Under the pieces are notes generated by a model. That model saw only the letters and a program-made list of their open reading frames with translations. It did not search any database and was not told the origin of the DNA. The position numbers were made by a program, and so were the translations under genes. Shown piece after piece: positions 1-64,000 of a DNA stretch of 64,000 bases. Source of the stretch: Frigoribacterium sp. PhB116 (GTDB lineage: Bacteria; Actinomycetota; Actinomycetes; Actinomycetales; Microbacteriaceae). Each line of letters starts with the position of its first letter. Position 1 is the first letter of the stretch. The stretch is from contig NZ_SOBE01000001.1 of the NCBI RefSeq assembly GCF_004364285.1, positions 248,001-312,000 of the forward strand. Direction: 5' to 3'.

Positions 1-64
1 CACCGGCGCGCCGGTCGTCGTCACCGCCATCGAGGGGTCGACCGCCCTGGTCGTCCCCGCCTGA
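1..64 (+). CDS. NfeD-like protein, C-terminal fragment
   Basis: Only the last 20 codons are present. The end reads GAPVVVTAIEGSTALVVPA, the pattern of the NfeD C-terminal OB-fold (a V..VEG..L.V motif ending a few residues before the stop). It stops 11 bases before an SPFH-domain gene, and NfeD/SPFH pairs are a well-known bacterial arrangement in membrane-microdomain maintenance. The assignment rests on this short tail plus the neighbour. Confidence 0.6.
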   Translation, partial: TGAPVVVTAIEGSTALVVPA

Positions 65-75
65 AGGGACTGACC

Positions 76-1191
76 ATGGACCCCACCACCATCGTGACCG
101 TCGTCGTCGTCGCGATCGTCGTCGTTTTCGTGCTCGTCGTGCTGTTCCGAGCCGTGCGGATCATCCCGCAGGCCAGCGCCGGCGTCGTCGAGCGCCTCGG
201 CAAGTACCACAAGACCCTCATGCCGGGGCTGAACCTGCTCGTCCCCTTCATCGACCGGGTCCGGCCGCTGATCGACATGCGCGAGCAGGTCGTCTCGTTC
301 CCGCCGCAGCCGGTCATCACCGAGGACAACCTGGTCGTCTCCATCGACACGGTCGTGTACTTCCAGGTGACGGACGCCCGGGCGGCGACCTACGAGATCG
401 CCAACTACCTCGGTGCCGTCGAGCAGCTGACCACGACGACCCTCCGCAACGTCGTCGGCGGTCTCAACCTCGAAGAGGCCCTCACGAGCCGGGACAACAT
501 CAACGGCCAGCTCCGCATCGTCCTCGACGAGGCCACCGGCAAGTGGGGCATCCGCGTCGGACGCGTCGAGCTCAAGGCGATCGACCCGCCCCTGTCCATC
601 CAGGACTCGATGGAGCAGCAGATGCGCGCCGAGCGCAACCGCCGCGCTGCCATCCTCACCGCCGAGGGCACGAAGCAGTCGCAGATCCTCGAGGCCGAGG
701 GCTCGCGCCAGTCCGCCATCCTCCGCGCCGAGGGCGAGGCCCGGGCACAGGTGCTGCGGGCGCAGGGCGAGGCCGAGGCCATCGACACCGTCTTCAACGC
801 CATCCACCTCGGCGACCCCGACCCGAAGCTGCTCGCCTACCAGTACCTCCAGACGCTGCCGAAGCTCGCCGAGGGCTCGGCGAACAAGCTCTGGATCATC
901 CCGAGCGAGCTGACCGAGGCGCTCAAGGGCATCGGCTCGGGCTTCTTCGCCCCGAAGGACCCAGCGGCGCCCGGCTGGGTCGACCGCGGCACGACGAAGG
1001 TGTCCGACACCGAGCAGACACCTGACCTCGCCACCACGGTCGACCTCGGCAGCGAGCCCGACCTGGGCTTCCCGACCGTCACACGTCCCGGGGTCGGTGA
1101 CCTGCCGGGGTCCGCCGGCACGACCGGCACGACCGGCTCCTCCGACGGCAGCACGGACGTGCCGCCCGCCGCTCCCCCGGCCGCTCCCTAG
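76..1191 (+). CDS. SPFH/Band 7 (stomatin/QmcA-like) membrane protein
   Basis: 371 residues. A strongly hydrophobic N-terminal anchor (about residues 5-27) is followed by the SPFH core: an AGVVERLGKYHKTLMPGLN start, an IDMREQVVSFPPQPVITEDN block and VGRVELKAIDPP. Next comes an Ala/Glu-rich coiled region (AEGTKQSQILEAEGSRQSAI and similar repeats, about 190-240), then a Pro/Ser/Gly-rich low-complexity tail. The family forms oligomeric membrane scaffolds; a substrate cannot be deduced. The ATG at 76 follows AAGGGA and sits just after the NfeD-like stop, so the two are probably cotranscribed. Its stop overlaps the next GTG by one base. Confidence 0.93.
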   Translation: MDPTTIVTVVVVAIVVVFVLVVLFRAVRIIPQASAGVVERLGKYHKTLMPGLNLLVPFIDRVRPLIDMREQVVSFPPQPVITEDNLVVSIDTVVYFQVTDARAATYEIANYLGAVEQLTTTTLRNVVGGLNLEEALTSRDNINGQLRIVLDEATGKWGIRVGRVELKAIDPPLSIQDSMEQQMRAERNRRAAILTAEGTKQSQILEAEGSRQSAILRAEGEARAQVLRAQGEAEAIDTVFNAIHLGDPDPKLLAYQYLQTLPKLAEGSANKLWIIPSELTEALKGIGSGFFAPKDPAAPGWVDRGTTKVSDTEQTPDLATTVDLGSEPDLGFPTVTRPGVGDLPGSAGTTGTTGSSDGSTDVPPAAPPAAP

Positions 1192-1982
1192 TGGGGCCGG
1201 CCCGCGCCTCCGTCTGGTTCGAGGGTCCGACACCGCGGGTGCTGGCGCATCGAGGCCTGGCACTCGACGTGCCCGAGAACACGACGGCGTCGTTCCTGCA
1301 GGCCGTCGCGGCCGGCGCGCTCTACGTCGAGACCGACGTCCACTCGACCAGCGACGGCGTCGCCGTCGTGAGCCACGATCCTGACCTCTCGCGGGTCGCT
1401 GGCCGCGACGTGTCGGTACGCGACCTGACCCTGGCCGAGGTCCGGCTGGTCCGACTCGAGGACGGCTACGAGATGCCGACCCTGGAGGAGGCGCTGGACG
1501 CGTTCCCCGAGACGCGCTTCAACATCGACGTCAAGGTCGCCGAGGCCGTCGACCCGACGATCGAGGCGGTGAGGCGTGCCCGCGCCGAGCACCGCGTGCT
1601 GCTCACGTCGTTCGACCAGCGCATCCGACGACGGGTGCTGGCGGGCCTCCCCGGCGTCGCCACCTCGGCGTCGTCCTGGGGAGTCGTCGCCGTCGTCGCC
1701 CTCGGCGCCGTGCCCGTCACGGCGCTCCGGCGACGGCTGACGGCCCGTGCGCTCCGCGGCTGCGGGGCCGTGCAGGTGCCCGAGCGCCAGGGCCCGGTCC
1801 GCGTCGTCACCCGTCGCCGCGTCCGCGATCTCGAGGCGATCGGCGTCGAGACCCACGTGTGGACCGTCAACGACCCCGTCGCCATGCGCCGTCTGCTCGC
1901 CCTCGGCGTGCACGGACTCGTGTCCGACAGGGCCGATCTCGCCCTAGCGGAGGTGCGGGCCGCCACTGCCAGGGCACTGTGA
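1191..1982 (+). CDS. Glycerophosphodiester phosphodiesterase
   Basis: 263 residues, GTG start coupled to the SPFH stop (TAGTG). GDPD signatures are in order: HRGLALDVPENT near the N-terminus, VETDVHSTSDG, VSHDPDL, then PTLEEALDAFP and FNIDVK, and near the end VETHVWTVND and GVHGLVSDRADLAL. These supply the catalytic His pair and metal-binding Glu/Asp of the TIM-barrel fold. The enzyme hydrolyses glycerophosphodiesters to glycerol-3-phosphate and an alcohol. No signal peptide is seen, so it is probably cytoplasmic. Confidence 0.93.
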   Translation: MGPARASVWFEGPTPRVLAHRGLALDVPENTTASFLQAVAAGALYVETDVHSTSDGVAVVSHDPDLSRVAGRDVSVRDLTLAEVRLVRLEDGYEMPTLEEALDAFPETRFNIDVKVAEAVDPTIEAVRRARAEHRVLLTSFDQRIRRRVLAGLPGVATSASSWGVVAVVALGAVPVTALRRRLTARALRGCGAVQVPERQGPVRVVTRRRVRDLEAIGVETHVWTVNDPVAMRRLLALGVHGLVSDRADLALAEVRAATARAL

Positions 1983-2068
1983 GCGGACTGTGAATCCGTC
2001 TCGGATGAAACAGGCGGACCCGACCTGACGTTACAACGGGAGATTGCAACGCGAGAGGAGACCACACA

Positions 2069-2434
2069 ATGGCAGATCGCAGTTTGCGTGGCATGCGGCT
2101 CGGCAGTCAGAGCCTGCAGAGCGAAGAGGGCGTGGAGTTCTCACCCCGGAAGCGTGCCGTCTACCAGACGGCGGACGGCACGGAGTTCGACATGGTCTTC
2201 GCGGCCGACGCGGAGATCCCCGACATCTGGCAGTCGCCCAAGAGCGGCCAGGAGGGTCGTCTGCTCGCCGCGGACGGCAAGCCCGTCGAGATCGAGGCCG
2301 GAGACGTCAAGGTGCCCAGGAGCCACTGGGACATGCTGCTGGAGCGACGCAGCCGTGAGGAGCTCGAGGAGCTCCTCGAGGAGCGCCTGACGTTCCTCCG
2401 CGCGCGTCGCGGCAAGCAGGCCATAGGAGCCTGA
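2069..2434 (+). CDS. rbpA: RNA polymerase-binding protein RbpA
   Basis: 121 residues. The start MADRSLRGMRLGSQSLQSEE and the C-terminal sigma-interaction helix (HWDMLLERRSREELEELLEER) are diagnostic of RbpA, which binds RNA polymerase and principal sigma factors and promotes open-complex formation in actinobacteria. The central domain has no cysteine at all: positions that form a zinc site in some orthologues are other residues (YQTADGTEF, DIWQSPKSG), so this is a zinc-free version. A GAGAGGAG Shine-Dalgarno lies upstream of the ATG. It is convergent with lnt, with a strong terminator hairpin between. Confidence 0.96.
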   Translation: MADRSLRGMRLGSQSLQSEEGVEFSPRKRAVYQTADGTEFDMVFAADAEIPDIWQSPKSGQEGRLLAADGKPVEIEAGDVKVPRSHWDMLLERRSREELEELLEERLTFLRARRGKQAIGA

Positions 2435-2468
2435 GGCTCGCCTCCAGGTTCCTGGCCCGCTCCCCCAC

Positions 2469-2506
2469 CATCGGCCCCGGTCGTCGTCACGACGCCGGGG
2501 CCGATG
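2469..2506. terminator. Bidirectional hairpin between rbpA and lnt
   Basis: A 12-bp perfect stem (CATCGGCCCCGG / CCGGGGCCGATG) continues into an inner CGTCG/CGACG stem with a TCA loop. It lies between convergent genes, 35 bases after the rbpA stop and 53 before the lnt stop. There is no long T run, as is common in high-GC genomes. Confidence 0.8.
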
Positions 2507-2558
2507 TGCGTCCGCGTGCGGGGCGTCCGCGACCCGTGCCGCAGGCCCCGGACCGACG

Positions 2559-4229
2559 TCAGCGGCGTCGTCGTCCGCGCCGCACCGAGTCGAACTGGCC
2601 GGGGTCGTCGAGCTCGTCCTCGAGGGCCACGGGCCTCTCGGCGGCCAGCCGCGGCGTGGTGAGCTCGGCCCACGGAGCCGAGGCGAGGAGGCGGCGGCGC
2701 CGGCTCCGCTCTCCGCCGATCAGCACCCGCGAGAGGACCAGCAGGGCGAGCCCGAGGAACGAGACGAAGAGCTCGATCGCCCGGCTGTCGACGACCGCGG
2801 GCGTCGTCCCGGTGCCGAGGTCGACCGTGTGCACCATGGTGCCGGCCGTGAAGTCCCGGACGCCGGCGACGATGTCTCCCTGCGCGTCGATGACCCGGCT
2901 GGAGGCGATGGTCGAGACGTTGACGACCGGGCGCGCCGTCTCGATGGCCCGCAGCCGGGCGATCGCCAGCTGCTGGGCGTTCTCGTCGGTGTCGCCGAAG
3001 TCGGCGTTGTTGGTCTGCGCGATGATCACCTGGGCGCCGTCGCGCATCATGTTCGTGACGAGCTGGTCGTCGACGATGTCGAAGCAGATCGAGATGCCGG
3101 CCGTGAAGTCGCCGATCGTCATCGCCTCGGGTCGCGTGCCGGGCGTGTAGTCGCGGGCGATGAGGTCGATCAGGTCGGGTGCGAACGGCCGCCAGAAGGA
3201 ACGGTCGGGCACGTACTCGCCGAACGGGATCGGGTGCTTCTTGTCGTACTGCCCCTGCACCTCGCCGTCGTCCCAGAGGATCGAGGAGTTCCAGACGGTC
3301 TCGCCGTCGTCGCTCTGCGTGATGACGCCCGACAGGAGGGGCGCGTCGTAGCCCGTCGTGATGGCGTCGAAGACGTAGCGGCCGTAGGCGTCGCGGGTGG
3401 GGTCGCGGTCGCTGCCGCCCTCGGGCCAGACGACGAGGTCGAGGTCGTCGCCGGGCTGGAGGCCGCTCATCGCGAGCACCTGCGAGTTGAGCAGGTCGCC
3501 CTGCTCCCTCTCGTCGAAGTAGCCGGCCGGACCGTTGCCCTGCACCCCGGCGATGCGGGCGGTGCCGCTCGACGACGTGGGCCAGGCGGGGACCGCGAGC
3601 ACCGCGACGACGGCGATCGCGCCGGCCAGCAGCCGGGTCGCGCGGGGCAGCGTGACCATGAGGGCGAGCTGGATCAGCGCCGCGACGAGGGCGACCATGA
3701 GGAAGCTCAGCCCCGAGATGCCGACCCACGCCACGAGCCCCGCGAACGGGCTCTGCGACTGGCTGAGCGCCATGCGGCCCCACGCGAACCCGCCGTACGG
3801 CCAGTTGCCCGCGACGAACTCGCGGAGCGTCCAGAGGCCGGCCACGACGACCGGGACGACGACTGCCTGGCCGACGAGGCCGGGCCAGATGCGCGGCACC
3901 CAGCGGTAGGCGAGGGCGATGAGCACGGCCCCGGCGCCGAAGAAGAGTGCCTCGAGGGTCGAGAGCGCGGCCCACGGCAGCAGACCCAGGTAGAGGGTCG
4001 CCCAGAAGATGTGGACGAGGTAGAACGAGAGCCCGGCGACGAGGCCCACGAGGAACGCTCCCCCGGCCCGGCGGCCGCGCAGCGACACCAGCACGAGGGC
4101 GATCCCGACGAAGGCGAGGGGCCAGACGTCACCGTCGGGGAAGCCCGCGTCGAGGACGACCCCGGCCCCGGCCGCCACGAGGACGGCCACCCAGAGCGGC
4201 AGGCGGAAGTCGGTCACGCGGAGGGGCAC
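2559..4229 (-). CDS. lnt: Apolipoprotein N-acyltransferase
   Basis: 556 residues. The N-terminal half carries several membrane helices (to about residue 215); the rest is a nitrilase domain facing outward. Its catalytic triad is visible: Glu270 in VVWPEGG, Lys330 in YDKKHPIPFGEYVP and Cys382 in ISICFD. The enzyme N-acylates the N-terminal cysteine of mature lipoproteins. In mycobacteria this gene is often fused to or beside the polyprenol-phosphate mannose synthase gene; no such domain is present here. It is last in the run after helY, with a 96-bp gap, and ends at the shared terminator with rbpA. Confidence 0.94.
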   Translation of the reverse strand: MPLRVTDFRLPLWVAVLVAAGAGVVLDAGFPDGDVWPLAFVGIALVLVSLRGRRAGGAFLVGLVAGLSFYLVHIFWATLYLGLLPWAALSTLEALFFGAGAVLIALAYRWVPRIWPGLVGQAVVVPVVVAGLWTLREFVAGNWPYGGFAWGRMALSQSQSPFAGLVAWVGISGLSFLMVALVAALIQLALMVTLPRATRLLAGAIAVVAVLAVPAWPTSSSGTARIAGVQGNGPAGYFDEREQGDLLNSQVLAMSGLQPGDDLDLVVWPEGGSDRDPTRDAYGRYVFDAITTGYDAPLLSGVITQSDDGETVWNSSILWDDGEVQGQYDKKHPIPFGEYVPDRSFWRPFAPDLIDLIARDYTPGTRPEAMTIGDFTAGISICFDIVDDQLVTNMMRDGAQVIIAQTNNADFGDTDENAQQLAIARLRAIETARPVVNVSTIASSRVIDAQGDIVAGVRDFTAGTMVHTVDLGTGTTPAVVDSRAIELFVSFLGLALLVLSRVLIGGERSRRRRLLASAPWAELTTPRLAAERPVALEDELDDPGQFDSVRRGRRRR

Positions 4230-4325
4230 CGTGCGATCCTACGGGGGCGAGGCTGGGAGGCGGGGCGCGCCTCCTGCAGGTCCAGAGCGACCCTGCGGAG
4301 CCGGCCCGGACCGCCGGGCCCCGCC

Positions 4326-6848
4326 TCAGACCGCCGAGTAGGAGACGATGCCGCGCCGGACGGCGTCGAGCGCCCGGCGGGCGATCGGCCCCACCGGCAG
4401 GTCAGCCACGACGGACAGCTGGTCGAGCAGGTCGATGGTCTGCTTCGTCCACCGGACGAAGTCGCCCGCGGCGAGCTCGGCGTCCTCGAGGACGGAGTCG
4501 AGGTCCGCTCCCCTGGCCCACCGGTGCATGGCCAGCGCCAAGCCAGGAGCCGGCGGGTTGCTGCCGGGCAGACGGTGTTCCTGCTCGAGGTCGTCGAGCT
4601 CGGCCCAGAGCTTCTGCGTCTCGTCGAGGGCCTCGCGGTACGCGCCGCGCGGCAGGAACCGCTCGCTCAGCTGGCCCTCGTCGCGGCGGGGCTCGTAGAC
4701 GAGGGTGGCGGCCATCGCGGCCATCGAGGGCACGTCGAGCGCGTCCCAGAGCCCGAGCCGCAGGCTCTCGGCGACGAGCAGGTCGCGGTCGCCGTAGATG
4801 CGGCGGAGGGTGCGGCCGGTCGACGTGACCGCGACCTCGGCCGTGCGGTCGCCCCCGCGCCTCGACGAGCCGGGCGCGGCGGCGCCGGACGTCGACGAGC
4901 GCGGCGACGCGGGCTCGAGGTAGCCACGGTCGAGCAGCACGTCGGTGACCCGGTCGAAGACCTTGGCGACGGCGCCGGTGCGCCCCCGGATCTGGGCGGA
5001 CAGCTGGTCGGTCTGCTTCTTGAGCTTCCACCAGCGCTCGGACCAGCGGGCGTGCTGCTCGCGCTCGGGGCAGGCGTGGCAGGGGTGCTGGCGGAGGCGA
5101 CGGCGCAGGTCGGCGAGGTGCCGCTGGCGCTTGTCGTGCTCGGCCCGTGACTGCGCGTCGGCTCGTGCCGCGCCCTGCTTCTCGAGGTCGCCGAGCTCGC
5201 GACGGATCGTGGTGTACTCGCCGAAGTCGCCGAGGTGGCACTGCATGCTGCGGGCGTAGCCGTCGAGGCTCTCCTGCTGCGTGCGGACCTTGCGGGCGAG
5301 GTCGACGACGGCGCGGTCGGCCTGGAACTGCGCGAACGACGTCTCGAGCACCTCACGGGTGCGCGACCGGCCGAACTGCTCGATCAGGTTGACCGCCATG
5401 TTGTAGGTCGGGCGGAAGCTGGAGTTCATCGGGTAGGTGCGTCGGGAGGCGAGGCTCGCGACGGCCTGCGGGTCGAGGCCCTGCTGCCACTGGATGAGGG
5501 AGTGGCCCTCGACGTCGATGCCCCGTCGGCCGGCGCGGCCGGTCAGCTGGGTGTACTCCCCCGGCGTGATCGGCACGCGGGCCTCGCCGTTGAACTTCTC
5601 GAGCTTCTCGAGCACGACCGTGCGCGCGGGCATGTTGATGCCGAGAGCCAGGGTCTCGGTGGCGAAGACGACCTTGACGAGCTTCTTCTGGAACAACTCC
5701 TCGACCACCTCCTTGAAGGCGGGCAGCAGACCGGCGTGGTGCGCGGCGACGCCTCGCTCGAGGCCGTCGAGCCACTGCCAGTAGCCGAGCACCGCCAGGT
5801 CTTCGTCACGGAGCGTGCGGCACCGGGCCTCGACGATCTCGCGGATCTCCTGGCGCTGGTCGGCCGTGGTGAGGCGGATGCCCGACCGGAGCACCTGCTT
5901 GACGGCCTGGTCGCAGCCGACGCGGCTGAAGACGAAGAAGATGGCCGGGAGCAGGTTCTGGTCGTCGAGCATCTCGACGATCTTCCAGCGGTCGAGGCGA
6001 CCTTGGGCGTGCTGCGTCGGCGGCACGACGTGGCCGCGCGGGCCGCGACCCGAGAAGCCGTCGCGACCGCCGCGCTCGCGTCGGCTGCCGCCTCCTCGCC
6101 TCGACAGGGACGTGGCCCGCAGCAGCTCGGGGTTGACGCGGTTGGTCGCCGCCTGCCCGCTCGAGTCGAACAGGTCGAGGAACTTGCCCCCGACGAGGAC
6201 GTGCTGGTCGAGGGGCACCGGGCGGTCCTCGGAGACGATCACGTCGGTGCCGCCGCGCACGGTCTGCAGCCAGTCGCCGAACTCCTCGGCGTTCGACACG
6301 GTGGCGCTGAGCGAGATGAGGCGCACGTCGAGCGGGAGGTGGATGATCACTTCTTCCCACACGGCGCCGCGGAAGCGGTCGGCCAGGAAGTGCACCTCGT
6401 CGAGGACGACGTAGCGGAGGTCGTCGAGCATCTCGGAGCCCGCGTAAATCATGTTGCGGAGCACCTCGGTCGTCATCACGACGATGCGGGCGCGCGAGTT
6501 GACGTTGGTGTCGCCGGTGAGCAGGCCGACCTCGGACGCACCGTACTCGGCCACCAGCTCCTGGAACTTCTGGTTGCTCAGCGCCTTCATCGGCGCGGTG
6601 TAGAAGACCTTGTCGCGGGGGTGCTGCATCGCGAGGTGGATGGCGAACTCGGCGACCAGGGTCTTGCCGGCACCGGTGGGCGCGGCGACGAGGACGCTCG
6701 AGCCCTCTTCGACCGAGGCGCAGGCCGCCTCCTGGAACGGGTCGAGCGAGAAGCCGAGGCGCGACCGGAACGACTGCAGCTGCGGGGTGCGGACGCGGTT
6801 CTTCGAGGCGGCGAAGCGGGCGGCCGGGCTGAGGTCGCTGCTGGTCAT
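4326..6848 (-). CDS. helY: Ski2/Mtr4-like DEAD/DEAH-box helicase (HelY type)
   Basis: 840 residues. Superfamily 2 motifs are in order: Walker A APTGAGKT, DEVH motif II (VVLDEVHFLADRFRG), SAT motif III (SLSATVSNAEEF), AAHHAGLLP and the motif VI region QLTGRAGRRG. A Ser/Arg/Gly-rich insert with SRRGGGSRRERGGRDGFSGR lies between the two RecA domains, and a long C-terminal region follows, with a CHAC cysteine/histidine patch. Known relatives act in RNA metabolism. It lies downstream of tatC (4-bp gap), an order conserved in actinobacteria. Confidence 0.93.
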   Translation of the reverse strand: MTSSDLSPAARFAASKNRVRTPQLQSFRSRLGFSLDPFQEAACASVEEGSSVLVAAPTGAGKTLVAEFAIHLAMQHPRDKVFYTAPMKALSNQKFQELVAEYGASEVGLLTGDTNVNSRARIVVMTTEVLRNMIYAGSEMLDDLRYVVLDEVHFLADRFRGAVWEEVIIHLPLDVRLISLSATVSNAEEFGDWLQTVRGGTDVIVSEDRPVPLDQHVLVGGKFLDLFDSSGQAATNRVNPELLRATSLSRRGGGSRRERGGRDGFSGRGPRGHVVPPTQHAQGRLDRWKIVEMLDDQNLLPAIFFVFSRVGCDQAVKQVLRSGIRLTTADQRQEIREIVEARCRTLRDEDLAVLGYWQWLDGLERGVAAHHAGLLPAFKEVVEELFQKKLVKVVFATETLALGINMPARTVVLEKLEKFNGEARVPITPGEYTQLTGRAGRRGIDVEGHSLIQWQQGLDPQAVASLASRRTYPMNSSFRPTYNMAVNLIEQFGRSRTREVLETSFAQFQADRAVVDLARKVRTQQESLDGYARSMQCHLGDFGEYTTIRRELGDLEKQGAARADAQSRAEHDKRQRHLADLRRRLRQHPCHACPEREQHARWSERWWKLKKQTDQLSAQIRGRTGAVAKVFDRVTDVLLDRGYLEPASPRSSTSGAAAPGSSRRGGDRTAEVAVTSTGRTLRRIYGDRDLLVAESLRLGLWDALDVPSMAAMAATLVYEPRRDEGQLSERFLPRGAYREALDETQKLWAELDDLEQEHRLPGSNPPAPGLALAMHRWARGADLDSVLEDAELAAGDFVRWTKQTIDLLDQLSVVADLPVGPIARRALDAVRRGIVSYSAV

Positions 6849-6852
6849 GGGG

Positions 6853-7689
6853 TCACCCTCCGGCGAGTTCGGCGTCGAGTGCCGCGGCGCGCTTCGCGAC
6901 GCCGCGGTCGTGGATCCAGGCGACGCCGGCGGCGACGAAGTAGAGGAACACCATGGGCACCGCGAGCAGGAACATCGAGAAGATGTCGGCCGCGGGCGTC
7001 GCGATGGCGGTGAAGACCGCGATCAGCAGGATGGCGACGCGCCAGCCCTTGATGATCGCGCCGGCGCTGATGACCCCGACGAAGTTGAGGAGCACGAGGA
7101 AGACCGGCAGGACGAACGCGATGCCGCAGGCGAGGACGAGCTTGAGGACGAAGTCGAAGTACTGCTTCGCGTCGATGATCGCGGCGTCCTGCTCGGAGAC
7201 GAAGCCCGTGAGCACGCGCACGATGTTCGGCAGGACGTAGACGCCGCTCATGCAGCCGAGCAGGAAGAGCGGGATGGCCGAGCCGATGAAGCCGACGGCG
7301 TAGAGCTTCTCTCGACGGACCAGGGCCGGGACGATGAACGCCCAGACCTGGTAGAGCCAGACCGGGCTGCTGAGGATGACGCCGACGGTGACGGCGATCT
7401 GCATCCGCAGGTCGAAGCTGCTCGTGATCTGGCCGTAGTTGAGGACGGCCTCGCTCGCGTTGCCGCCCGCCAGCACGAGGACCGGCTGCCGCAGGAAGTC
7501 GAGGACGAACTGGGAGACGAACCATCCCGCCACGCTGGCGAGGATCAGTGCGAGGGCAGATCGGAAGAGGCGCTTGCGCAGCTCGACGAGGTGCGCGCCC
7601 AGGGACATGCGCCCGTCGGCCGAGCGCTTCCGCGAGCCCCGGGGTGCCTGGTCGCCCTCGTCGGTGCCACGAGTCGTCGTCGTGGCCAC
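6853..7689 (-). CDS. tatC: Sec-independent protein translocase TatC
   Basis: 278 residues. The N-terminal motif LGAHLVELRKRLFRSALAL is the TatC cytoplasmic signature, and six hydrophobic segments follow. TatC recognises twin-arginine signal peptides and forms the receptor complex with TatA. The gene sits 3 bp after tatA and 4 bp before helY, so one transcript is likely. Confidence 0.96.
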   Translation of the reverse strand: MATTTTRGTDEGDQAPRGSRKRSADGRMSLGAHLVELRKRLFRSALALILASVAGWFVSQFVLDFLRQPVLVLAGGNASEAVLNYGQITSSFDLRMQIAVTVGVILSSPVWLYQVWAFIVPALVRREKLYAVGFIGSAIPLFLLGCMSGVYVLPNIVRVLTGFVSEQDAAIIDAKQYFDFVLKLVLACGIAFVLPVFLVLLNFVGVISAGAIIKGWRVAILLIAVFTAIATPAADIFSMFLLAVPMVFLYFVAAGVAWIHDRGVAKRAAALDAELAGG

Positions 7690-7692
7690 GCG

Positions 7693-7950
7693 TCAGTTCT
7701 TCAGGTGGTCGTCGCCGCTGGTGGGGCGGACGGTCGGGACGTCGGCGTCGCGGCGCACGGTGCTGTCGGTCGCCGAGCTGCGGGTGACGTCGTCGTCGCC
7801 GGACTTCTTGTCGTCGCCGATCTCGTTCTTGAAGATGCGCATCGACTGGGCGATGCTCTTCGCGAGGGCGGGCAGCTTGGGGGCGCCGAACAGCAGCAGG
7901 ATGATCGCCAGGATGATGATCAGGTGCCAGCCGGTGAGGTTTCCGAGCAT
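7693..7950 (-). CDS. tatA: Sec-independent protein translocase TatA
   Basis: 85 residues. One N-terminal membrane helix (GWHLIIILAIILLLFGAPKL), the FGAPKLPALAKSIAQ hinge and amphipathic helix, then a charged Asp/Lys-rich tail. It forms the pore-like component of the Tat translocon. The first nine residues, MLGNLTGWH, recur exactly in a 42-residue peptide encoded at 46216-46344. No TatB-like gene is seen, as expected when TatA is bifunctional. Confidence 0.96.
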   Translation of the reverse strand: MLGNLTGWHLIIILAIILLLFGAPKLPALAKSIAQSMRIFKNEIGDDKKSGDDDVTRSSATDSTVRRDADVPTVRPTSGDDHLKN

Positions 7951-8063
7951 GAGGGGTGTCTCCTAGCGGGAAGGGGAGTCCCCAGTGTAACCCGGAGCCT
8001 GTGACGGGACCTGGCGGTCGGGGCCACGTCGAGCGACCCGAGCTGACTCGGCGGCCGGGCGGC

Positions 8064-9038
8064 TCAGGCGTCGTACCGGGCGGCGGCCTCGGCGGCCCAG
8101 CTGGCGACGGCACGACGCGCCTCGTCCGGTGCGACGACGCGGGCACGGCCCGGGAGACCGCTGACGAGACGGGCGACGGTGCCCACGTGGCCGACCCGGA
8201 GGGTGAGGCGGGTGCGCCCCTCCCCCGCGTCCTCGACGTCGGAGGGCCGGTAGTCGTCCAGGAGCGGCGCCGCCGCCGCGTCGATCTCGACGACGACGTC
8301 GAGGTCGTCCGGCGAGCCCTCGAAGAGGGTGTCGGGCAGCGACAGGTCGGCGGCGCGGTGCGTGATGCGCGCGTCGGTGAGGGCAGGCGACGCGATGCGA
8401 TCCAGGCGGAACGTGCGGAGCGCCTCCCTCAGGTGGTCCCAGCCGCGCAGGTACCAGTCGGCGTCGAGCGACTCGACCCGGAGGGGGTCGACGCGGCGCC
8501 GCTCGACCTGCCCTCGGACGCCGGCGTAGTCGAACTCGAGCTGCACTCCGCGTTCGACGGCGTCGCGGACGAGGGCCAGCACCTCGCTCGTGCCCTCCTG
8601 CGCGACGGCGACCTGGCTCGGCTCGCCCGAGGCGCCGCGCGCGAGCTTCGACATCAGCGAGGCGACGGCTCCGCGGTCCGCGTTCTCCGGCAGCGACGAC
8701 AGGTACTGCAGGCCCGCGATCAACGCGGCCGCCTCCCGCGCCGAGAAGCGGGGCGTGTCGTCGATGGCCACGAGGTTCGTGAGGACGATGACGTCGTTCT
8801 GCTCGAAGTCGTCCCACGCGATGTCGAAGAGGTCGGCGTGCTGGTACTGGGCGGTGTCCCCCGGGATGCCCGACACGGCGATCAGCTCGACCGCGCGGCG
8901 GATGTCGGCCACTCCCACGCCGAAGTGCGCGGCGGCCTCGGCCACGCTGACGCGCTCGTGGTCGATCAGCCAGGGCACGAGCGAGAGCAGGAACGCGAGC
9001 TTGTCGGTCGCGTGCAGGGCAGGTCGGCGGTCGGTCAC
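8064..9038 (-). CDS. pafC: WYL-domain transcriptional regulator PafC
   Basis: 324 residues from a GTG start overlapping the pafB stop (GTGA). The N-terminal winged-helix region (LHATDKLAFLLSLVPWLIDH, VSVAEAAAHFGVGVADIRRAV) is followed by a WYL domain containing DADWYLRGWDHLREALRTFRLDRI. With PafB it forms the heterodimeric activator of the LexA-independent DNA-damage response in mycobacteria. The reading frame stays open upstream but only as a shadow of pafB, so the coupled GTG was chosen. Confidence 0.92.
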   Translation of the reverse strand: MTDRRPALHATDKLAFLLSLVPWLIDHERVSVAEAAAHFGVGVADIRRAVELIAVSGIPGDTAQYQHADLFDIAWDDFEQNDVIVLTNLVAIDDTPRFSAREAAALIAGLQYLSSLPENADRGAVASLMSKLARGASGEPSQVAVAQEGTSEVLALVRDAVERGVQLEFDYAGVRGQVERRRVDPLRVESLDADWYLRGWDHLREALRTFRLDRIASPALTDARITHRAADLSLPDTLFEGSPDDLDVVVEIDAAAAPLLDDYRPSDVEDAGEGRTRLTLRVGHVGTVARLVSGLPGRARVVAPDEARRAVASWAAEAAARYDA

Positions 9039-10093
9039 GAGGCTGCTCCCCCGCTCGTGGCGGCACGGGAGCCCGCGGAGGAACGGCCCGGGGCGGCGTC
9101 GACGGGATGGTCCGCAGCGAGGTCGCGGAGGCGCGACGCCACCAGGTCGCGCAGGTCGTCGGGCGCGAGCACGACGACCTCGGGCCCGAACGACGTCAGC
9201 TCCTCGGCCAGGACCTGGCGGTCGCTGTAGTGCACGAGCAGCACGTCGTCGTCGCCCTGCACGGTGCCGCGTCGTGCGCCGAGGCGCGTGCGAGCGTCCG
9301 AGTGCGGGGCGGCGCGGACGGTGGCCGTGTTCTGCTCCCACAGCCGGTCGAGGCCCTCCAGCGCGGAGTCGGCGGTGGCGTCCGCGGGGCGCGCGAACGC
9401 CTTCGTCGTGACGGTCACCGGGCCGACGATGCGCGACAGCAGGAAGTTCTTGCGCGACGACGTGTCGGGCTCGACGACGGACACCATCCACCGGCCCTGG
9501 TGCTGGACCAGCGCGAAGGGCGCCACCTCTCGACGACGGGGCGCCGCCTCCCCCGGCTTGAGGTAGTCGAAGCGCACGACGACGCCGCGGTCCAGGGCGG
9601 TGCGCAGCGGCTCGAAGGCGGCGTCGCGACTGCGGACCCGCGGGGCGTAGGCGAGCTCGGGGACGCTCGTCGCGCCTCCCAGGGACCGCAGCTTGAGCAG
9701 CGCGCGGCGGGACTCGGCCGAGAGGGTGCCCTCGCGCCACACCATGCCCGCGAGCGTGAGCAGGGCCGTCTCCTCCGGCGAGAAGGAGATGTCGACGGGG
9801 AGCTCGTAGTCGCCGCGGAGGATGCGGTAGCGCAGGAGGTGGTTGTCACCGGCCGCGGCAGGGTCGTCGACGGTCTCGAGGGGCACCCCGAGCTCGCGGA
9901 TGTCGTCCTTGTCACGCTCGAACTGCCGCTCGAGGGCCGCGTTGTCGCCGCCGGCGACGTACTTCTGCCGGTAGCCCTGGACGGTGGACAGGACCTCGGT
10001 CTTCGTCAGGCCCGCGTCGGTCGCGAGGAGGGCGAGGACGAGGCTGAAGAGGCGTTCCTCGACGGGGATGCGCGGAGCGCGGACGGCTGCCAC
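9035..10093 (-). CDS. pafB: WYL-domain transcriptional regulator PafB
   Basis: 352 residues. The N-terminal helix-turn-helix (RLFSLVLALLATDAGLTKTEVL) and central WYL domain (RREVAPFALVQHQGRWMVSVVEPD) match PafB, the partner of PafC. Despite the name (proteasome accessory factor) the family is mainly a DNA-damage regulator. Its usual upstream neighbour pafA is not present here; an FKBP lipoprotein gene lies there instead, 74 bp away. Confidence 0.92.
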   Translation of the reverse strand: MAAVRAPRIPVEERLFSLVLALLATDAGLTKTEVLSTVQGYRQKYVAGGDNAALERQFERDKDDIRELGVPLETVDDPAAAGDNHLLRYRILRGDYELPVDISFSPEETALLTLAGMVWREGTLSAESRRALLKLRSLGGATSVPELAYAPRVRSRDAAFEPLRTALDRGVVVRFDYLKPGEAAPRRREVAPFALVQHQGRWMVSVVEPDTSSRKNFLLSRIVGPVTVTTKAFARPADATADSALEGLDRLWEQNTATVRAAPHSDARTRLGARRGTVQGDDDVLLVHYSDRQVLAEELTSFGPEVVVLAPDDLRDLVASRLRDLAADHPVDAAPGRSSAGSRAATSGGAAS

Positions 10094-10167
10094 GGGTCGA
10101 TCCTAGGACACGCCCGCGAGCCCCGCGGCCCGGAGGAGGGGACGGCGGGGCGACACGGGACGGCGGG

Positions 10168-11097
10168 TCAGAGGGCGCCCAGGACGTCGAAGACGTAGAC
10201 GAGCGGCTGAGGGGCGCCGGCCGTCTCGTCGGCGGGCACGACGACCATCACCTGCGAGCCGATCGCGGTGCCCACGAGCGCGTCGCGGATCGGGCCGGGG
10301 ATCTGCTCGTCCGCGAGCGGCAGCGACGTGGCCGACCCTCCGTCGGTCCACGACGAGGTCGCGACGGTCGAGGGCGAGGCCCACGTCACGGCGGTGAACT
10401 GCACGACGGCGGTGTCGTCCGCGGCCAGCTCGCGGCCGGAGCCGTCGAGGACGAGGTGCGACTCAGGCGACGTGGGGGCCTCCGACGCGGGGACCGTCAC
10501 GCCGGGGGCGCCGTCCGGGGCGCGGACGACGGCGGGCATGCCCTGCGCCCCGAGCACGGGGCGGCCGTTCGCCTTGGCGAGGAAGGACTGGCGGATGTCG
10601 ACGATCGCGACGTAGGCCGCGTCGGGGGCGTCGTCGGTGGCGCCGGCGCCGCCGTTGACCGACGCCGACAGCTCGGAGGCCTTGATGGCGACGGCGACGC
10701 GCGAGCCCACCCGTGAGCACTCGAGGGCGGAGGCGAGCGGAGCCAGGGCGCTGCCGCCGACGGTGATGGGCGCGTTCAGGCTGCCGTCGTAGCCCGAGTC
10801 CTCGACCTCGGCGCCGGTGGTGCCGTCGTAGAGGGTGTAGTCGATGATGACCGGCGTGCCGTCGAGGATGCGGTCGCCGGTGCCCTCGATCAGGGTCGAG
10901 ACCTGCGTCTCGGTCGTGACGATCGGGCTCGGCACCTGGGCGTCGGGCTTCTCGCCGAAGGCGCCGGTGGCGGTGACGACCGAGGCGGCGTCGCCCGTGG
11001 GCGGGCACCCGGCGGAGCCCGGCGCGGGGGTCGTCGCGCACGCGGTCAGCGAGGCCAGCAGGCCGACGGTCACGACGAGGGCGGGGATCTTGCGCAC
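10168..11097 (-). CDS. FKBP-type peptidyl-prolyl isomerase lipoprotein
   Basis: 309 residues. A lipoprotein signal (MRKIPALVVTVGLLASLTAC, lipobox Cys20) precedes two FKBP-like repeats, one from about residue 70 (TLIEGTGDRILDGTPVIIDY, PITVGGSALAPLASAL, VGSRVAVAI) and one near the C-terminus (DDTAVVQFTAVTW, IPGPIRDALVGTAIGSQVMV). It is predicted to fold or isomerise exported proteins at the outer face of the membrane. Several aromatic active-site residues of classical FKBPs are not obvious, so activity is uncertain. It sits between trmI and pafB. Confidence 0.87.
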   Translation of the reverse strand: MRKIPALVVTVGLLASLTACATTPAPGSAGCPPTGDAASVVTATGAFGEKPDAQVPSPIVTTETQVSTLIEGTGDRILDGTPVIIDYTLYDGTTGAEVEDSGYDGSLNAPITVGGSALAPLASALECSRVGSRVAVAIKASELSASVNGGAGATDDAPDAAYVAIVDIRQSFLAKANGRPVLGAQGMPAVVRAPDGAPGVTVPASEAPTSPESHLVLDGSGRELAADDTAVVQFTAVTWASPSTVATSSWTDGGSATSLPLADEQIPGPIRDALVGTAIGSQVMVVVPADETAGAPQPLVYVFDVLGAL

Positions 11098-11164
11098 GGA
11101 GGCTCTTTCCTGGGCTGCGGCCGGGGGCCGCGACTGGCGGGTCGCTGGTGATGCGGAGGACAGC

Positions 11165-14030
<2,866 letters not shown>

Positions 14031-14103
14031 CCCCGGCCCCCGGCCCACTGCCCCCGACCATTGATCAGGGCGTGCTCCAGGTGGGGTCCGCGCGCGACGT
14101 CGG

Positions 14104-15234
14104 CTAGCGCCGACGCCAGGCCTGGCGGAGCGAGGTCGTGCCGCCCGTGCGGAGCAGCGACCCCTCGTAGAGGCGCGCGGCGACCAGCACCACCGCGACG
14201 GCGCCGACGACGAGCAGCGCGAGGGCCGTGAGCGGCTGCCAGACCGGGACCCCGCCCTCGAGCACCATCCGCACCGGCATCGCGACCGGTGCGCTGAACG
14301 GGACGAACGAGAGCGCGGTCAAGGCCGGGCCGGGCGAGTTCACGAACACGGTCGCGAAGAACGGCAGCATCACGACGAGCTGGACCGGCGTCGTCGTCGA
14401 GCCCAGGTCCTCGATGCGCGACACGAGGGCCCCGGCGACGGCCCACATGCCCGCGAGCAGCAGGAAGCCCGCGACGAAGAACGGCACGTACCAGCCGACG
14501 GCCGCGGCCAGGGACGGCAGGAGCTCGGCGGGCAGCGCGTCGGCCCGGCCCGAGAGCGCCAGGCCCCCGAGCGCGACCGCGGCGAGGACGGCCGTCTGGG
14601 CGATCGCCAGGGCGGCGGCGCCGACGACCTTGCCCGCGAGCAGCGTGCGCACCGGGACCGCGGCGACGAGGATCTCGACGACGCGGGTCTGTTTCTCCTC
14701 CACCACGCTCTGCGCGATGCTGAGGCCGAAGAGCAACGACGTCGTCATGAAGAGGATGCCGAAGGCGAGCGGCGCGAAGACGGCGACCAGCGGGTCGGCG
14801 TCGGCGGGCTCGAGCAGCTCGACCGGCGACGCCTCGCTGACGCCCAGCACGAGCACCGACGAGACGGACTCGAGGGCCACGACGCGGAGCCCGGTCGGCG
14901 AGTCCGCATCCGGCAGCACGGCCGCGTCCACGTCGCCCGAGCGGACCGCCGCCGTGGCCTCGTCGTCCGACGAGGTCGCGACGGCCTCCGCGCCGGCCGC
15001 CTCGACGACGTCGGCGGTGCGCGCGTCCAGCACCGCCACGCGGTCGGGGCCGCCCGACAGCAGGGCCGGGACGCCGAGCGCGGCACCGATGAGCACGAGC
15101 ATGACGACGCCGCTGACGATGAAGGCGCGATCGCGCAGCTTGACCGCCATCTCGCGTCGGGCGACGACCCACAGGAGCCCCCGAGCCCCGCGGCGGTCGG
15201 CGGCCGGGCCGGCGACGGGTCGGACGGGCGTCAT
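14104..15234 (-). CDS. ABC-2 type exporter permease (NatB-like)
   Basis: 376 residues. An N-terminal helix after LWVVARREMAVKLRDRAF is followed by a large extracytoplasmic domain (about residues 55-200) and five or six further helices in the C-terminal half. The motif VVEEKQTRVVEILVAAVP is typical of ABC-2 permeases of the NatB type. The ATG overlaps the ATPase stop (ATGA), so both are made from one message. Probable substrates are drugs or ions, but none can be named from sequence. Confidence 0.88.
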   Translation of the reverse strand: MTPVRPVAGPAADRRGARGLLWVVARREMAVKLRDRAFIVSGVVMLVLIGAALGVPALLSGGPDRVAVLDARTADVVEAAGAEAVATSSDDEATAAVRSGDVDAAVLPDADSPTGLRVVALESVSSVLVLGVSEASPVELLEPADADPLVAVFAPLAFGILFMTTSLLFGLSIAQSVVEEKQTRVVEILVAAVPVRTLLAGKVVGAAALAIAQTAVLAAVALGGLALSGRADALPAELLPSLAAAVGWYVPFFVAGFLLLAGMWAVAGALVSRIEDLGSTTTPVQLVVMLPFFATVFVNSPGPALTALSFVPFSAPVAMPVRMVLEGGVPVWQPLTALALLVVGAVAVVLVAARLYEGSLLRTGGTTSLRQAWRRR

Positions 15235-16115
15235 CGGACGACCTCCTCGAAGATCTCGGCGAGCCGGGGCAGGACGGGGTGGAACGAGCGCACCGGCCCG
15301 CGCCGCAGCCCCGCCGCGAGCACGGCCTGGTCGTCGACCCCGGCGGCGAGCTCGACGAGGGACACGGGGCCGTCGAGCTCGACGACCGTCACCCCCGGCT
15401 CGTCGCGCAGCCAGCCCGCGTCGTCGTCGACGACGATGCGCCAGCGAGCCCGGGCGAACCGGGCCTGCAGCTCGTGCCTCGGCCCGGCGGCGCGGACGGT
15501 CCCGTCCGCGATCACGACCAGGTCGTCGCACAGTCGCTCGACGACGTCGAGCTGGTGGCTCGAGAACAGCACGGGGACCCCCGCCGACGCCCGTTCACGG
15601 AGCACCGCGACGACCACGTCGACGGCGATCGGGTCGAGGCCGGAGAAGGGCTCGTCGAGGACCAGCATCCGTGGCTCGTGGACGAGGGCCGCCGCGATCT
15701 GGACACGCTGCTGGTTGCCGAGCGAGAGGCTGTCGAGCTCGTCCCGTGCCCGGTCGGCCAGGCCCAGCCGGTCCAGCACCTCGAGCGAGCGGCGCTTCGC
15801 CGCGGCTCGGCCGACGCCGTGCAGCCGCGCGAGGTAGACGAGCTGGTCGACGACGGTCATCTTCGGGTACAGGCCCCGCTCCTCCGGCATGTAGCCGAAG
15901 CTGCGGCGCACCTCGTCGCCGAGCGGGGCCCCGTCCCACCGGACCTCGCCCGAGTCTGCGGCGAGCACGCCGAGGACGATGCGCATCGTCGTGGTCTTGC
16001 CCGCGCCGTTGGCCCCGACGAAGCCGGTCAGTCGCCCGTCGGCGACGTCGAACGAGACGTCGTCGAGCGCGGTCCGGCCGCCGAACGACCGTCGGACGTG
16101 GTCGAGCTGGAGCAC
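15231..16115 (-). CDS. ABC exporter ATP-binding protein
   Basis: 294 residues. Walker A GANGAGKTTT, signature LSLGNQQRVQ, Walker B MLVLDEPFSGLDP and the H-loop FSSHQLDVVE are all present, with a C-terminal extension of about 90 residues typical of NatA/DrrA-type exporter ATPases. It is first in a two-gene unit with the permease. Downstream of the HK/RR pair (118-bp gap, same strand), so the exporter may be a target of that two-component system. Confidence 0.92.
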   Translation of the reverse strand: MLQLDHVRRSFGGRTALDDVSFDVADGRLTGFVGANGAGKTTTMRIVLGVLAADSGEVRWDGAPLGDEVRRSFGYMPEERGLYPKMTVVDQLVYLARLHGVGRAAAKRRSLEVLDRLGLADRARDELDSLSLGNQQRVQIAAALVHEPRMLVLDEPFSGLDPIAVDVVVAVLRERASAGVPVLFSSHQLDVVERLCDDLVVIADGTVRAAGPRHELQARFARARWRIVVDDDAGWLRDEPGVTVVELDGPVSLVELAAGVDDQAVLAAGLRRGPVRSFHPVLPRLAEIFEEVVR

Positions 16116-16233
16116 GGGCCCTCCCTCCGGGCAGCACCGGGCTGCCCTGTGGCGTCAGCCGTCGTCGGCCGTCGCCCCCAGCGTAGGAGGCGGCGCAGAC
16201 CCGGCGCGTCCGACGGGCGGCGGAGCCGGCGCC

Positions 16234-16959
16234 CTAGCGGGGCCCGTCGCCGGGGACGACGACCCCGTTCTCGTAGGCGAAGACGACCGCTGCCGTGCGG
16301 TCGCGCAGCCCGAGCTTCGTGAGCACGTTGGACACGTGCGTCTTGACGGTCGCATCGCCGAGGAACAGGTCACGCGCGATCTCGGCGTTCGAGCAGCCCG
16401 TGGCCATGCGGTCGAGCACCTCGCGCTCGCGGTCGGTGAGCCCGGCGAGCCGAGGGCTCGGCACGATCACGGGCACGACTGCCTCGGCGATGGCGGCCGC
16501 GACGACCCGGCGGGTCAGCTCGGGGGCGAGGAGCGCGTCGCCGCGGTGCACGACGGCGATCGCCTCGATCAGCTCCTCCGGGCTGGACGTCTTGAGCAGG
16601 AAGCCGCTGGCCCCGGCACGCAGTGCACGGAACAGGTACTCGCCGCGGCCGAAGGTCGTGAGCACCAGCACGGCCGGGCCGCCGGGCGCCGCGGCCTCGA
16701 GGAGGCGACGCGTCGCCTCCAGCCCGTCGATGCCGGGCATCTCGACGTCCATCACGATCACGTCCGGAGACGTCGAGGCGGCCAGCGCCACGGCCTCGAG
16801 GCCGTCCCTGGCCTCGCCCACGACGACGACGTCGGGAGCGGTCTCGAGGATGATCCGGAAGCCGGCGCGGACGAGGTCCTGGTCGTCGGCGAGGAGGACC
16901 CTGACCGGGCGCGTGGCGTCGGGGTCGGGAGCGTGGGGGGCAGGGGCGTCGACGGTCAT
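16234..16959 (-). CDS. LuxR/NarL-type response regulator
   Basis: 241 residues. Receiver domain with acidic pocket LLADDQD, phospho-acceptor Asp in VIVMDVEMPG and conserved Lys in FLLKTSS, then a LuxR-type HTH (LTDREREVLDRMATGCSNAEIA ... VKTHVSNVLTKLGLRDR). The ATG is coupled to the kinase stop (ATGA), which fixed the start. It probably regulates genes nearby, the ABC exporter being the obvious candidate. Confidence 0.93.
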   Translation of the reverse strand: MTVDAPAPHAPDPDATRPVRVLLADDQDLVRAGFRIILETAPDVVVVGEARDGLEAVALAASTSPDVIVMDVEMPGIDGLEATRRLLEAAAPGGPAVLVLTTFGRGEYLFRALRAGASGFLLKTSSPEELIEAIAVVHRGDALLAPELTRRVVAAAIAEAVVPVIVPSPRLAGLTDREREVLDRMATGCSNAEIARDLFLGDATVKTHVSNVLTKLGLRDRTAAVVFAYENGVVVPGDGPR

Positions 16960-18287
16960 CGTGCGGGTGCCTCTCGAGTGCGGGGCCGGGCGGGGTCCTC
17001 GGCTGCGGCGACGGTCGCCGTGCGGACGGCGGGCAGCACGGCCCGGACCCGGTAGCCGCCCTTGGCGTGCGGGCCGACGTGCAGCTCGCCGCCGTGCAGG
17101 TCGACCCGTTCGCGCATCCCGCGCTGACCGAGGCCCGAACCGGCCGAGCCGTGCTGCTGCGTCGACGAGGAGGCGGCTCCGCCCACCCCGTCGTCGGTCA
17201 CCTCGACCTCGACGGCGCGGTCGCGGTATCGCAGGCGGACGTCGGCGACGCCGGCCGAGGCGTGCTTCAGGGTGTTGGTCAGCGCCTCCTGGACGACTCG
17301 GAACAGGGTGACGCCGACGCTGTCGGGCACGTCGAAGCGTTCGCCGTGGGTGCTGAACCGGACGTCCAGGCCGAGTCGGCGGGTGTCGGCCACGAGCTGC
17401 GGGAGGGCGGAGAGCCCGGTCGGGCCGTCGTGCAGGGTGCCGTCCTGGGCGCGCAGCACGGTGAGCATCCGCTCCAGCTCGTCGATCGCGGTGCGCGCCG
17501 TGGACTCGACGGCGCCGAGCGCGCCGCTCGCGATCTCGGGCTGGTGGAGCGTTCGTCGCGCCGCACCTGCCTGGATGGCGATCACGGCGACGTGGTGCGC
17601 GACGACGTCGTGCAGCTCGCGGGCGATGCGTGCGCGCTCCTCGCCGATCGCGCGGTCGGCCACGAGTTCCTGGGCGGCACGGAGGTCGACCCCGGCGCGC
17701 TCGAGGGCGCGGCGGCGGGCGGCGGAGACCCGGGACGACCGGCCGAACCAGACGGCCGACACGAAGAAGAGCAGGTTGAGGACGAACGAGTACACGACGC
17801 CGGCGACGGTCGACGACAGGACCGGGTCGCCCTGCTGGAGGGGGCCGAGGACGGCGACGCCGAACCAGCCGAGCACGGCGACCGTCACGACCGCGCTGCC
17901 GACCAGGGCCGCCCGCCGCGAGCGGGCCCACGCGTTGGCCGTGTAGACGACGAGGAACTCGACGATGGACGGCGCCGTGGAGTCGGGGTACCCGCGCAGC
18001 TGGCTGAGGACGAGGACGGCGCTCACCACCACCATGACGGAGAGCGGGGCGCGCCTGCGCAGCGCGGTCGGCGCGCAGAGGGCGACGAGCCAGGCGATCG
18101 CCTCGAGGGGCGGGGCCGTGCTGACGTCGGAGTCCTCGACGGCGACCGACGCGAGCCACCAGGTCACCAGCCCGAGGCCGAGGAGGGCCGCGGCGAGCCA
18201 GACGTCGCCTCGGGCCTGCCGTCGGGTGAGGGGGCCGGGGCGCCAGACGGTCTCGTCCCCGTCGGCGGGGCAGACGGGGGCAGACAT
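16956..18287 (-). CDS. NarL-family sensor histidine kinase
   Basis: 443 residues from the ATG giving MSAPVCPADGD. Four to six N-terminal membrane helices with short loops are followed by the HisKA_3 motif ERARIARELHDVVAHHVAVI (phospho-acceptor His) and a HATPase_c domain ending in DDGVGG and GLGQRGMRERV. A TATACT -10 box lies 7 bases before this ATG, so a leaderless transcript is likely and an upstream in-frame extension is rejected. The short extracytoplasmic loops suggest an intramembrane-sensing kinase, which often pairs with ABC exporters. Confidence 0.91.
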   Translation of the reverse strand: MSAPVCPADGDETVWRPGPLTRRQARGDVWLAAALLGLGLVTWWLASVAVEDSDVSTAPPLEAIAWLVALCAPTALRRRAPLSVMVVVSAVLVLSQLRGYPDSTAPSIVEFLVVYTANAWARSRRAALVGSAVVTVAVLGWFGVAVLGPLQQGDPVLSSTVAGVVYSFVLNLLFFVSAVWFGRSSRVSAARRRALERAGVDLRAAQELVADRAIGEERARIARELHDVVAHHVAVIAIQAGAARRTLHQPEIASGALGAVESTARTAIDELERMLTVLRAQDGTLHDGPTGLSALPQLVADTRRLGLDVRFSTHGERFDVPDSVGVTLFRVVQEALTNTLKHASAGVADVRLRYRDRAVEVEVTDDGVGGAASSSTQQHGSAGSGLGQRGMRERVDLHGGELHVGPHAKGGYRVRAVLPAVRTATVAAAEDPARPRTREAPAR

Positions 18288-18294
18288 CCCCGTC

Positions 18295-18300
18295 AGTATA
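18295..18300 (-). promoter_or_regulatory. -10 element (TATACT) of a leaderless histidine-kinase promoter
   Basis: TATACT on the minus strand with a 7-nt gap to the kinase ATG. No good -35 is visible. A 5-bp inverted repeat GCGAC-ACATG-GTCGC lies just upstream and could be an operator. Confidence 0.55.
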
Positions 18301-18389
18301 TCAGCGACCATGTGTCGCGAGCTTCCGTCACGGATGCCTGCAGGGTCGGAGATCGGCGACGCCGCGCCCGGCCCCGGGGCAGGCACCTG

Positions 18390-19649
18390 TCAGCGTCGGA
18401 GGTCGATCCCCAGCAGGGCGGCCACCGCGTCGACGTCGACGGCCGTCGCGGGTCGACCGGCTGCGACGTGGTCGTCGACGGCCCGGATGGCGCGGGGCGT
18501 GTCTAGGTCGTCGGCGAGGGCGGCGCGCAGGAGCGCGAGCAGCGGGGTCGTCCCCGCCCCCGCTTCCTGCGGTCCGACGCCGTGCGCCCAGGCCGTCCAG
18601 CGCTCGAGACGCGCCTCGGCGTCGGCGAGGTCGTCGTCGAGCCACTCCCAGTCGGACCGCCAGTGGTGCGCGGTGATGGCGAGGCGGACCGCACGGGCGT
18701 CCCGGCCGGCGGAGACGAGCTCGCTCACCTTGACGAGGTTGCCGAGCGACTTGCTCATCTTCTCGCCCTGGTAGGCGACCATCCCGCTGTGTGCCCACTG
18801 CCGGGCCGACGGCTCGCCGGTGATCGACGTGGCGTGGGCGGTGCTCATCTCGTGGTGGGGGAAGACGAGGTCGCTGCCGCCGCCGGCCACGGTGGCCGTC
18901 GCGCCGAGGTGCTGCTCGGCGATGACGGTGCACTCGATGTGCCAGCCGGGCCGGCCAGGGCCCACCGACGACGGCCAGGACGGCTCGTCGGCACGGGCCG
19001 CACGCCAGAGCAGCGGGTCGAGCGGGTCGCGCTTGCCGGCGCGGTCGGGGTCTCCCCCCCGCTCGGCGAAGAAGCGGGCCATGGTCGGGGCGTCGTAGCG
19101 GCTCTCGAGGCCGAGGTGCCAAGAGGTGTCGCGCTCGGCGCCGCGGACGTCGAAGTAGACGTCGTCGCCGGCCTCGGAGCCCGGGGTCTCGACCCGGTAG
19201 GCGACGCCCGAGTCGATCAGGCCCGCGACGGCGTCCGCCACGTCTCCCACGACGTCGGTCACCGCGACGTAGTGCTCCGGCGGGACGACGGCGAGGTGCT
19301 CCATGTCCGAGCGGAAGAGGTCGGTCTGCGACGCGGCGAGGGCCCGCCAGTCGACGCCCGTCGCCGTGGCGCGCTCGAGGAGCGGGTCGTCGACGTCGGT
19401 CGTGTTCTGCGCGTAGGTCACCCGCAGGCCCGCGTCGCGCCAGACGCGCACGAGCGAGTCGAAGGCGAGGTAGGTGCTGGCGTGACCGAGGTGCGTCGCG
19501 TCGTAGGGCGTGATCCCGCAGACGTACAGGGTCGCGGCGCCGTCGACCGGCCGGGTCGTCACGAAGGAGGCGGTGGCCGTGTCCCAGAGGGCGGGCACCG
19601 GCCCGTCGCCCGGCAGGCTCGGCACCGTGGGCGCGTTCCAGGACCTCAT
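18390..19649 (-). CDS. mshC: Mycothiol ligase (cysteine:GlcN-Ins ligase)
   Basis: 419 residues. A class I tRNA-synthetase fold resembling CysRS: LYVCGITPYDATHLGHAST holds the HIGH-like motif and zinc-binding Cys, TYAQNTTDVDDPLLERA follows, and KMSKSLGNLV is the KMSKS loop. The N-terminal RSWNAPTVPSLPGDGP block and lack of an anticodon-binding region identify MshC rather than CysRS. It adds cysteine to GlcN-Ins in mycothiol synthesis. Its ATG is coupled to the uppP stop (ATGA). Confidence 0.94.
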   Translation of the reverse strand: MRSWNAPTVPSLPGDGPVPALWDTATASFVTTRPVDGAATLYVCGITPYDATHLGHASTYLAFDSLVRVWRDAGLRVTYAQNTTDVDDPLLERATATGVDWRALAASQTDLFRSDMEHLAVVPPEHYVAVTDVVGDVADAVAGLIDSGVAYRVETPGSEAGDDVYFDVRGAERDTSWHLGLESRYDAPTMARFFAERGGDPDRAGKRDPLDPLLWRAARADEPSWPSSVGPGRPGWHIECTVIAEQHLGATATVAGGGSDLVFPHHEMSTAHATSITGEPSARQWAHSGMVAYQGEKMSKSLGNLVKVSELVSAGRDARAVRLAITAHHWRSDWEWLDDDLADAEARLERWTAWAHGVGPQEAGAGTTPLLALLRAALADDLDTPRAIRAVDDHVAAGRPATAVDVDAVAALLGIDLRR

Positions 19650-20488
19650 GCCGCCACCACGCCCGTGCCGAGCAGGACCAGCAGGACGCCGCCGAGCAGG
19701 ATGCGGTACACGACGAAGGGCAGGAAGCTGCGCTTCGAGATGTAGTTCATGAAGAAGGCGATCACGACGAACCCGACGACGAACGCCACGAACGTCGCGG
19801 CCAGGGTCTCGCCGAGCGAGTAGGGGCCGGGCTCGCTGAAGCTCTGGACCAGCTCGAAGAGGCCGCTGCCGAAGACCGCGGGCACGGCGAGGAGGAACGA
19901 GAACCGCGCCGCTGCGGGGCGCGTGTAGCCGAGGCTCAGCGCGGCGGTGGTCGTCGCGCCCGAACGGGAGACGCCGGGGAAGAGCGCGAGCACCTGGGCG
20001 ACGCCCACGGCGATGCCGTGGCCGTAGGTCATCTCGTCGAAGCGGGCCGTCTTCTTGCCGAGCCGGTCGGCGAGGCCGAGCAGCACGCCGAACACGATCA
20101 GCACGATCGCGACGATCCAGAGCGAGCGGAAGACGGTGCGGATGTACTCCTGCGCGAAGTACCCCACCAGCACGATCGGGACCGTGCCGATGATGACGAG
20201 CCAGCCCATCCGGACGTCGGGGTCGGTGCGGGGGATCTTCCCGGTGATCCCCTGGAACCAGCGGGTCACGATCCGCGTGATGTCGCCCCAGAAATAGATC
20301 ACGACGGCGAGCTCGGTGCCGAGCTGCGTGATGGCGGTGAACGTCGCACCCGGGTCGAAGGCCGCGGCGGCGTCGGGGTCGGAGAAGAAGAGGCCGACGA
20401 GGCGCAGGTGCGCGCTCGACGAGATGGGGAGGAACTCCGTCAGGCCCTGGACGAGGCCGAGCAGGAGTGCCTGGAGGAGATGCTCCAC
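19646..20488 (-). CDS. uppP: Undecaprenyl-diphosphatase
   Basis: 280 residues from GTG (VEHLLQALLLGLVQGLTEFLP), with AGAAGGG upstream; an in-frame ATG further up has no such site. The BacA motifs are present: LGLVQGLTEFLPISSSAHL, and the second PGVSRSG region LALFPGVSRSGATTTAALSLG. It has about seven or eight membrane segments. It dephosphorylates undecaprenyl diphosphate to recycle the carrier lipid for cell-wall and polysaccharide synthesis. Confidence 0.95.
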   Translation of the reverse strand: MEHLLQALLLGLVQGLTEFLPISSSAHLRLVGLFFSDPDAAAAFDPGATFTAITQLGTELAVVIYFWGDITRIVTRWFQGITGKIPRTDPDVRMGWLVIIGTVPIVLVGYFAQEYIRTVFRSLWIVAIVLIVFGVLLGLADRLGKKTARFDEMTYGHGIAVGVAQVLALFPGVSRSGATTTAALSLGYTRPAAARFSFLLAVPAVFGSGLFELVQSFSEPGPYSLGETLAATFVAFVVGFVVIAFFMNYISKRSFLPFVVYRILLGGVLLVLLGTGVVAA

Positions 20489-20513
20489 GCGGGGTGCCCT
20501 TCTGGTGGGGGTG

Positions 20514-21836
20514 TCAGTAGGTCGCCAGGAGGTCCCGGAGGACGCGACTGCCAAAGGCTAGTGCGTCGAGCGGGACCCGCTCGTCGACCCCGTGGAACAT
20601 CGCCGGGAAGTCCATGTCCTCCCCCAGACGGAGCGGGGCGAAGCCGTAGCCGGCGATCCCCAGCAGGCTCAGCGCCTTGTTGTCGGTGCCGCCCGACAGC
20701 AGGTACGGCAGCACGGGCGCGCCCGGGTCGTGCCGCTGCAGGGTGTCCGTGATCGCCTCGACGAGGTCGCCGGAGAACGGCGTCTCGAGCCCGATGTCGG
20801 TGTGGACGGTCTCGATCTCGACGTCGTCGCCGACGAGCTCGCGCACCTGGGCGAGGACCGCCTCCTCCTGGCCGGGCATGCAGCGGATGTCGACCCGCGC
20901 CTCCGCCGTGTCGGGGACCACGTTGTGCTTGTAGCCCGCCGTCAGCATCGTCGGGTTCGTCGTCGTGCGGAGCGAGCCGCGGATGAAGCCCTGCGCCGTG
21001 CCGGTGTGCAGCACGAGCTCGTCCGGCGCGGTCTGCGTGACGTCGACGTCGAGGATGCGCGCGACCTCGCGGAGCAGGGCCGTCGTCGTCTCGGTGAGGG
21101 CGATCGGCCACTCCTGGCGGCCGAGCGCGGCGACGGCCTCCGCGAGCCGCGTCACCGCGTTCGCCTTGATCATCTGGGAGCCGTGGCCTGCGGTGCCGCG
21201 GGTGCGGAGGGTGATCCAGATCAGCGCCTTCTCGCCCGTCTGCAGCAGGTACGAGCGACGCCCGTCGATGTAGGTCGAGTAGCCGCCCACCTCGCTGATG
21301 GCCTCCGTGGCCCCCGCGAAGAGCTCGGGGTGCTCCTTCACCAGGAAGTGCGAGCCCAGCACTCCCCCGGCCTCCTCGTCGGCGAAGAAGCCGACGACCA
21401 GGTCGCGGGCGGGGCGCTCGCCGGAGCGGATGATGTCGCCGAGCGACGTCAGCATCATCGCGTCCATGTTCTTCATGTCGACGGCGCCGCGGCCCCACAG
21501 CATGTCGTCCTTGACGACGCCCGCGAACGGGTCGACCGACCAGTTCGCCGGGTCGGCGGGCACGACGTCGAGGTGGCCGTGCACGACGAGGCCGGGCTTG
21601 GCGCGGTCGGCGCCCTCGACCCGGGCGACGACGCTGACGCGCCCCGGCTCGGACTCGAAGAGCTGCGGCTCGAGGTCGAGGGCCCGGAGGGCCTCGGCGA
21701 CGTACCCGGCGGCGTCGGCCTCGCCCTCGGACCGGCCGCCGCCGTAGTTGGAGGTGTCGAAGCGGATCAGGTCGCGCGCGATGACGGCCGTCTCGTCGAG
21801 GTCGTGGTGGTCCGGCTGCGGAGCGCTCGTCGTCAT
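20514..21836 (-). CDS. M20 family metallopeptidase
   Basis: 440 residues from ATG (MTTSAPQPDHHDL). M20 motifs: HGHLDVVPAD (metal His and Asp), WGRGAVDMKN, FFADEEAGG (catalytic and metal Glu pair), and a dimerisation domain from about residue 200 with ALIWITLRTRGTAGHGSQ. A C-terminal metal His lies in MFHGVDERVPL. Most likely a dipeptidase or deacylase; relatives include the M. tuberculosis Rv2141c product in the same chromosomal context. A TACCGT box sits 7 bases before this ATG, favouring it over the GTG nine bases upstream. Confidence 0.91.
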   Translation of the reverse strand: MTTSAPQPDHHDLDETAVIARDLIRFDTSNYGGGRSEGEADAAGYVAEALRALDLEPQLFESEPGRVSVVARVEGADRAKPGLVVHGHLDVVPADPANWSVDPFAGVVKDDMLWGRGAVDMKNMDAMMLTSLGDIIRSGERPARDLVVGFFADEEAGGVLGSHFLVKEHPELFAGATEAISEVGGYSTYIDGRRSYLLQTGEKALIWITLRTRGTAGHGSQMIKANAVTRLAEAVAALGRQEWPIALTETTTALLREVARILDVDVTQTAPDELVLHTGTAQGFIRGSLRTTTNPTMLTAGYKHNVVPDTAEARVDIRCMPGQEEAVLAQVRELVGDDVEIETVHTDIGLETPFSGDLVEAITDTLQRHDPGAPVLPYLLSGGTDNKALSLLGIAGYGFAPLRLGEDMDFPAMFHGVDERVPLDALAFGSRVLRDLLATY

Positions 21837-21843
21837 GCGGTCC

Positions 21844-21849
21844 ACGGTA
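21844..21849 (-). promoter_or_regulatory. -10 element (TACCGT) of a leaderless M20 peptidase promoter
   Basis: Matches the actinobacterial TANNNT pattern, with a 7-nt gap to the chosen ATG. No -35 is evident. Confidence 0.45.
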
Positions 21850-21934
21850 CCCGGCGACCGCCTCCTGCCCGTGGTCAGGAGTGCCTCCGTGGCCGTGCTA
21901 GTGTTTCGTGGTCGGCTTCGGCAGGCACCATCCA

Positions 21935-22019
21935 GTCCGGGTGGCGGAAATGGCAGACGCGCTAGCTTGAGGTGCTAGTGCCCGTATAGGGCGTGGGGGT
22001 TCAAGTCCCCCCTCGGACA
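21935..22019 (+). tRNA. tRNA-Leu (anticodon GAG)
   Basis: 85 nt. The acceptor stem GTCCGGG/CTCGGAC pairs with one G-T wobble, the anticodon stem is CTAGC/GCTAG with loop TTGAGGT (anticodon GAG), the long variable arm has GCCC/GGGC, and the T arm is GGGGG-TTCAAGT-CCCCC. The discriminator is A73. The following bases are CCG, so the CCA end is not encoded. It decodes CUC and CUU. Confidence 0.96.
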
Positions 22020-22049
22020 CCGATCGCAAGTTCCATACCTTGAGATCAC

Positions 22050-22070
22050 GACATTGGTTGAGACAATGTC
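22050..22070 (+). other. 7-bp inverted repeat between tRNA-Leu and its terminator
   Basis: GACATTG - GTTGAGA - CAATGTC, a perfect stem with a 7-nt loop. It may belong to the tRNA 3' trailer; no other function is evident. Confidence 0.5.
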
Positions 22071-22073
22071 AAG

Positions 22074-22101
22074 AAAGGGCCCCGCTTCGGCGGGGCCCTT
22101 T
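22074..22101 (+). terminator. Terminator after tRNA-Leu
   Basis: A perfect 12-bp stem AAAGGGCCCCGC / GCGGGGCCCTTT with a stable TTCG tetraloop, followed by TCCCTTGT. This is the textbook intrinsic form. Confidence 0.9.
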
Positions 22102-22140
22102 CCCTTGTCCCGTCACTGTCGCCGTGAGTGACGGGAGCCG

Positions 22141-22146
22141 TAGGGT
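22141..22146 (+). promoter_or_regulatory. -10 element (TAGGGT) of a leaderless hydrolase promoter
   Basis: TAGGGT lies exactly 6 bases before the ATG at 22153. The same TAGGGT + 6 nt layout occurs before 44207 and 46759. Confidence 0.45.
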
Positions 22147-22152
22147 CGGCTC

Positions 22153-23040
22153 ATGTCGCTCCTCATGGCCGCCACGCGCTCGCTGCTGTACCTGTTCCCC
22201 CGCACGACGCGCAGCGAGCAGAGCGTGCGGCGCGAGATCGCGAAGCGCGGTCCGGAGGCCGCGCCGTTCCCCCGGGTGCTGCACCGCGTCGCCGTCGTGA
22301 CGGAGACGACCGTCGAGGGGCAGCGCGTCGTCCGGATCACCCCGCGTCGGGGCGCGACCGGGGCGCACCTGATCTGGACGTGCGGCGGTGCGTACGTGTA
22401 CCCGGCGCTCCGCACCCACTGGGCCCTGCTCGCCCGTCTGGTCCGCGCCTCCGGCGTGACGGTCACCGTGCCGCTCTACGGGCTCGCGCCCGAGCACGAC
22501 GTCGACGACGCGGTGCGGCTGCTCGACGCCGTGCACGACGGCCTCCGCGCCGAGGGGGCCGACGTCGTCCACCTCGGCGGGGACTCGGCCGGCGGCGCGC
22601 TCGCCCTCGCCCAGGCGATGCGGCACCGCGACACGGGCCGGCCCGCCGCCTCCTCGGTGCTGCTGGTGTCGCCCTGGCTCGACGCGACCCTGAGCGATCC
22701 CGAGGTGCCGTGGCTCGCCGAGCTGGACCCCATGCTCGGACGGGACGGCCTGGTCGTCGCCGGCGCCTGGTGGGCCGGCGACCGTGACCGACGCGACCCG
22801 CTCGTCAGTCCCCTCTTCGGCGACCTCGCCGGGCTCCCGCCCGTCTTCACGTACCAGGGCGACCGCGACCTGTTCGTCGCCGACGCGAAGGAGCTGGCCC
22901 GGCGACTCGCCCGGGTCGACGGGCGTGGCGAGCTGCGCGTCTACCGCGGGGCGTTCCACGTCTTCGTCGGCGCGCCCTGGACGAGGGAGGCGCGGCGCGC
23001 GACCGCGCACCTGGCCGGCGTGCTGCGCGGCCGGCCCTGA
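22153..23040 (+). CDS. Alpha/beta hydrolase, hormone-sensitive lipase-like
   Basis: 295 residues. The nucleophile elbow is GGDSAGGALALA, the acid is in YQGDRDLFV and the catalytic His in YRGAFHVFVG. The oxyanion-hole sequence, normally HGGG in this family, reads WTCGGAYVY, so the His is replaced by Cys. It probably hydrolyses a small acyl ester; the physiological substrate is unknown. The gene stands alone between the tRNA terminator and the aldo/keto reductase and appears to have a leaderless promoter. Confidence 0.87.
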   Translation: MSLLMAATRSLLYLFPRTTRSEQSVRREIAKRGPEAAPFPRVLHRVAVVTETTVEGQRVVRITPRRGATGAHLIWTCGGAYVYPALRTHWALLARLVRASGVTVTVPLYGLAPEHDVDDAVRLLDAVHDGLRAEGADVVHLGGDSAGGALALAQAMRHRDTGRPAASSVLLVSPWLDATLSDPEVPWLAELDPMLGRDGLVVAGAWWAGDRDRRDPLVSPLFGDLAGLPPVFTYQGDRDLFVADAKELARRLARVDGRGELRVYRGAFHVFVGAPWTREARRATAHLAGVLRGRP

Positions 23041-23146
23041 CCTCCGGGTGCCGGCCCGCGCCTCCGTCCGGCCCGCGATCGGCCTAGTCTCGGCGGCGAC
23101 GAGTGAGGGCCCGCACGAGCGCGGGCCGGACGAGAGGACGAACACC

Positions 23147-24124
23147 ATGGAGCACACCAGACTCGGCACGAGCGGCCTGCGGGTCTCGACCGTCATCCTC
23201 GGCTGCATGAGCTTCGGCGTGCCGGCCAGGGGCGCGCACGAGTGGACCCTCGACGAGGAGGCCTCGCGGCCCTTCATCCGGCGGGCCCTGGAGCAGGGCA
23301 TCACGACGTTCGACACCGCCGACGTCTACAGCGACGGCACGAGCGAGGAGATCGTCGGCCGCGCGCTCGCCGACTTCGCCCGGCGGGACGAGGTCGTCAT
23401 CGCCACCAAGGTCAACGGCCGGATGAACGACGGGCCGAACGGCGCGGGGCTGTCGCGGGCTCACGTCATGAGCGCGATCGACGACAGCCTGCGCCGGCTC
23501 GGCACCGACCACGTCGACCTCTACCAGATCCACCGCTGGGACCCGGAGACTCCGATCGAGGAGACGATGGAGGCGCTGCACGACGTCGTGCGCTCCGGCA
23601 AGGCGCGGTACATCGGCGCGTCGAGCATGTGGGCGTGGCAGTTCGCGAAGGCGCAGCACACGGCCGACCTCGGCGGCTGGACCCGCTTCGTCTCGATGCA
23701 GGACCAGTACAGCCTGGTGCAGCGCGAGGAGGAGCGGGAGATGCACCCGCTCTGCCTCGACCAGGGCGTCGGCGTGGTCCCCTGGTCGCCGCTCGCGCGC
23801 GGCAAGCTGACCCGCGACTGGGACGCCACGACCGCGCGCACCGAGACGGACCGCTTCGGCCAGACCCTCTACAAGCAGCAGGAGGACGGCGATCGTCGCG
23901 TCGCCGCGGCCGTGGCGGAGGTGGCGGAGGAACGAGGCGTGTCGCGCGCCCAGGTCGCCCTCGCGTGGGTGCGCCAGCAGGAGGTCGTCTCCGCCCCGAT
24001 CGTCGGAGCGACCAAGATGCAGCACCTGGACGACGCCGTCGCCTCCGCCGACGTCTGGCTGACGGACGACGAGCTCGACCGGCTCGAGACGCCCTACGTG
24101 ACCCGGGAGAACGAGGGGTTCTGA
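23147..24124 (+). CDS. Aldo/keto reductase
   Basis: 325 residues from ATG (MEHTRLGTSGLRVS) with GAGAGGA upstream. AKR tetrad features: DTADVYSDGTSEEIVG (Asp and Tyr), VIATKVNG (Lys) and YQIHRWD (His). The TIM-barrel order continues through GVVPWSPLARGKLTRDW and the cofactor-binding IVGATKMQHLDDAV end. It resembles the NADPH-dependent YajO/IolS group. A 7-bp GC hairpin (23108-23127) just before the ribosome site may terminate the hydrolase transcript. Confidence 0.92.
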   Translation: MEHTRLGTSGLRVSTVILGCMSFGVPARGAHEWTLDEEASRPFIRRALEQGITTFDTADVYSDGTSEEIVGRALADFARRDEVVIATKVNGRMNDGPNGAGLSRAHVMSAIDDSLRRLGTDHVDLYQIHRWDPETPIEETMEALHDVVRSGKARYIGASSMWAWQFAKAQHTADLGGWTRFVSMQDQYSLVQREEEREMHPLCLDQGVGVVPWSPLARGKLTRDWDATTARTETDRFGQTLYKQQEDGDRRVAAAVAEVAEERGVSRAQVALAWVRQQEVVSAPIVGATKMQHLDDAVASADVWLTDDELDRLETPYVTRENEGF

Positions 24125-24146
24125 CCCACGGGGCGCGGCGTCCGTC

Positions 24147-24152
24147 TACTGT
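24147..24152 (+). promoter_or_regulatory. -10-like TACTGT upstream of the small His-rich protein gene
   Basis: A TANNNT match 54 bases before the ATG at 24207, leaving a 5' leader that contains the GGAGG ribosome site. Confidence 0.35.
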
Positions 24153-24206
24153 GAGCCGCACGGGCGGCGAGGACGCCGACCGCCACGACTAACACGGAGG
24201 CACCCC

Positions 24207-24458
24207 ATGGGCACCGAGCACCACGGCACCGACGAGCAGCACGAGCACACCGAGCACACCAGCACGGAGAAGCACGAGCACCACGAGGGCCACGTCGACG
24301 GCGACACGCACGTCTCGCACGACAGCACGACGTCGAGCGAGTCGGACGGCTCGTACGTCGACAGCGACATCCCGGAGGACGGCGGCACGACCGCCGGCCC
24401 CCACGACGGCGAGGCCGACGGCTCGTACACCGACTCGGACGTCCCCTCCGACCGCTGA
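24207..24458 (+). CDS. Small His-rich acidic protein with DGSY-DSD repeats
   Basis: 83 residues with a clear GGAGG site 6 bases before the ATG. The first ~40 residues are rich in His, Glu and Thr (HHGTDEQHEHTEHTSTEKHE); the second half has two near-identical units, DGSYVDSDIPED and DGSYTDSDVPSD. There is no membrane segment and no cysteine. The His/acidic composition suggests metal binding or a disordered protein, but no family is recognised. It has its own promoter-like box and a terminator, so it is a monocistronic unit. Confidence 0.75.
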   Translation: MGTEHHGTDEQHEHTEHTSTEKHEHHEGHVDGDTHVSHDSTTSSESDGSYVDSDIPEDGGTTAGPHDGEADGSYTDSDVPSDR

Positions 24459-24479
24459 CGCAGCTGGTCGCACTCCCCC

Positions 24480-24522
24480 GCACGACGCCCCGCGCCTCCT
24501 CGAGGCCGGGGCGTCGTCGTGC
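24480..24522 (+). terminator. Hairpin terminator after the His-rich protein gene
   Basis: GCACGACGCCCCG pairs with CGGGGCGTCGTCGTGC, with one unpaired triplet on the 3' arm. It starts 22 bases after the stop codon. Confidence 0.7.
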
Positions 24523-24637
24523 CTGCGGGCCACGTCGTGCTCGGCCGTGGTCCCGGCCGGGCATCGCCGAGCCCGGCCCGGCGGCTCGACCCGTGCGCTG
24601 CCCGCAGAGTACGGTCGTCGCAGGGAGGAACACATCC

Positions 24638-26032
24638 ATGACACAGCGAATCATCATCCTCGGCGGCGGTTCCGCCGGGCTCACCGCCGCACTCGAGCTC
24701 CAGAAGCGCCGGCCGCCGCAGAGCGCCAGCATCACGTTGGTCGACCAGTCGCCGTACTACACGTACCAGCCGTTCCTGCCGGAGGTCGCGGGCGGGCACA
24801 TCGCCCCGCGCGACGTGACCGTGCAGCTCCGGAAGGCACTGCGCAAGACGTCCGTGGTCGAGGCCGGGGTCACGGGCCTCGACTCGGCCGCGAAGAAGGT
24901 CACCGTCACCACGGCCGACGGTCGTGACCAGGTGCTGGCCTACGACCAGCTCGTCGTCGCACTCGGCGCCGTCACGCGCACGTTCCCGACGCCCGGCCTC
25001 GCCGAGAACGGCGTCGGCTTCAAGAGCGTGGAGGAGGCGCAGTACGTCCGCGACCGCATCCTCGGGAACATCTCCGAGGCCGCGTCGGTCACCGACGCCG
25101 CGACGCGTCGCAAGCTGCTCACCGTGGTCTTCGTCGGCGGTGGCTACACCGGCGTCGAGGCGATGGCCGAGCTCGACGACGTCGCCAAGGCGGCCGTCGA
25201 CCAGTTCCCGACCCTGTCGCGCGACGAGCTGCGGTTCGTCCTCGTCGAGGCTCTCGACCGCGTCGCGCCCGAGGTCGGCCCTGAGCTCTCGAAGTGGACC
25301 CTGGGCCACCTGCGCGGCCGCGGCATCGACGTGCGCCTCGGCACCACGATGCCCTCGTGCGTCGACGGCGACGTCGTCCTCAGCGACGGCGAGACGATCC
25401 CCGCCGGCACCATCGTCTGGACGGCGGGCGTCAAGCCCAACCCGGTGGTCGCCGACCTCGGCCTGCCGCTCGGCCCGAAGGGCCACGTCAACGTCAGCGC
25501 CACCCTGCAGGTCGAGACCGAGCAGGGCGAGAAGCTCGACGGCGTCTGGGCGCTGGGCGACGTCGCGCAGGTGCCGAACCTGCTCGCCGAGAAGCAGCCT
25601 GCCTACTACCCGCCGAACGCGCAGAACGCCGTCCGCCAGGCGGTCACCGTCGCGGACAACGTGATCGCGGCGCTCTCGGGCGCCCCAGCCTCCGAGTACC
25701 GTCACGAGTCGCTCGGCACGGTCGCGAGCTACGGCATCGGCAAGGGGGCGGGCGTGCTCAAGGGCGTGTCCGTCACGAACGTGCCGGCCTGGCTCGCGCA
25801 CCGCGGGTACCACCTGTACGCGATGCCCACGCTGAACCGCAAGTGGCGCATCCTCACCGGCTGGATCACGAACTTCTTCGGCGGCCGTGACCAGACGCCG
25901 CTCGTCGGCCTGAAGGACCCGCGTGCCGGGTTCCTGAAGGTGACTCCGGTCGTCCAGCCCAAGTCGGACCCCGCGACCGAGACCAAGAGCGCGGTGAAGC
26001 CCGCGACGAAGGCCGGCGCCGCGAAGAAGTAG
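24638..26032 (+). CDS. ndh: Type II NADH dehydrogenase (NDH-2-like FAD oxidoreductase)
   Basis: 464 residues from ATG after GGGAGGA. It has an FAD-binding Rossmann motif IIILGGGSAGLTAALEL at the very N-terminus, a second dinucleotide motif VVFVGGGYTGVEAMAEL near 170, then VWTAGVKPNPV and VWALGDVAQVPN. The C-terminal region has hydrophobic and basic stretches (KWRILTGWITNFFGG) that could attach it to the membrane, then an Ala/Lys-rich tail. It is predicted to pass electrons from NADH to the quinone pool without proton pumping. Monocistronic. Confidence 0.9.
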   Translation: MTQRIIILGGGSAGLTAALELQKRRPPQSASITLVDQSPYYTYQPFLPEVAGGHIAPRDVTVQLRKALRKTSVVEAGVTGLDSAAKKVTVTTADGRDQVLAYDQLVVALGAVTRTFPTPGLAENGVGFKSVEEAQYVRDRILGNISEAASVTDAATRRKLLTVVFVGGGYTGVEAMAELDDVAKAAVDQFPTLSRDELRFVLVEALDRVAPEVGPELSKWTLGHLRGRGIDVRLGTTMPSCVDGDVVLSDGETIPAGTIVWTAGVKPNPVVADLGLPLGPKGHVNVSATLQVETEQGEKLDGVWALGDVAQVPNLLAEKQPAYYPPNAQNAVRQAVTVADNVIAALSGAPASEYRHESLGTVASYGIGKGAGVLKGVSVTNVPAWLAHRGYHLYAMPTLNRKWRILTGWITNFFGGRDQTPLVGLKDPRAGFLKVTPVVQPKSDPATETKSAVKPATKAGAAKK

Positions 26033-26050
26033 CGCGACCGTGCGATCGCA

Positions 26051-26084
26051 GGAGGCGCGTCCCGGGTGACCGGGGCGCGCCTCC
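26051..26084 (+). terminator. Terminator after ndh
   Basis: A long stem: GGAGGCGCG/CGCGCCTCC outside and CCCGG/CCGGG inside, joined by a T-G pair, with a GTGA loop. It begins 19 bases after the stop. The GGAGGCGCG core also forms part of the terminator at 56482. Confidence 0.88.
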
Positions 26085-26156
26085 TTCGTCGTCGCCCCGC
26101 GTCTGCGCTCGTGCACGGTGCCGCCGGACCGTCTCCGGCCGGGTCGTCGGTTCGTG

Positions 26157-26201
26157 TACGCTCACGATCACTGAGGTAAAAGGCGTCGCGCTCTGCGACG
26201 C
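26157..26201 (+). promoter_or_regulatory. Promoter-like box and leader hairpin before the MFS pump
   Basis: TACGCT (26157-26162) fits TANNNT. Downstream, in the presumed leader, GCGTCGC-GCTCT-GCGACGC (26183-26201) forms a perfect 7-bp hairpin 54 bases before the start codon. It could regulate the pump, but no regulator gene is adjacent. Confidence 0.35.
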
Positions 26202-26255
26202 ACCCGCACGCGGCATCGAACGAGTCGCCACTTCTTCCCAGAAGGAGTGCACCCC

Positions 26256-27779
26256 GTGTCCCCCAGTACCTCTGTCTTCCGCGGTCGCCTGCGCGCCGGC
26301 GATGCGCCTCCGCGGCTGTCCGACGCGTGGATCGCCCTGGCCGGGTTGTCCGCGGTGTTCCTGTTCGAGATGCTCGACACCTCGGTCCTCAACGTCGCCC
26401 TGCCGACGATCGGCCGTGAGCTGGGCTCCTCGACGACGGGCCTGCAGTGGGTGTCGGGGGCCTACGCGGTCGCCTTCGGCGGGCTCATGCTGCTCTTCGG
26501 CGCCGTCGCCGACCGGGTGGGGCGACGCCGCGTCATGCTCACGGGCCTCGTGTTGCTGGCCGTGGTGAGCCTCACGACCGTCGCGGTCACGACGACCGAG
26601 CAGCTCGTCGCCGTCCGGGTGCTGACAGGCGTCGCCGCCGCGATGACCACCCCCGGGTCGATGGCGTTGGCGTTCCGGCTGTTCGACGACGAGGGCCTCC
26701 GCGTCCGGGCCCTCACGGTGATCTCGACCGCGGGGCTCGTCGGCCTCGCCGTCGGTCCGACCGTCGGCGGGTTCGTGCTCGCCGTCGCTCCGTGGCAGGT
26801 GCTGCTGCTGGCCGACGTGCCGATCGCCGTACTGGCGTTCGTCGGCATCCGGTGCGGCGTCGCTCGGGACGACGCCGCGGGGCTGCGGCCAGACCCCGTC
26901 GACGTGGGCGGCGCGCTGCTCGGCACCGCGACCGTGGCGGGACTGCTCGTGACGCCGACCGTCCTCGTCGGGCCGGCTACCGCCTCCTCGTGGGGGTGGG
27001 CCGCGGTCGTTCTGACCGTCGCGTGCGGGGCCGGGTTCATCGTGCGCCTGCGGACGGCGCGGCACCCGGTGGTCGACCTGCACCTGCTCTCCCGCCCCCT
27101 GGTGTCGAGCGGCCTCGCGTTCAAGGCCGCGTCGGGCCTCGCCGTCGCCGGGCTGTCGTACCTCGTCACGCTGCAGCTTCAGTTCGTCTGGGGCTGGCCG
27201 CCGGCCCTCGCCGCCGTGGGCACACTGCCGCAGGTCGTCGTGCTCCTGGCCGGGGGGCGCCTCGTGGGGCCGTTCGTGCAGCGGGTCGGCCTCGGCCGGG
27301 CGGCGTGGGTCAGCGCGGCCGCGGTCGTGTCCGGCCTCGCGGTCTTCGGTGCCCTGAGCCGTCACGGCTACGTCTGGGTGCTCGTCGCTCTCGTGCTCGT
27401 CGGCGCGGGCATGCGCGTCGTCGGCGTCGTGGCCGGAGCCTCCGTGCTGACGGGGCTGCCGTCGGACCGCACCTCGGTGGGCGCCGCCCTCGTCGACACC
27501 TCGAGCGAGCTCGCAGGAGGTGCGGCGGTCGCCGCGGCCGGGACGATCGTCGCCGCGATGGTCACCGGGAGCATCGCGACGAGCACCTGGACGGCCGTGC
27601 GCTTCGAGACGTTCCAGGACGCGCTGACGGTGGCCGGCCTCGGCCTCGCCGCCGTCGCCGCAGTGCTCGTCGTGGTCGGGATGCTCCGGGCACGAACCGC
27701 CGACCTGGCCCCCAGCACCACTGCACCTGCCCCCTCGACCACTTCCACCCCCACCACCCAGGAGCCTTCTCGTGCCTGA
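26256..27779 (+). CDS. MFS drug efflux transporter, DHA2 (EmrB/QacA) type
   Basis: 507 residues from GTG at 26256, which sits 7 bases after AGAAGGAG; a GTG nine bases earlier overlaps that site and is less likely. About 14 hydrophobic segments. Motif C-like GLAVGPTVGG and the motif A region LFGAVADRVGRRRVML are present, and LFEMLDTSVLNVALPTIGREL is the motif D1 signature of the 14-helix family. Probably exports a toxic compound by proton antiport. It overlaps the next gene by 8 bases, so the pump and an esterase-like enzyme are made together. Confidence 0.92.
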   Translation: MSPSTSVFRGRLRAGDAPPRLSDAWIALAGLSAVFLFEMLDTSVLNVALPTIGRELGSSTTGLQWVSGAYAVAFGGLMLLFGAVADRVGRRRVMLTGLVLLAVVSLTTVAVTTTEQLVAVRVLTGVAAAMTTPGSMALAFRLFDDEGLRVRALTVISTAGLVGLAVGPTVGGFVLAVAPWQVLLLADVPIAVLAFVGIRCGVARDDAAGLRPDPVDVGGALLGTATVAGLLVTPTVLVGPATASSWGWAAVVLTVACGAGFIVRLRTARHPVVDLHLLSRPLVSSGLAFKAASGLAVAGLSYLVTLQLQFVWGWPPALAAVGTLPQVVVLLAGGRLVGPFVQRVGLGRAAWVSAAAVVSGLAVFGALSRHGYVWVLVALVLVGAGMRVVGVVAGASVLTGLPSDRTSVGAALVDTSSELAGGAAVAAAGTIVAAMVTGSIATSTWTAVRFETFQDALTVAGLGLAAVAAVLVVVGMLRARTADLAPSTTAPAPSTTSTPTTQEPSRA

Positions 27780-28752
27780 CATCACCGCCCTGCCCCGCCC
27801 GCCGTTCGACCCCGAGTTCGCGCCGTTCCTGGAGGCGATGGACGCCCGCGGCCGCTTCCGCCTCGAGACCGCGATGCTGCCGCGGATGCGACAGCTGGAC
27901 ATGACGGAGGCGCAGCTCGACGAAGGACTGCGCGCCCGCGGTCTCGAGAGGCGCAGCGTCACCGTTCCCGGGCACCTCGGCGACCCGATCGCCCTCGCGG
28001 TCGTGCAGCGCATCGGCCGCACCGGAACCGCGGCCTGCGCCTACGCGATCCACGGCGGCGGAATGATGTTCGGCCACCACCTCGGCAACCTCGACTCGTA
28101 CGACGACTGGCTGTTCGTGCACGACGCCGTCCTGGTCAGCCCCGACTACCGTCTCGCCCCGGAGCACCCCGACCCGTACCCGGTCGAGGACTGCTACGCC
28201 GGCCTCGTCTGGGTCGCCGAGCACGCCGACGAGCTCGGCGTCGACCCGGGGCAGGTCATCGTCGTCGGCCAGAGTGCCGGGGCCGGACTCGCAGCCGGCA
28301 CGGCGCTCCTCGCCCGCGACCGACAGGGGCCGTCCCTCGTCGGGCAGGTGCTCGTGAGCCCCATGCTCGACGATCGCGACGCCACCCTCTCCGCCCGTCA
28401 GTACGACGGCGTGGGCGTCGCCGACCGAGAGATGACCCGGTTCGGCTGGGACGCCTACCTCGGCGACCGCCGCGGCGGTGACGACGTGTCGATCTACGCC
28501 GCTCCCGGCCGCGCGACGGACCTCGCGGGTCTTCCGCCGGCGTACGTCGACTGCGGCAGCGCCGAGGTGTTCCGTGACGAGACCGTCGCCTGGGCCAGCG
28601 CACTCTGGGCGGCCGGCGTGCAGGCGGAGCTGCACGTGTGGCCGGGGGCGTTCCACGGGTCGGCGAGCATGATGCCGGGAGCGACCCTGTCGCGCCGGGC
28701 CGTCACCGCGCTGTGCGAGTGGACCGGGCGCCTCCTCGATCCCACACCCTGA
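27772..28752 (+). CDS. Alpha/beta hydrolase, hormone-sensitive lipase-like
   Basis: 326 residues, GTG start inside the MFS gene. HSL signatures: HGGGMMFG oxyanion loop, nucleophile elbow VVGQSAGAGLAAG, and the catalytic His in WPGAFHGSASM. An Asp is near VDCGSAEVFRDE. Its coupling to a drug-type pump suggests joint handling of an ester or acylated compound, which is inference only. Confidence 0.9.
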   Translation: MPDITALPRPPFDPEFAPFLEAMDARGRFRLETAMLPRMRQLDMTEAQLDEGLRARGLERRSVTVPGHLGDPIALAVVQRIGRTGTAACAYAIHGGGMMFGHHLGNLDSYDDWLFVHDAVLVSPDYRLAPEHPDPYPVEDCYAGLVWVAEHADELGVDPGQVIVVGQSAGAGLAAGTALLARDRQGPSLVGQVLVSPMLDDRDATLSARQYDGVGVADREMTRFGWDAYLGDRRGGDDVSIYAAPGRATDLAGLPPAYVDCGSAEVFRDETVAWASALWAAGVQAELHVWPGAFHGSASMMPGATLSRRAVTALCEWTGRLLDPTP

Positions 28753-28926
28753 CGGGATCCCGGGGCGGGCAGGTGGATCGCCCGCTCCGGGCCCGCCCCT
28801 GGAGGACTCGACCCAGGGTCCCGACCACGAGACCCTAGGACGATCCGTCAGCCGTGACCCATCGACGAACTCCCGGACCGGCCCGACCGTCGACGAGTCG
28901 GGGCCAGTACGCTCGACACCCCTCGA

Positions 28927-29331
28927 TCACGTTCTCCAGGACACGGAGCGGGTGTGCCCGTTCGATGACGGACCGCCCTCGACCGTGTGCCGCTGAGCTC
29001 GCAGGACAAGCGTGCTCGTCACGACGAGGAAGAGCGACACCGCCAGCGTGAGGTGGGCCGCGGGGTTGATCCCGACCTCGAGGAGCCATCCACCCCACCA
29101 CGAGGTGAGCTCGTCGTCCAGGCCCCGGACGAAGGAGTACGTCCGGATCTGGATGATCGAGCTGACGGCGATCTGGAGCAGGGTCAGAGCCGCGAAGCTG
29201 AGTCGAAGCGCGAGCTGGTCTGCCAGGGGTCGTCGTCGGGCGGCGAAGACGAGCACCAGGAGGGCGACGCAGCTGACGACGGTCGTGCCGAGCGACTCGG
29301 GCACCCCAGGACGCGGAGTCGTGATCGCCAC
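28927..29331 (-). CDS. Small membrane protein, unknown function
   Basis: 134 residues, GTG start. Three hydrophobic segments (about residues 14-31, 42-65 and 88-110) are separated by charged loops (AARRRPLADQ, RTYSFVRGLDDELTSWWGG). No family is recognised. It lies alone at the left edge of the accessory region, and copy 1 of the 72-bp repeat is upstream of its start. Confidence 0.6.
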   Translation of the reverse strand: MAITTPRPGVPESLGTTVVSCVALLVLVFAARRRPLADQLALRLSFAALTLLQIAVSSIIQIRTYSFVRGLDDELTSWWGGWLLEVGINPAAHLTLAVSLFLVVTSTLVLRAQRHTVEGGPSSNGHTRSVSWRT

Positions 29332-29410
29332 GAGTGAGTTGTAGCGGTCCGGAACTCATCTCGGTGACGGTGCCGTGAACGGGCAGCTAGATGCAGCGGC
29401 AGCTTGCGGC

Positions 29411-29482
29411 TACGGTGCGGGGGCACCCCAGACCCCGCTGCCGATGGTGGGGTTCCTGGGTGCACCCGGGCGTCCCGCCGGG
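29411..29482 (+). repeat. 72-bp palindromic repeat, copy 1
   Basis: Shares a 37-base identical core with copy 2 at 34378 and is diverged from copy 3 at 44694. The core can fold: CCCAG-ACCCC pairs with GGGGT-(TC)-CTGGG around a 12-nt loop. It ends beside the stop of the broken AraC gene. Confidence 0.8.
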
Positions 29483-29483
29483 A

Positions 29484-30433
29484 TCATCGCTTGAGGGTGT
29501 CGCTGGGGTACTCCCCGAACTTCTCCGTGTAGCTCGCCGCGAACCGGCTGAGGTGGACGAAGCCCCACTCCCGGGCGACGTCGGCGACGGTGCCGGCGTC
29601 GGGGTGCATGTTCGTCAGGACCGCGCGGACGTGCTCGAGCCGGATCCCGCGGAGGTACTCCGTCGGGGTCACCCCGAGTTGGCGACTGAAGGCCTGCTGC
29701 AGGCCTCGGGGGCTGAGGTTGACTGCCTGGGCGATGTCGGTCGCGCTGATCGGGAGGCGTGCGTTGGTGTGGATGTACTCCACCGCCTCCCGGAGGCGTG
29801 CATTTCGCGGAGCGAGGAGGACCGGGTCGACCCGCGGGGCTGTGTGGGCGAAGGTGTCGAGCATCGCGATCGCCGTCATCCGGTTGATCTCGGCGTGCAG
29901 GAGCGGCGACGGCTCCGACCCGAGGACGGTCTTCGCCGCCGTCCCGATGGTCTGCTTCCACTGCCTCAGACGCGCGTCGTCCGGCTTGGTCATCATGTCG
30001 AACACGAGCGGGCCCGGGAGGGCGCCCTCGTGTTCGGCGGCGACCTTCTCGAGGCGTCGAAGTGGACGAGGTTCTGCCGGTAGTCGACCATGTCGAACGA
30101 GAACTGCTTGCCCGTCGGGAACACCACGGGGCGGCCCTGCTCGAGGGCGAGCTGGTCGTCGTCGAGGTCGTAGACGCCCTCGCCGGCGGTGATCCACGCG
30201 ACGATGTACTCGTCCTTGGGCACCAGGGTGCCCTGCATCGACCCGAGGAAGGTCGAGGACCGGAGGGTCATGTCGTCGTTGCCGGTGCTGGTGTACCGGT
30301 AGGAGAAGTCTTGACCGCTGCGCTCGGTGCGGAACTGGTCCCCGTTGTAGGTGTCCTCGTAGAGGGCCCTGGCCTGCTCGAGGCTACGGCCAGCCGTCTC
30401 TGACTTCGCGTAGGAGTCCTCACCTGGTTGCAC
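29484..30433 (-). pseudogene. AraC-family regulator, frameshifted
   Basis: The N-terminal cupin-type ligand-binding part (from MQPGEDSYAKSE to YRQNLVHFD) and the C-terminal part with the double-HTH AraC domain (AVEYIHTNARLPISATDIAQ ... VADVAREWGFVHLSRFAASYTEKFG) lie in different frames. They join at about 30056, where restoring one C on the coding strand (GACGCC to GACCGCC) gives a continuous HFDRLEKVAAEHEG. The rest of the gene, about 316 codons, is intact. So it is either a recent pseudogene or a sequence error. The binding domain is of the AraC_binding_2 type. Confidence 0.85.
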
Positions 30434-30507
30434 CCCGGAACTATGTCACGAAGACGCCCGGTAAAAAGCTCAATAGCTTAGGAAGTGTCCGAATTGCGCG
30501 TTGGCTG

Positions 30508-30951
30508 CTACTGCTGCGACGGGTCGCCGAGGACTTCGCGGAGGGCGACCTTGATCGCGCCGGCGTAGCCGAGAGGCAAGCGGGTGCGCTGGCGGGCGTC
30601 CCCGCGGACGGTCACGACTGCCTCGTCACCGTCAGCGGTGACGTTCCAGGACGTGATCTGCTCGAGCTCGACTACGGTCGGCACGGTCTGGTCGGGCTGG
30701 TCGAGGACGACTCGGTTCCGATAGACGGCAACTCCTCGGGCGTCGTGGTCGACCTCGACGTTGCACTCGAAGACCAGGTCGTCCGGGAGGGCGCCGTAGA
30801 AGTCCGCCCAGTCGTCCGTCAGGGCCACGTCGCTGAGTCCGGGCACGGCCGAGAGCAGCCACTGTGGCTGCTGGCCGGTCGTACGGGACAAGAGCGGGAC
30901 GCTTCCTGGTCGGTTGATGCGCGGGTCACTTTTGCGGACGGGCCACTGCAT
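30508..30951 (-). CDS. Hypothetical protein
   Basis: 147 residues from ATG (MQWPVRKSDPRINRPG). The body looks like a genuine soluble protein (WLLSAVPGLSDVALTDDWAD, DDLVFECNVEVDHDARG) and ends LPLGYAGAIKVALREVLGDP. The frame is open upstream to 31065, but that part is Arg/Pro-rich with no ribosome site. No family recognised. It is divergent from the tiny-ORF cluster at 31191. Confidence 0.55.
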   Translation of the reverse strand: MQWPVRKSDPRINRPGSVPLLSRTTGQQPQWLLSAVPGLSDVALTDDWADFYGALPDDLVFECNVEVDHDARGVAVYRNRVVLDQPDQTVPTVVELEQITSWNVTADGDEAVVTVRGDARQRTRLPLGYAGAIKVALREVLGDPSQQ

Positions 30952-31073
30952 GACGGATGTGGACGGACTCCACTGTGCCCCACGTGTTGCCCGGAGTCGA
31001 AACGGATGTACGCCTTCACAGGGCTGAGCCCCGGAAATTCGGGCGGCAGTACGCATCCCGGTCACGCCCGCGT

Positions 31074-31103
31074 ACCCCAGTTCGTTAAACGTGCACCCCA
31101 GTT
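31074..31103. promoter_or_regulatory. Two direct repeats ACCCCAGTT, 21 bp apart
   Basis: Identical 9-mers at 31074-31082 and 31095-31103, in the same orientation and in phase on the helix. They lie in the region between the hypothetical gene at 30951 and the tiny-ORF operon at 31191. Direct half-sites 21 bp apart are typical of AraC-type regulators, and a broken AraC gene is next door. Confidence 0.4.
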
Positions 31104-31190
31104 GGTCCCGGGCGAGGGGCCTGCCATGGTTCCCCTATCGGCGCTCCTCGAGAGCGCGCGAATCAGCAGCAGCAAGAGACGAGAGACACC

Positions 31191-31355
31191 ATGAGCACCG
31201 TTCACGCCCCGAACAGCGCCACCGCCCGTTCCCCCTTCAGCGAGGTCCGGGACACCTACCGTGAGGCGACCCTCGCCGTCATCGCCACCGCGGCAGTCGC
31301 CGCGTCGGCGTCGCTGATCGCTGCGTTCCTCGTCGCGCTCGGGATCGGTGCATGA
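31191..31355 (+). CDS. 54-residue single-pass membrane peptide, first of a tiny-ORF operon
   Basis: A short polar N-terminus (MSTVHAPNSATARSPFSEVR) is followed by one hydrophobic helix (about residues 27-52, AVIATAAVAASASLIAAFLV). A GAGAGAC sequence precedes the ATG. Its stop overlaps the next start (ATGA). No homologue is recognised. Support comes from the ribosome site, the coherent membrane helix and the chain of overlaps downstream. Confidence 0.6.
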   Translation: MSTVHAPNSATARSPFSEVRDTYREATLAVIATAAVAASASLIAAFLVALGIGA

Positions 31356-31441
31356 ACACCGTCTCGCCCGCCACCCCTTACATCGAGATGACGCCGACAG
31401 AACCGTTCGACGTCGCAGCACTCCTCAAGGAACTCGCATGA
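31352..31441 (+). CDS. 29-residue peptide, second tiny ORF
   Basis: A Thr/Pro-rich start (MNTVSPATPYIEMTPTEP) and a short amphipathic end (FDVAALLKELA). It overlaps both neighbours by four bases (ATGA on each side), so it should be translated by re-initiation. No cysteine; no recognised family. Confidence 0.5.
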   Translation: MNTVSPATPYIEMTPTEPFDVAALLKELA

Positions 31442-31752
31442 CCAGCACCCAGCTCCGCACGCTCAGCCACGACGCCCTCGTCGACCACGTTCGCGCCCGC
31501 CTGACCGGCGCCCCTGCCGCACCTGCCCGCGAGGCCGTCTCTGCGCGGAGCGGCTACGTCGGCCTCGACGGTGTCCCGGCCGTTTGCATCGACGTGTACC
31601 CCAAGCGCCGCCGCCGCGACACGGCCGCAGCCCTGTCGCGCCTGGCACGGATCACCAGCCACCACGAAGTCGGACTCCGGGCATCGGCCGCTGAATTCAC
31701 CTACGCAGACTTCTTCACTTCCGAGCCGGCACAGCTGCTGATGGCGTCCTGA
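31438..31752 (+). CDS. 104-residue hypothetical protein, third tiny ORF
   Basis: Start coupled by ATGA. The N-terminal helix STQLRTLSHDALVDHVRARL is shared in pattern with the peptide at 31860 (STSALQGLAHEDLVSYLKLTL), so the two appear related. The middle has GVPAVCIDVYPKRRRRDTAA and the end is SAAEFTYADFFTSEPAQL. No membrane segment. No family recognised. Confidence 0.6.
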   Translation: MTSTQLRTLSHDALVDHVRARLTGAPAAPAREAVSARSGYVGLDGVPAVCIDVYPKRRRRDTAAALSRLARITSHHEVGLRASAAEFTYADFFTSEPAQLLMAS

Positions 31753-31832
31753 TGACCTTTGCCGAGCGCATCCTCGCCGAGAGCACAACGGACCACGAGT
31801 CCTCCTTCGACACCGCCCTCGAAGACGACTGA
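31752..31832 (+). CDS. 26-residue acidic peptide, fourth tiny ORF
   Basis: ATG overlaps the previous stop by one base (TGATG). The product is MTFAERILAESTTDHESSFD followed by TALEDD, with strongly acidic character. It is kept because it continues the overlap chain; on its own it would be too short to call. Confidence 0.4.
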   Translation: MTFAERILAESTTDHESSFDTALEDD

Positions 31833-31859
31833 GCACACGACTCAGCAACTGACCGACCG

Positions 31860-32012
31860 ATGACGCCCAGAAAAGCCGCGAACCGGAGCACCACAGGCCC
31901 CGTGCTCTCGACATCCGCACTACAGGGCCTGGCCCACGAGGACCTCGTCAGCTATCTGAAACTGACGCTCGCAGTCACGTCCTCTGGATCGGATCCCTCC
32001 CTCATCTCCTGA
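31860..32012 (+). CDS. 50-residue peptide, fifth tiny ORF
   Basis: Starts 27 bases after the fourth ORF. The basic N-terminus (MTPRKAANRS) precedes the STSALQGLAHEDLVSYLKLTL segment, which matches the start of the 104-residue protein in spacing and key residues (L..L.H..LV......L). It may be a truncated duplicate or a partner. No strong ribosome site is visible. Confidence 0.45.
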   Translation: MTPRKAANRSTTGPVLSTSALQGLAHEDLVSYLKLTLAVTSSGSDPSLIS

Positions 32013-32056
32013 CCTCAGCCAGCTCGCCCGGAGTTGCCGGTGCTGACTGATCGAAC

Positions 32057-32173
32057 GCCTCCATCCGCGCTCCCGCACCCGCAGTCCCTAGCTGCGGTCC
32101 AGATGGAGGCTCCGTGAAGCGATGACGCTTCGCTCTGCTGGGTCGCTGTGACCCGAAGATCAGCGACCCAGCA
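32057..32173 (+). ncRNA. Structured non-coding region: three successive perfect hairpins
   Basis: Hairpin 1: GCCTCCATC (32057-32065) pairs with GATGGAGGC (32102-32110) and encloses an inner stem CCGCAG/CTGCGG (32079-32097). Hairpin 2: GAAGCG-ATGA-CGCTTC (32116-32131). Hairpin 3: 13-bp TGCTGGGTCGCTG / CAGCGACCCAGCA with a 12-nt loop (32136-32173). It begins 45 bases after the last tiny ORF. It may be a small RNA, a processed 3' leader or a compound terminator; strand is assumed from the neighbours. Confidence 0.5.
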
Positions 32174-32290
32174 ACACCTGCGGCAAAGGCACCGCGATGC
32201 CACCGAACCGGCCCACGAGCCGTGGAGCCCGGCCAGCGATCGTCTACCGGACGCAGTCAGCACCTCCAGACACCCTGGGATGCTCGTGTC

Positions 32291-32497
32291 ATGACTGTTG
32301 GACTTGGTGCTGCCACGGCGACCGTCATCGTTTTTCTCGTCATGGCGGTACGACGAAACCGACACACTCGCCAGCTCATCGATCAAGGCGACCTAGAGCC
32401 CGCAGCGGCCCTGGAGTCGCGTCTACAGATTCGAGTCTTCTCAGTGGCACTCGGTCTCACGATCATTGCGACAGTCGCGTCCGCCCTCGTCGTGTGA
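32291..32497 (+). CDS. Small two-helix membrane protein
   Basis: 68 residues. One helix at the N-terminus (GLGAATATVIVFLVMAV), a charged loop of about 30 residues (RRNRHTRQLIDQGDLEPAAA) and a C-terminal helix (FSVALGLTIIATVASALVV). No family recognised. It resembles in layout the 62-residue protein at 51364. Convergent with the CDF transporter gene, 52 bases apart. Confidence 0.6.
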   Translation: MTVGLGAATATVIVFLVMAVRRNRHTRQLIDQGDLEPAAALESRLQIRVFSVALGLTIIATVASALVV

Positions 32498-32549
32498 GTG
32501 CAGCCCCTGATCCTGGGCGACCAGCTCGGGAGCACTGACCTTCTCTTGA

Positions 32550-33557
32550 TCAGCGTTCCCCGCCGGACGCGGCCAGCCCGGGCAGGAACTCCCCCGGCAG
32601 TTCGGCGGTGGGCACGATCACGATGTCCTGCACCTTCCAGTCCAGGTGCACGCACTCCGACCGTGCCTGCTCGAGTTCCTGGAGGGACGGCATCGACCCG
32701 TCCACGGGAACGACGAACGATTCGACATGGAACACGTGTCCCTCGTCTCGGACCCGTGATCTCGCCTCAGCCACCCAGGCCAGCCCGGTCAGGTGGTGGT
32801 CGATGCGATCGCTGAGCGGATGTGCCTCGTGCTCGTCGTACGTCCTCGCTCGGGTGTCGATCAAGGCTGCGACGGCGCCCTTCACGTTCCTCCGGCCGTC
32901 GCGCACGATGCTGAGCGAGATCAACAGCGCTGCGACGGAGTCTGCCCACCACCATCCGATCCCGATGCCGACGATGCCCGCGATCGCGGCGACGCCGGTC
33001 GTCCAGTCGGCCTTGTTCATGTCGGCGTCGGCGTAGAGGACCTTGTCGTGCAGGGTCTCGGACAGCTTCAGCTTCGCACGGCCCAGGAGCACCGGGGCGA
33101 TCGATGTCACCGCGAGCGTCGCGATCATGAGCCAGCCGAGCCAGACCGTGTGGCCGAAGAGCTCGATGCCGCCGATCGTCGGGTGCTCGGCGGTGAGGAG
33201 CTTCGATCCGGAGTCGACGATGAGGTAGGCGCCCATCACGAGCAGGGCGGCGGCGGCCACGAGGTGCGCGATGCCGGTGGCTCGGTGGAAGCCGTAGGGG
33301 TGGTCCTCGGTCGGTGGACGACGGATGATCCGGGTGGCCACGAGGAACGCGATCGGGGGCAGGAAGGACAGCATGTCCTCGACCCAGGCCGCCCGCATCG
33401 CCTGGGAGCTGCCGAGCACCAGGAACATCAGCGTCACGGTCACGACCAGCACCCCGACGGTGATCCACTCGAGCTGGACGGCTCGCCTCAGGGCGTCGCG
33501 TTGTTCGTCCGGGAGCGCGGTGTGCCCGAACTTCGCGGCCCGGTCGGCGCTCGTCAT
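32550..33557 (-). CDS. Cation diffusion facilitator (CDF) family transporter
   Basis: 335 residues. Six membrane segments. CDF features include EDHPYGFHRATG, the YADADMNKADW helix with metal-binding Asp residues and WWWADSVAALLISLSIVRDG, followed by a cytoplasmic C-terminal domain with HVFHVESFVVPVDG. It should export a divalent metal (Zn, Co, Mn or Fe) by proton exchange; the metal cannot be chosen from sequence. The ATG is coupled (ATGA) to the stop of the lipoprotein gene. Confidence 0.88.
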   Translation of the reverse strand: MTSADRAAKFGHTALPDEQRDALRRAVQLEWITVGVLVVTVTLMFLVLGSSQAMRAAWVEDMLSFLPPIAFLVATRIIRRPPTEDHPYGFHRATGIAHLVAAAALLVMGAYLIVDSGSKLLTAEHPTIGGIELFGHTVWLGWLMIATLAVTSIAPVLLGRAKLKLSETLHDKVLYADADMNKADWTTGVAAIAGIVGIGIGWWWADSVAALLISLSIVRDGRRNVKGAVAALIDTRARTYDEHEAHPLSDRIDHHLTGLAWVAEARSRVRDEGHVFHVESFVVPVDGSMPSLQELEQARSECVHLDWKVQDIVIVPTAELPGEFLPGLAASGGER

Positions 33558-34048
33558 CGCGGACCGTCCGCGCCGAGCAGGAACGCGTCGAGCTCGAGCA
33601 GGAAGCGGTTCTCGCCCCGTGGCACCAACATCACGTGCTCCACCGTCGCGCCGCCCTCGTCGCTGCCCGTCGTGTAGGGCCGAGTCGTGCCCGCCTTCTC
33701 CGACCACGGCGTCTCCGCCGTCAGCCCGCCGATCACCAGATCGAGGTCACCCTCCTCCAGGTCGCCCACCAGTGCCTCCTCGCTGCCCGTGGACCACTCC
33801 ACTTCCGCACCGAGGGTCGACGCGAACGACCTCACCAGCTCGGGCTCCGTGCCGACCGGGTCTGCCCCCTCGCGGACATCGACCCACGTGCCGTTCTCGG
33901 TCGCCCCCACCCTCAACGTGCCTCCGCTCGCCCTGTCGAGGGTCCCGTCCGGATCGGTCGGGATCGTCGCTCCGCAGCCGGCCAGGAGGAGCATCGACAG
34001 CCCGCAGACCACCGCCGTCCTCGCAGTCTCATGTCGCCGCACGCCCAC
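33554..34048 (-). CDS. Lipoprotein with a short substrate-binding (SBP_bac_3-like) domain
   Basis: 164 residues. Lipoprotein signal with lipobox LLLAGC, then a domain resembling the first lobe of family 3 solute-binding proteins: LRVGATENGTWVDV, VGTEPELVRSFASTLGAEVEW, EEGDLDLVIGGLTAETPW, EKAGTTRPYTT. It is about half the length of a normal binding protein (about 250 residues), so it may hold only one lobe. It is cotranscribed with the CDF transporter, hinting at a metal-binding or sensing role. GTG start; a second GTG six bases on is also possible. Confidence 0.75.
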   Translation of the reverse strand: MGVRRHETARTAVVCGLSMLLLAGCGATIPTDPDGTLDRASGGTLRVGATENGTWVDVREGADPVGTEPELVRSFASTLGAEVEWSTGSEEALVGDLEEGDLDLVIGGLTAETPWSEKAGTTRPYTTGSDEGGATVEHVMLVPRGENRFLLELDAFLLGADGPR

Positions 34049-34377
34049 ACCTCGATGATGAAGCCCAGAGGCGAGCTCCTCGTCGCCATCCTCCCGCAGC
34101 AGGACGGCCGGAAGTCAAGGGGTCCCGCCGACGCAAGGCCAGGAGTAGGGCACCCGGGCGGTGACGCCGATGCGCTGGCTTCCGACGCCACGAACAATCC
34201 GACGACGAATCCCGGCAGGGAGATCTCCTCTCGTGCAGTCCGACACCCTTCGAGTTCGACGACTGCGGCCGATCAACCGCAGGCAATCACTTACGGCGCG
34301 ACACTGAGATCATGCGGATCTGCTCTCATCGAGACCGGGTCCATACCGAGCCTGTAGGCGCAGGGTCGCCTCATGGC

Positions 34378-34450
34378 TATGTTGCTGGGGCAGCCCAGAC
34401 CCCGCTGCCGATGGTGGGGTTCCTGGGTGCGCCCCGGGTTCCCCGCCGGG
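34378..34450 (+). repeat. 72-bp palindromic repeat, copy 2
   Basis: Same orientation as copy 1 at 29411, with 37 identical bases in the core (CCCAGACCCCGCTGCCGATG onward). Intergenic. Confidence 0.8.
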
Positions 34451-34862
34451 TCACCGATGTACGCGTGATCGCGTCCCGGGACGAACGAGACGAAGGTGTC
34501 TTGACGGTAATGGTGTCAGGACGCAGATCGACCGTCGTCATTCCGCACCACGTGCTCGCCGTCCTCGAACGCGAATGGGCCGACGCAGACACACTCCCCC
34601 GAAGCGTCCGGTCTAACGCGGGACGCTCTTCCGCGTCGTCACCACGGGTGCGCACGGTACCTCCTGCGGGTGGCCGGGAGTCAACCCCCTCACATCGTCT
34701 CTCGCACCGACCTAGCGTGGATGACGTCCGGGGGGCAGCGAAGACGCTGTCCACCTGGCGCCTCGACAGGCACCGAGAACAATCGGGGAACAGCAGAACG
34801 CTTCCTGCAAGGAGCGCAGGTCCTACCAGCCAGCCACAGCGTGGCCGGCCGACGAGACCACC

Positions 34863-34892
34863 GCGGGGACCCACCACCAGGAGGGTCCCCGC
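34863..34892 (+). promoter_or_regulatory. 10-bp hairpin 34 bases before the SDR gene
   Basis: GCGGGGACCC - ACCACCAGGA - GGGTCCCCGC, perfect. It lies in the presumed 5' leader just ahead of the GGAAGG ribosome site. It could attenuate or terminate transcription. Confidence 0.5.
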
Positions 34893-34926
34893 CCCACTTC
34901 CACCACGAACCACGGAAGGCAGGACC

Positions 34927-35694
34927 ATGACCGACTTCACCGATCGCACCGTCCTCATCACCGGAGGAGCGGGAGGCATCGGAGCCGCCACGGCGAAGAT
35001 GTTCTTCGACGCCGGCGCCCGCGTCGCCCTCGTCGACGTCGACCAGGACGCCCTCGACCAGCAGGCGACCTCCCTCGGGTCCGACGCACGCATCCTCACG
35101 ATCCAGGCCGACGTCTCCGACCCGGGCGACGTCGCCCGCTACGTCCAGACCACCCTCGACGAGCTCGGGCACATCGACGTGTTCTTCAACAACGCCGGCA
35201 TCGAGGGCAAGGTCGCGAACCTCGTCGACACGACCCCCGAGGACTTCGACCGTGTCATTGGCATCAACCTCCGAGGAGCCTTCCTCGGCCTCCACCAGGT
35301 CCTCCCCCACATGACCGACCGCGGCAGGGGCAGCATCATCAACACCTCCTCCGTCGCCGGCCTCGACGGCGCCCCCGGACTCAGCCCCTACGTGGCCTCG
35401 AAGCACGCCGTCACCGGACTCACGAAAGCCGCGGCTCTCGAGGTCGCCGGCACCGGTGTCCGGGTCAATTCGATCCACCCCTCCCCCGTGAACACCCGCA
35501 TGATGCGCTCCATCGAAGCCGGCGGCGGCGACGCCGAAGCCCAGCGCCAGGCGTACGAACAGGGCATCCCCCTCGGCCGCTACGCCGAAGCGACCGACAT
35601 CGCCTCCCTCGTGGTGTTCCTCGCCTCCGACGAGGCCGCGTTCATCACCGGCGCCCAGTACCGCATCGACGGTGGCATGGGCGCCAGCCAATGA
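34927..35694 (+). CDS. Short-chain dehydrogenase/reductase (SDR)
   Basis: 255 residues. Classical SDR: cofactor motif TGGAGGIGAA, VALVDVDQDAL with an acidic end to beta2 (prefers NAD), NNAG, catalytic Ser in INTSSVAG and YVASKHAV (Tyr-x3-Lys), and the C-terminal ITGAQYRIDGG. Substrate unknown. ATG follows GGAAGG. Its stop overlaps the next gene by four bases. Confidence 0.93.
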   Translation: MTDFTDRTVLITGGAGGIGAATAKMFFDAGARVALVDVDQDALDQQATSLGSDARILTIQADVSDPGDVARYVQTTLDELGHIDVFFNNAGIEGKVANLVDTTPEDFDRVIGINLRGAFLGLHQVLPHMTDRGRGSIINTSSVAGLDGAPGLSPYVASKHAVTGLTKAAALEVAGTGVRVNSIHPSPVNTRMMRSIEAGGGDAEAQRQAYEQGIPLGRYAEATDIASLVVFLASDEAAFITGAQYRIDGGMGASQ

Positions 35695-36056
35695 CCCACC
35701 CACCCACCGATCGACGCGGAGGGAGGCCGACGGAGGCGCGGCGCGATGATCCGACGCTGGTCAGGAATCAGCCCGCCATCGGGCAGGGCCGCCGTCGACA
35801 GTGGCTGGTGCCGGCGGCACTCCTCGCGGCCATCACCATCGGCCTCATGATCATCGCCCTCGACCTCCAGACGGCCGTTCCCGTCGCGGGCATCGTCATC
35901 GTCAGCACGCTGCTCACCGCGATGGTCGTGGTGGCGCTCGTCGTCGAGCCGACCCGACGACGCAACATCGTGTCTGCCTGGCTGATGAGCACCATGGGGC
36001 TCGTGGCCCTCACTCTGCCGGTGCTGCTCCTCATCGGCCAGGCGCGCCCGAGCTGA
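35691..36056 (+). CDS. Small membrane protein coupled to the SDR
   Basis: 121 residues. A basic, polar N-terminus of about 35 residues precedes three hydrophobic segments (VPAALLAAITIGLMIIAL, AGIVIVSTLLTAMVVVALVV, MSTMGLVALTLPVLLLIG). ATGA overlap with the SDR. No family recognised. Confidence 0.65.
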   Translation: MTHPPTDRRGGRPTEARRDDPTLVRNQPAIGQGRRRQWLVPAALLAAITIGLMIIALDLQTAVPVAGIVIVSTLLTAMVVVALVVEPTRRRNIVSAWLMSTMGLVALTLPVLLLIGQARPS

Positions 36057-36234
36057 CCCAGTTGGCGGCCCCGCCTCATCTCCATGGGCAGGAGAGATCT
36101 CGCCCGGGACGATGGTCGTTCCTGGCTCTCGCCAGGGCCTGTTGATCATCAGCGGATGAGTGCACATGTCGTCACCCGTGGATGCCCCCGGAGCCTACGT
36201 CGTAGTCGACCAGGTAACGGAGCAACGCAACCGC

Positions 36235-37463
36235 CTAGACGTGGTCGAGCCTCTGGCTGAGCTCGCCGAGGTGCCCCGCCCGCGATCCTTGAGCGACGTC
36301 GGCGAGGCGAGCCAGGAGGCGGCGGGCGGCGTCGAGGACGATGGGGTGCTCGCCCCCGTAGGTGAGGACGCCGTCGAAAACGGTGTCGATGAGCTGTTCC
36401 GGCGCCGGCCAGTGAGGCAGGACGCGGACCAAGGCATCCTCGTCGAGGTAGGCGGTGATGGCCTGCCGCTCCGCCCACAAGGGCACGAGCGCCGTCGCTG
36501 ACAGGTCCAGTGCGCTGACGGCCGTGTACGGATCGTTGGTTCCGCTAGCAAGACCACGGACTGCGATCTCGACGAGTTGCTGAAGCGCGAAGCCGACGTC
36601 CTGGAACGGCGTTCGTGCCGCACCGAGGGTCACCATCGATCGGAGCCGGTCAAGGTCCTTCTCCGACAGGGGACGAACGTGGGCTCCGACACGGGCGGCG
36701 ACGCGGAGCAGGCAGTCCCCTCGATGAGGTGGTCTCCCGGCATGGCGGTCACGTCGATGACCTGATCGTGGTCGTGGGCCCAGGACACGAGCCGCTCCCA
36801 CCCGACGGACTGGACGTACCCGTCGCCCCCGGCCTCGACTGTGGACCACGAGTGGAGACCGTCAGGGTGCGGACGCACGCTCACCCCGTCGCTGTCACCG
36901 TCGGTCCGGTACGCGTGGTCCACAGCTGTCTCGAGGTCCTCCTGCACCTGCTTCTGCAGCGACGTTATCTGCACGCTCGACGCGATGTGGTGGATGAAGA
37001 ACACGAGCACCGCGACGTCGACGACCCCGAGGACGACGGCGACATGGATGGCGATCACGGGGACGAAGGCCGACCCGTCGTCGATGGCGGTGTGCACGGA
37101 GCGGAGGACGACGATCGAGTAAAGGAAGGTGGAGGTGAAAGCCGCCAGGACGAACTGGTTCGCCCGGTCGGCCATGAAGTTCCGCACCAGGCGCGGGCCG
37201 TACGTCGAGGACGTCGTCGCCAGGACCGAGATCGTGATGGAGAACGACGTCCCCGCCACGGTCAGTATCGCCGTCCCGATCGTCGTCAGGATGGCACGGC
37301 CCCCGCTGGCACTCAGAGCGTCGAGGATCGGGACCGAGGAGCCCCCGTCGACGATCCTTTGATCGACGAACACGAGCAGCTGGGCGACCACGATGGCGAA
37401 GACCCCGAGAACGGCCGGGAAGAACCAGAACGCCTCACGGAGCCGGAGAGCGACGGTGCGCAC
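36235..37463 (-). pseudogene. DUF2254 membrane protein, frameshifted
   Basis: The N-terminal part has four membrane segments and the family patterns SASGGRAILTTIGTAILTVAG, YGPRLVRNFMADRANQFVLA and VLVFFIHHIASSVQ. The C-terminal part (RVAARVGAHVRPLSEKDLDR, LGAARTPFQDVGFALQQLVE, GTNDPYTAVSALD) is in a different frame. They meet at about 36717-36720: one extra G in the coding-strand run GAGGGGAC restores IEGDCLLRVAAR. The full product would be about 409 residues, normal for the family. Function unknown; predicted inner-membrane protein. Confidence 0.85.
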
Positions 37464-37591
37464 GAGCGGCTTCTTCCTGTCAAGTCTCCGACACGTCAGA
37501 CGACGCCCCGAAGCGTAGTCAGCCCACGCGTTCTCCCCTCGTTCCCCCGCTCGGCGTCGGTCAGCTCACGGGGGCGGCGACGGAAGTGTCT

Positions 37592-37597
37592 TACTGT
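37592..37597 (+). promoter_or_regulatory. -10 element (TACTGT) of a leaderless TrkH promoter
   Basis: A 6-nt gap to the GTG at 37604. This supports that start over the in-frame GTG at 37586. Confidence 0.45.
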
Positions 37598-37603
37598 GGG
37601 CCG

Positions 37604-38974
37604 GTGACGACGCAGACGAAGGGCACCGCTGCTCCTGCTCGGATCGCTGCCTTCTCGCAGGGCGTCCTGCGCCGCTCCCCGGCACTCGTGGCCCTCGGGA
37701 TCTTCCTCGCTGTCGTCCTGCTCTTCTCCGGGCTGCTGGCGTTGCCGGCAGCGACGGCCGACGGAACGAGGACACCGCTGCACGACGCGGTCTTCACCGC
37801 GGTGTCCGCGATGACCGTCACGGGGCTCGTGACCGTCGACACGGCGCTGCACTGGTCGTTCTTCGGGCAGATCGTCATCCTCGCCGGGGTCCAGGTCGGC
37901 GGGCTCGGCATCGTGACCATCGCGCTCCTGCTGTCGAGGGCCGTCACGCACAAGCTCGGCGTGCGCGGGCGGATCATGGCGCAGCAGGGCATCGGCACCA
38001 GCAAGCTCGGCGAGGTCCAGTCGCTGCTCAAGATCGTCGTCCTCACGACTGTCGTCGTGGAGGCGGCGCTCGCACTCGTCCTCGTGCCCGCGTTCATCGT
38101 CCGGGAGGGATCGTTCGCCTCGGGCACGTGGCACGGCGTCTCGGCCTTCAACAACGCCGGCTTCGTCACCCACGCCGAGGGCCTCGAACAGTTCGCCACC
38201 GACCCATTCATCATCGTCCCGCTCATGGTCGGGGTGTTCGTCGGCAGCCTGGGCTTCCCCGTCTTCATGGTCCTCATGGTCCACAAGACCCACCTCCGAC
38301 GCTGGAACCTCCACACGAAGCTGACCGTCACGGTCACCCTCGGGCTTCTGATCGTCGGAGCCGTGGTGTGGACACTCCTCGAGTGGGGCAACACCGCGAC
38401 CATCGGCGACCTCCCGGCGGGCGAGAAGCTGGTCCACGGGCTCTTCGCGTCGACCATGATGCGCAGCGGCGGCTTCGCGCTCGTCGACACCGGCGCCTCC
38501 CACCCCATCACCCTCCTCGCCACCGACGCCCTCATGTTCGTCGGCGGCGGTTCCGCCTCCACCGCCGGCGGCATCAAGGTGACGACGATCGCGCTGCTGT
38601 TCCTCGCGATCGCCGCCGAGGGCAAGGGCGACAAGAACGTCCGGGTCTTCCGCCGCACCGTCCCCGAAGCGGCTCTCCGCGTCGCGATCAGCGTCATCTT
38701 CCTCGGTGCGACCCTGGTGCTCGCGGCGACCGCGCTGATCATGACCGTCAGCGATGAACCCCTCGACCGCATCCTGTTCGAGGTGATCTCCGCCTTCGCC
38801 ACCTGCGGCCTGAGCGTGGGGCTGAGCGCCGAGCTCGACCCCTTCGGCAAGTACGTCCTCGCCGCCCTCATGTTCGCCGGCCGGGTCGGGCCCATCGGCC
38901 TCGCCTCGGCCCTCGCCGTCCGCCGCCGCACCCTGCTGTACGACTACCCGGAGGACCGCCCCGTCATCGGCTGA
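37604..38974 (+). CDS. TrkH/KtrB-type potassium transporter subunit
   Basis: 456 residues from GTG. Four MPM repeats are seen: AVSAMTVTGLVTVD, GVSAFNNAGFV, STMMRSGGFALVDTG and VISAFATCGLSVGL, each carrying a selectivity-filter-like Gly. VGGGSASTAGGIKVTTIALL is the conserved family loop. It should carry K+ (or Na+-coupled K+). These channels need a cytoplasmic RCK gating subunit (KtrA/TrkA); none is encoded in the flanking genes here, so the partner must be elsewhere. Confidence 0.92.
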   Translation: MTTQTKGTAAPARIAAFSQGVLRRSPALVALGIFLAVVLLFSGLLALPAATADGTRTPLHDAVFTAVSAMTVTGLVTVDTALHWSFFGQIVILAGVQVGGLGIVTIALLLSRAVTHKLGVRGRIMAQQGIGTSKLGEVQSLLKIVVLTTVVVEAALALVLVPAFIVREGSFASGTWHGVSAFNNAGFVTHAEGLEQFATDPFIIVPLMVGVFVGSLGFPVFMVLMVHKTHLRRWNLHTKLTVTVTLGLLIVGAVVWTLLEWGNTATIGDLPAGEKLVHGLFASTMMRSGGFALVDTGASHPITLLATDALMFVGGGSASTAGGIKVTTIALLFLAIAAEGKGDKNVRVFRRTVPEAALRVAISVIFLGATLVLAATALIMTVSDEPLDRILFEVISAFATCGLSVGLSAELDPFGKYVLAALMFAGRVGPIGLASALAVRRRTLLYDYPEDRPVIG

Positions 38975-39008
38975 CGCAGGGACCGATGGTCAGGACGTCG
39001 TCGTCTTC

Positions 39009-39036
39009 CGGGGTGCAGATCCGGGTCCGCACCCCG
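39009..39036 (+). terminator. Hairpin after the TrkH gene
   Basis: CGGGGTGC / GCACCCCG, an 8-bp perfect stem with a 12-nt loop, 35 bases after the stop and between convergent genes. Confidence 0.6.
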
Positions 39037-39218
39037 CGGTGGGGCCACCCCAGAGGGGTATCTGACGCCGGCCCCACCCTCAGCCGTCAGTCGGTGGGAC
39101 TCACGGAATGAAGAGCCGCGTTCCCGGCACGCGATCGTTCACCGGAGGGTCACTGGTTCCCAGATCGTCACGACATCGATCTCGTAGTGGTGCGAACTCT
39201 TACGATCAGGGTCGCCGG

Positions 39219-39887
39219 TCAGCCGACCTGCACGAGGCCGGCTCTGATGCCCCAGAGGACTGCCTGCAGCCGGTCGCGGGAACCGGTCTTCTGGAGGAGC
39301 CCGGCGAGGTGGTACTTCACGGTCGTCAGCTCGACGAACAGGCTCTGCGCGATCTCGGCGTTCGACGACCCCTGCGCGAGAAGCTGCAGCACGTCGAGCT
39401 CACGAGCGGTGAGCCGGGCGCCCTCCGCGTTCTCACGCGTCGCCCGTCCCCCGGCGCCGGCGCGGCGCGCGCCGAACTCTCGGAGCACGCGGCGTGTGAG
39501 CCTCTGGTCAAGCGTGCCCTCCCCGGCCGCGACCGACCTGACGGCGCTCACCAAGGTGGCCTCGTCCGTGCCCTTGAGGAGGAACCCGGCTGCACCCGCC
39601 TCGAGCGCGGCGAACACGTCGGCATCGACGTCGAAGGTCGTGAGCACGAGCACGCCTGCGTCGATGGTCGGGTCGGCAGTGATCTGCCGGGTGGCGGTGA
39701 TGCCGTCGGTGCCGGGCATGCGGATGTCCATGCACACCACGTCGGGGCGCAAGGCGCGGGCGAGGCTGACAGCCTCGGCCCCGTCGACGGCCTGGCCGAC
39801 CACCTCGAGGTCGTCGACTGCGCCCAGCACGACGGACAGCCCGGCCCGGACGACCATCTGGTCGTCGGCGACCACGACACGGATCAC
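39219..39887 (-). CDS. LuxR/NarL-type response regulator
   Basis: 222 residues. Receiver motifs VVADDQMVVR, VVCMDIRMPG (phospho-Asp) and FLLKGTD, then LuxR-type HTH LTARELDVLQLLAQGSSNAEIA ... TTVKYHLAGLLQKTGSRDR. Start overlaps the kinase stop (ATGA). Probably last gene in the ABC exporter/two-component operon. Confidence 0.93.
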   Translation of the reverse strand: MIRVVVADDQMVVRAGLSVVLGAVDDLEVVGQAVDGAEAVSLARALRPDVVCMDIRMPGTDGITATRQITADPTIDAGVLVLTTFDVDADVFAALEAGAAGFLLKGTDEATLVSAVRSVAAGEGTLDQRLTRRVLREFGARRAGAGGRATRENAEGARLTARELDVLQLLAQGSSNAEIAQSLFVELTTVKYHLAGLLQKTGSRDRLQAVLWGIRAGLVQVG

Positions 39888-41200
39888 GAGGCGCGCCCCG
39901 TGTCGCCGACGAGGACGAGTCGGTTCGTCCAGCCGCCGTGGTGCCGGTCGGGGCCCGTCGTCAGCCGGGCGCCGACGAGCTCGGCGCGCTCGGCCATGCC
40001 GGCGAGGCCGTAGCCGGTGCCCGTGCTCGTGCTCGTGCTCGCGCCCGGGGCGACCAGGGCCGGATCGGCGGCCTCGTTCCGCACCGACACCTCGACCTGG
40101 TCGTCCGTCCAGGTCACGGCGACGCGGCAGGGCGCTCCCGGGGCGTGCCGGGCGGCGTTGGCGAGGGACTCCTGCACCATCCGGTAGGCGGTCGCCTCGG
40201 CCAGGGGGCCGAGCGACCGAGGTTCGCCCTCGACGATCGTCGTGACGTCCTGGCCCCGCTCGCGTGCCGCCTCCGCGAGCCCCTCGATCCCGGCCATGGT
40301 GGGCACCGCGACGGGCCGCCCCGACGCCTCGGGCTCGTCGTCGCGCAGCAGGCCGACGGTGCGGCGCAGGTCGCCGAGCGTGATGCGGGCGTCGTCCTGC
40401 ACGGTGCGGAGCATCTCCCGCGCCCGCTCGGGGTCGCTGGCGACCAGGGCCGTGGCCGCCTGCGCCCCGACGATGATCCCGGACAGGTGGTGGCCGGCGA
40501 TGTCGTGCAGCTCGCGGGCGAGAGCGGCACGCTCCGACCGCACGGCGCGGTCGGCATCCTCCCGCCGCTCCCGCTCCACCGAGCGCTCCTGGGCGTCGAG
40601 CGCCTCCCGGAGGCGCTCACGGCCACGGACCTGCTCGGCGACCACCGCCGGAAGCAGGTACAGCACGACGACGCGGGCAGCCGCGGTCGCGAGCACGACC
40701 CCGGCCGGCGAACCCACCGGGCCGACGACCATCGCCGCCGCCCCGACCAGGGCGGTCGCGGCCGCCGCGGCCACGAGCGCGACGAGCCGGGCGGTGCGGT
40801 CGACGCGGCGGGCGAGCGTGTACGCAGCGACGATGACACCCAGGGCGCCGATGCCGAGCTCGCCCGCCGTGGTGGCGAGGACGACGAGATCGGCGGCGAC
40901 GACGACTGCGAGCACGACGAGGGGCCGATGCCGCCGCGCCAGCAGCGCGATCGACTGCACGAGCACGAGGGCCGCGTGCACCAGGGGCGGCACGTCGCCG
41001 GGCACCGTCGCGGGGATCTGCTCGCCACCGAGGTCGAGCGCGACGTACCCGAGCGCGACGGCCGCGACCAGCAACGACGGGAAAGCCGACCGGAGGCGCG
41101 ACGCGGGTGTGCGACGCGCCTGCGGATCCATGGGGCGAGTCAACCACGACCGACGCCGACCCCCGGTGGGGTCGGCGTCGGGACGGGCGGCGGAGGTCAT
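39884..41200 (-). CDS. NarL-family sensor histidine kinase
   Basis: 438 residues. Several membrane helices with short loops (about residues 40-190), HisKA_3 motif ERAALARELHDIAGHHLSGI and a C-terminal HATPase with GTGYGLAGMAERA. The end HHGGWTNRLVLV lacks the longer tail of some relatives. It begins 22 bases after the 54-residue membrane peptide gene and is coupled to the response regulator. The architecture suggests sensing of exporter state or envelope stress; the trigger is unknown. Confidence 0.9.
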   Translation of the reverse strand: MTSAARPDADPTGGRRRSWLTRPMDPQARRTPASRLRSAFPSLLVAAVALGYVALDLGGEQIPATVPGDVPPLVHAALVLVQSIALLARRHRPLVVLAVVVAADLVVLATTAGELGIGALGVIVAAYTLARRVDRTARLVALVAAAAATALVGAAAMVVGPVGSPAGVVLATAAARVVVLYLLPAVVAEQVRGRERLREALDAQERSVERERREDADRAVRSERAALARELHDIAGHHLSGIIVGAQAATALVASDPERAREMLRTVQDDARITLGDLRRTVGLLRDDEPEASGRPVAVPTMAGIEGLAEAARERGQDVTTIVEGEPRSLGPLAEATAYRMVQESLANAARHAPGAPCRVAVTWTDDQVEVSVRNEAADPALVAPGASTSTSTGTGYGLAGMAERAELVGARLTTGPDRHHGGWTNRLVLVGDTGRAS

Positions 41201-41222
41201 CGCGCCCTGCTCGCGAGGAACA

Positions 41223-41387
41223 TCACGGGCCTGTCATCGTCTCGATCACGCCGATCCATGCCGGCTCCCCGGTCGGGCCGGACACACGGGACCAGATGCC
41301 GGAGACGACCGCACCGGCGAGCAGCACCACAGCGATGACGACGACGACCTTCGTGCGGCTGCGGGGTCGCCCCTCCCGCTCAGACAT
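41223..41387 (-). CDS. 54-residue single-pass membrane peptide
   Basis: MSEREGRPRSRTK is a basic N-terminus, followed by one hydrophobic helix (VVVVIAVVLLAGAVVSGIW) and a short outer tail. The ATG overlaps the permease stop by eight bases and the stop is 22 bases before the kinase start, so it sits inside the operon. No family recognised. Position suggests an accessory to the exporter or the kinase. Confidence 0.65.
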   Translation of the reverse strand: MSEREGRPRSRTKVVVVIAVVLLAGAVVSGIWSRVSGPTGEPAWIGVIETMTGP

Positions 41388-42204
41388 CGCGACGGGAGAG
41401 CGCGATGGACGCCGTGGCCATCGCCGCGGCCGTGAGCGCCAGGAGCGCAGCGATCGCGACCCCTCCGCTGACCGTGCCCGCGCCTCCGTGGATGACGGAC
41501 TGCGCGAGGGCGACGGGCAGGAACTGCGTCCACGAGGCCGCCGCTCCCTCGCCGACGAGCTGGGCGACGGCGGCGACGATCGGTTCGGCGACGAGGGCGC
41601 CGATCATGACGAGCACCCCCGCGAGCTGGGACCGGCAGAGGATGCCGACGGCGAGGCCGACGACCGCGAGGCAGGTGACGGCGAGAACCCCCCGTGCCGA
41701 CGTCGCGACGACGGCGCCGGTGGCTGCCGTGAAGGGCGTCGCGGTCAGCACGAGGGAGCCGATCAGGGTGAGCAGGCTGACGATCGCCAGCACGAGCCCG
41801 ACGACCGCGGCGCCGACGCCGACGGCGGCGGCCTTCGCCACGACGACGCGGCTGCGACGAGGGCTCGCGAGGACGGCGCCGACGATGCCGCCGTGACGGT
41901 CGTCGCTCGTCCCGGCGAGGACCCCGAGCAGAACGATCGCGACGAGGGCCAGGCCGATCGACCCGCCGCCGAGCGTTGTCCCGAGGGGAGAGAGAGCGTC
42001 GAGCTGTATCGCCGCGGCGGACAGGTCGACGACGGGAAGATCGTCGCCGAGGGCCTCCGCTCCGGGTCCCACCTGGCCCGACGCGAGGGCGGGGAGGAGG
42101 ACGACGAACACGAGCTGGGTGAGGACGAGGCCCAGCAGCGCGACGGCGGCGGCGACCTTGGTTGCCGTCGTGGTGACGAGCCCGAGGATCTCTGCGCGGA
42201 ACAT
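41380..42204 (-). CDS. ABC-2 type exporter permease
   Basis: 274 residues with six predicted helices and a loop after the first helix (LASGQVGPGAEALGDDL...). Motifs such as GVLAGTSDDRHGGIVGAVLASPRRSRVVVAKA match permeases of bacitracin/lantibiotic-type exporters. One-base overlap with the ATPase stop (TGATG). The C-terminus ends SIALSRRDV. Confidence 0.85.
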   Translation of the reverse strand: MFRAEILGLVTTTATKVAAAVALLGLVLTQLVFVVLLPALASGQVGPGAEALGDDLPVVDLSAAAIQLDALSPLGTTLGGGSIGLALVAIVLLGVLAGTSDDRHGGIVGAVLASPRRSRVVVAKAAAVGVGAAVVGLVLAIVSLLTLIGSLVLTATPFTAATGAVVATSARGVLAVTCLAVVGLAVGILCRSQLAGVLVMIGALVAEPIVAAVAQLVGEGAAASWTQFLPVALAQSVIHGGAGTVSGGVAIAALLALTAAAMATASIALSRRDV

Positions 42205-42938
42205 CAGCGCACCACCCCTTCGGTGCCGGTGACCTCGAGGTAGTAGCCCTCGAGGGTCCCGGTGCGGTCGGCGAGGACTGCGGCCATGGTGGTCTCGGCC
42301 ACGACACGGCCCTCGGTGATGACGACGACGTCGTCGGCGATCTCCTGGATGTCGGACAGCAGGTGCGACGACACCAGCACGGCGCCCCCGTCCGCCGCGA
42401 AGGCGCGGAGCCTCTGACGGAGCCAGTGCATGCCCGCGGGATCGAGGCCGTTGGCGGGCTCGTCGAGGACGAGGAGGCGCGGCTCGCCGAGCAGGGCCGC
42501 AGCGATCGCGATCCGTTGGCGCATGCCGAGTGAATACGTGCCGGCACGGCGGTCAGCGTCCTGGCTCATCCCGACCTCGGCGAGGACTGCGGCGACACGG
42601 CCGGCGCCAACCCCAGCCCGCAGGGCGGCAATGGAAAGGTGCTGTCGGCCGGTCCGGGCGGGGTGCAGGCCGCCGGCGTCGAGGACGACGCCGACTTGCT
42701 GGGCCGGGTGCACCAGCTCGCGGTAGGGGGCGCCGAGGACGAGAGCGTCGCCTCCGTCCCGAGAGACGAGGCCGAGCAGGAGACGGATGGTCGTGGTCTT
42801 GCCGGCGCCGTTCGGGCCGAGCAGGCCCACGACACGGCCGGGACGGACGGAGAAGGAGACGTCGGAGACGCGGGGGCGGCCGCGGTGGGCCTTGCGGAGT
42901 CCGCGCACCTCGAGGGGCAGGGGGGTCGGTTCGTTCAT
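42204..42938 (-). CDS. ABC exporter ATP-binding protein
   Basis: 244 residues from ATG (MNEPTPLPLEVRGLRK). Walker A GPNGAGKTTT, signature YSLGMRQRI, Walker B LLVLDEPANGLDPAG and H-loop VSSHLLSDIQE. First gene of the five-gene unit ATPase-permease-peptide-kinase-regulator. The frame is open upstream, but the ATG gives the normal N-terminus. Confidence 0.92.
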   Translation of the reverse strand: MNEPTPLPLEVRGLRKAHRGRPRVSDVSFSVRPGRVVGLLGPNGAGKTTTIRLLLGLVSRDGGDALVLGAPYRELVHPAQQVGVVLDAGGLHPARTGRQHLSIAALRAGVGAGRVAAVLAEVGMSQDADRRAGTYSLGMRQRIAIAAALLGEPRLLVLDEPANGLDPAGMHWLRQRLRAFAADGGAVLVSSHLLSDIQEIADDVVVITEGRVVAETTMAAVLADRTGTLEGYYLEVTGTEGVVR

Positions 42939-43109
42939 GCTGTCCAGCCTCGCGACACCGGCCCCGCGGCACCCCCGCCGCTGGCACAGCGCTCCCCGTC
43001 CTTCTGGCCAGTAAGCCGGACGACGTCGAGTCAGGCGGCGGGCCGGCATTCACGGCCAGTCACCCTGGTCACCGCCCGTCGTGACGCAGTGGGGCCGGTG
43101 ATGGATCGT

Positions 43110-44111
43110 CTAGCGAGACACCGGTTTGGCGTCCTCAGGTTTGATCTGGCCGTGCTGGCTCGGGACAAGACGAGGGACGAGCCGGACGAAGATCACCATG
43201 CCGATGAGTTCGACGAGTGTCTGGGTCACGACAACGACCGGAGCAAGTGACAGCGACGCCGGCAGGGCCAGCGCGAGCGGCAAGACCACGAGGGAGTTCC
43301 TGGTCGCACCGCTGAACACGAGGGCTCGGGTGGCTGGCGCGTCGAGTCGGAAGATGCGGCCGGCCCCGATGCCGAGCGCTGCCATGACGACGAGGAACCC
43401 GGCGTAGATCGGCACCAGCACGAGTAGCTGACCCAGGGCGTCTCCGACGGCGCCGGCTTGCGAGGCCACGACGGTGAACAGGGTCGCCATCATCAGCGGC
43501 ACCATCAGGCTCAGCATCGTCTGCTCGATGACGGCACCGGCTCGGTGTCGCCGGGCGAGTGCCTGCACGAGTGCGGCTGCGGTGAGCGGGACGACGATCA
43601 GGAGGAGGAATGCTCGGGCGAAGGGGCCGACCTCGACCACGGCTACGCCCTCGGGGCCGATGAACAGCAGCAGGTACAGCGGCAGGAGAAGGATCTGCGC
43701 CAGCATCAGCAGCGGTGCGGCGGCGAGGAGCCGTTCTGATGCGCCGCCGGCAAGGCCGGCGAACACGATCACGTAGTCGATGCACGGGGTCAGCAGCACC
43801 AGCAGCACCCCGAACAGCAGCGCCGGCTCGTCTGCGACGAACCGGGACAGCCCGTACGCGATGACCGGGACGACGACGAAGTTCAGCACCCCGACCGCGA
43901 CGAGGAACCGCCCGTCACGGAGAGACCTCCCGATCGCGGCGAACGGCACACCGAGGAACGTCGCGAACAACAGCAGCGCGAGCACGGGCTCGATCGCTCC
44001 CTCTAAGTGGTGCGCCCCCGGCACGGTGACGCCGAGAACACCGGCAGCTGCGATCGCCACCAGGTAGAGGCCGATCTGCCGGTGTTCGAGCCAGGAAACG
44101 GCCGCGTTCAC
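43110..44111 (-). CDS. ACR3-like arsenite efflux permease (BASS superfamily)
   Basis: 333 residues, GTG start, ten hydrophobic segments. LLTPCIDYVIVFAGLAGG is the ACR3-type helix with the conserved Cys; ATRNSLVVLPLALALP is the second conserved helix. It should export arsenite or antimonite. The divergent MerR regulator and a shared operator support a metal(loid)-induced efflux unit, though other BASS substrates remain possible. One copy of the GATCGNCTA repeat overlaps its 3' end. Confidence 0.82.
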   Translation of the reverse strand: MNAAVSWLEHRQIGLYLVAIAAAGVLGVTVPGAHHLEGAIEPVLALLLFATFLGVPFAAIGRSLRDGRFLVAVGVLNFVVVPVIAYGLSRFVADEPALLFGVLLVLLTPCIDYVIVFAGLAGGASERLLAAAPLLMLAQILLLPLYLLLFIGPEGVAVVEVGPFARAFLLLIVVPLTAAALVQALARRHRAGAVIEQTMLSLMVPLMMATLFTVVASQAGAVGDALGQLLVLVPIYAGFLVVMAALGIGAGRIFRLDAPATRALVFSGATRNSLVVLPLALALPASLSLAPVVVVTQTLVELIGMVIFVRLVPRLVPSQHGQIKPEDAKPVSR

Positions 44112-44147
44112 GGCAGGACCGATGTGGAGGAGGTAGGCACGTCAGCG

Positions 44148-44183
44148 ACCGTAGAGGTTCGAGCCGCTTGAAGGTCAAGCGGC
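44148..44183 (-). promoter_or_regulatory. MerR-type promoter and operator for the efflux gene
   Basis: On the minus strand -35 TTGACC and -10 TACGGT (44148-44153) are separated by 19 bp, the stretched spacer typical of MerR-activated promoters. A perfect 9-bp inverted repeat GCCGCTTGA-AGG-TCAAGCGGC (44163-44183) overlaps the -35 and the spacer, so a bound regulator would sit on the promoter. Confidence 0.75.
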
Positions 44184-44194
44184 AGCGGCGGCTC

Positions 44195-44200
44195 TAGGGT
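44195..44200 (+). promoter_or_regulatory. -10 element (TAGGGT) of a leaderless merR-type gene
   Basis: TAGGGT, then 6 nt, then GTG. It lies next to the shared operator, so the regulator probably controls its own synthesis. Confidence 0.5.
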
Positions 44201-44206
44201 CGCGGT

Positions 44207-44608
44207 GTGCAAATTTCCGAGGTCAGCAAGCGCAGCGGCGTCTCCGCCACGGCGCTCCGGTACTACGAATCCATCGGGCTGTTGACCCCTGCTAGAACCT
44301 CGAACGGGTACCGGGACTACACCCCGGACGTTCTCAGCCGGCTCGACCTGATCGAAGCTAGCAAGGAACTCGGGCTGCCCCTCGACCAGATCGGGTCACA
44401 CTTCAGCACCATGGAGTCGACGTCCTGTACCGACGTCCGGGAGGCGCTGCGCCCGCTCTTGGCAGAGCAGGTGCGTCAGATCGAGGAGAAGCAGGCCCGG
44501 CTCGACCGGCTCCGGTCACGCCTTGCTCGTGCCGAGCACGACCTAGCCGAGTGTCCTGACCGGTCAGAGCGGTGCTCGACCGAGTGCGTCTTCCACTCCG
44601 ACGCCTAG
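44207..44608 (+). CDS. MerR-family regulator of the efflux gene
   Basis: 133 residues, GTG start. Winged HTH QISEVSKRSGVSATALRYYE with SIGLLTPAR and NGYRDY, then a dimerisation helix. Cysteines are at 74, 116, 123 and 127 (TSCTD, ECPD, RCSTEC), enough to form a metal or metalloid site. It is divergent from the ACR3-like gene 95 bp away. Likely a metal(loid)-responsive activator; the inducer is unproven. Confidence 0.88.
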   Translation: MQISEVSKRSGVSATALRYYESIGLLTPARTSNGYRDYTPDVLSRLDLIEASKELGLPLDQIGSHFSTMESTSCTDVREALRPLLAEQVRQIEEKQARLDRLRSRLARAEHDLAECPDRSERCSTECVFHSDA

Positions 44609-44693
44609 GGGACGCCTAAACCTTCTTGGTGCGAAGACCAGCGACGTGGCCGGCAATCAGGCCGGCGCCGGCGAGGAGCAGCGCGACGCGGCG

Positions 44694-44764
44694 ACATTGC
44701 GGGGGCCGCCAAGACCTCGCTGCCGATGGCGGGGTTCCTGACCCTACTCAGGTTCCCCGTCAGG
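44694..44764 (+). repeat. 72-bp palindromic repeat, diverged copy 3
   Basis: Aligns with copies 1 and 2 (GCGGGGGC.GCC.AGACC.CGCTGCCGATGG.GGGGTTCCT) but is diverged in the second half. Same orientation; intergenic. Confidence 0.65.
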
Positions 44765-44842
44765 CCCTCCCCCACCCGAGACCCACACCTCATGGAGGCC
44801 CATCCAGTTGAGCCCTCCGGCAGCGGCCTCTAGATTCTTCCC

Positions 44843-45124
44843 GTGAAGATGCGGAACTGTATGAAGTGGTCCTACCTCGGCGAGTCGTTCGAGGTGTGCG
44901 ACTTCACGGCGTTCTTCCGGGTCCACCGACACGGGACAGCCACCTCAACGGCCGCCGTCCACGACGTCCACCCGTCCGACCACTGGACGACCGTCGCGAG
45001 AGACGGCAGCGCAGTATTCACCTTCGCCGCCCGCAGCGGATCACCGATCAGGGTCGTCGCCCCCGCCGCAGTAGGAGCGGTCTTCCGCAGATGGTTAGAC
45101 GGCCTGACCGCTGTCGAGGCGTGA
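44843..45124 (+). CDS. Hypothetical protein
   Basis: 93 residues, GTG start. The sequence looks protein-like (MKWSYLGESFEVCDFTAFFRV, SPIRVVAPAAVGAVFRRWLDG) and has no membrane segment. No family recognised. The start is uncertain; no strong ribosome site is seen. Confidence 0.45.
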   Translation: MKMRNCMKWSYLGESFEVCDFTAFFRVHRHGTATSTAAVHDVHPSDHWTTVARDGSAVFTFAARSGSPIRVVAPAAVGAVFRRWLDGLTAVEA

Positions 45125-45147
45125 TCCGGACACCCTGAGCAGGCGCG

Positions 45148-45426
45148 TCACGGTGGGGGCGTCACACCGAACCGTGTTGCCAAGGCGCCAACGGAAGTTC
45201 CCTCAGCCGCCCGGCGCCGCAGTTCGGTGACGTCCTCGTCAGTCATTTTCTGGCTAGGACGATGGGTGATCGGACCTCCCGCATCGACACGAGCGCGCCC
45301 CACGACAAGGCTCGAGACCGTGCTCTGACTGACGCCAAACTGCGCAGCCAACTCCACTTGAGTCGTTCCGTTCCTGTATCTCTGCCGAAGAGCCACCACT
45401 TGGGAATCACTCAGGCGCACAGGCAT
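45148..45426 (-). CDS. Small protein with two helix-turn-helix-like repeats
   Basis: 92 residues. The first unit, LSDSQVVALRQRYRNGTTQV with ELAAQFGVSQSTVSSLVVGR, is a clear HTH. The second, MTDEDVTELRRRAAEGTSVG with ALATRFGVTPPP, repeats the same pattern but stops before the recognition helix. It probably binds DNA; similar repeats occur in phage proteins and beside homing-type nucleases. The truncated second unit suggests decay or a new stop. Confidence 0.6.
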   Translation of the reverse strand: MPVRLSDSQVVALRQRYRNGTTQVELAAQFGVSQSTVSSLVVGRARVDAGGPITHRPSQKMTDEDVTELRRRAAEGTSVGALATRFGVTPPP

Positions 45427-45491
45427 GAACCCATTCTCGTCTCCGACGCATCGCTTCCTGCCCGTCCGACGATCGGCATCTGACGCTGTGT

Positions 45492-45989
45492 CTACCTGCT
45501 CGCCACCTCGTCCGTCGCGGCACGGGAGAGTGGATAGGCGCGGTCCAGGCGAGGACTGAGGACGACGAGGAACAAGAACATCGACAACAGCCACCCGGCG
45601 ACCCAGTACGCGGGAATCGAGGAGATGGCGGCGTTCGGCACGACGTCGGTGGCGACTGCGACGACGACGCCGATCGTGAAGAGCACGCCCACCCCGTAGT
45701 ACAGGGCTCGGAAGCCCTCCTCGACACGGCCCCGCCGTTCCTGCTGGCGACTCGTCCGGTCGTCGAGGGCGGTGACCGAGCGGCCGTAGTCATCTTCAGC
45801 AACGGTGACGAAGAGCTCCCGGACCGGGACGCCGAACGCCTTCGCCACTCGTGACAGCGTGTCGAGGCTCCCGTCGTTGCCCGCCTCGAGCCTTTGGATG
45901 GTGCGGACGGTCACGCCGCTCTCGTCTGCGAGGCGTTCCTGGGTCCAACCCATCTGGGTCCGGAGATCGACGATCCGTGTCTCGTTCAT
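45492..45989 (-). CDS. XRE-family HTH protein with membrane helices
   Basis: 165 residues from ATG (MNETRIVDL) preceded by GTGAGG. HTH: LRTQMGWTQERLADESGVTVRTIQRLE. After a linker, two hydrophobic segments (YYGVGVLFTIGVVVAVATDV, AYWVAGWLLSMFLFLVVLSP) follow, so it is membrane-tethered. Regulators of this shape exist widely; target unknown. It lies 65 bp upstream of the double-HTH gene. Confidence 0.75.
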   Translation of the reverse strand: MNETRIVDLRTQMGWTQERLADESGVTVRTIQRLEAGNDGSLDTLSRVAKAFGVPVRELFVTVAEDDYGRSVTALDDRTSRQQERRGRVEEGFRALYYGVGVLFTIGVVVAVATDVVPNAAISSIPAYWVAGWLLSMFLFLVVLSPRLDRAYPLSRAATDEVASR

Positions 45990-46215
45990 GAACCTCACAC
46001 TAAGAACGGCCGGCGCCGAGGTCTACGACACCGACCCGACAGGGACCCGACACCTTCGCGACAGAGCACCTCGGGGCCCCGTCCCCACCAGGACCGCAGC
46101 CGCAGCCAGCGGTCAGATTGGGTCCGATCAGCGATCGGCTACCAGGCATTCCGAAGGGAAGTCACTGGCTGCGATCTCCGCTTGCGGTTCGCCACGAGGT
46201 CGATAGCTTGGAACA

Positions 46216-46344
46216 ATGCTGGGAAACCTCACGGGATGGCACATCGCGGTCATCGTCGGTGTCATCGTCATAGCCCTCGCCGCGATCTGTCTCTTTGCTT
46301 GGCTCGTCGCCTTCTTCTCGAGAAAAACGTCTCGCCGCAAATAA
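46216..46344 (+). CDS. 42-residue membrane peptide with a TatA-like N-terminus
   Basis: Starts MLGNLTGWH, identical to this genome's TatA (7693-7950), then one hydrophobic helix (IAVIVGVIVIALAAICLFAW) and a basic end (SRKTSRRK). The TatA hinge and amphipathic helix are absent. Over the first 27 bases the two genes differ only at three third-codon positions, which argues that the peptide sequence, not the DNA, is conserved. A role in modulating Tat is conceivable but unproven. Confidence 0.55.
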   Translation: MLGNLTGWHIAVIVGVIVIALAAICLFAWLVAFFSRKTSRRK

Positions 46345-46457
46345 AGCAGGTCCCGGCCCGGTGGCAGATCGGCTACTCGACGGGGTCCATCGAACACGTT
46401 GCGTGTACGCACATTTGCGCCGCATAACCTGCGTGGCTCAGCGTCGAGAGGAACACC

Positions 46458-46673
46458 ATGTCTGCACCGCGCCCGTCACAGAAGAACTGGTACGCCGTCC
46501 TGTTTTTCAAGATCGCAGCTGCCGTCGGCACGATCATCGACAGCGTCCTCAACTTCTGGGGGCCGGTGCGCGTGCATGGCAGCGCGACCCCTCCCCGGCG
46601 TAAGCCTCGCCGAAACCTCCACATGGATACGCCGGAGCGGACGAGCAGCACCGAAAACACAGGGCCCCGCTGA
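46458..46673 (+). CDS. Hypothetical basic small protein
   Basis: 71 residues with GAGAGGA 6 bases before the ATG. A hydrophobic stretch (YAVLFFKIAAAVGTIIDSVL) is followed by a basic, Pro-rich tail (TPPRRKPRRNLHMD). Possibly membrane-associated. No family recognised. A GATCGNCTA repeat begins 3 bases after the stop. Confidence 0.55.
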   Translation: MSAPRPSQKNWYAVLFFKIAAAVGTIIDSVLNFWGPVRVHGSATPPRRKPRRNLHMDTPERTSSTENTGPR

Positions 46674-46746
46674 CGGATCGCCTATCGGACGCTGCCAGCC
46701 CATCCTTGACGCAGTGATGAGCGTCAGGTGGGACCGATCAGTCTTC

Positions 46747-46752
46747 TAGGGT
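46747..46752 (+). promoter_or_regulatory. -10 element (TAGGGT) before a lipoprotein gene
   Basis: TAGGGT, 6 nt, ATG at 46759, favouring that start over the GTG at 46753. Confidence 0.4.
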
Positions 46753-46758
46753 GTGGCC

Positions 46759-47190
46759 ATGAGGAATAGACGCGTCGTGGCGTTGGCTCTGATCGCGGGC
46801 GTGATGCCCCTTGCAGCCTGTAGTCATCAGGGGGTCCTCACGCTCAGTGCCGCAGAGGCGCAAATACCTGACTGCACAACCTTTGACGACGTGGCAGTTG
46901 AGACCCTGAACGAGGAAGCTTCCTGTGCCCCTGGAGGATCACGCCTTGTCTTCCCCGATGGCGTTGTTTTCGATCTGCCTGACGAAATTGGTGCCGGCCT
47001 CGATCAGCCCGGCGGGGTCGTCGGGCCGGTGTACACATACGTAGGGGTGGGCATTTACGGCGTCTTCGCTACGCGCAAATCCGACGACTGCAAGACCGTC
47101 GAGGAGTGGGGCACAACAGAGGCGCGGGAGCGCGTGTATGAAGCTTTCGGAGATGAGTACGGGTGCAAGGGACCCAATTCACCACCGTGA
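46759..47190 (+). CDS. Hypothetical lipoprotein
   Basis: 143 residues. Signal MRNRRVVALALIAGVMPLAAC with lipobox LAAC, then a small extracytoplasmic domain with two or three further Cys (PDCTTF, EASCAPG, DDCKTVEEW, YGCKG). No family recognised. Base composition is less GC-rich than the core genes. Confidence 0.6.
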   Translation: MRNRRVVALALIAGVMPLAACSHQGVLTLSAAEAQIPDCTTFDDVAVETLNEEASCAPGGSRLVFPDGVVFDLPDEIGAGLDQPGGVVGPVYTYVGVGIYGVFATRKSDDCKTVEEWGTTEARERVYEAFGDEYGCKGPNSPP

Positions 47191-47223
47191 CGACACCTCA
47201 CCAGGCGTACCCGGGACAAGTCT

Positions 47224-47772
47224 TCAGCGTTCAAGGCGTGCGGGGCGGGCTGAGTTCCCGGTGCAGGATGGCTTATCGGAACAGCTTTTGGGAGCACCCT
47301 TGACGTCAGCCCAGTCGCGCAGCTTCGCGATCGCCTCGCGCCAGGGGCGTTGCAGACGAACGAGAACGAAGCGCTCGTCATCGTCGACTGCACGCATCAG
47401 CCACATCATCTGGACCGTCATGCCGTAGCCGCGGGCGTCCTTGTACTCGACCCGGCCGACGTCTGAGATCGCCGTAATCCGGTCCCGGAGGATGTTTCGG
47501 GACCAGATGACGCCGTGAATATGAAGGGTCACGTCGTCCAGCAGGACGTGTACGCCGTAGCTGCGAACAGTGGCCCAGAGTGATGATGTGTGACAGCGGT
47601 GCCCTCGGTGCAGGGTTGTCACTCGCGTCTGCCACCCGTTTCGCCGGGAGTGAGGACGGCTGCCTGCGACCGCCAATCTTTTTCGGCCCCGGATGAACTT
47701 CTGGATGAGCTGCATCGTGTTCGTAGTAAGCGGGCTACCTGGGCCGGCGTACCAGCAGGAGGAATCATGCAC
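47224..47772 (-). CDS. PH-like domain hypothetical protein, start unclear
   Basis: The coherent part is VHVLLDDVTLHIHGVIWSRN, ILRDRITAISDVGRVEYKDARG and PWREAIAKLRDWADVKG, a pattern seen in small bacterial PH-domain proteins. No ATG or GTG with a ribosome site precedes it closely; the far upstream ATG adds an Arg-rich stretch that looks non-coding. It may have lost its 5' end, so it could be a remnant. Opposite strand to the flanking lipoproteins. Confidence 0.4.
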   Translation of the reverse strand: MHDSSCWYAGPGSPLTTNTMQLIQKFIRGRKRLAVAGSRPHSRRNGWQTRVTTLHRGHRCHTSSLWATVRSYGVHVLLDDVTLHIHGVIWSRNILRDRITAISDVGRVEYKDARGYGMTVQMMWLMRAVDDDERFVLVRLQRPWREAIAKLRDWADVKGAPKSCSDKPSCTGNSARPARLER

Positions 47773-48285
47773 AAGCGAATGACCATCACCCTCACGACGG
47801 CCGTTTTGGCCGCGGCCGCTCTCTCCGGGTGCGCCACATCTGCCGAATCATCCACGACGACCGACTCCACCGAGCCGGCCCCTGCCGAGACCACCGCGGC
47901 AGCGGCAGTCCTCGGCACCGCAACGTCTCCCTTGGGCGAGATCATCACCGACGACGCCGGGTACACGATCTACACGTTCAAGATGGACAAGCAGGACTCG
48001 GGCACCAGCAACTGCTACGACGAATGCGCCATGACCTGGCCGGCAGTGGAAGCCTCCGACACGTCCTCCCCAGACGGCATCACGGGCAAGATCGGTTCCC
48101 TCACCCGCACGGACGGGACAACCCAGCTGACCGTTGACGGCTGGCCGGTGTACCGGTTCGCGAAGGACACCGAACCGGGACAGGTCAACGGACAGGGCGT
48201 GAAGGATGCCTGGTACGTCCTCCAGCCGGACGGCACGATCAACATGGAAGCAGCCACTGAGGGCGCAGCGACCCCAGCCTCCTGA
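47767..48285 (+). CDS. Secreted lipoprotein with Yx(FWY)xxD repeats (COG4315 type)
   Basis: 172 residues, ATG preceded by GGAGGA. Lipoprotein signal ending LSGC, then a Thr/Ser/Ala-rich linker. The mature domain has TIYTFKMDKQDSGTSNCYDE (first motif), ECAMTWPAV, and GWPVYRFAKDTEPGQVNGQG (second motif) with WYVLQPDG at the end. The family is common in actinobacteria; its function is unknown. It precedes the ECF sigma gene, which may control it. Confidence 0.85.
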   Translation: MHKRMTITLTTAVLAAAALSGCATSAESSTTTDSTEPAPAETTAAAAVLGTATSPLGEIITDDAGYTIYTFKMDKQDSGTSNCYDECAMTWPAVEASDTSSPDGITGKIGSLTRTDGTTQLTVDGWPVYRFAKDTEPGQVNGQGVKDAWYVLQPDGTINMEAATEGAATPAS

Positions 48286-48583
48286 TCGCGCGCGTGCCTG
48301 CCGGACAGAACTCTCCGCGTTGCAGGCCCTCGCAGCTCCACAACCCCACCCGAGCAAAGGAGCCACAAGGCAGTGCTCATCGACATCAAAGCAGAGACAG
48401 CGGGTGCGAATACATGGACTGCTTCCGCTCAGACGGTGAACCCATGTCCTGGCCTGGTCGATGGCATGAGGTTCGATCACTGGTGCGCATCGGCGTTTCT
48501 CGGTGCGCTCGATACAGGCACGACAAGTGGCGGTCCTGGATCAGGCATTAGCCGGACTTCACTGGCGCGAGGCGGTGAAGGTT
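48286..48583. other. 298-bp gap before the sigma gene
   Basis: Only a weak open frame from GTG 48373 is present, with GGAG 11 bases upstream, running into the sigma gene start. It has no recognisable product, so I do not call it. Presumably holds the sigma-operon promoter. Confidence 0.5.
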
Positions 48584-49090
48584 ATGACCCGAGCCAGTGA
48601 CGAGCTTTTGTCGACATTGTTCGAGTGCCACGGCGGGGCGCTTCGCCGTTACACACACAGCCTCACTCTGAACGCGGCGCTGACCGAGGACATCGTTCAA
48701 GAGACGATGCTGAGAGCATGGCAGCGTCCTAAGGTGCTGGAGCTCGACAAGGATGCTGCTCAAGCGTGGCTGTTCACCGTCGCTCGGCGCCTCGTCATCG
48801 ACGACGCACGATCTGCCCGGAGTCGACGAGAAGTGGCAGCCCCTGGCGAGGTAGAGGGCGCTGCTCTTGATCGCACTGATGCGGTCCTGGACAGCATCAT
48901 GGTTGCGGACGCGCTGGCGTCGCTCTCCGACCACCACCGTCAAATCGTCGTCTATGCATACTTCGCTGGTCAGAGCATTCCTGAAATTTCGAGACGGCTT
49001 GGCATCCCAGAAGGAACCGCGAAATCGCGGCTCCACTACGGGTTACGCGGGCTGAGGCTAGCCCTCCAAGAAAGGGGCGTCACACGATGA
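48584..49090 (+). CDS. ECF-type RNA polymerase sigma factor
   Basis: 168 residues from ATG (MTRASDELLSTLF). Region 2: LRRYTHSLTLNAALTEDIVQ, ETMLRAWQ and WLFTVARRLVIDDARSARSR; region 4: LSDHHRQIVVYAYFAGQSIP with EISRRLGIPEGTAKSRLHYG. It resembles SigK/SigL-type sigma factors that respond to envelope signals through a membrane anti-sigma. The ATG is preceded by GTGAAGG; an upstream start is possible in frame but adds poorly conserved sequence. Overlaps the anti-sigma gene (ATGA). Confidence 0.92.
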   Translation: MTRASDELLSTLFECHGGALRRYTHSLTLNAALTEDIVQETMLRAWQRPKVLELDKDAAQAWLFTVARRLVIDDARSARSRREVAAPGEVEGAALDRTDAVLDSIMVADALASLSDHHRQIVVYAYFAGQSIPEISRRLGIPEGTAKSRLHYGLRGLRLALQERGVTR

Positions 49091-49797
49091 CTGAGCATCG
49101 CGATCTCCACGCTAACGAGGACCGTTACCAAGACTGGGACGCGTCCTACGTCCTCGGAGCGCTCCCCACCGATGAACGTCGCGAATACGAGCAGCACCTC
49201 AGTACCTGCGCCAACTGCCGTGAAGCGGTGACGGAACTTGCGGGTCTCCCAGGCATCCTGAGCCAGATCTCGCCGGAAGAGGCCCTTGCCATTCAGTCAC
49301 CTCTGGGTATGGACGACACTCAGGCGCCATCAGAAGCCTTGTCGCTGATGGCCCACCGCTTCCGCAAGAGTCAACGCCGCCGCCGAGGAGTCATGGCTCT
49401 CGCTGTTGCCGCTGCTGTTGCTGGCGCCGTCTTCGGGGGGCTCGCCGTAGGCGCAAGGAACGACGTCGGCCCAGCGACGGCCCAGATGACGTTCCAGCCA
49501 ATGGACCCCGGAACTGACTCCACCACCCTGACTGCCGGTCTGCAGATCGAGGAGAAATCTTGGGGCACGAGGCTCGATTGGAACTGCGACTACGGCGCGG
49601 ACGCGCCAGACGACTCCGGATACGAGCTCGTGGTCACGCAAACGGACAACACCACGCTTACCGTCGCGACGTGGGACGCAGCCGGCTCGCGTGCCGCAGA
49701 TCTGTCTGCGTCGACGGCTATTCCCAGCCTGAAGATCGCGAGTGTAGAAATCCGCTTGCAGGGATCCACGGTCGCGTTGGCTCGGCTAGACACCTGA
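49087..49797 (+). CDS. Membrane anti-sigma factor with ZAS domain
   Basis: 236 residues. The N-terminal ZAS domain has the H-x3-C-x2-C motif in EQHLSTCANCREAVTELAG; a transmembrane helix (GVMALAVAAAVAGAVFGGLAVG) lies near 101-122 and an extracytoplasmic domain follows, with DWNCDYGADAPDDSGYELVV. It should hold the sigma factor at the membrane until a signal triggers release. Coupled to the sigma gene. Confidence 0.9.
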   Translation: MTEHRDLHANEDRYQDWDASYVLGALPTDERREYEQHLSTCANCREAVTELAGLPGILSQISPEEALAIQSPLGMDDTQAPSEALSLMAHRFRKSQRRRRGVMALAVAAAVAGAVFGGLAVGARNDVGPATAQMTFQPMDPGTDSTTLTAGLQIEEKSWGTRLDWNCDYGADAPDDSGYELVVTQTDNTTLTVATWDAAGSRAADLSASTAIPSLKIASVEIRLQGSTVALARLDT

Positions 49798-49976
49798 GCA
49801 CCTCCCGAACGAGACGCCCGTTAGACGGTCGGTTAGCGGACGCTCGTTGGCGGCAACCACTCCCTCTTAGTTGCCGGGCCCAGATCGTCTCGATAGGTCG
49901 GTCCGGAATCGCTCTCGGTGGCGGATCGTCTATCGGACAGACCCATCGTGAGTGAGCGCACCAGTACCGTGGGCTC

Positions 49977-50396
49977 GTGAGTGACTTCTTCGTCGCAGGT
50001 AGTTGGCGAAACCGGGCAGCCATCATCGACGTCGTTGAGGCACTCGACCAGCTAGGGGCGTCGTCATACAGCTTCGTCCGAGCCGAGTACGACGAAGACG
50101 CCGCCAAATTCGCCCTTGCGGGAGGCGCGGACGACGCGGACCTTTATGCGCCGGGCATTCAGAAGCTCTTCGACCAAGACCTGGCCGCACTCCGCGGGGC
50201 AGACCACTTCGTGCTGGTCCTCCCCGCAGGCGCAGCGGCGCACATCGAGGCCGGAATCGCCTACGGCCTCGGGAAACACTGCTGGGCAGTGGGGCCAGTT
50301 GATCGATCTGAGACCCTCTACCGGATCTTCGCTGCCATGACGAATGATGCAGCCAGCCTCGTCCAGCACCTCAGGCATTCTCGATTCGTCCAGTGA
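49977..50396 (+). CDS. Nucleoside 2-deoxyribosyltransferase-like protein
   Basis: 139 residues, GTG start. The fold cues match the nucleoside 2-deoxyribosyltransferase/TIR-like Rossmannoid superfamily: FFVAGSWRNRAAIIDVVEAL at the start, LFDQDLAALRGADHFVLVLP and AAHIEAGIAYGLGKHCWAVG. The Glu in HIEAGIA is the usual catalytic position. Such proteins act on nucleosides or NAD; a defence or salvage role is only a guess. A GATCGNCTA repeat lies just before the gene and another 3 bases after its stop. Confidence 0.65.
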   Translation: MSDFFVAGSWRNRAAIIDVVEALDQLGASSYSFVRAEYDEDAAKFALAGGADDADLYAPGIQKLFDQDLAALRGADHFVLVLPAGAAAHIEAGIAYGLGKHCWAVGPVDRSETLYRIFAAMTNDAASLVQHLRHSRFVQ

Positions 50397-50433
50397 CCGA
50401 TCGGCTACCGGGACACCTAAAAAGTCTGCGCAC

Positions 50434-51258
50434 TTAGCCCGATGTCGCGAGGAATGAGGAAGCACCTCGAAGTCTCGTATTGATCCCCCGTTGCGTCGCC
50501 TGAGAGTCGAGACGGACGTCCAGCGGCCCTGGCGTGGGTAGGAGTGCACGCTGCGCGGCTCGGATGCGAGTGATATCGAGACCGTCTCGGTGTGCGATCA
50601 AACGGCCCATGTCGTACCGGCTCATGGCTTCTGGACCGGCGAGGTGATGCATGCCATCCCGTCTTGTGCCGGCCAGTTCAAGGAGCGCTCCCGCGAGGTC
50701 GGCGACGTGAACGGGGCAGCGAACATCGTCAGTGAAGAGGTGCACGTCCCCCCGCGCAGCCGAGTGTGCAAGCCGTTCATGCACGGACGCGCCCTTGCTG
50801 CTGATGATCAGCGACGTACGCGCGATCGTGGCGGCGGGGGCAATCGCACGCACCGCCGTCTCTGCCGCTGCCTTGGCGGCGCCGTAGGGAGTGCGCGGGT
50901 CTGGCAAGGCCCGCTCGGAATACGGTGAATCGGCCCCGGAGAAAACGGCGTCGCTCGAGACGAACACGAGGTGCGCGCCCGCCGAGGTCGTCGCGATCGC
51001 CGCGTTGGCCGCACCATCCGCCGTCGTGGCCCAATCGGACTGTCGATAAGCGACGTTCATCACGACGTCGGCGCGAGCGGCTCGGACCAGTTCGATAGTT
51101 GCCTGCCGGTCGCGGAGGTCGAGTTGTAGCCAATGGCCTCCACTTATCGGACTAGTGGACTGCGTGGAAGTGCCGATCGCGTCGATATCCTGAGCCCGTG
51201 CCTGGGACAAGATCTCACCGCCCAGAAGCCCGCTACCACCGAGAATAAGCATCCGCAT
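50434..51258 (-). CDS. NAD-dependent epimerase/RmlD-like sugar-nucleotide reductase
   Basis: 274 residues. Rossmann motif LILGGSGLLGGEIL, LQLDLRDRQA, LVFVSSDAVFSG, and YGAAKAAAE (Tyr-x3-Lys). This is the dTDP-4-dehydrorhamnose reductase-like (extended SDR) group. No other nucleotide-sugar genes are adjacent, so its substrate is open. Stands alone. Confidence 0.82.
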   Translation of the reverse strand: MRMLILGGSGLLGGEILSQARAQDIDAIGTSTQSTSPISGGHWLQLDLRDRQATIELVRAARADVVMNVAYRQSDWATTADGAANAAIATTSAGAHLVFVSSDAVFSGADSPYSERALPDPRTPYGAAKAAAETAVRAIAPAATIARTSLIISSKGASVHERLAHSAARGDVHLFTDDVRCPVHVADLAGALLELAGTRRDGMHHLAGPEAMSRYDMGRLIAHRDGLDITRIRAAQRALLPTPGPLDVRLDSQATQRGINTRLRGASSFLATSG

Positions 51259-51363
51259 ATGGCCACGCTAGGCGGAGCGACTGATTCCGGTGGGCGATCC
51301 CCAACCGGGCGGCCGTGAGGACGCATAGCCCACCCGGTCTCAGAGCTGCACTACGGTTCGAGC

Positions 51364-51552
51364 ATGGAGACCGTTCCGCTCGTCATGACCATAGTCGGCG
51401 CTCTCATCGTCGTGGCAGGCTTCGCCTACGCACTGAGCCTCAGGAAACGAGGCGGGGTCCGAGTAGCGAGTCGCCCATTCCTGGCCTTGGCTATGGCGAT
51501 CGGACTCGGGACCGGAATCCTCGTAGCCGGCGTCATCGCCGCTCTGGCCTGA
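51364..51552 (+). CDS. Small two-helix membrane protein
   Basis: 62 residues. Helices LVMTIVGALIVVAGFAYAL and FLALAMAIGLGTGILVAGVI flank a basic loop (SLRKRGGVRVASR). No family recognised; similar layout to the protein at 32291. Confidence 0.55.
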   Translation: METVPLVMTIVGALIVVAGFAYALSLRKRGGVRVASRPFLALAMAIGLGTGILVAGVIAALA

Positions 51553-51653
51553 CTAGCGAACCCCAGCCCCGTGCCCGATCGCTTGCCGGGCGGGGTCAGC
51601 TCCGAGGTGATGAGAGCGCTTCCGCGCTAGGTGGTCGGCAGTTCGTCATGAGT

Positions 51654-52079
51654 TCAGTAGCCGAAGTCCGTCAGCGAGAACAACCCGTCGGACGTCTCCA
51701 CTGCGTAGGCGCCGGCTGGCGCTTCGAGACCGTCGTACGCCTGACCAAAGGCCAGGACGCATTCCGTCGCCAGTCGCGTGGCAGACACTCGATCGTCCCC
51801 TCCGAGCGTGGCCGAGACACCAGAGAAGCCCGGAGCGCTGGCCGCCATGCCATCGTTCTGGAGCTCCCGGTAGACAAGGAAAGTGGTGCCATCGGCTCGA
51901 CTCCGTCGCTCGTATCGCGCCGTGAATGGAATATGAAGTTCGCCCCACTGCAACTCGAAAGCATCGACGGTAGCTCTGTCAAAAGTGCCCACATGCGTAA
52001 AAACCAGCTGACGCTCATCGTCTCGTAGGCGTCGAGGTGCAAATAGGCCGGCGGGCGGGTCTATCTCAAGGTAGAGCAT
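51654..52079 (-). CDS. Hypothetical protein
   Basis: 141 residues. No signal or membrane segment. Regular alternating hydrophobic stretches (LYLEIDPPAGLF, RQLVFTHVGTFDRATVDAF, ELHIPFTARYERR) suggest a beta-rich soluble fold. No family recognised; no partner evident. Confidence 0.5.
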   Translation of the reverse strand: MLYLEIDPPAGLFAPRRLRDDERQLVFTHVGTFDRATVDAFELQWGELHIPFTARYERRSRADGTTFLVYRELQNDGMAASAPGFSGVSATLGGDDRVSATRLATECVLAFGQAYDGLEAPAGAYAVETSDGLFSLTDFGY

Positions 52080-52194
52080 CGTTCTCCCTGTCTTTATATT
52101 GACGACAGTAAGGCCTCAACGCGCACCCAAGAATGCCCCTGAGTTCAGGCACCTTTGCCACTCTTGCGGCGTCGAGCCGGCTCCCTGACCGTAT

Positions 52195-52764
52195 CTACGC
52201 CTGCTCCGCTCGCTGGATGGCGCGGTAAACGATTGAGCGGGCGACACCGAAGAGCTCAGCGATCTCGCTCGTCGTGTGGGCACCGGTGCAGTGCAGCTGC
52301 ACGAGGTGCTTCTCCTGCGAGGCAGTCAGCTTCGGCTTGCGGCCGCGGAGCTTGCCTTCGGCCTTGGCGATCGCCATGCCCTCACGCGTTCGGGCACGGA
52401 TGAGGTCGGCCTCGAACTCGGCCACCATGCCCAGGACGTTGAAGAGCAGCCGGCCAACGGGGTCGGTGGGGTCGTAGACCGCTCCCCCGAGGTTCAGGGC
52501 CACGCCCTTCTTCGTCAGCTCGTCCGCAATGTCGGTCGCGTCCCGCAGCGACCGGGCGAGACGGTCGAGCTTCGTCACGACCAGGACGTCACCGGCACGG
52601 CACGCAGCCAGCGCCTCCCGGAGGCCCGGCCGGGCTCGAGTCGTGCCCGACAAGCCGTGGTCAACATGCACGTGTTGATCATCAACACCGAGTGCTGCGA
52701 GACCGTCACGTTGTGCTGCGAGATCTTGTCCAGAGGTCGAGACACGGGCGTATCCGATGAGCAT
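52195..52764 (-). CDS. Serine recombinase (resolvase/invertase family)
   Basis: 189 residues. Catalytic Ser in YARVSTSGQDL, then the resolvase core (VDHGLSGTTRARPGLREALA, VVTKLDRLARSLRD), the GRLLFNVLGMVAEFEADLIRARTREG helix, and a C-terminal HTH (LTASQEKHLVQLHCTGAHTT SEIAELFGVARSIVYRAI). Full length for the Tn3-resolvase group, so probably active. It stands without a transposase; it may invert or resolve DNA in this accessory region. Confidence 0.92.
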   Translation of the reverse strand: MLIGYARVSTSGQDLAAQRDGLAALGVDDQHVHVDHGLSGTTRARPGLREALAACRAGDVLVVTKLDRLARSLRDATDIADELTKKGVALNLGGAVYDPTDPVGRLLFNVLGMVAEFEADLIRARTREGMAIAKAEGKLRGRKPKLTASQEKHLVQLHCTGAHTTSEIAELFGVARSIVYRAIQRAEQA

Positions 52765-52770
52765 TCGACG

Positions 52771-52776
52771 ACTGTA
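52771..52776 (-). promoter_or_regulatory. -10 element (TACAGT) of a leaderless recombinase promoter
   Basis: TACAGT on the minus strand, 6 nt before the recombinase ATG. Confidence 0.45.
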
Positions 52777-53064
52777 GCGTTTAGACCCCCGTCACCGGGC
52801 ATTTTTGCGGGACAGGCATACGCGAATCCGCAGGCCAGTCGCCACTTGGCCTCAGCCGGCCGAGATGGGCTCGAGAAAGTGTCCCGATGAACGACCGGCT
52901 CGTGGGCATCGCCGTGAAGGCAGCAGATGATCGCAGCCACAGACCTACCCACATGGCGCAGAATTGTGGCTGGACGTACCCGACGATTGAGACCTCGTAG
53001 GCCTCCAAGCCGAGGGACAACGACGTCTACTGCACGATCATCCAGACAGAAAGTCAGCACTGAC
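52777..53064. other. Gap between recombinase and lipoprotein gene
   Basis: No gene supported. A crossover (res-type) site would be expected near a resolvase, but no clear inverted pair was found by eye. Confidence 0.4.
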
Positions 53065-53475
53065 GTGTTCCGAACCACCCTGGCACCGTTGGTCATCGCG
53101 CTCCTCGCGGTCACCAGCGGTTGCTCGACTACGGCAAGCCGAGAGCCGACACGAACTCCCACTGGCGTACCCCTGACCAGCTACGTCGGCCTCACGTTCG
53201 ACTCGGTGACGACGAGACTCCGCCCCGACACGACGGTCGTTGTTCAGGACGTGTCTGTGCTCGTCGGGACAGACCCGACCTACACCCAGATCGCTTTCGG
53301 GAGTCCCGAATGGGACGTCGTAGCAATCTGCGCAGATCAGGAGACTATCGAGGAGGCCACATCGGTCGAGGTGTCGATCGTGCCGGCCGTTGTCGCCTCG
53401 CCGAGCTTCCTCGATGAGGCGCGAGACGGAGACCACGACACCACGGTCACTTGTGATGGTCGGCCTCATCGCTGA
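53065..53475 (+). CDS. Hypothetical lipoprotein, PASTA-like pattern
   Basis: 136 residues from GTG. Lipoprotein signal VFRTTLAPLVIALLAVTSGC. The mature part begins VPLTSYVGLTFDSVTTRLRP, a layout resembling a PASTA repeat, and continues to DVVAICADQETIEEA. No good ribosome site; start uncertain. Function unknown. Confidence 0.5.
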   Translation: MFRTTLAPLVIALLAVTSGCSTTASREPTRTPTGVPLTSYVGLTFDSVTTRLRPDTTVVVQDVSVLVGTDPTYTQIAFGSPEWDVVAICADQETIEEATSVEVSIVPAVVASPSFLDEARDGDHDTTVTCDGRPHR

Positions 53476-53779
53476 TCTGAGGCAGCGAAGCAGCGCTCAC
53501 CGCAAACCAGGTTGCCCGAAACCGGTCGTTTCTGACTGCCCCGGTAGGCGACCGTGAAACGAGAACGCGCTTCTGGACTGCGTCCGCGACACAGATCGGG
53601 TCGGACAGCCCAAGCCGTTCGCACTGCGCGAGATCGGGCACGAGGTGGCCTGCGCCGAGCTACGGCTCGGCGATGCGCTCGCTGCCCACCGGTCACTCCC
53701 CGAGGTGAGCCGGTCGACGGTGTTCGGGCTCGGCGGCCGGAGCTGACGAGCCAGCCAGCTGATCTACCGCGGGCTCCCG
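53476..53779. other. 304-bp gap with a coding-like remnant
   Basis: One frame downstream of an in-frame stop near 53555 reads ENALLDCVRDTDRVGQPKPF and ends VSRSTVFGLGGRS at a TGA about 53746, about 60 codons with no start. It could be the 3' end of a lost gene at the right edge of the accessory region. No complete gene is supported. Confidence 0.35.
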
Positions 53780-55003
53780 CTAGGGCTGCGGCACGGGGAT
53801 GCCGCGCGGCAGCCGGATCGCGACGATCGCACTGACCGCGAGCAGCGCCGCCGCCGTGCCGAAGGCCACCTCGAACGAGGCGACGTCGACGAGCAGCCCC
53901 GCGACGAGGGGGCCGGCGATCGCCCCGACGTCCGAGCACATCGAGAAGATCGCCACCGGGCGACCGCCCCGCGCCCCCGCTGCGTCGCCGACGAGGGCTG
54001 CCGGAGCCGTGCCCATGAACGCCGTCGCGACGCCGTAGACGGCCAGCAGCGCGCCGAGGGTCACGAGTCCGGGGGCCAAGGGGACGGCAGCGAGCGAGAC
54101 AGCGGCCACCGCGAACGAGCCGATCACGGCGGGTCGCCGACCCACGGTGTCGACGAAGCGGGACGCCGGCGCGAGCGCGAGCGTCTGCGCCACGGCGGCG
54201 ACGGCGAAGAGGACGCCCGTCCACGAGGTGGGCTGGAGCAGCACCTCGACGACCAGCACCGGCACCAGCGCGCTGCGGACCCCGAGGGACGACCAGCCCT
54301 GCGCGAAGCTCGCCACGCACGCCGCCCGGAACCGCACGTCGCGGAGCACGTCGGCGAGAGGGCGCGCGGGCTCGGCGGCCGCGGCGGCGGCCGCCGCGTC
54401 GCCTCGACGCGGGGGGCTGAGCAGCAGGATGCCGACGACGCCCGCGACCGCGAGTGTGCCTGCGTAGAAGAAGAAGGGCGCAGTGAGCGAGACCGTCGCG
54501 AGGAGGCCGCCGAGCGCCGGCCCGGCCATGCCCCCGACGAGGAACCCGCCCTGGTAGAAGCCGATCGACCGGGCGCGGCGGTCGGGGGTCGTCGAGGCGA
54601 GCAGCAGCGTCATCGCCGAGATCGTGAACATCGCGGAGCCGATGCCGCCGACCCCGCGGAGCAGCAGCAGCTGCACGTAGTCGTGCGCGAGGCCTGCGAG
54701 GCCGCTCGACACGGCCACGATGCCGATGCCCACCGACAGGACGACGCGCTCGCCCGCGACGTCGATCATCCGGCCGACGAACGGGCTCGCCACGAGGCGC
54801 ATCAAGGCGAAGGCCGAGAGGACCGCGCCGACGGCGACGTAGCCGACGCCGAAGCTCGCCGCGTAGACGGGCAGCACGGGCACGACGACCCCGAAGCCGA
54901 CCATGACGAAGAAGGCGATGACGCCCAGGACGACGACGTCCCGTCCGAGCCGTGCACGAGGAGGGCGGGGCGAGTCTCGGCGGGTCGGGGCAGGGCGGGT
55001 CAC
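53780..55003 (-). CDS. MFS transporter, 12-helix
   Basis: 407 residues, GTG start. Motif A-like SPFVGRMIDVAGERVVLS, motif C-like GFLVGGMAGPALGGLLATV, and FVDTVGRRPAVIGSF in the second half. A run of Ala residues marks the central loop. Probably a drug or metabolite exporter (DHA1-like). Divergent from the LLM gene, 79 bp away. Confidence 0.88.
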   Translation of the reverse strand: MTRPAPTRRDSPRPPRARLGRDVVVLGVIAFFVMVGFGVVVPVLPVYAASFGVGYVAVGAVLSAFALMRLVASPFVGRMIDVAGERVVLSVGIGIVAVSSGLAGLAHDYVQLLLLRGVGGIGSAMFTISAMTLLLASTTPDRRARSIGFYQGGFLVGGMAGPALGGLLATVSLTAPFFFYAGTLAVAGVVGILLLSPPRRGDAAAAAAAAEPARPLADVLRDVRFRAACVASFAQGWSSLGVRSALVPVLVVEVLLQPTSWTGVLFAVAAVAQTLALAPASRFVDTVGRRPAVIGSFAVAAVSLAAVPLAPGLVTLGALLAVYGVATAFMGTAPAALVGDAAGARGGRPVAIFSMCSDVGAIAGPLVAGLLVDVASFEVAFGTAAALLAVSAIVAIRLPRGIPVPQP

Positions 55004-55082
55004 CGACCAAGACTAGGCGTCGCGTGTGACGCCGTGTTGCAGGCCCGTGGCGGCCGCGACGGTGCACGACGACGATGGCCCG

Positions 55083-56471
55083 ATGACTCGACGCATCCGG
55101 TTCAACGCCTTCGACATGAACTGCGTGGGGCACCAGTCCCCCGGTCTCTGGCGGCACCCCGACGACCGCTCGCCCGACTACACGAAGCTGAGCTACTGGA
55201 CCTCCCTCGCACGCCTCCTCGAGGCCGGTCGCTTCGACGGCCTCTTCATCGCGGACGTCCTCGGCACCTACGACGTGTACGGCGGCAACCACGACGCCGC
55301 GCTCCGCAACGGCACGCAGACGCCGGTGGGCGACCCGATCCTGCTCGTCTCGGCCATGGCGGCGGCGACCGAGCACCTCGGCTTCGGCATCACGGCCGGC
55401 ACCGCCTACGAGCACCCCGTGCCGTTCGCGCGGCGCATGTCGACGCTCGACCACCTCACCGACGGCCGCGTGGGCTGGAACGTCGTCACCGGCTACCTGC
55501 CCAGCGCCGCCCGCAACATGGGCGCCGACGACCAGCTCGACCACGACGACCGCTACGACCAGGCCGACGAGTACCTCGAGGTCCTCTACAAGCTGTGGGA
55601 GGGCTCGTGGGAGGACGACGCCGTCGTCCGGGACCGCGAGACCGGGGTCTTCACCGACCCGACGAAGGTGCACGAGATCGGGCACGAGGGCACCTGGTAC
55701 AAGGTGCCCGGCATCCACGTCTCCGAGCCGAGCCCGCAGCGGACGCCGGTGATCTACCAGGCGGGTGCCTCGCCGCGCGGCATCCGCTTCGCCGCCGGCA
55801 ACGCCGAGTCGATCTTCGTCGCCGCCCCCACGAAGGAGCGCCTGGCCGCGACCGTCACGAAGCTGCGCGACGCCCTCGAGGAGGCGGGCCGCGACCGGTA
55901 CTCCGCCCGCATCTACACGCTGCTGACGATCATCACCGACGCGACGCCCGAGGCCGCCGAGGCGAAGCACGCGGAGTACCAGCGCTACGCGTCGCACGAG
56001 GGCGCGCTGACCCTGATGTCGGGCTGGATGGGCGTCGACCTGTCGACGTACTCGCTCGACGACCCGGTGGGCGACGTGGAGAGCAACGCGATCCAGTCGG
56101 CGCTGGCCAACTTCCAGGCGCAGGCCGGCGACACCGGCAAGGAGTGGACGATCCGCGACATCGCCGAGGCGGCGGGCATCGGCGGGCTCGGCCCCCGCAT
56201 CGTCGGGTCGGGCGAGCAGATCGCCGACCAGCTGCAGGAGTGGGTCGCCGAGACGGACGTCGACGGGTTCAACCTCGCCTACGCCATCACCCCCGGCACC
56301 TTCGAGGACATCGTCGAGCACGTCGTCCCGGTGCTCCAGGCTCGCGGCGTGTACCCGACCGAGTACGAGCCGGGCACCCTCCGCCAGAAGCTCTTCGGCC
56401 GCGGCGACCGGCTGCCGGACGAGCACCACGGAGCCCGCCACAAGGCCTCCGCGAGGGTGGCCTCGGCCTGA
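55083..56471 (+). CDS. LLM-class flavin-dependent monooxygenase (NtaA/SnaA/DszA family)
   Basis: 462 residues from ATG (MTRRIRFNAFDMNCVGH). Family features: FDGLFIADVLGTYDVY, TPVGDPILLVSAMAAATEHLGFGITAG, GRVGWNVVTGYLPSAARNMG, and PVIYQAGASPRGIRFAAGNAE. It is of the class that oxidises substrates with reduced FMN from a partner (nitrilotriacetate, sulfone or pristinamycin type). The substrate is unknown. It lies next to an MFS transporter transcribed the other way. A long terminator follows. Confidence 0.92.
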   Translation: MTRRIRFNAFDMNCVGHQSPGLWRHPDDRSPDYTKLSYWTSLARLLEAGRFDGLFIADVLGTYDVYGGNHDAALRNGTQTPVGDPILLVSAMAAATEHLGFGITAGTAYEHPVPFARRMSTLDHLTDGRVGWNVVTGYLPSAARNMGADDQLDHDDRYDQADEYLEVLYKLWEGSWEDDAVVRDRETGVFTDPTKVHEIGHEGTWYKVPGIHVSEPSPQRTPVIYQAGASPRGIRFAAGNAESIFVAAPTKERLAATVTKLRDALEEAGRDRYSARIYTLLTIITDATPEAAEAKHAEYQRYASHEGALTLMSGWMGVDLSTYSLDDPVGDVESNAIQSALANFQAQAGDTGKEWTIRDIAEAAGIGGLGPRIVGSGEQIADQLQEWVAETDVDGFNLAYAITPGTFEDIVEHVVPVLQARGVYPTEYEPGTLRQKLFGRGDRLPDEHHGARHKASARVASA

Positions 56472-56481
56472 CGGGGAGTCC

Positions 56482-56524
56482 GCAGGAGGCGCGGTGCAGG
56501 CAGGTCCTGCACCGCGCCTCCTGC
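56482..56524 (+). terminator. Strong terminator after the LLM gene
   Basis: A perfect 19-bp stem (56482-56500 with 56506-56524) with loop CAGGT, 10 bases after the stop. The outer part GCAGGAGGCGCG matches the terminator at 26051. Confidence 0.9.
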
Positions 56525-56687
56525 GTTCTGCTCACGATCGTTACACTCCGCTGCTCATCGGGGGCCCACCCGCCGCCTGACCGGGGATTCCGTGCCCGCG
56601 CGCAGGTAACGACGAGCGTGCCCGAGCGACCCGAACGACACCTGTCGCCTGGACAGGACCCGGCGTGTCCTCGTTATGGTGGACGCC

Positions 56688-56713
56688 GAACGCCCGGTCC
56701 AGGCCGGGCGTTC
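56688..56713 (+). promoter_or_regulatory. 10-bp hairpin in the osmoprotectant operon leader
   Basis: GAACGCCCGG-TCCAGG-CCGGGCGTTC, perfect, 43 bases before the permease ATG. A TTATGGT -10-like box is just upstream (56674). It may be a regulatory leader. Confidence 0.45.
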
Positions 56714-56756
56714 GTGCGGACGGGTCGATGAGCGAGTGACGAGGAACGGGGATCAG

Positions 56757-57407
56757 ATGGCGTGGGACTACGTGACGGGGCGGTGGGACCAGATCTGGTT
56801 CGCCTCGTGGCAGCACTTCTCCTTGGTGGTCCAGTGCCTCGTGCTCGCGGTGGTGATCGCTGTCGTCCTGGCCGCGCTCGTGTATCGGGTGCCCGCCCTC
56901 ACCGCGGTGGCGAACGGCGTCTCGGCCATCGGCCTGACCCTCCCCTCCTTCGCCGTCGTCGGTCTCCTCATCGTGCCGCTCGGCTTCGGGGTCGTGCCCG
57001 CGGTCGTCGTCGTCACCTTCTTCGCGACCCTGCCCGTGCTGCGGAACGCCGTGGTGGGCCTGACCCAGGTCGACCCGGCTCTGGTCGAGTCCGCGCGGGG
57101 CATCGGGATGGGGAGCCTCCGCACCCTCGTGCAGGTCCAGCTGCCGCTGGCCTGGCCGGTCATCCTCACCGGCGTGCGGGTCAGCGCGCAGATGGTGATG
57201 GGCATCGCCGCCGTCGCCGCCTACTCGCTGGGGCCCGGCCTCGGCGGCTTCATCTTCTCGGGCCTGTCCCGAGCCGGCGGCGCGAACGCGCTCGCCTCCG
57301 TGGTCACCGGGGTGGTCGGCGTCGTCGTCCTCGCCCTCGTGCTCGACCTCCTGCTCGTCGGCCTCGGCCGCCTGACCATCTCGAGAGGCATCCGTGTCCA
57401 GAACTGA
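56757..57407 (+). CDS. Osmoprotectant ABC transporter permease 1 (OpuB/ProW-like)
   Basis: 216 residues from ATG (MAWDYVTGRWDQIWFAS) with GAGGAACGGGG upstream. Six helices; the EAA-loop region is ALVESARGIGMGSLRTLVQV with the upstream motif LTLPSFAVVGLLIVPLGFG. First gene of permease-ATPase-permease-binding protein. Imports a quaternary amine such as glycine betaine, choline or carnitine. Overlaps the ATPase by 14 bases. Confidence 0.9.
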   Translation: MAWDYVTGRWDQIWFASWQHFSLVVQCLVLAVVIAVVLAALVYRVPALTAVANGVSAIGLTLPSFAVVGLLIVPLGFGVVPAVVVVTFFATLPVLRNAVVGLTQVDPALVESARGIGMGSLRTLVQVQLPLAWPVILTGVRVSAQMVMGIAAVAAYSLGPGLGGFIFSGLSRAGGANALASVVTGVVGVVVLALVLDLLLVGLGRLTISRGIRVQN

Positions 57408-58728
57408 CTCCCCCACCGCCTCCTCGTCCGCGACGGAGGCGTCGGGCCGAAGCATCCTGCTCGACCAGGTCACGAAGCGCTACCCGGGACAGGCCGCCCC
57501 CGCCGTCGACGGCATCACCCTCGAGATCCCCGCGGGCAAGATCGTCATGCTGGTGGGCCCCTCCGGCTGCGGCAAGACCACCACCCTCAAGATGATCAAC
57601 CGCCTGATCGAGCCCACCGAGGGCCGGGTCGTGCTCGGCGACGACGACGTCACCGACATCGACGGCGACGAGCTGCGCCGCCGCATCGGCTACGTGATCC
57701 AGGCCGGTGGGTTGTTCCCGCACATGACGGTGGCGGCCAACATCGCGATCGTCCCCAAGATGCTCGGCTGGTCCAAGGACCGCATCACGGCGCGTGTCGA
57801 CGAGCTGCTCGAGCTCGTCTCGCTCGACCCGGCGACCTACCGCGACCGCTTCCCCCGGGAGCTGTCGGGCGGCCAGCAGCAGCGCGTCGGCGTGGCTCGG
57901 GCCCTCGCCGCCGACCCGCCCGTGCTGCTCATGGACGAGCCGTTCGGCGCCGTCGACCCCATCACGCGCCAGCGCCTGCAGGACGAGCTGATCAACATCC
58001 AGCACGAGCTGCAGAAGACGATCGTCATCGTCACGCACGACTTCGACGAGGCCGTCAAGCTCGGCGACTGGATCGTGGTGTTCTCCGAGGGCGCGCACAT
58101 CGTGCAGTACGACACCCCGGAGCGCATCCTCGCCGAGCCGGCGAACGAGTTCGTCGAGAACTTCATCGGCTCCGGTGCGGGGCTCAAGCAGCTGACGCTC
58201 ACCCGGGTGCGCGACGTCGACCTGGCGGAGGCGGTGGTCGCCAAGGCCGGTGAGTCCGGCCGCGAGGTGGCCGCCCGCGTCGAGGCCGCGGGGCACGAGC
58301 ACGCCGTCGTCATCGACGACCGCGGCCGCCCCGTCCGCTGGCCGTCGCTGCGGCAGCTCTCGCGCCTCGACGTCATCCCCGACGGGACGGATCCCCAGCT
58401 GCCCGTGATCGGCAGCGGCGCCACCCTCAACGACGCCCTCGACACGATGCTCGTCTCGAGCGCCGGCGCCGCGCTCGTCACCGGTCGACGTGACGCCTTC
58501 GTCGGCGTCATCACGGTCGAGGTCGTCATGGAGGCCATCACGCGGGCACGCAAGGCCGCGGCCGTGGCGCTCGAGGGCGCCCCGGTCGGCACGAACACGG
58601 GCCCCTTGCCCGTCGTCGGGCAGCCGCGGGACGCGCCGCTCGCCGCCGAGGGCGACCCTGCCGAGGGCGCCGAGGCCGAGGGCGACCGCGTCGCCGACGG
58701 TGCGGGCCCGGCCGGGGACCGTCCGTGA
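57394..58728 (+). CDS. Osmoprotectant ABC transporter ATPase with CBS region
   Basis: 444 residues, GTG start. Walker A GPSGCGKTTT, Q-loop YVIQAGGLFP, signature LSGGQQQR, Walker B LLMDEPFGAVDP and H-loop VIVTHDFDEAV. The C-terminal part (about 255-385) looks like a CBS pair (RGRPVRWPSL, LPVIGSGATLNDALDTMLVS), which in OpuA relatives senses ionic strength. A low-complexity acidic tail of about 50 residues ends the protein. Confidence 0.93.
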   Translation: MSRTDSPTASSSATEASGRSILLDQVTKRYPGQAAPAVDGITLEIPAGKIVMLVGPSGCGKTTTLKMINRLIEPTEGRVVLGDDDVTDIDGDELRRRIGYVIQAGGLFPHMTVAANIAIVPKMLGWSKDRITARVDELLELVSLDPATYRDRFPRELSGGQQQRVGVARALAADPPVLLMDEPFGAVDPITRQRLQDELINIQHELQKTIVIVTHDFDEAVKLGDWIVVFSEGAHIVQYDTPERILAEPANEFVENFIGSGAGLKQLTLTRVRDVDLAEAVVAKAGESGREVAARVEAAGHEHAVVIDDRGRPVRWPSLRQLSRLDVIPDGTDPQLPVIGSGATLNDALDTMLVSSAGAALVTGRRDAFVGVITVEVVMEAITRARKAAAVALEGAPVGTNTGPLPVVGQPRDAPLAAEGDPAEGAEAEGDRVADGAGPAGDRP

Positions 58729-59510
58729 CCGCCGTCGCGGACGTGCCCGCCGCCTCCTCCTCCGCCGGCCGCCCCCGGCGCGCCCGGCCGTCGTGGCTCG
58801 GCCTCGTCGTCCAGCCGGCCGCCGTCGCCGTGGTGTTCGCCGCGTTCTGCGTCTGGCTCTCGACCGCCGACCTGACGACCGCCGAGCGCACGACCCTCAA
58901 CCCGTCCGCGCTGGTCACCTACACGGGCGAGCACCTGGCGCTCACCTTCGCGTCGGCCGCCATCGTGCTCGTCCTGGCCGTGCCCCTGGGTGTCCTCCTC
59001 ACCCGCCGCCCGTTCCGGCGCGCAGCCGGGCCGGTCCTCGTGCTCGCGAACTTCGGGCAGGCGGCCCCCGCCGTCGGCCTGATCGTGCTGCTGGCCCTGT
59101 GGCTCGGCTTCTCGTTCTGGACCGCCGTGATCGCCCTCGTGCTCTACGCGGCGCTGCCCGTGCTGCGCAACACCATGGTCGGCCTGCAGAGCGTCGACGC
59201 TCGCCTCGTCGAGGCCGGTCGGGGCATGGGGATGTCCGCCGCCTCGGTCCTGTTCCGCGTGGAGCTGCCGCTCGCCGTGCCCGTCATGCTCTCCGGCATC
59301 CGCACCGCCCTCGTGCTGCTCGTGGGCTCGGCGGCCCTGGCGACGTTCATCGGCGCCGGCGGTCTGGGGCTGCTCATCACGACCGGCGTCAACCTGTTCC
59401 TGCCGAAGGTGCTCGTCTCGGGCGCCCTGCTCGTCGCCCTCCTCGCGCTGCTCATCGACTGGCTCGGCCGCGTGGTCGAGCACGTCGCCCGACCGAAGGG
59501 CCTCCGATGA
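58725..59510 (+). CDS. Osmoprotectant ABC transporter permease 2
   Basis: 261 residues, GTG coupled to the ATPase stop (GTGA). Six or seven helices and an EAA-type loop LVEAGRGMGMSAASVLFRVE. GLLITTGVNLFLPKVLVSGALLVALLA closes the family pattern. Works with permease 1 as a heterodimer. Confidence 0.9.
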   Translation: MTAVADVPAASSSAGRPRRARPSWLGLVVQPAAVAVVFAAFCVWLSTADLTTAERTTLNPSALVTYTGEHLALTFASAAIVLVLAVPLGVLLTRRPFRRAAGPVLVLANFGQAAPAVGLIVLLALWLGFSFWTAVIALVLYAALPVLRNTMVGLQSVDARLVEAGRGMGMSAASVLFRVELPLAVPVMLSGIRTALVLLVGSAALATFIGAGGLGLLITTGVNLFLPKVLVSGALLVALLALLIDWLGRVVEHVARPKGLR

Positions 59511-60532
59511 CCCCCACCGACGACCGACGTCCCCGCCTGCGGGCGCTGCGCCGCGCCTCCCTGCTGGGAGTGGTCGCCGCCTCGTCCGCGGCCCTCCTGA
59601 CGGGCTGCGGGCTGCAGCCCGCGACCGCCTTCGTGCCCGCCGTGGCGCCCGGATCGATCGAGGCGATCGACGACCTCCCGGACGACGCCGCGATCACGGT
59701 CACGGCCAAGAACTTCACGGAGCAGCTGATCCTCGGCAAGATCGCCGTGCTCGCCGCCCAGGCCGCCGGCTTCGAGGTCACCGACATGACCAACGTGCCG
59801 GGCAGCGTCGCCGTCCGCCAGCTCATGCTGGACGGCGGCGCCGACATGACCTACGAGTACACGGGCACCGCCTGGCTCACCTACCTCGGAGAGGCGGCGG
59901 GCATCCCCGACAAGCAGGAGCAGTACGAGGCCGTGCGCGACGCCGACGAGGCCAACGGCCTCGTCTGGCTCGAGCCCGCACCGCTCAACAACACCTACGC
60001 GATGGCGGTCCGGTCGGAGGCGGTGGCCGAGCTGGGCGACGTCGCCACGCTGTCGCAGATCGCGGCCCTCCCCGTCGACCAGCGGACGTTCTGCGTCGAG
60101 GCGGAGTTCAACTCGCGGGCGGACGGCTTCGCCCCCATGCTCGAGCGCTACGGCCTCGAGCTCGGCGCGGCGGACGGGGTGCCGACGAGCAACGTGAGCA
60201 TCCTCGACACGGGCACCGTCTACGAGGCCACCGACCGCGGCCGGTGCAACTTCGGCGAGGTCTTCACGACCGACGGGCGCATCGACTCCCTCGACCTGAC
60301 CGTGCTGGAGGACGACCAGGGGTTCTTCCCCGCCTACAACGTCGCCCCGGTGCTGACCGACGACGTGCTGGCGACCTACCCTCAGCTCGCCGCGGTCTAC
60401 GAGCAGATCTCGCCGGCGCTCACGGACGACGAGCTCCGCACCCTGAACCGCCGCGTCGACGTGGAGGGCGAGGAGCCCGCCGACGTCGCCTTCGACTGGA
60501 TGGTCGAGAAGGGCTTCGTGACACGCCCGTGA
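59507..60532 (+). CDS. Glycine betaine/choline-type substrate-binding lipoprotein
   Basis: 341 residues, ATG coupled (ATGA). Lipoprotein signal with LLTGC, then the OpuAC fold: ITVTAKNFTEQLILGKIAVL, DMTYEYTGTAWLTYLGE and RCNFGEVFTTDGRID. Aromatic residues near YEYTGTAW would line the quaternary-amine pocket. Delivers substrate to the two permeases. Last gene, followed by a hairpin terminator. Confidence 0.92.
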   Translation: MTPTDDRRPRLRALRRASLLGVVAASSAALLTGCGLQPATAFVPAVAPGSIEAIDDLPDDAAITVTAKNFTEQLILGKIAVLAAQAAGFEVTDMTNVPGSVAVRQLMLDGGADMTYEYTGTAWLTYLGEAAGIPDKQEQYEAVRDADEANGLVWLEPAPLNNTYAMAVRSEAVAELGDVATLSQIAALPVDQRTFCVEAEFNSRADGFAPMLERYGLELGAADGVPTSNVSILDTGTVYEATDRGRCNFGEVFTTDGRIDSLDLTVLEDDQGFFPAYNVAPVLTDDVLATYPQLAAVYEQISPALTDDELRTLNRRVDVEGEEPADVAFDWMVEKGFVTRP

Positions 60533-60571
60533 GGCATCGCCCGCGGGGTGATTAACACGGGCTAGACGCAG

Positions 60572-60605
60572 GGTGAACGGCAGGTGGCGACACCTGCCGT
60601 TCGCC
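60572..60605 (+). terminator. Terminator after the osmoprotectant operon
   Basis: A perfect 12-bp stem GAACGGCAGGTG / CACCTGCCGTTC with a GCGA loop, extended by GGT/GCC with one wobble pair. Confidence 0.88.
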
Positions 60606-60647
60606 GTCCCCCGTGTGCGGGACGAGGGGGTGCGTCACCCGGTCTGA

Positions 60648-60661
60648 ACGACAGCTGTCGT
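60648..60661. promoter_or_regulatory. 14-bp palindrome ACGACAG-CTGTCGT
   Basis: A perfect palindrome without spacer, 274 bases before the predicted EPS -10 box. Candidate operator for a dimeric regulator; the cognate protein is not evident. Confidence 0.4.
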
Positions 60662-60890
60662 CGTTCGGTCGTCGATCGGCACTTGCGCCGATGGGCTCTG
60701 AACTGAGTCCGAATGTGCCTTTGACCAGGTGATAGCTCGTCGTCACGCGAGGTCGCCACGCCGGGGCGCCTCACGGCGGGCGGCGGGGAGAGCGCCTCCC
60801 GGTCGCCCGGCGGGCGGTGACCCGGGTGCGACTCGCCCGGGGTGACGCGTCGCGGTGTCCCACGTGCGGGGGGCAGGGGAACCCCCGAAC

Positions 60891-60927
60891 GGGGGGTCCC
60901 CTCCCGGGGGGTCCCCCACCTTAGAGT
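60891..60927 (+). promoter_or_regulatory. Repeated GGGGGGTCCCC units and -10 box (TAGAGT) of the EPS promoter
   Basis: GGGGGGTCCCC at 60891-60901 and again at 60906-60917, then TAGAGT at 60922-60927. They sit about where a regulator would cover the -35. The first gene starts about 275 bases downstream, so the leader is long. Confidence 0.45.
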
Positions 60928-61209
60928 CGAGTCACCGGCAGCGGCACCCACCGCCCCGGAGAGCCACACCCGAACTGCTCCACCCGAACCGCTCCACCCA
61001 CCCGAACGGGCCCTGCCGACGATCACCCGTCGTCGGCGGCGCCCAGCGACGTCCGTCGCCTGCTGCCGTACCCGCGGCCGCCCGCAGACGAGCCGTCGAC
61101 CCCCGTCGTCCGGACGGACCCGAATCCCGACCGGACGGCTGTTCCGTTGCCCGTCGCCGCCCGAATCGGCGCCGGTGTCATTCGTCGCCTACCCGAGCAC
61201 GAGTCCCCC

Positions 61210-62889
61210 ATGCCCAGCAGCCCGTCGTCCCTCCGTACCCTCCTGCCCTCCGGCCGCCCCGCCGGGTCCTCCTCCTCCGCGTCCGTGCGTCCCGTCCTCG
61301 ACGGATCGGCCGAGCCCGTCGACCTGCTCGCGCCCTCGGCCGACGCCCCTGCCTCCGTCGTCACCACCGAGCCTGCGGCCGTGTCGGCGCATCCCGCGCG
61401 GACGTCGGCCCCCCTCGCCGAGCCCGCCGCCGAGACGCTCACCGGCGCCCGGTGGGCGCTGCGCTACCGCCGCCGCCTCCGGGTCCTCGACACGGCGGTC
61501 GTCGCCGCCAGCGTGGTCGCCGCCGCGGTCGTCGACGTGCTCGACGACCTGGTGGACCAGGGCGCCGGCTCGACCTCGGCGGTCGTGGACGGCGTCCTCG
61601 AGGCGCTCTGGCTCCCTCTCGTCGTGGCGGTCGTCTGGACCGCCGCCCTGGCCCTCTACCGCAGCCGCGACCTCGCCGTCGTCGGCAGCGGCGTCCTCGA
61701 GTACAAGCGCGTGGGCAGCGCCAGCGTCCTCGCCTTCGTCGTCGTCGCCGTCGGGTTCTCGGTCGCCGGGCACGTCGGCGGCCAGGAGTACTTCCTCGTC
61801 GCGCTGCCCGCGGGCGGCGCGGGCCTCGTGCTCGGCCGGTGGGGCATGCGCCGGTGGCTGGAGGCCCAGCGCGGCGCCGGCCACTTCCTCTCCCGCGCCG
61901 TCGTGGTCGGCAGCCGGGAGGACGTCGCCTACGTCGTCGACCGCATCGACGCGACGAGCGGCGCCGTCTACGACGTCGTCGGGGCAGCTCTGACCGACGG
62001 CGACCGTGACGGCTCCGGCGTCGTCGTCGGCGACCGCGTCGTCCCCGTCGTCGCTGGCCTCGACGACGTGCCGCGTGCCGTCTGGCGCCTCAGCGCCGAG
62101 AGCGTGATCGTCGCCGGCGACGCGGGCCGGGGCCGCGACTGGCTCCGCGACCTCGGCTGGTCCCTCGAGGGCCGTGCCACCGAGCTCGTCCTCGCGTCCC
62201 GGCTGACCAACGTCGCGGGCCCCCGCATCCACTTCCGTCCCGTCGAGGGACTTCCCCTGATGCACGTCGAGCTGCCCGAGTTCGACGGGCCGCGCCACGC
62301 GATGAAGCGGGTGTCCGACCTCGTCCTGGCCGGGGGCGCCCTCGTGGTGCTCGCGCCGCTCCTCCTGGTCCTCGCCCTCGTCGTCCGGCTCGACAGCGCC
62401 GGGCCGGTGCTGTTCCGACAGCGCCGCGTGGGCCGCGACGGCCGCACCTTCGAGATGCTGAAGTTCCGGTCGATGGTCGTCGACGCCGAGCAGCTGCTCG
62501 GCTCGCTCGGCACGGCGGACGAGGGCGCGGGCCCGCTGTTCAAGATGCGCCACGACCCCCGTGTGACCCGCGTCGGACGCCTGCTGCGGAAGTGGTCGCT
62601 CGACGAGCTGCCCCAGCTCTGGAACATCGTCCGCGGCGACATGAGCGTCGTCGGCCCCCGGCCGCCCCTCCCCCGCGAGGTCGCCGACTACGAGCGACAC
62701 GTGCACCGCCGGCTCTACATCAAGCCCGGCCTGACCGGCATGTGGCAGATCAACGGCCGCAGCGACCTCAGCTGGGAGGACAGCGTCCGCCTCGACCTGT
62801 ACTACGTCGAGAACTGGTCGCTCACCGCCGACCTCGTGATCATGTGGCGCACGGTCCGCGTGCTCCTCCGTCACGACGGGGCCTACTGA
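61210..62889 (+). CDS. Exopolysaccharide polyprenyl glycosylphosphotransferase
   Basis: 559 residues from ATG (MPSSPSSLRTLL). After a polar, low-complexity N-terminus (about 80 residues), several membrane helices and a Rossmann-like CoA-binding-type domain (GHFLSRAVVVGSREDVAYVV), the C-terminal sugar transferase domain has KRVSDLVLAGGALVVLAP, RTFEMLKFRSM, KWSLDELPQLWNIVRGDMSV with VGPRP and PGLTGMWQINGRSDLS. It transfers a sugar-phosphate to undecaprenyl phosphate, starting repeat-unit synthesis. First gene of the cluster. Confidence 0.92.
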   Translation: MPSSPSSLRTLLPSGRPAGSSSSASVRPVLDGSAEPVDLLAPSADAPASVVTTEPAAVSAHPARTSAPLAEPAAETLTGARWALRYRRRLRVLDTAVVAASVVAAAVVDVLDDLVDQGAGSTSAVVDGVLEALWLPLVVAVVWTAALALYRSRDLAVVGSGVLEYKRVGSASVLAFVVVAVGFSVAGHVGGQEYFLVALPAGGAGLVLGRWGMRRWLEAQRGAGHFLSRAVVVGSREDVAYVVDRIDATSGAVYDVVGAALTDGDRDGSGVVVGDRVVPVVAGLDDVPRAVWRLSAESVIVAGDAGRGRDWLRDLGWSLEGRATELVLASRLTNVAGPRIHFRPVEGLPLMHVELPEFDGPRHAMKRVSDLVLAGGALVVLAPLLLVLALVVRLDSAGPVLFRQRRVGRDGRTFEMLKFRSMVVDAEQLLGSLGTADEGAGPLFKMRHDPRVTRVGRLLRKWSLDELPQLWNIVRGDMSVVGPRPPLPREVADYERHVHRRLYIKPGLTGMWQINGRSDLSWEDSVRLDLYYVENWSLTADLVIMWRTVRVLLRHDGAY

Positions 62890-63494
62890 TGCGCCGCCGC
62901 ACCCTGCTCCTGTCCGGAGCCGGCGTGGTCGTGCTGGCCGCAGCCGTCGTGGTGGCCGTCGTCGTCACGACCGGGTCGAACGAGGCGACGGCCAGCGGAG
63001 GAGGGATCGACGCCCCTGCGTACGTCACGACCGAGACCGGTGCCCCGGCCGTCGAGCGCGACGGTGCCGCGGCGCCCGACGACCGCGTGCAGGCCGACGT
63101 GGTCCCGTTCGCCGACTCCGTCGACTACCCGGACGGCCTGACCGTCACCACGGAGGCGGTCGACCAGGGCACGGTGACCGCGACCGGCGCCGGCGTGGTC
63201 ACAGGGGCCCCCTACGTGGTCTTCGCCGTCACGGTGCACAACGGCACCGACGCGGACGTCGACCTCACGTCGGTCGTCCCGAGCCTGCGCGCGGGCAGCG
63301 ACGCGGTCCCCTCCGCACCGCTCTACGACGACGTCGACGTGGCCGACCTCGACAGCGTCGTCGCCGCGGGCGCCGACGTCACCGCCCGGTACGCCTTCGT
63401 CGTCCCGGCAGACCGCCGCGACCAGGCCACGCTCTACCTCGACCTGGACGGCGTCCACGCGCCGGCCACCTTCACGGGGAGCCTCCCCCGATGA
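62889..63494 (+). CDS. Membrane-anchored secreted protein, unknown
   Basis: 201 residues. N-terminal anchor MRRRTLLLSGAGVVVLAAAV, then a linker and a single beta-rich domain (YVVFAVTVHNGTDADVDLTS, YAFVVPADRRDQATLYLDLDG), resembling DUF4352-like immunoglobulin-type domains. One-base overlap with the transferase stop and ATGA overlap with the flippase gene, so it belongs to the cluster. Confidence 0.7.
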   Translation: MRRRTLLLSGAGVVVLAAAVVVAVVVTTGSNEATASGGGIDAPAYVTTETGAPAVERDGAAAPDDRVQADVVPFADSVDYPDGLTVTTEAVDQGTVTATGAGVVTGAPYVVFAVTVHNGTDADVDLTSVVPSLRAGSDAVPSAPLYDDVDVADLDSVVAAGADVTARYAFVVPADRRDQATLYLDLDGVHAPATFTGSLPR

Positions 63495-64000
63495 CCGTCT
63501 CGACGCACGACGGGGTGCGCCGGGAGGGCGCGGCCCCGGCGGCACGGCCTCGGCCGCGCCGCCGGTCGGACGTGCTCGGCGCGCTGGGCGGCCAGGGCAC
63601 GCAGGCGCTGCTCGGCCTCGCGGGGCAGATCGTCGCGGTGCGCCTGCTCGCGCCGTCGGACTGGGGCGTGTACGCCGTGCTGTACGGCGTCGTCGTCGTC
63701 TTCGCCGCCCTCGCCAGCGGCTTCGTCGGCGACTCGCTGACCGTGCTCGACCGTGGCTCCGCGGACGTCCGCCGCGGGCTCCTGGCCTGGGCTGCCGTCT
63801 GGTGCCTCGCCGCCCCGGCGGTCGCGGGCGTCGTGATCGGCGCCTCCGGCGTGCTCGAGCCGGCCCAGGCCGCCCTCTTCGCCCTCGCCGCAGGTGCCTT
63901 CGCCGCCGAGGAGGTCGCGCGACGCCTCCTGATGGCGCAGCTGCGCTTCTGGCGACTCGTCGTCGTCGACCTCACCGGCCTCGGCGCGCTGCTCGGCACG
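63491..64000 (+). CDS. Wzx-like polysaccharide flippase, N-terminal part
   Basis: The first 170 codons of a multi-helix protein; the window ends inside it. RRRSDVLGALGGQGTQALLG, AVRLLAPSDWGVYAVLYGVV and AAEEVARRLLMAQLRFWRLV match the oligosaccharide flippase (MATE-like) family. It should move the lipid-linked repeat unit across the membrane. ATGA coupled. Confidence 0.8.
   Translation, partial: MTVSTHDGVRREGAAPAARPRPRRRSDVLGALGGQGTQALLGLAGQIVAVRLLAPSDWGVYAVLYGVVVVFAALASGFVGDSLTVLDRGSADVRRGLLAWAAVWCLAAPAVAGVVIGASGVLEPAQAALFALAAGAFAAEEVARRLLMAQLRFWRLVVVDLTGLGALLGT

Follow-up and report, generated by a model that had tools for sequence, protein, structure and literature searches.

The window analyzed here, the whole 64,000-nucleotide stretch of Frigoribacterium sp. 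PhB116 DNA, harbors a chain of five tiny open reading frames (ORFs) lying between an AraC-type regulator gene and a structured 3' element (Table 1). A preliminary description of this DNA had listed ORFs of 54, 29, 104, 26, and 50 codons, four of them overlapping, and the positions, overlaps, and gap are all as it claimed: the junctions from ORF1 to ORF4 overlap by 4, 4, and 1 nt (ATGA, ATGA, and TGATG), and ORF5 follows ORF4 after 27 nt. GC content at codon position 3 ranges from 0.76 to 0.88 across the five ORFs and exceeds that at position 2 in every one of them. ORF1 had been taken for a single-pass membrane peptide, and reading of its sequence, with its one hydrophobic segment, bears this out.

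Table 1. Features of the small-ORF chain and its immediate surroundings (window coordinates).
Feature	Positions	Strand	Description
AraC-type regulator gene in two frames	29487..30433	-	29487-30197 with HTH_18; 29996-30433 N-terminal part
185-codon ORF between AraC gene and module	30511..31065	-	No Pfam match at E <= 1
Hairpin 5' of ORF1	31141..31157	+	GCGCTC-CTCGA-GAGCGC; without the RUUCACGG loop of the conserved leader
Ribosome-binding-like site	31175..31183	+	AGAGACGAG; consensus AGRRAYGAG, as in 30 aligned leaders
ORF1, family M	31191..31355	+	54 aa; N-terminal SPFSEVRD..R..TL, then one hydrophobic segment
ORF2, family D	31352..31441	+	29 aa; motif TEPFDVAALL (other loci: TQPLDLAELF)
ORF3, H-Y fusion	31438..31752	+	104 aa; H helix L..LSHDALVDHV and Y region SGYVGLDGVPAVCIDVYPKRRR...FTYADFF
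ORF4, family F	31752..31832	+	26 aa; MTFAERIL...DH..SFDT..EDD
ORF5, family H	31860..32012	+	50 codons; stand-alone helix LQGLAHEDLVSYL
3' structured element	32057..32173	+	Three strong stems, no U-run; conserved 3' of H in other clusters

Reading of the loci of relatives yields five recurrent small-protein families, designated M (consensus SPFSEVRD..RQ.TL followed by one hydrophobic segment), D (TQPLDLAELF), H (L..L.HE.LV..V), Y (S.Y.R...VP.ARI..YPKRRR ... P.YADFF), and F (..RIL...DHVSYFDT.IDDDDLD). These families are real, they occur in multiple copies in Frigoribacterium and in a second genus, they evolve under purifying selection, and they often keep the same order with 4-nt overlaps. In a blind test, family HMMs built from other loci, without window seeds, were run on 589 window ORFs; the seeds for M and Y had been obtained by searching with the window proteins, and those for D, F, and most of H by their position beside the former. 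Every window ORF ranks first for its own family: ORF1 for M (E 1.3e-24), ORF2 for D (2e-4), ORF3 for Y (2.3e-14), and ORF4 for F (3.6e-11). The stand-alone H profile places ORF5 at the top (4.3e-8) and the frame holding ORF3 second (1e-5), and a profile of the H part of H-Y proteins returns ORF3 first (6.3e-10) and ORF5 second (0.0027). The five ORFs are hence real family members, above chance. Relatives of ORF1 and ORF3 are found in all 16 Frigoribacterium genomes, the source genome included (E <= 0.1), in keeping with conservation of these frames. Since no close orthologue of the window module was found, pN/pS was measured on paralogous copies of the window genes, in three orthologue sets of relatives, and it lies below 1 in every frame, with a range of 0.05–0.63 that indicates purifying rather than neutral evolution of those copies. 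The individual values are 0.13 (3 genomes) and 0.17 (6 genomes) for M, 0.40 (3 genomes) for D, 0.31 (3 genomes) and 0.19 (7 genomes) for Y, 0.63 (3 genomes) and 0.05 (7 genomes) for F, and 0.17 (7 genomes) and 0.40 (5 genomes) for H; set C of the latter comprises five of six genomes, the search pattern having missed one. Conservation of the families is thus firm.

The preliminary description recognized no known family in these peptides, and database searches uphold this view. None of the five window ORFs has a Pfam match below E 0.1, ORF1 giving 0.16 and 0.27, and no family such as the YmgB/AriR type, which would point to the small proteins of the Escherichia coli ycgZ-ymgABC operon, appears among the matches at E <= 1 for the five. 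NCBIfam returned no match for ORF1, ORF3, ORF5, and relatives of D, F, H, Y, and M, PADLOC none for ORF1, ORF3, and ORF5, and no prior work on the five families was found in open-licence PMC papers. The helix pattern that ORF3 and ORF5 have in common, earlier ascribed to duplication and divergence, stands at the profile level, but direct BLASTP of the pair gives no match and hence does not establish a local duplication. As ORF5 matches the H peptide of another cluster (12 of 21 residues identical by BLASTP, in the cluster at about 57-58 kb of contig C7 of the same genome) and not ORF3 directly, the helix is better read as a recurrent module, occurring alone or fused to Y.

The arrangement of these genes in other loci follows the one in the window to varying degrees. 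On contig C7 of the source genome M, D, H-Y, and F stand in succession with 4-nt overlaps, an arrangement that G012 and G015 repeat (M-D-Y-F with 4-nt overlaps; three genomes in all), and in the second genus (g5, L162) M, D, and Y are joined by 4-nt overlaps and precede an H peptide, so that conservation of the start/stop overlaps extends beyond Frigoribacterium. The remaining loci carry subsets of the families, with presence and order differing between loci, and M occurs without the other peptides at several of them. The C7 57-58 kb cluster encodes two ORFs of 77-93 codons, then Y, D, and H, and its H peptide is followed by the same three-stem element that lies 3' of ORF5. This cluster is divergent to an ECF sigma gene in both the source genome and G006, and the annotation of a Frigoribacterium plasmid shows a similar layout. 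The 3' part of the window module, ORF5 with the 3' element, is thus common to it and this kind of cluster, and its 5' part to it and a different kind. The 3' element shows two-sided changes in 9 of 44 predicted pairs (5 sequences) and is conserved in four other places, which substantiates the structured non-coding flank noted earlier. A search of a plasmid collection with the window DNA (distant mode) returned a single record, NZ_CP043651.1, covering 8% of the query in the part from ORF5 to the 3' element, and the second Y protein of the source genome had no match in that collection. As a separate observation, an ECF sigma gene with two downstream ORFs is divergent to a second tiny-ORF cluster at L203 (G000:C7:50000-62349, 8.3-11 kb), L205, and L202; one of the downstream ORFs is weakly Asp23-like (E 0.017, below the cut-off), and the ECF sigma gene and tiny-ORF set are also present on NZ_CP043651.1.

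Profiles of family M reach 32 of the 398 Microbacteriaceae genomes and 9 of the 85 genera searched, strongly in genera g1 and g5 only. Among 16 weaker or new M places that were read (17 loci, two of which are the same place), a MarR gene adjoins M in six, distributed over genera g3 (four), g55 (one), and g32 (one); a small protein, labeled a, lies beside M in nine, and in one place M is divergent from a BLUF-TetR ORF. The g32 locus (L291) has the order YWY MarR, m1, m2, M, and Y-like ORF, with the regulator and boxes described below. Across 13 diverse M proteins, most residues that are invariant or nearly so belong to the polar N-terminal motif (S, F, E, R, and R); the hydrophobic part contributes a single L and a single A. 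This concentration of conservation in the polar motif suggests that it holds a partner. An order-wide search with Y (396 genomes) matched three genomes, namely the source genome and two with weak matches (E 1e-4 and 0.008) that did not prove module-like on reading.

Many module copies are preceded by a covarying two-hairpin leader RNA and, upstream of it, a fixed palindrome. The leader spans about 80 nt and consists of hairpin A (7 pairs, loop RUUCACGG with UUCACGG invariant), hairpin B (6 pairs, loop GCAGG), and AGRRAYGAG before the start codon. In an alignment of 30 sequences, 27 from Frigoribacterium and 3 from g5, two-sided changes occur in 9 of the 13 pairs, and base pairing holds in 92.8% of cells. 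The alignment has a covariation score of 0.540, compared with 0.245 +/- 0.020 in shuffled and at most 0.151 in slid alignments, although the count of pairs with two-sided changes is not by itself clearly above shuffles, 105 of 500 of which reach it. A covariance model of the leader detects it in every one of the 16 genus genomes (56 rows in total). At the family level the model matches 12 of 299 genomes, all of them in genera g1 and g5 (E <= 1e-4, strict filters). Of 29 aligned leaders, 27 have box m1 (TRTCC-N5-GCGMAC) at -70 to -74. Palindrome m2 (TAGYTAG-N5-CTAGCTA) is present in 26 of them, at -43 to -57, and absent from the remaining three. The exact core CGRTTCACGGCG has six sites in the source genome, two of them in genuine leaders and four attributed to chance. 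Rfam returned no match on window positions 28000-36000, and its three microRNA matches on seven loci of relatives (E 0.04-0.09) were judged to be chance. At a separate locus (L182, 8821-8865), three overlapping m2 palindromes stand in a row downstream of a MarR gene.

Module neighbors are often MarR, TetR, or AraC regulators, ECF sigma genes also lie beside copies, and MarR and AraC genes occur near modules more often than expected. Across 14 genomes and 69 module places, 14 of 54 MarR genes (0.28 expected) and 13 of 86 AraC genes (0.54 expected) are located within 1.5 kb of a module, and 44 of the 69 places have neither a MarR gene (profile A6) nor an AraC gene (profile A7) within this distance. 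Because both profiles were built from module neighbors, the counts were repeated with seeds and previously seen genes left out, giving 5 of 45 MarR genes (0.23 expected; the exact denominator is 44) and 10 of 83 AraC genes (0.52 expected). The module places were assembled for the 14 genomes from several searches, two ranges being approximate. Rows of ORF3 relatives with E above about 0.01, the leader at G007:C1:663057, and G000:C1:1394090, an A5 match that adjoins an aldo-keto reductase gene, were dropped by judgement; M places from the later family-wide search were left out, and the two frames of the window AraC gene were merged (87 rows to 86 genes).

A GYWY motif marks one group of MarR regulators (YWY MarR). 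The copy at L181 exceeds the curated Pfam cut-offs for MarR_2 (5.9e-9, 36.4 bits against 27) and MarR (4.8e-8, 33.2 bits against 24.6), and the group differs from the MarR family at large by its N-terminal stretch FDASGYWY and by having m2 as its own palindrome. In 13 of 14 loci the YWY MarR gene has an m2 site at its own start; in the fourteenth (G019), the best m2 site is that of the divergent leader. Among other MarR homologues, 1 of 16 has a strong upstream m2 site (G295, 21.3) and fifteen score below 7, and of 2000 control windows six score at least 11 and two reach 16, at least one of the high-scoring ones being probably a true MarR site. In the source genome the YWY MarR gene is found at C4 72934, away from any module. 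From this distribution we infer that YWY MarR would bind m2, repress its own gene, and control the leader-bearing operons, and such regulation is a good inference. Sites for m2 or m1 are also present upstream of an aminotransferase-like gene (pabC-like, by eye) beside single Y modules (L177, 10842-10873; L189, 11138 and 11256), and the proposed regulon may therefore take in ordinary enzymes.

The copy in the window departs from this scheme. A leader model (R1) gives no match above noise on the window (best rows E >= 0.27), and no m2 was found near the start of ORF1 (31191). The module lies 758 bp from the two-frame AraC gene, which is either frame-broken or affected by a sequence error; intact relatives of about 320 codons exist elsewhere. 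The same layout, in which the AraC gene faces away and the module follows, occurs with an intact AraC gene in G010 (L255), and an AraC-then-module layout with an intervening TetR gene is seen at L255-L257. The AraC-type operator proposed earlier is upheld as to the regulator, since an AraC gene does flank the module, and not as to the operator, as no shared one was found. An m1-like stretch upstream of the AraC gene (at about 30480), seen by eye, scores below 10 and is not claimed. Because it has no leader and no m2 and adjoins a broken AraC gene, the window copy is considered atypical, either differently controlled or decaying, and it may be under AraC control. The region is flanked by a 102-nt direct repeat (29388-29489 and 34355-34456, 78% identical). 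Downstream, a 91-codon ORF with a hydrophobic stretch (32222-32494, plus strand) probably encodes a conserved small membrane protein, its DNA being 77% identical over 216 bases to G001:C2:144547.

The interpretation favored here, held at somewhat short of even confidence, is that the five ORFs represent one copy of a Microbacteriaceae small-protein operon with the order M-D-HY-F-H, translationally coupled, membrane-tethered, and regulatory in role. Genes that overlap by 4 nt or 1 nt are coupled in translation, and such overlaps are enriched where the products are subunits of complexes (PMC10666635); those in the module would likewise couple translation and hold the peptides at a fixed ratio. 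M is predicted to sit in the membrane by its one segment, with the N-terminal SPFSEVR motif holding a cytosolic partner, and D, Y, F, and H may be short adaptor peptides of its complex, feeding a regulator or stress signaling. Under this model, the leader and m2 would have disappeared from the window copy, or never been part of it, and the copy lies beside the broken AraC gene. The function proposed for the peptides is a guess, for which the E. coli ycgZ-ymgABC operon may serve as a working parallel. That operon encodes small proteins under BluR/BluF, with the AraC-type MarA also acting (PMC3509220, PMC6900184). The likeness lies in several small proteins placed in an operon under a dedicated repressor, with an AraC-type regulator in addition, and in the presence of BLUF-like ORFs near some copies here (L180, L263, and L287). 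The systems differ in that no sequence relation is seen (Pfam), the regulators here are of the MarR, AraC, and TetR families, and the operons described here have a covarying leader RNA, a membrane peptide, and multiple copies. Several findings sit uneasily with the coupled-complex interpretation: the 44 module places with no MarR or AraC gene nearby, the origin of the regulator profiles in module neighbors, the window copy without leader and m2, the three of 29 leaders that have no m2, the m2 site upstream of the pabC-like gene (L177), which does not encode a small peptide, and the varying presence and order of the peptides, which fit a fixed complex loosely.

The closest rival to the complex reading is that the peptides act directly on the neighboring regulator, as antirepressors or co-repressors, each copy serving its own neighbor. 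The MarR, AraC, TetR, and ECF sigma genes beside many copies and the runs of M, a, and MarR in other genera speak for such a role. ArmR, a protein of 53 residues, offers one precedent. It is described as the antirepressor of the MarR-family regulator MexR in Pseudomonas aeruginosa (PMC3290565), and ANR proteins, which are small and act on AraC-type regulators, offer another (PMC10148876). For the ArmR comparison, the tie seen here between peptides and regulator is one of gene neighborhood. ArmR, as described, is a single soluble peptide without an overlap chain or leader family, and the ANR proteins, compared via Pfam only, come from enteric pathogens, whereas AraC is one of several neighbor types here. 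Similar peptides lie beside regulators of different families, an odd pairing if a single binding surface were involved, and many copies have no nearby regulator, so that direct modulation appears fairly unlikely. It is also unlikely that the window module is a remnant, an old copy next to a broken AraC gene that has shed both leader and operator and whose frames are still open by chance. The missing leader and m2, the AraC gene in two frames, the shortened ORF4 with EDD for DDDDLD, and the identity of ORF3 to its relatives, only about 30-42%, would all fit decay. All five frames are nonetheless open, with starts and overlaps intact and position-3 GC kept, and they score as family members. A remnant in the window would in any case be compatible with the coupled-operon interpretation for the family as a whole.

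Other functions put forward for this unit fare worse. Type I toxins are short hydrophobic peptides encoded behind a structured leader, and M resembles them in all these respects. A toxin-antitoxin or small-membrane-toxin module with M as the toxin is nevertheless highly improbable: no Pfam match (five ORFs) or PADLOC match (ORF1, ORF3, and ORF5) was obtained, no antitoxin-like partner is seen, M recurs without the other peptides at several loci and alone beside MarR, and the residues conserved in M belong chiefly to the polar N-terminal motif rather than to the hydrophobic part. Similarly, the several short peptides per locus, each with a constant motif, could recall precursors of RiPPs or secreted signals, and the peptide signaling raised earlier may apply, if with low probability. 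No maturation or export gene was recognized beside the copies (gene lists read by eye), and the peptides have no common leader-core layout. A phage-related module finds no support either, as ORF3 had no tblastn match in 50,697 phage records, and PHROGs searches with ORF1, ORF3, ORF5, and five relatives gave two matches only (E 0.024 and 0.06), both regarded as noise.

A broader proposal, somewhat more tentative than the operon interpretation itself, would see the family as dispersed micro-operons under an autoregulated YWY MarR, acting through a single palindrome and covarying leaders of a new class, in which the coupled peptides M, D, Y, F, and H form membrane-tethered complexes that rewire regulators (MarR, AraC, TetR, and ECF sigma), with the window copy as an offshoot outside this control. 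If true, it would amount to a previously undescribed regulatory system of leaf-associated Microbacteriaceae, and a membrane-tethered complex of these peptides would clearly exemplify a regulatory assembly consisting entirely of tiny proteins in leaf-surface bacteria. Annotation readily overlooks genes of 26-60 codons, and the system would add an RNA motif and protein families missing from Rfam and Pfam. Because the five families recur ordered, overlapping, and in multiple copies, accompanied by a leader RNA and a regulator that is probably dedicated to them, the set of one likely regulator, one palindrome, one leader, and five peptide families is directly testable.

Two further kinds of gene are found in the vicinity of modules. 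GAF-ANTAR proteins are encoded near two of them (L190, 10320-11033, ANTAR 2.8e-17; L192, 13005-14436, by eye), and since RNAs with two hairpins are the targets of ANTAR proteins, the leader might be read by these. The BLUF-like ORFs, identified by eye and with a two-sequence HMM, lie at 5421-5849 of L180, 135-512 of L263, and 1187-2233 of L287, the last being fused to a TetR-like region, and light is a possible input at these copies.
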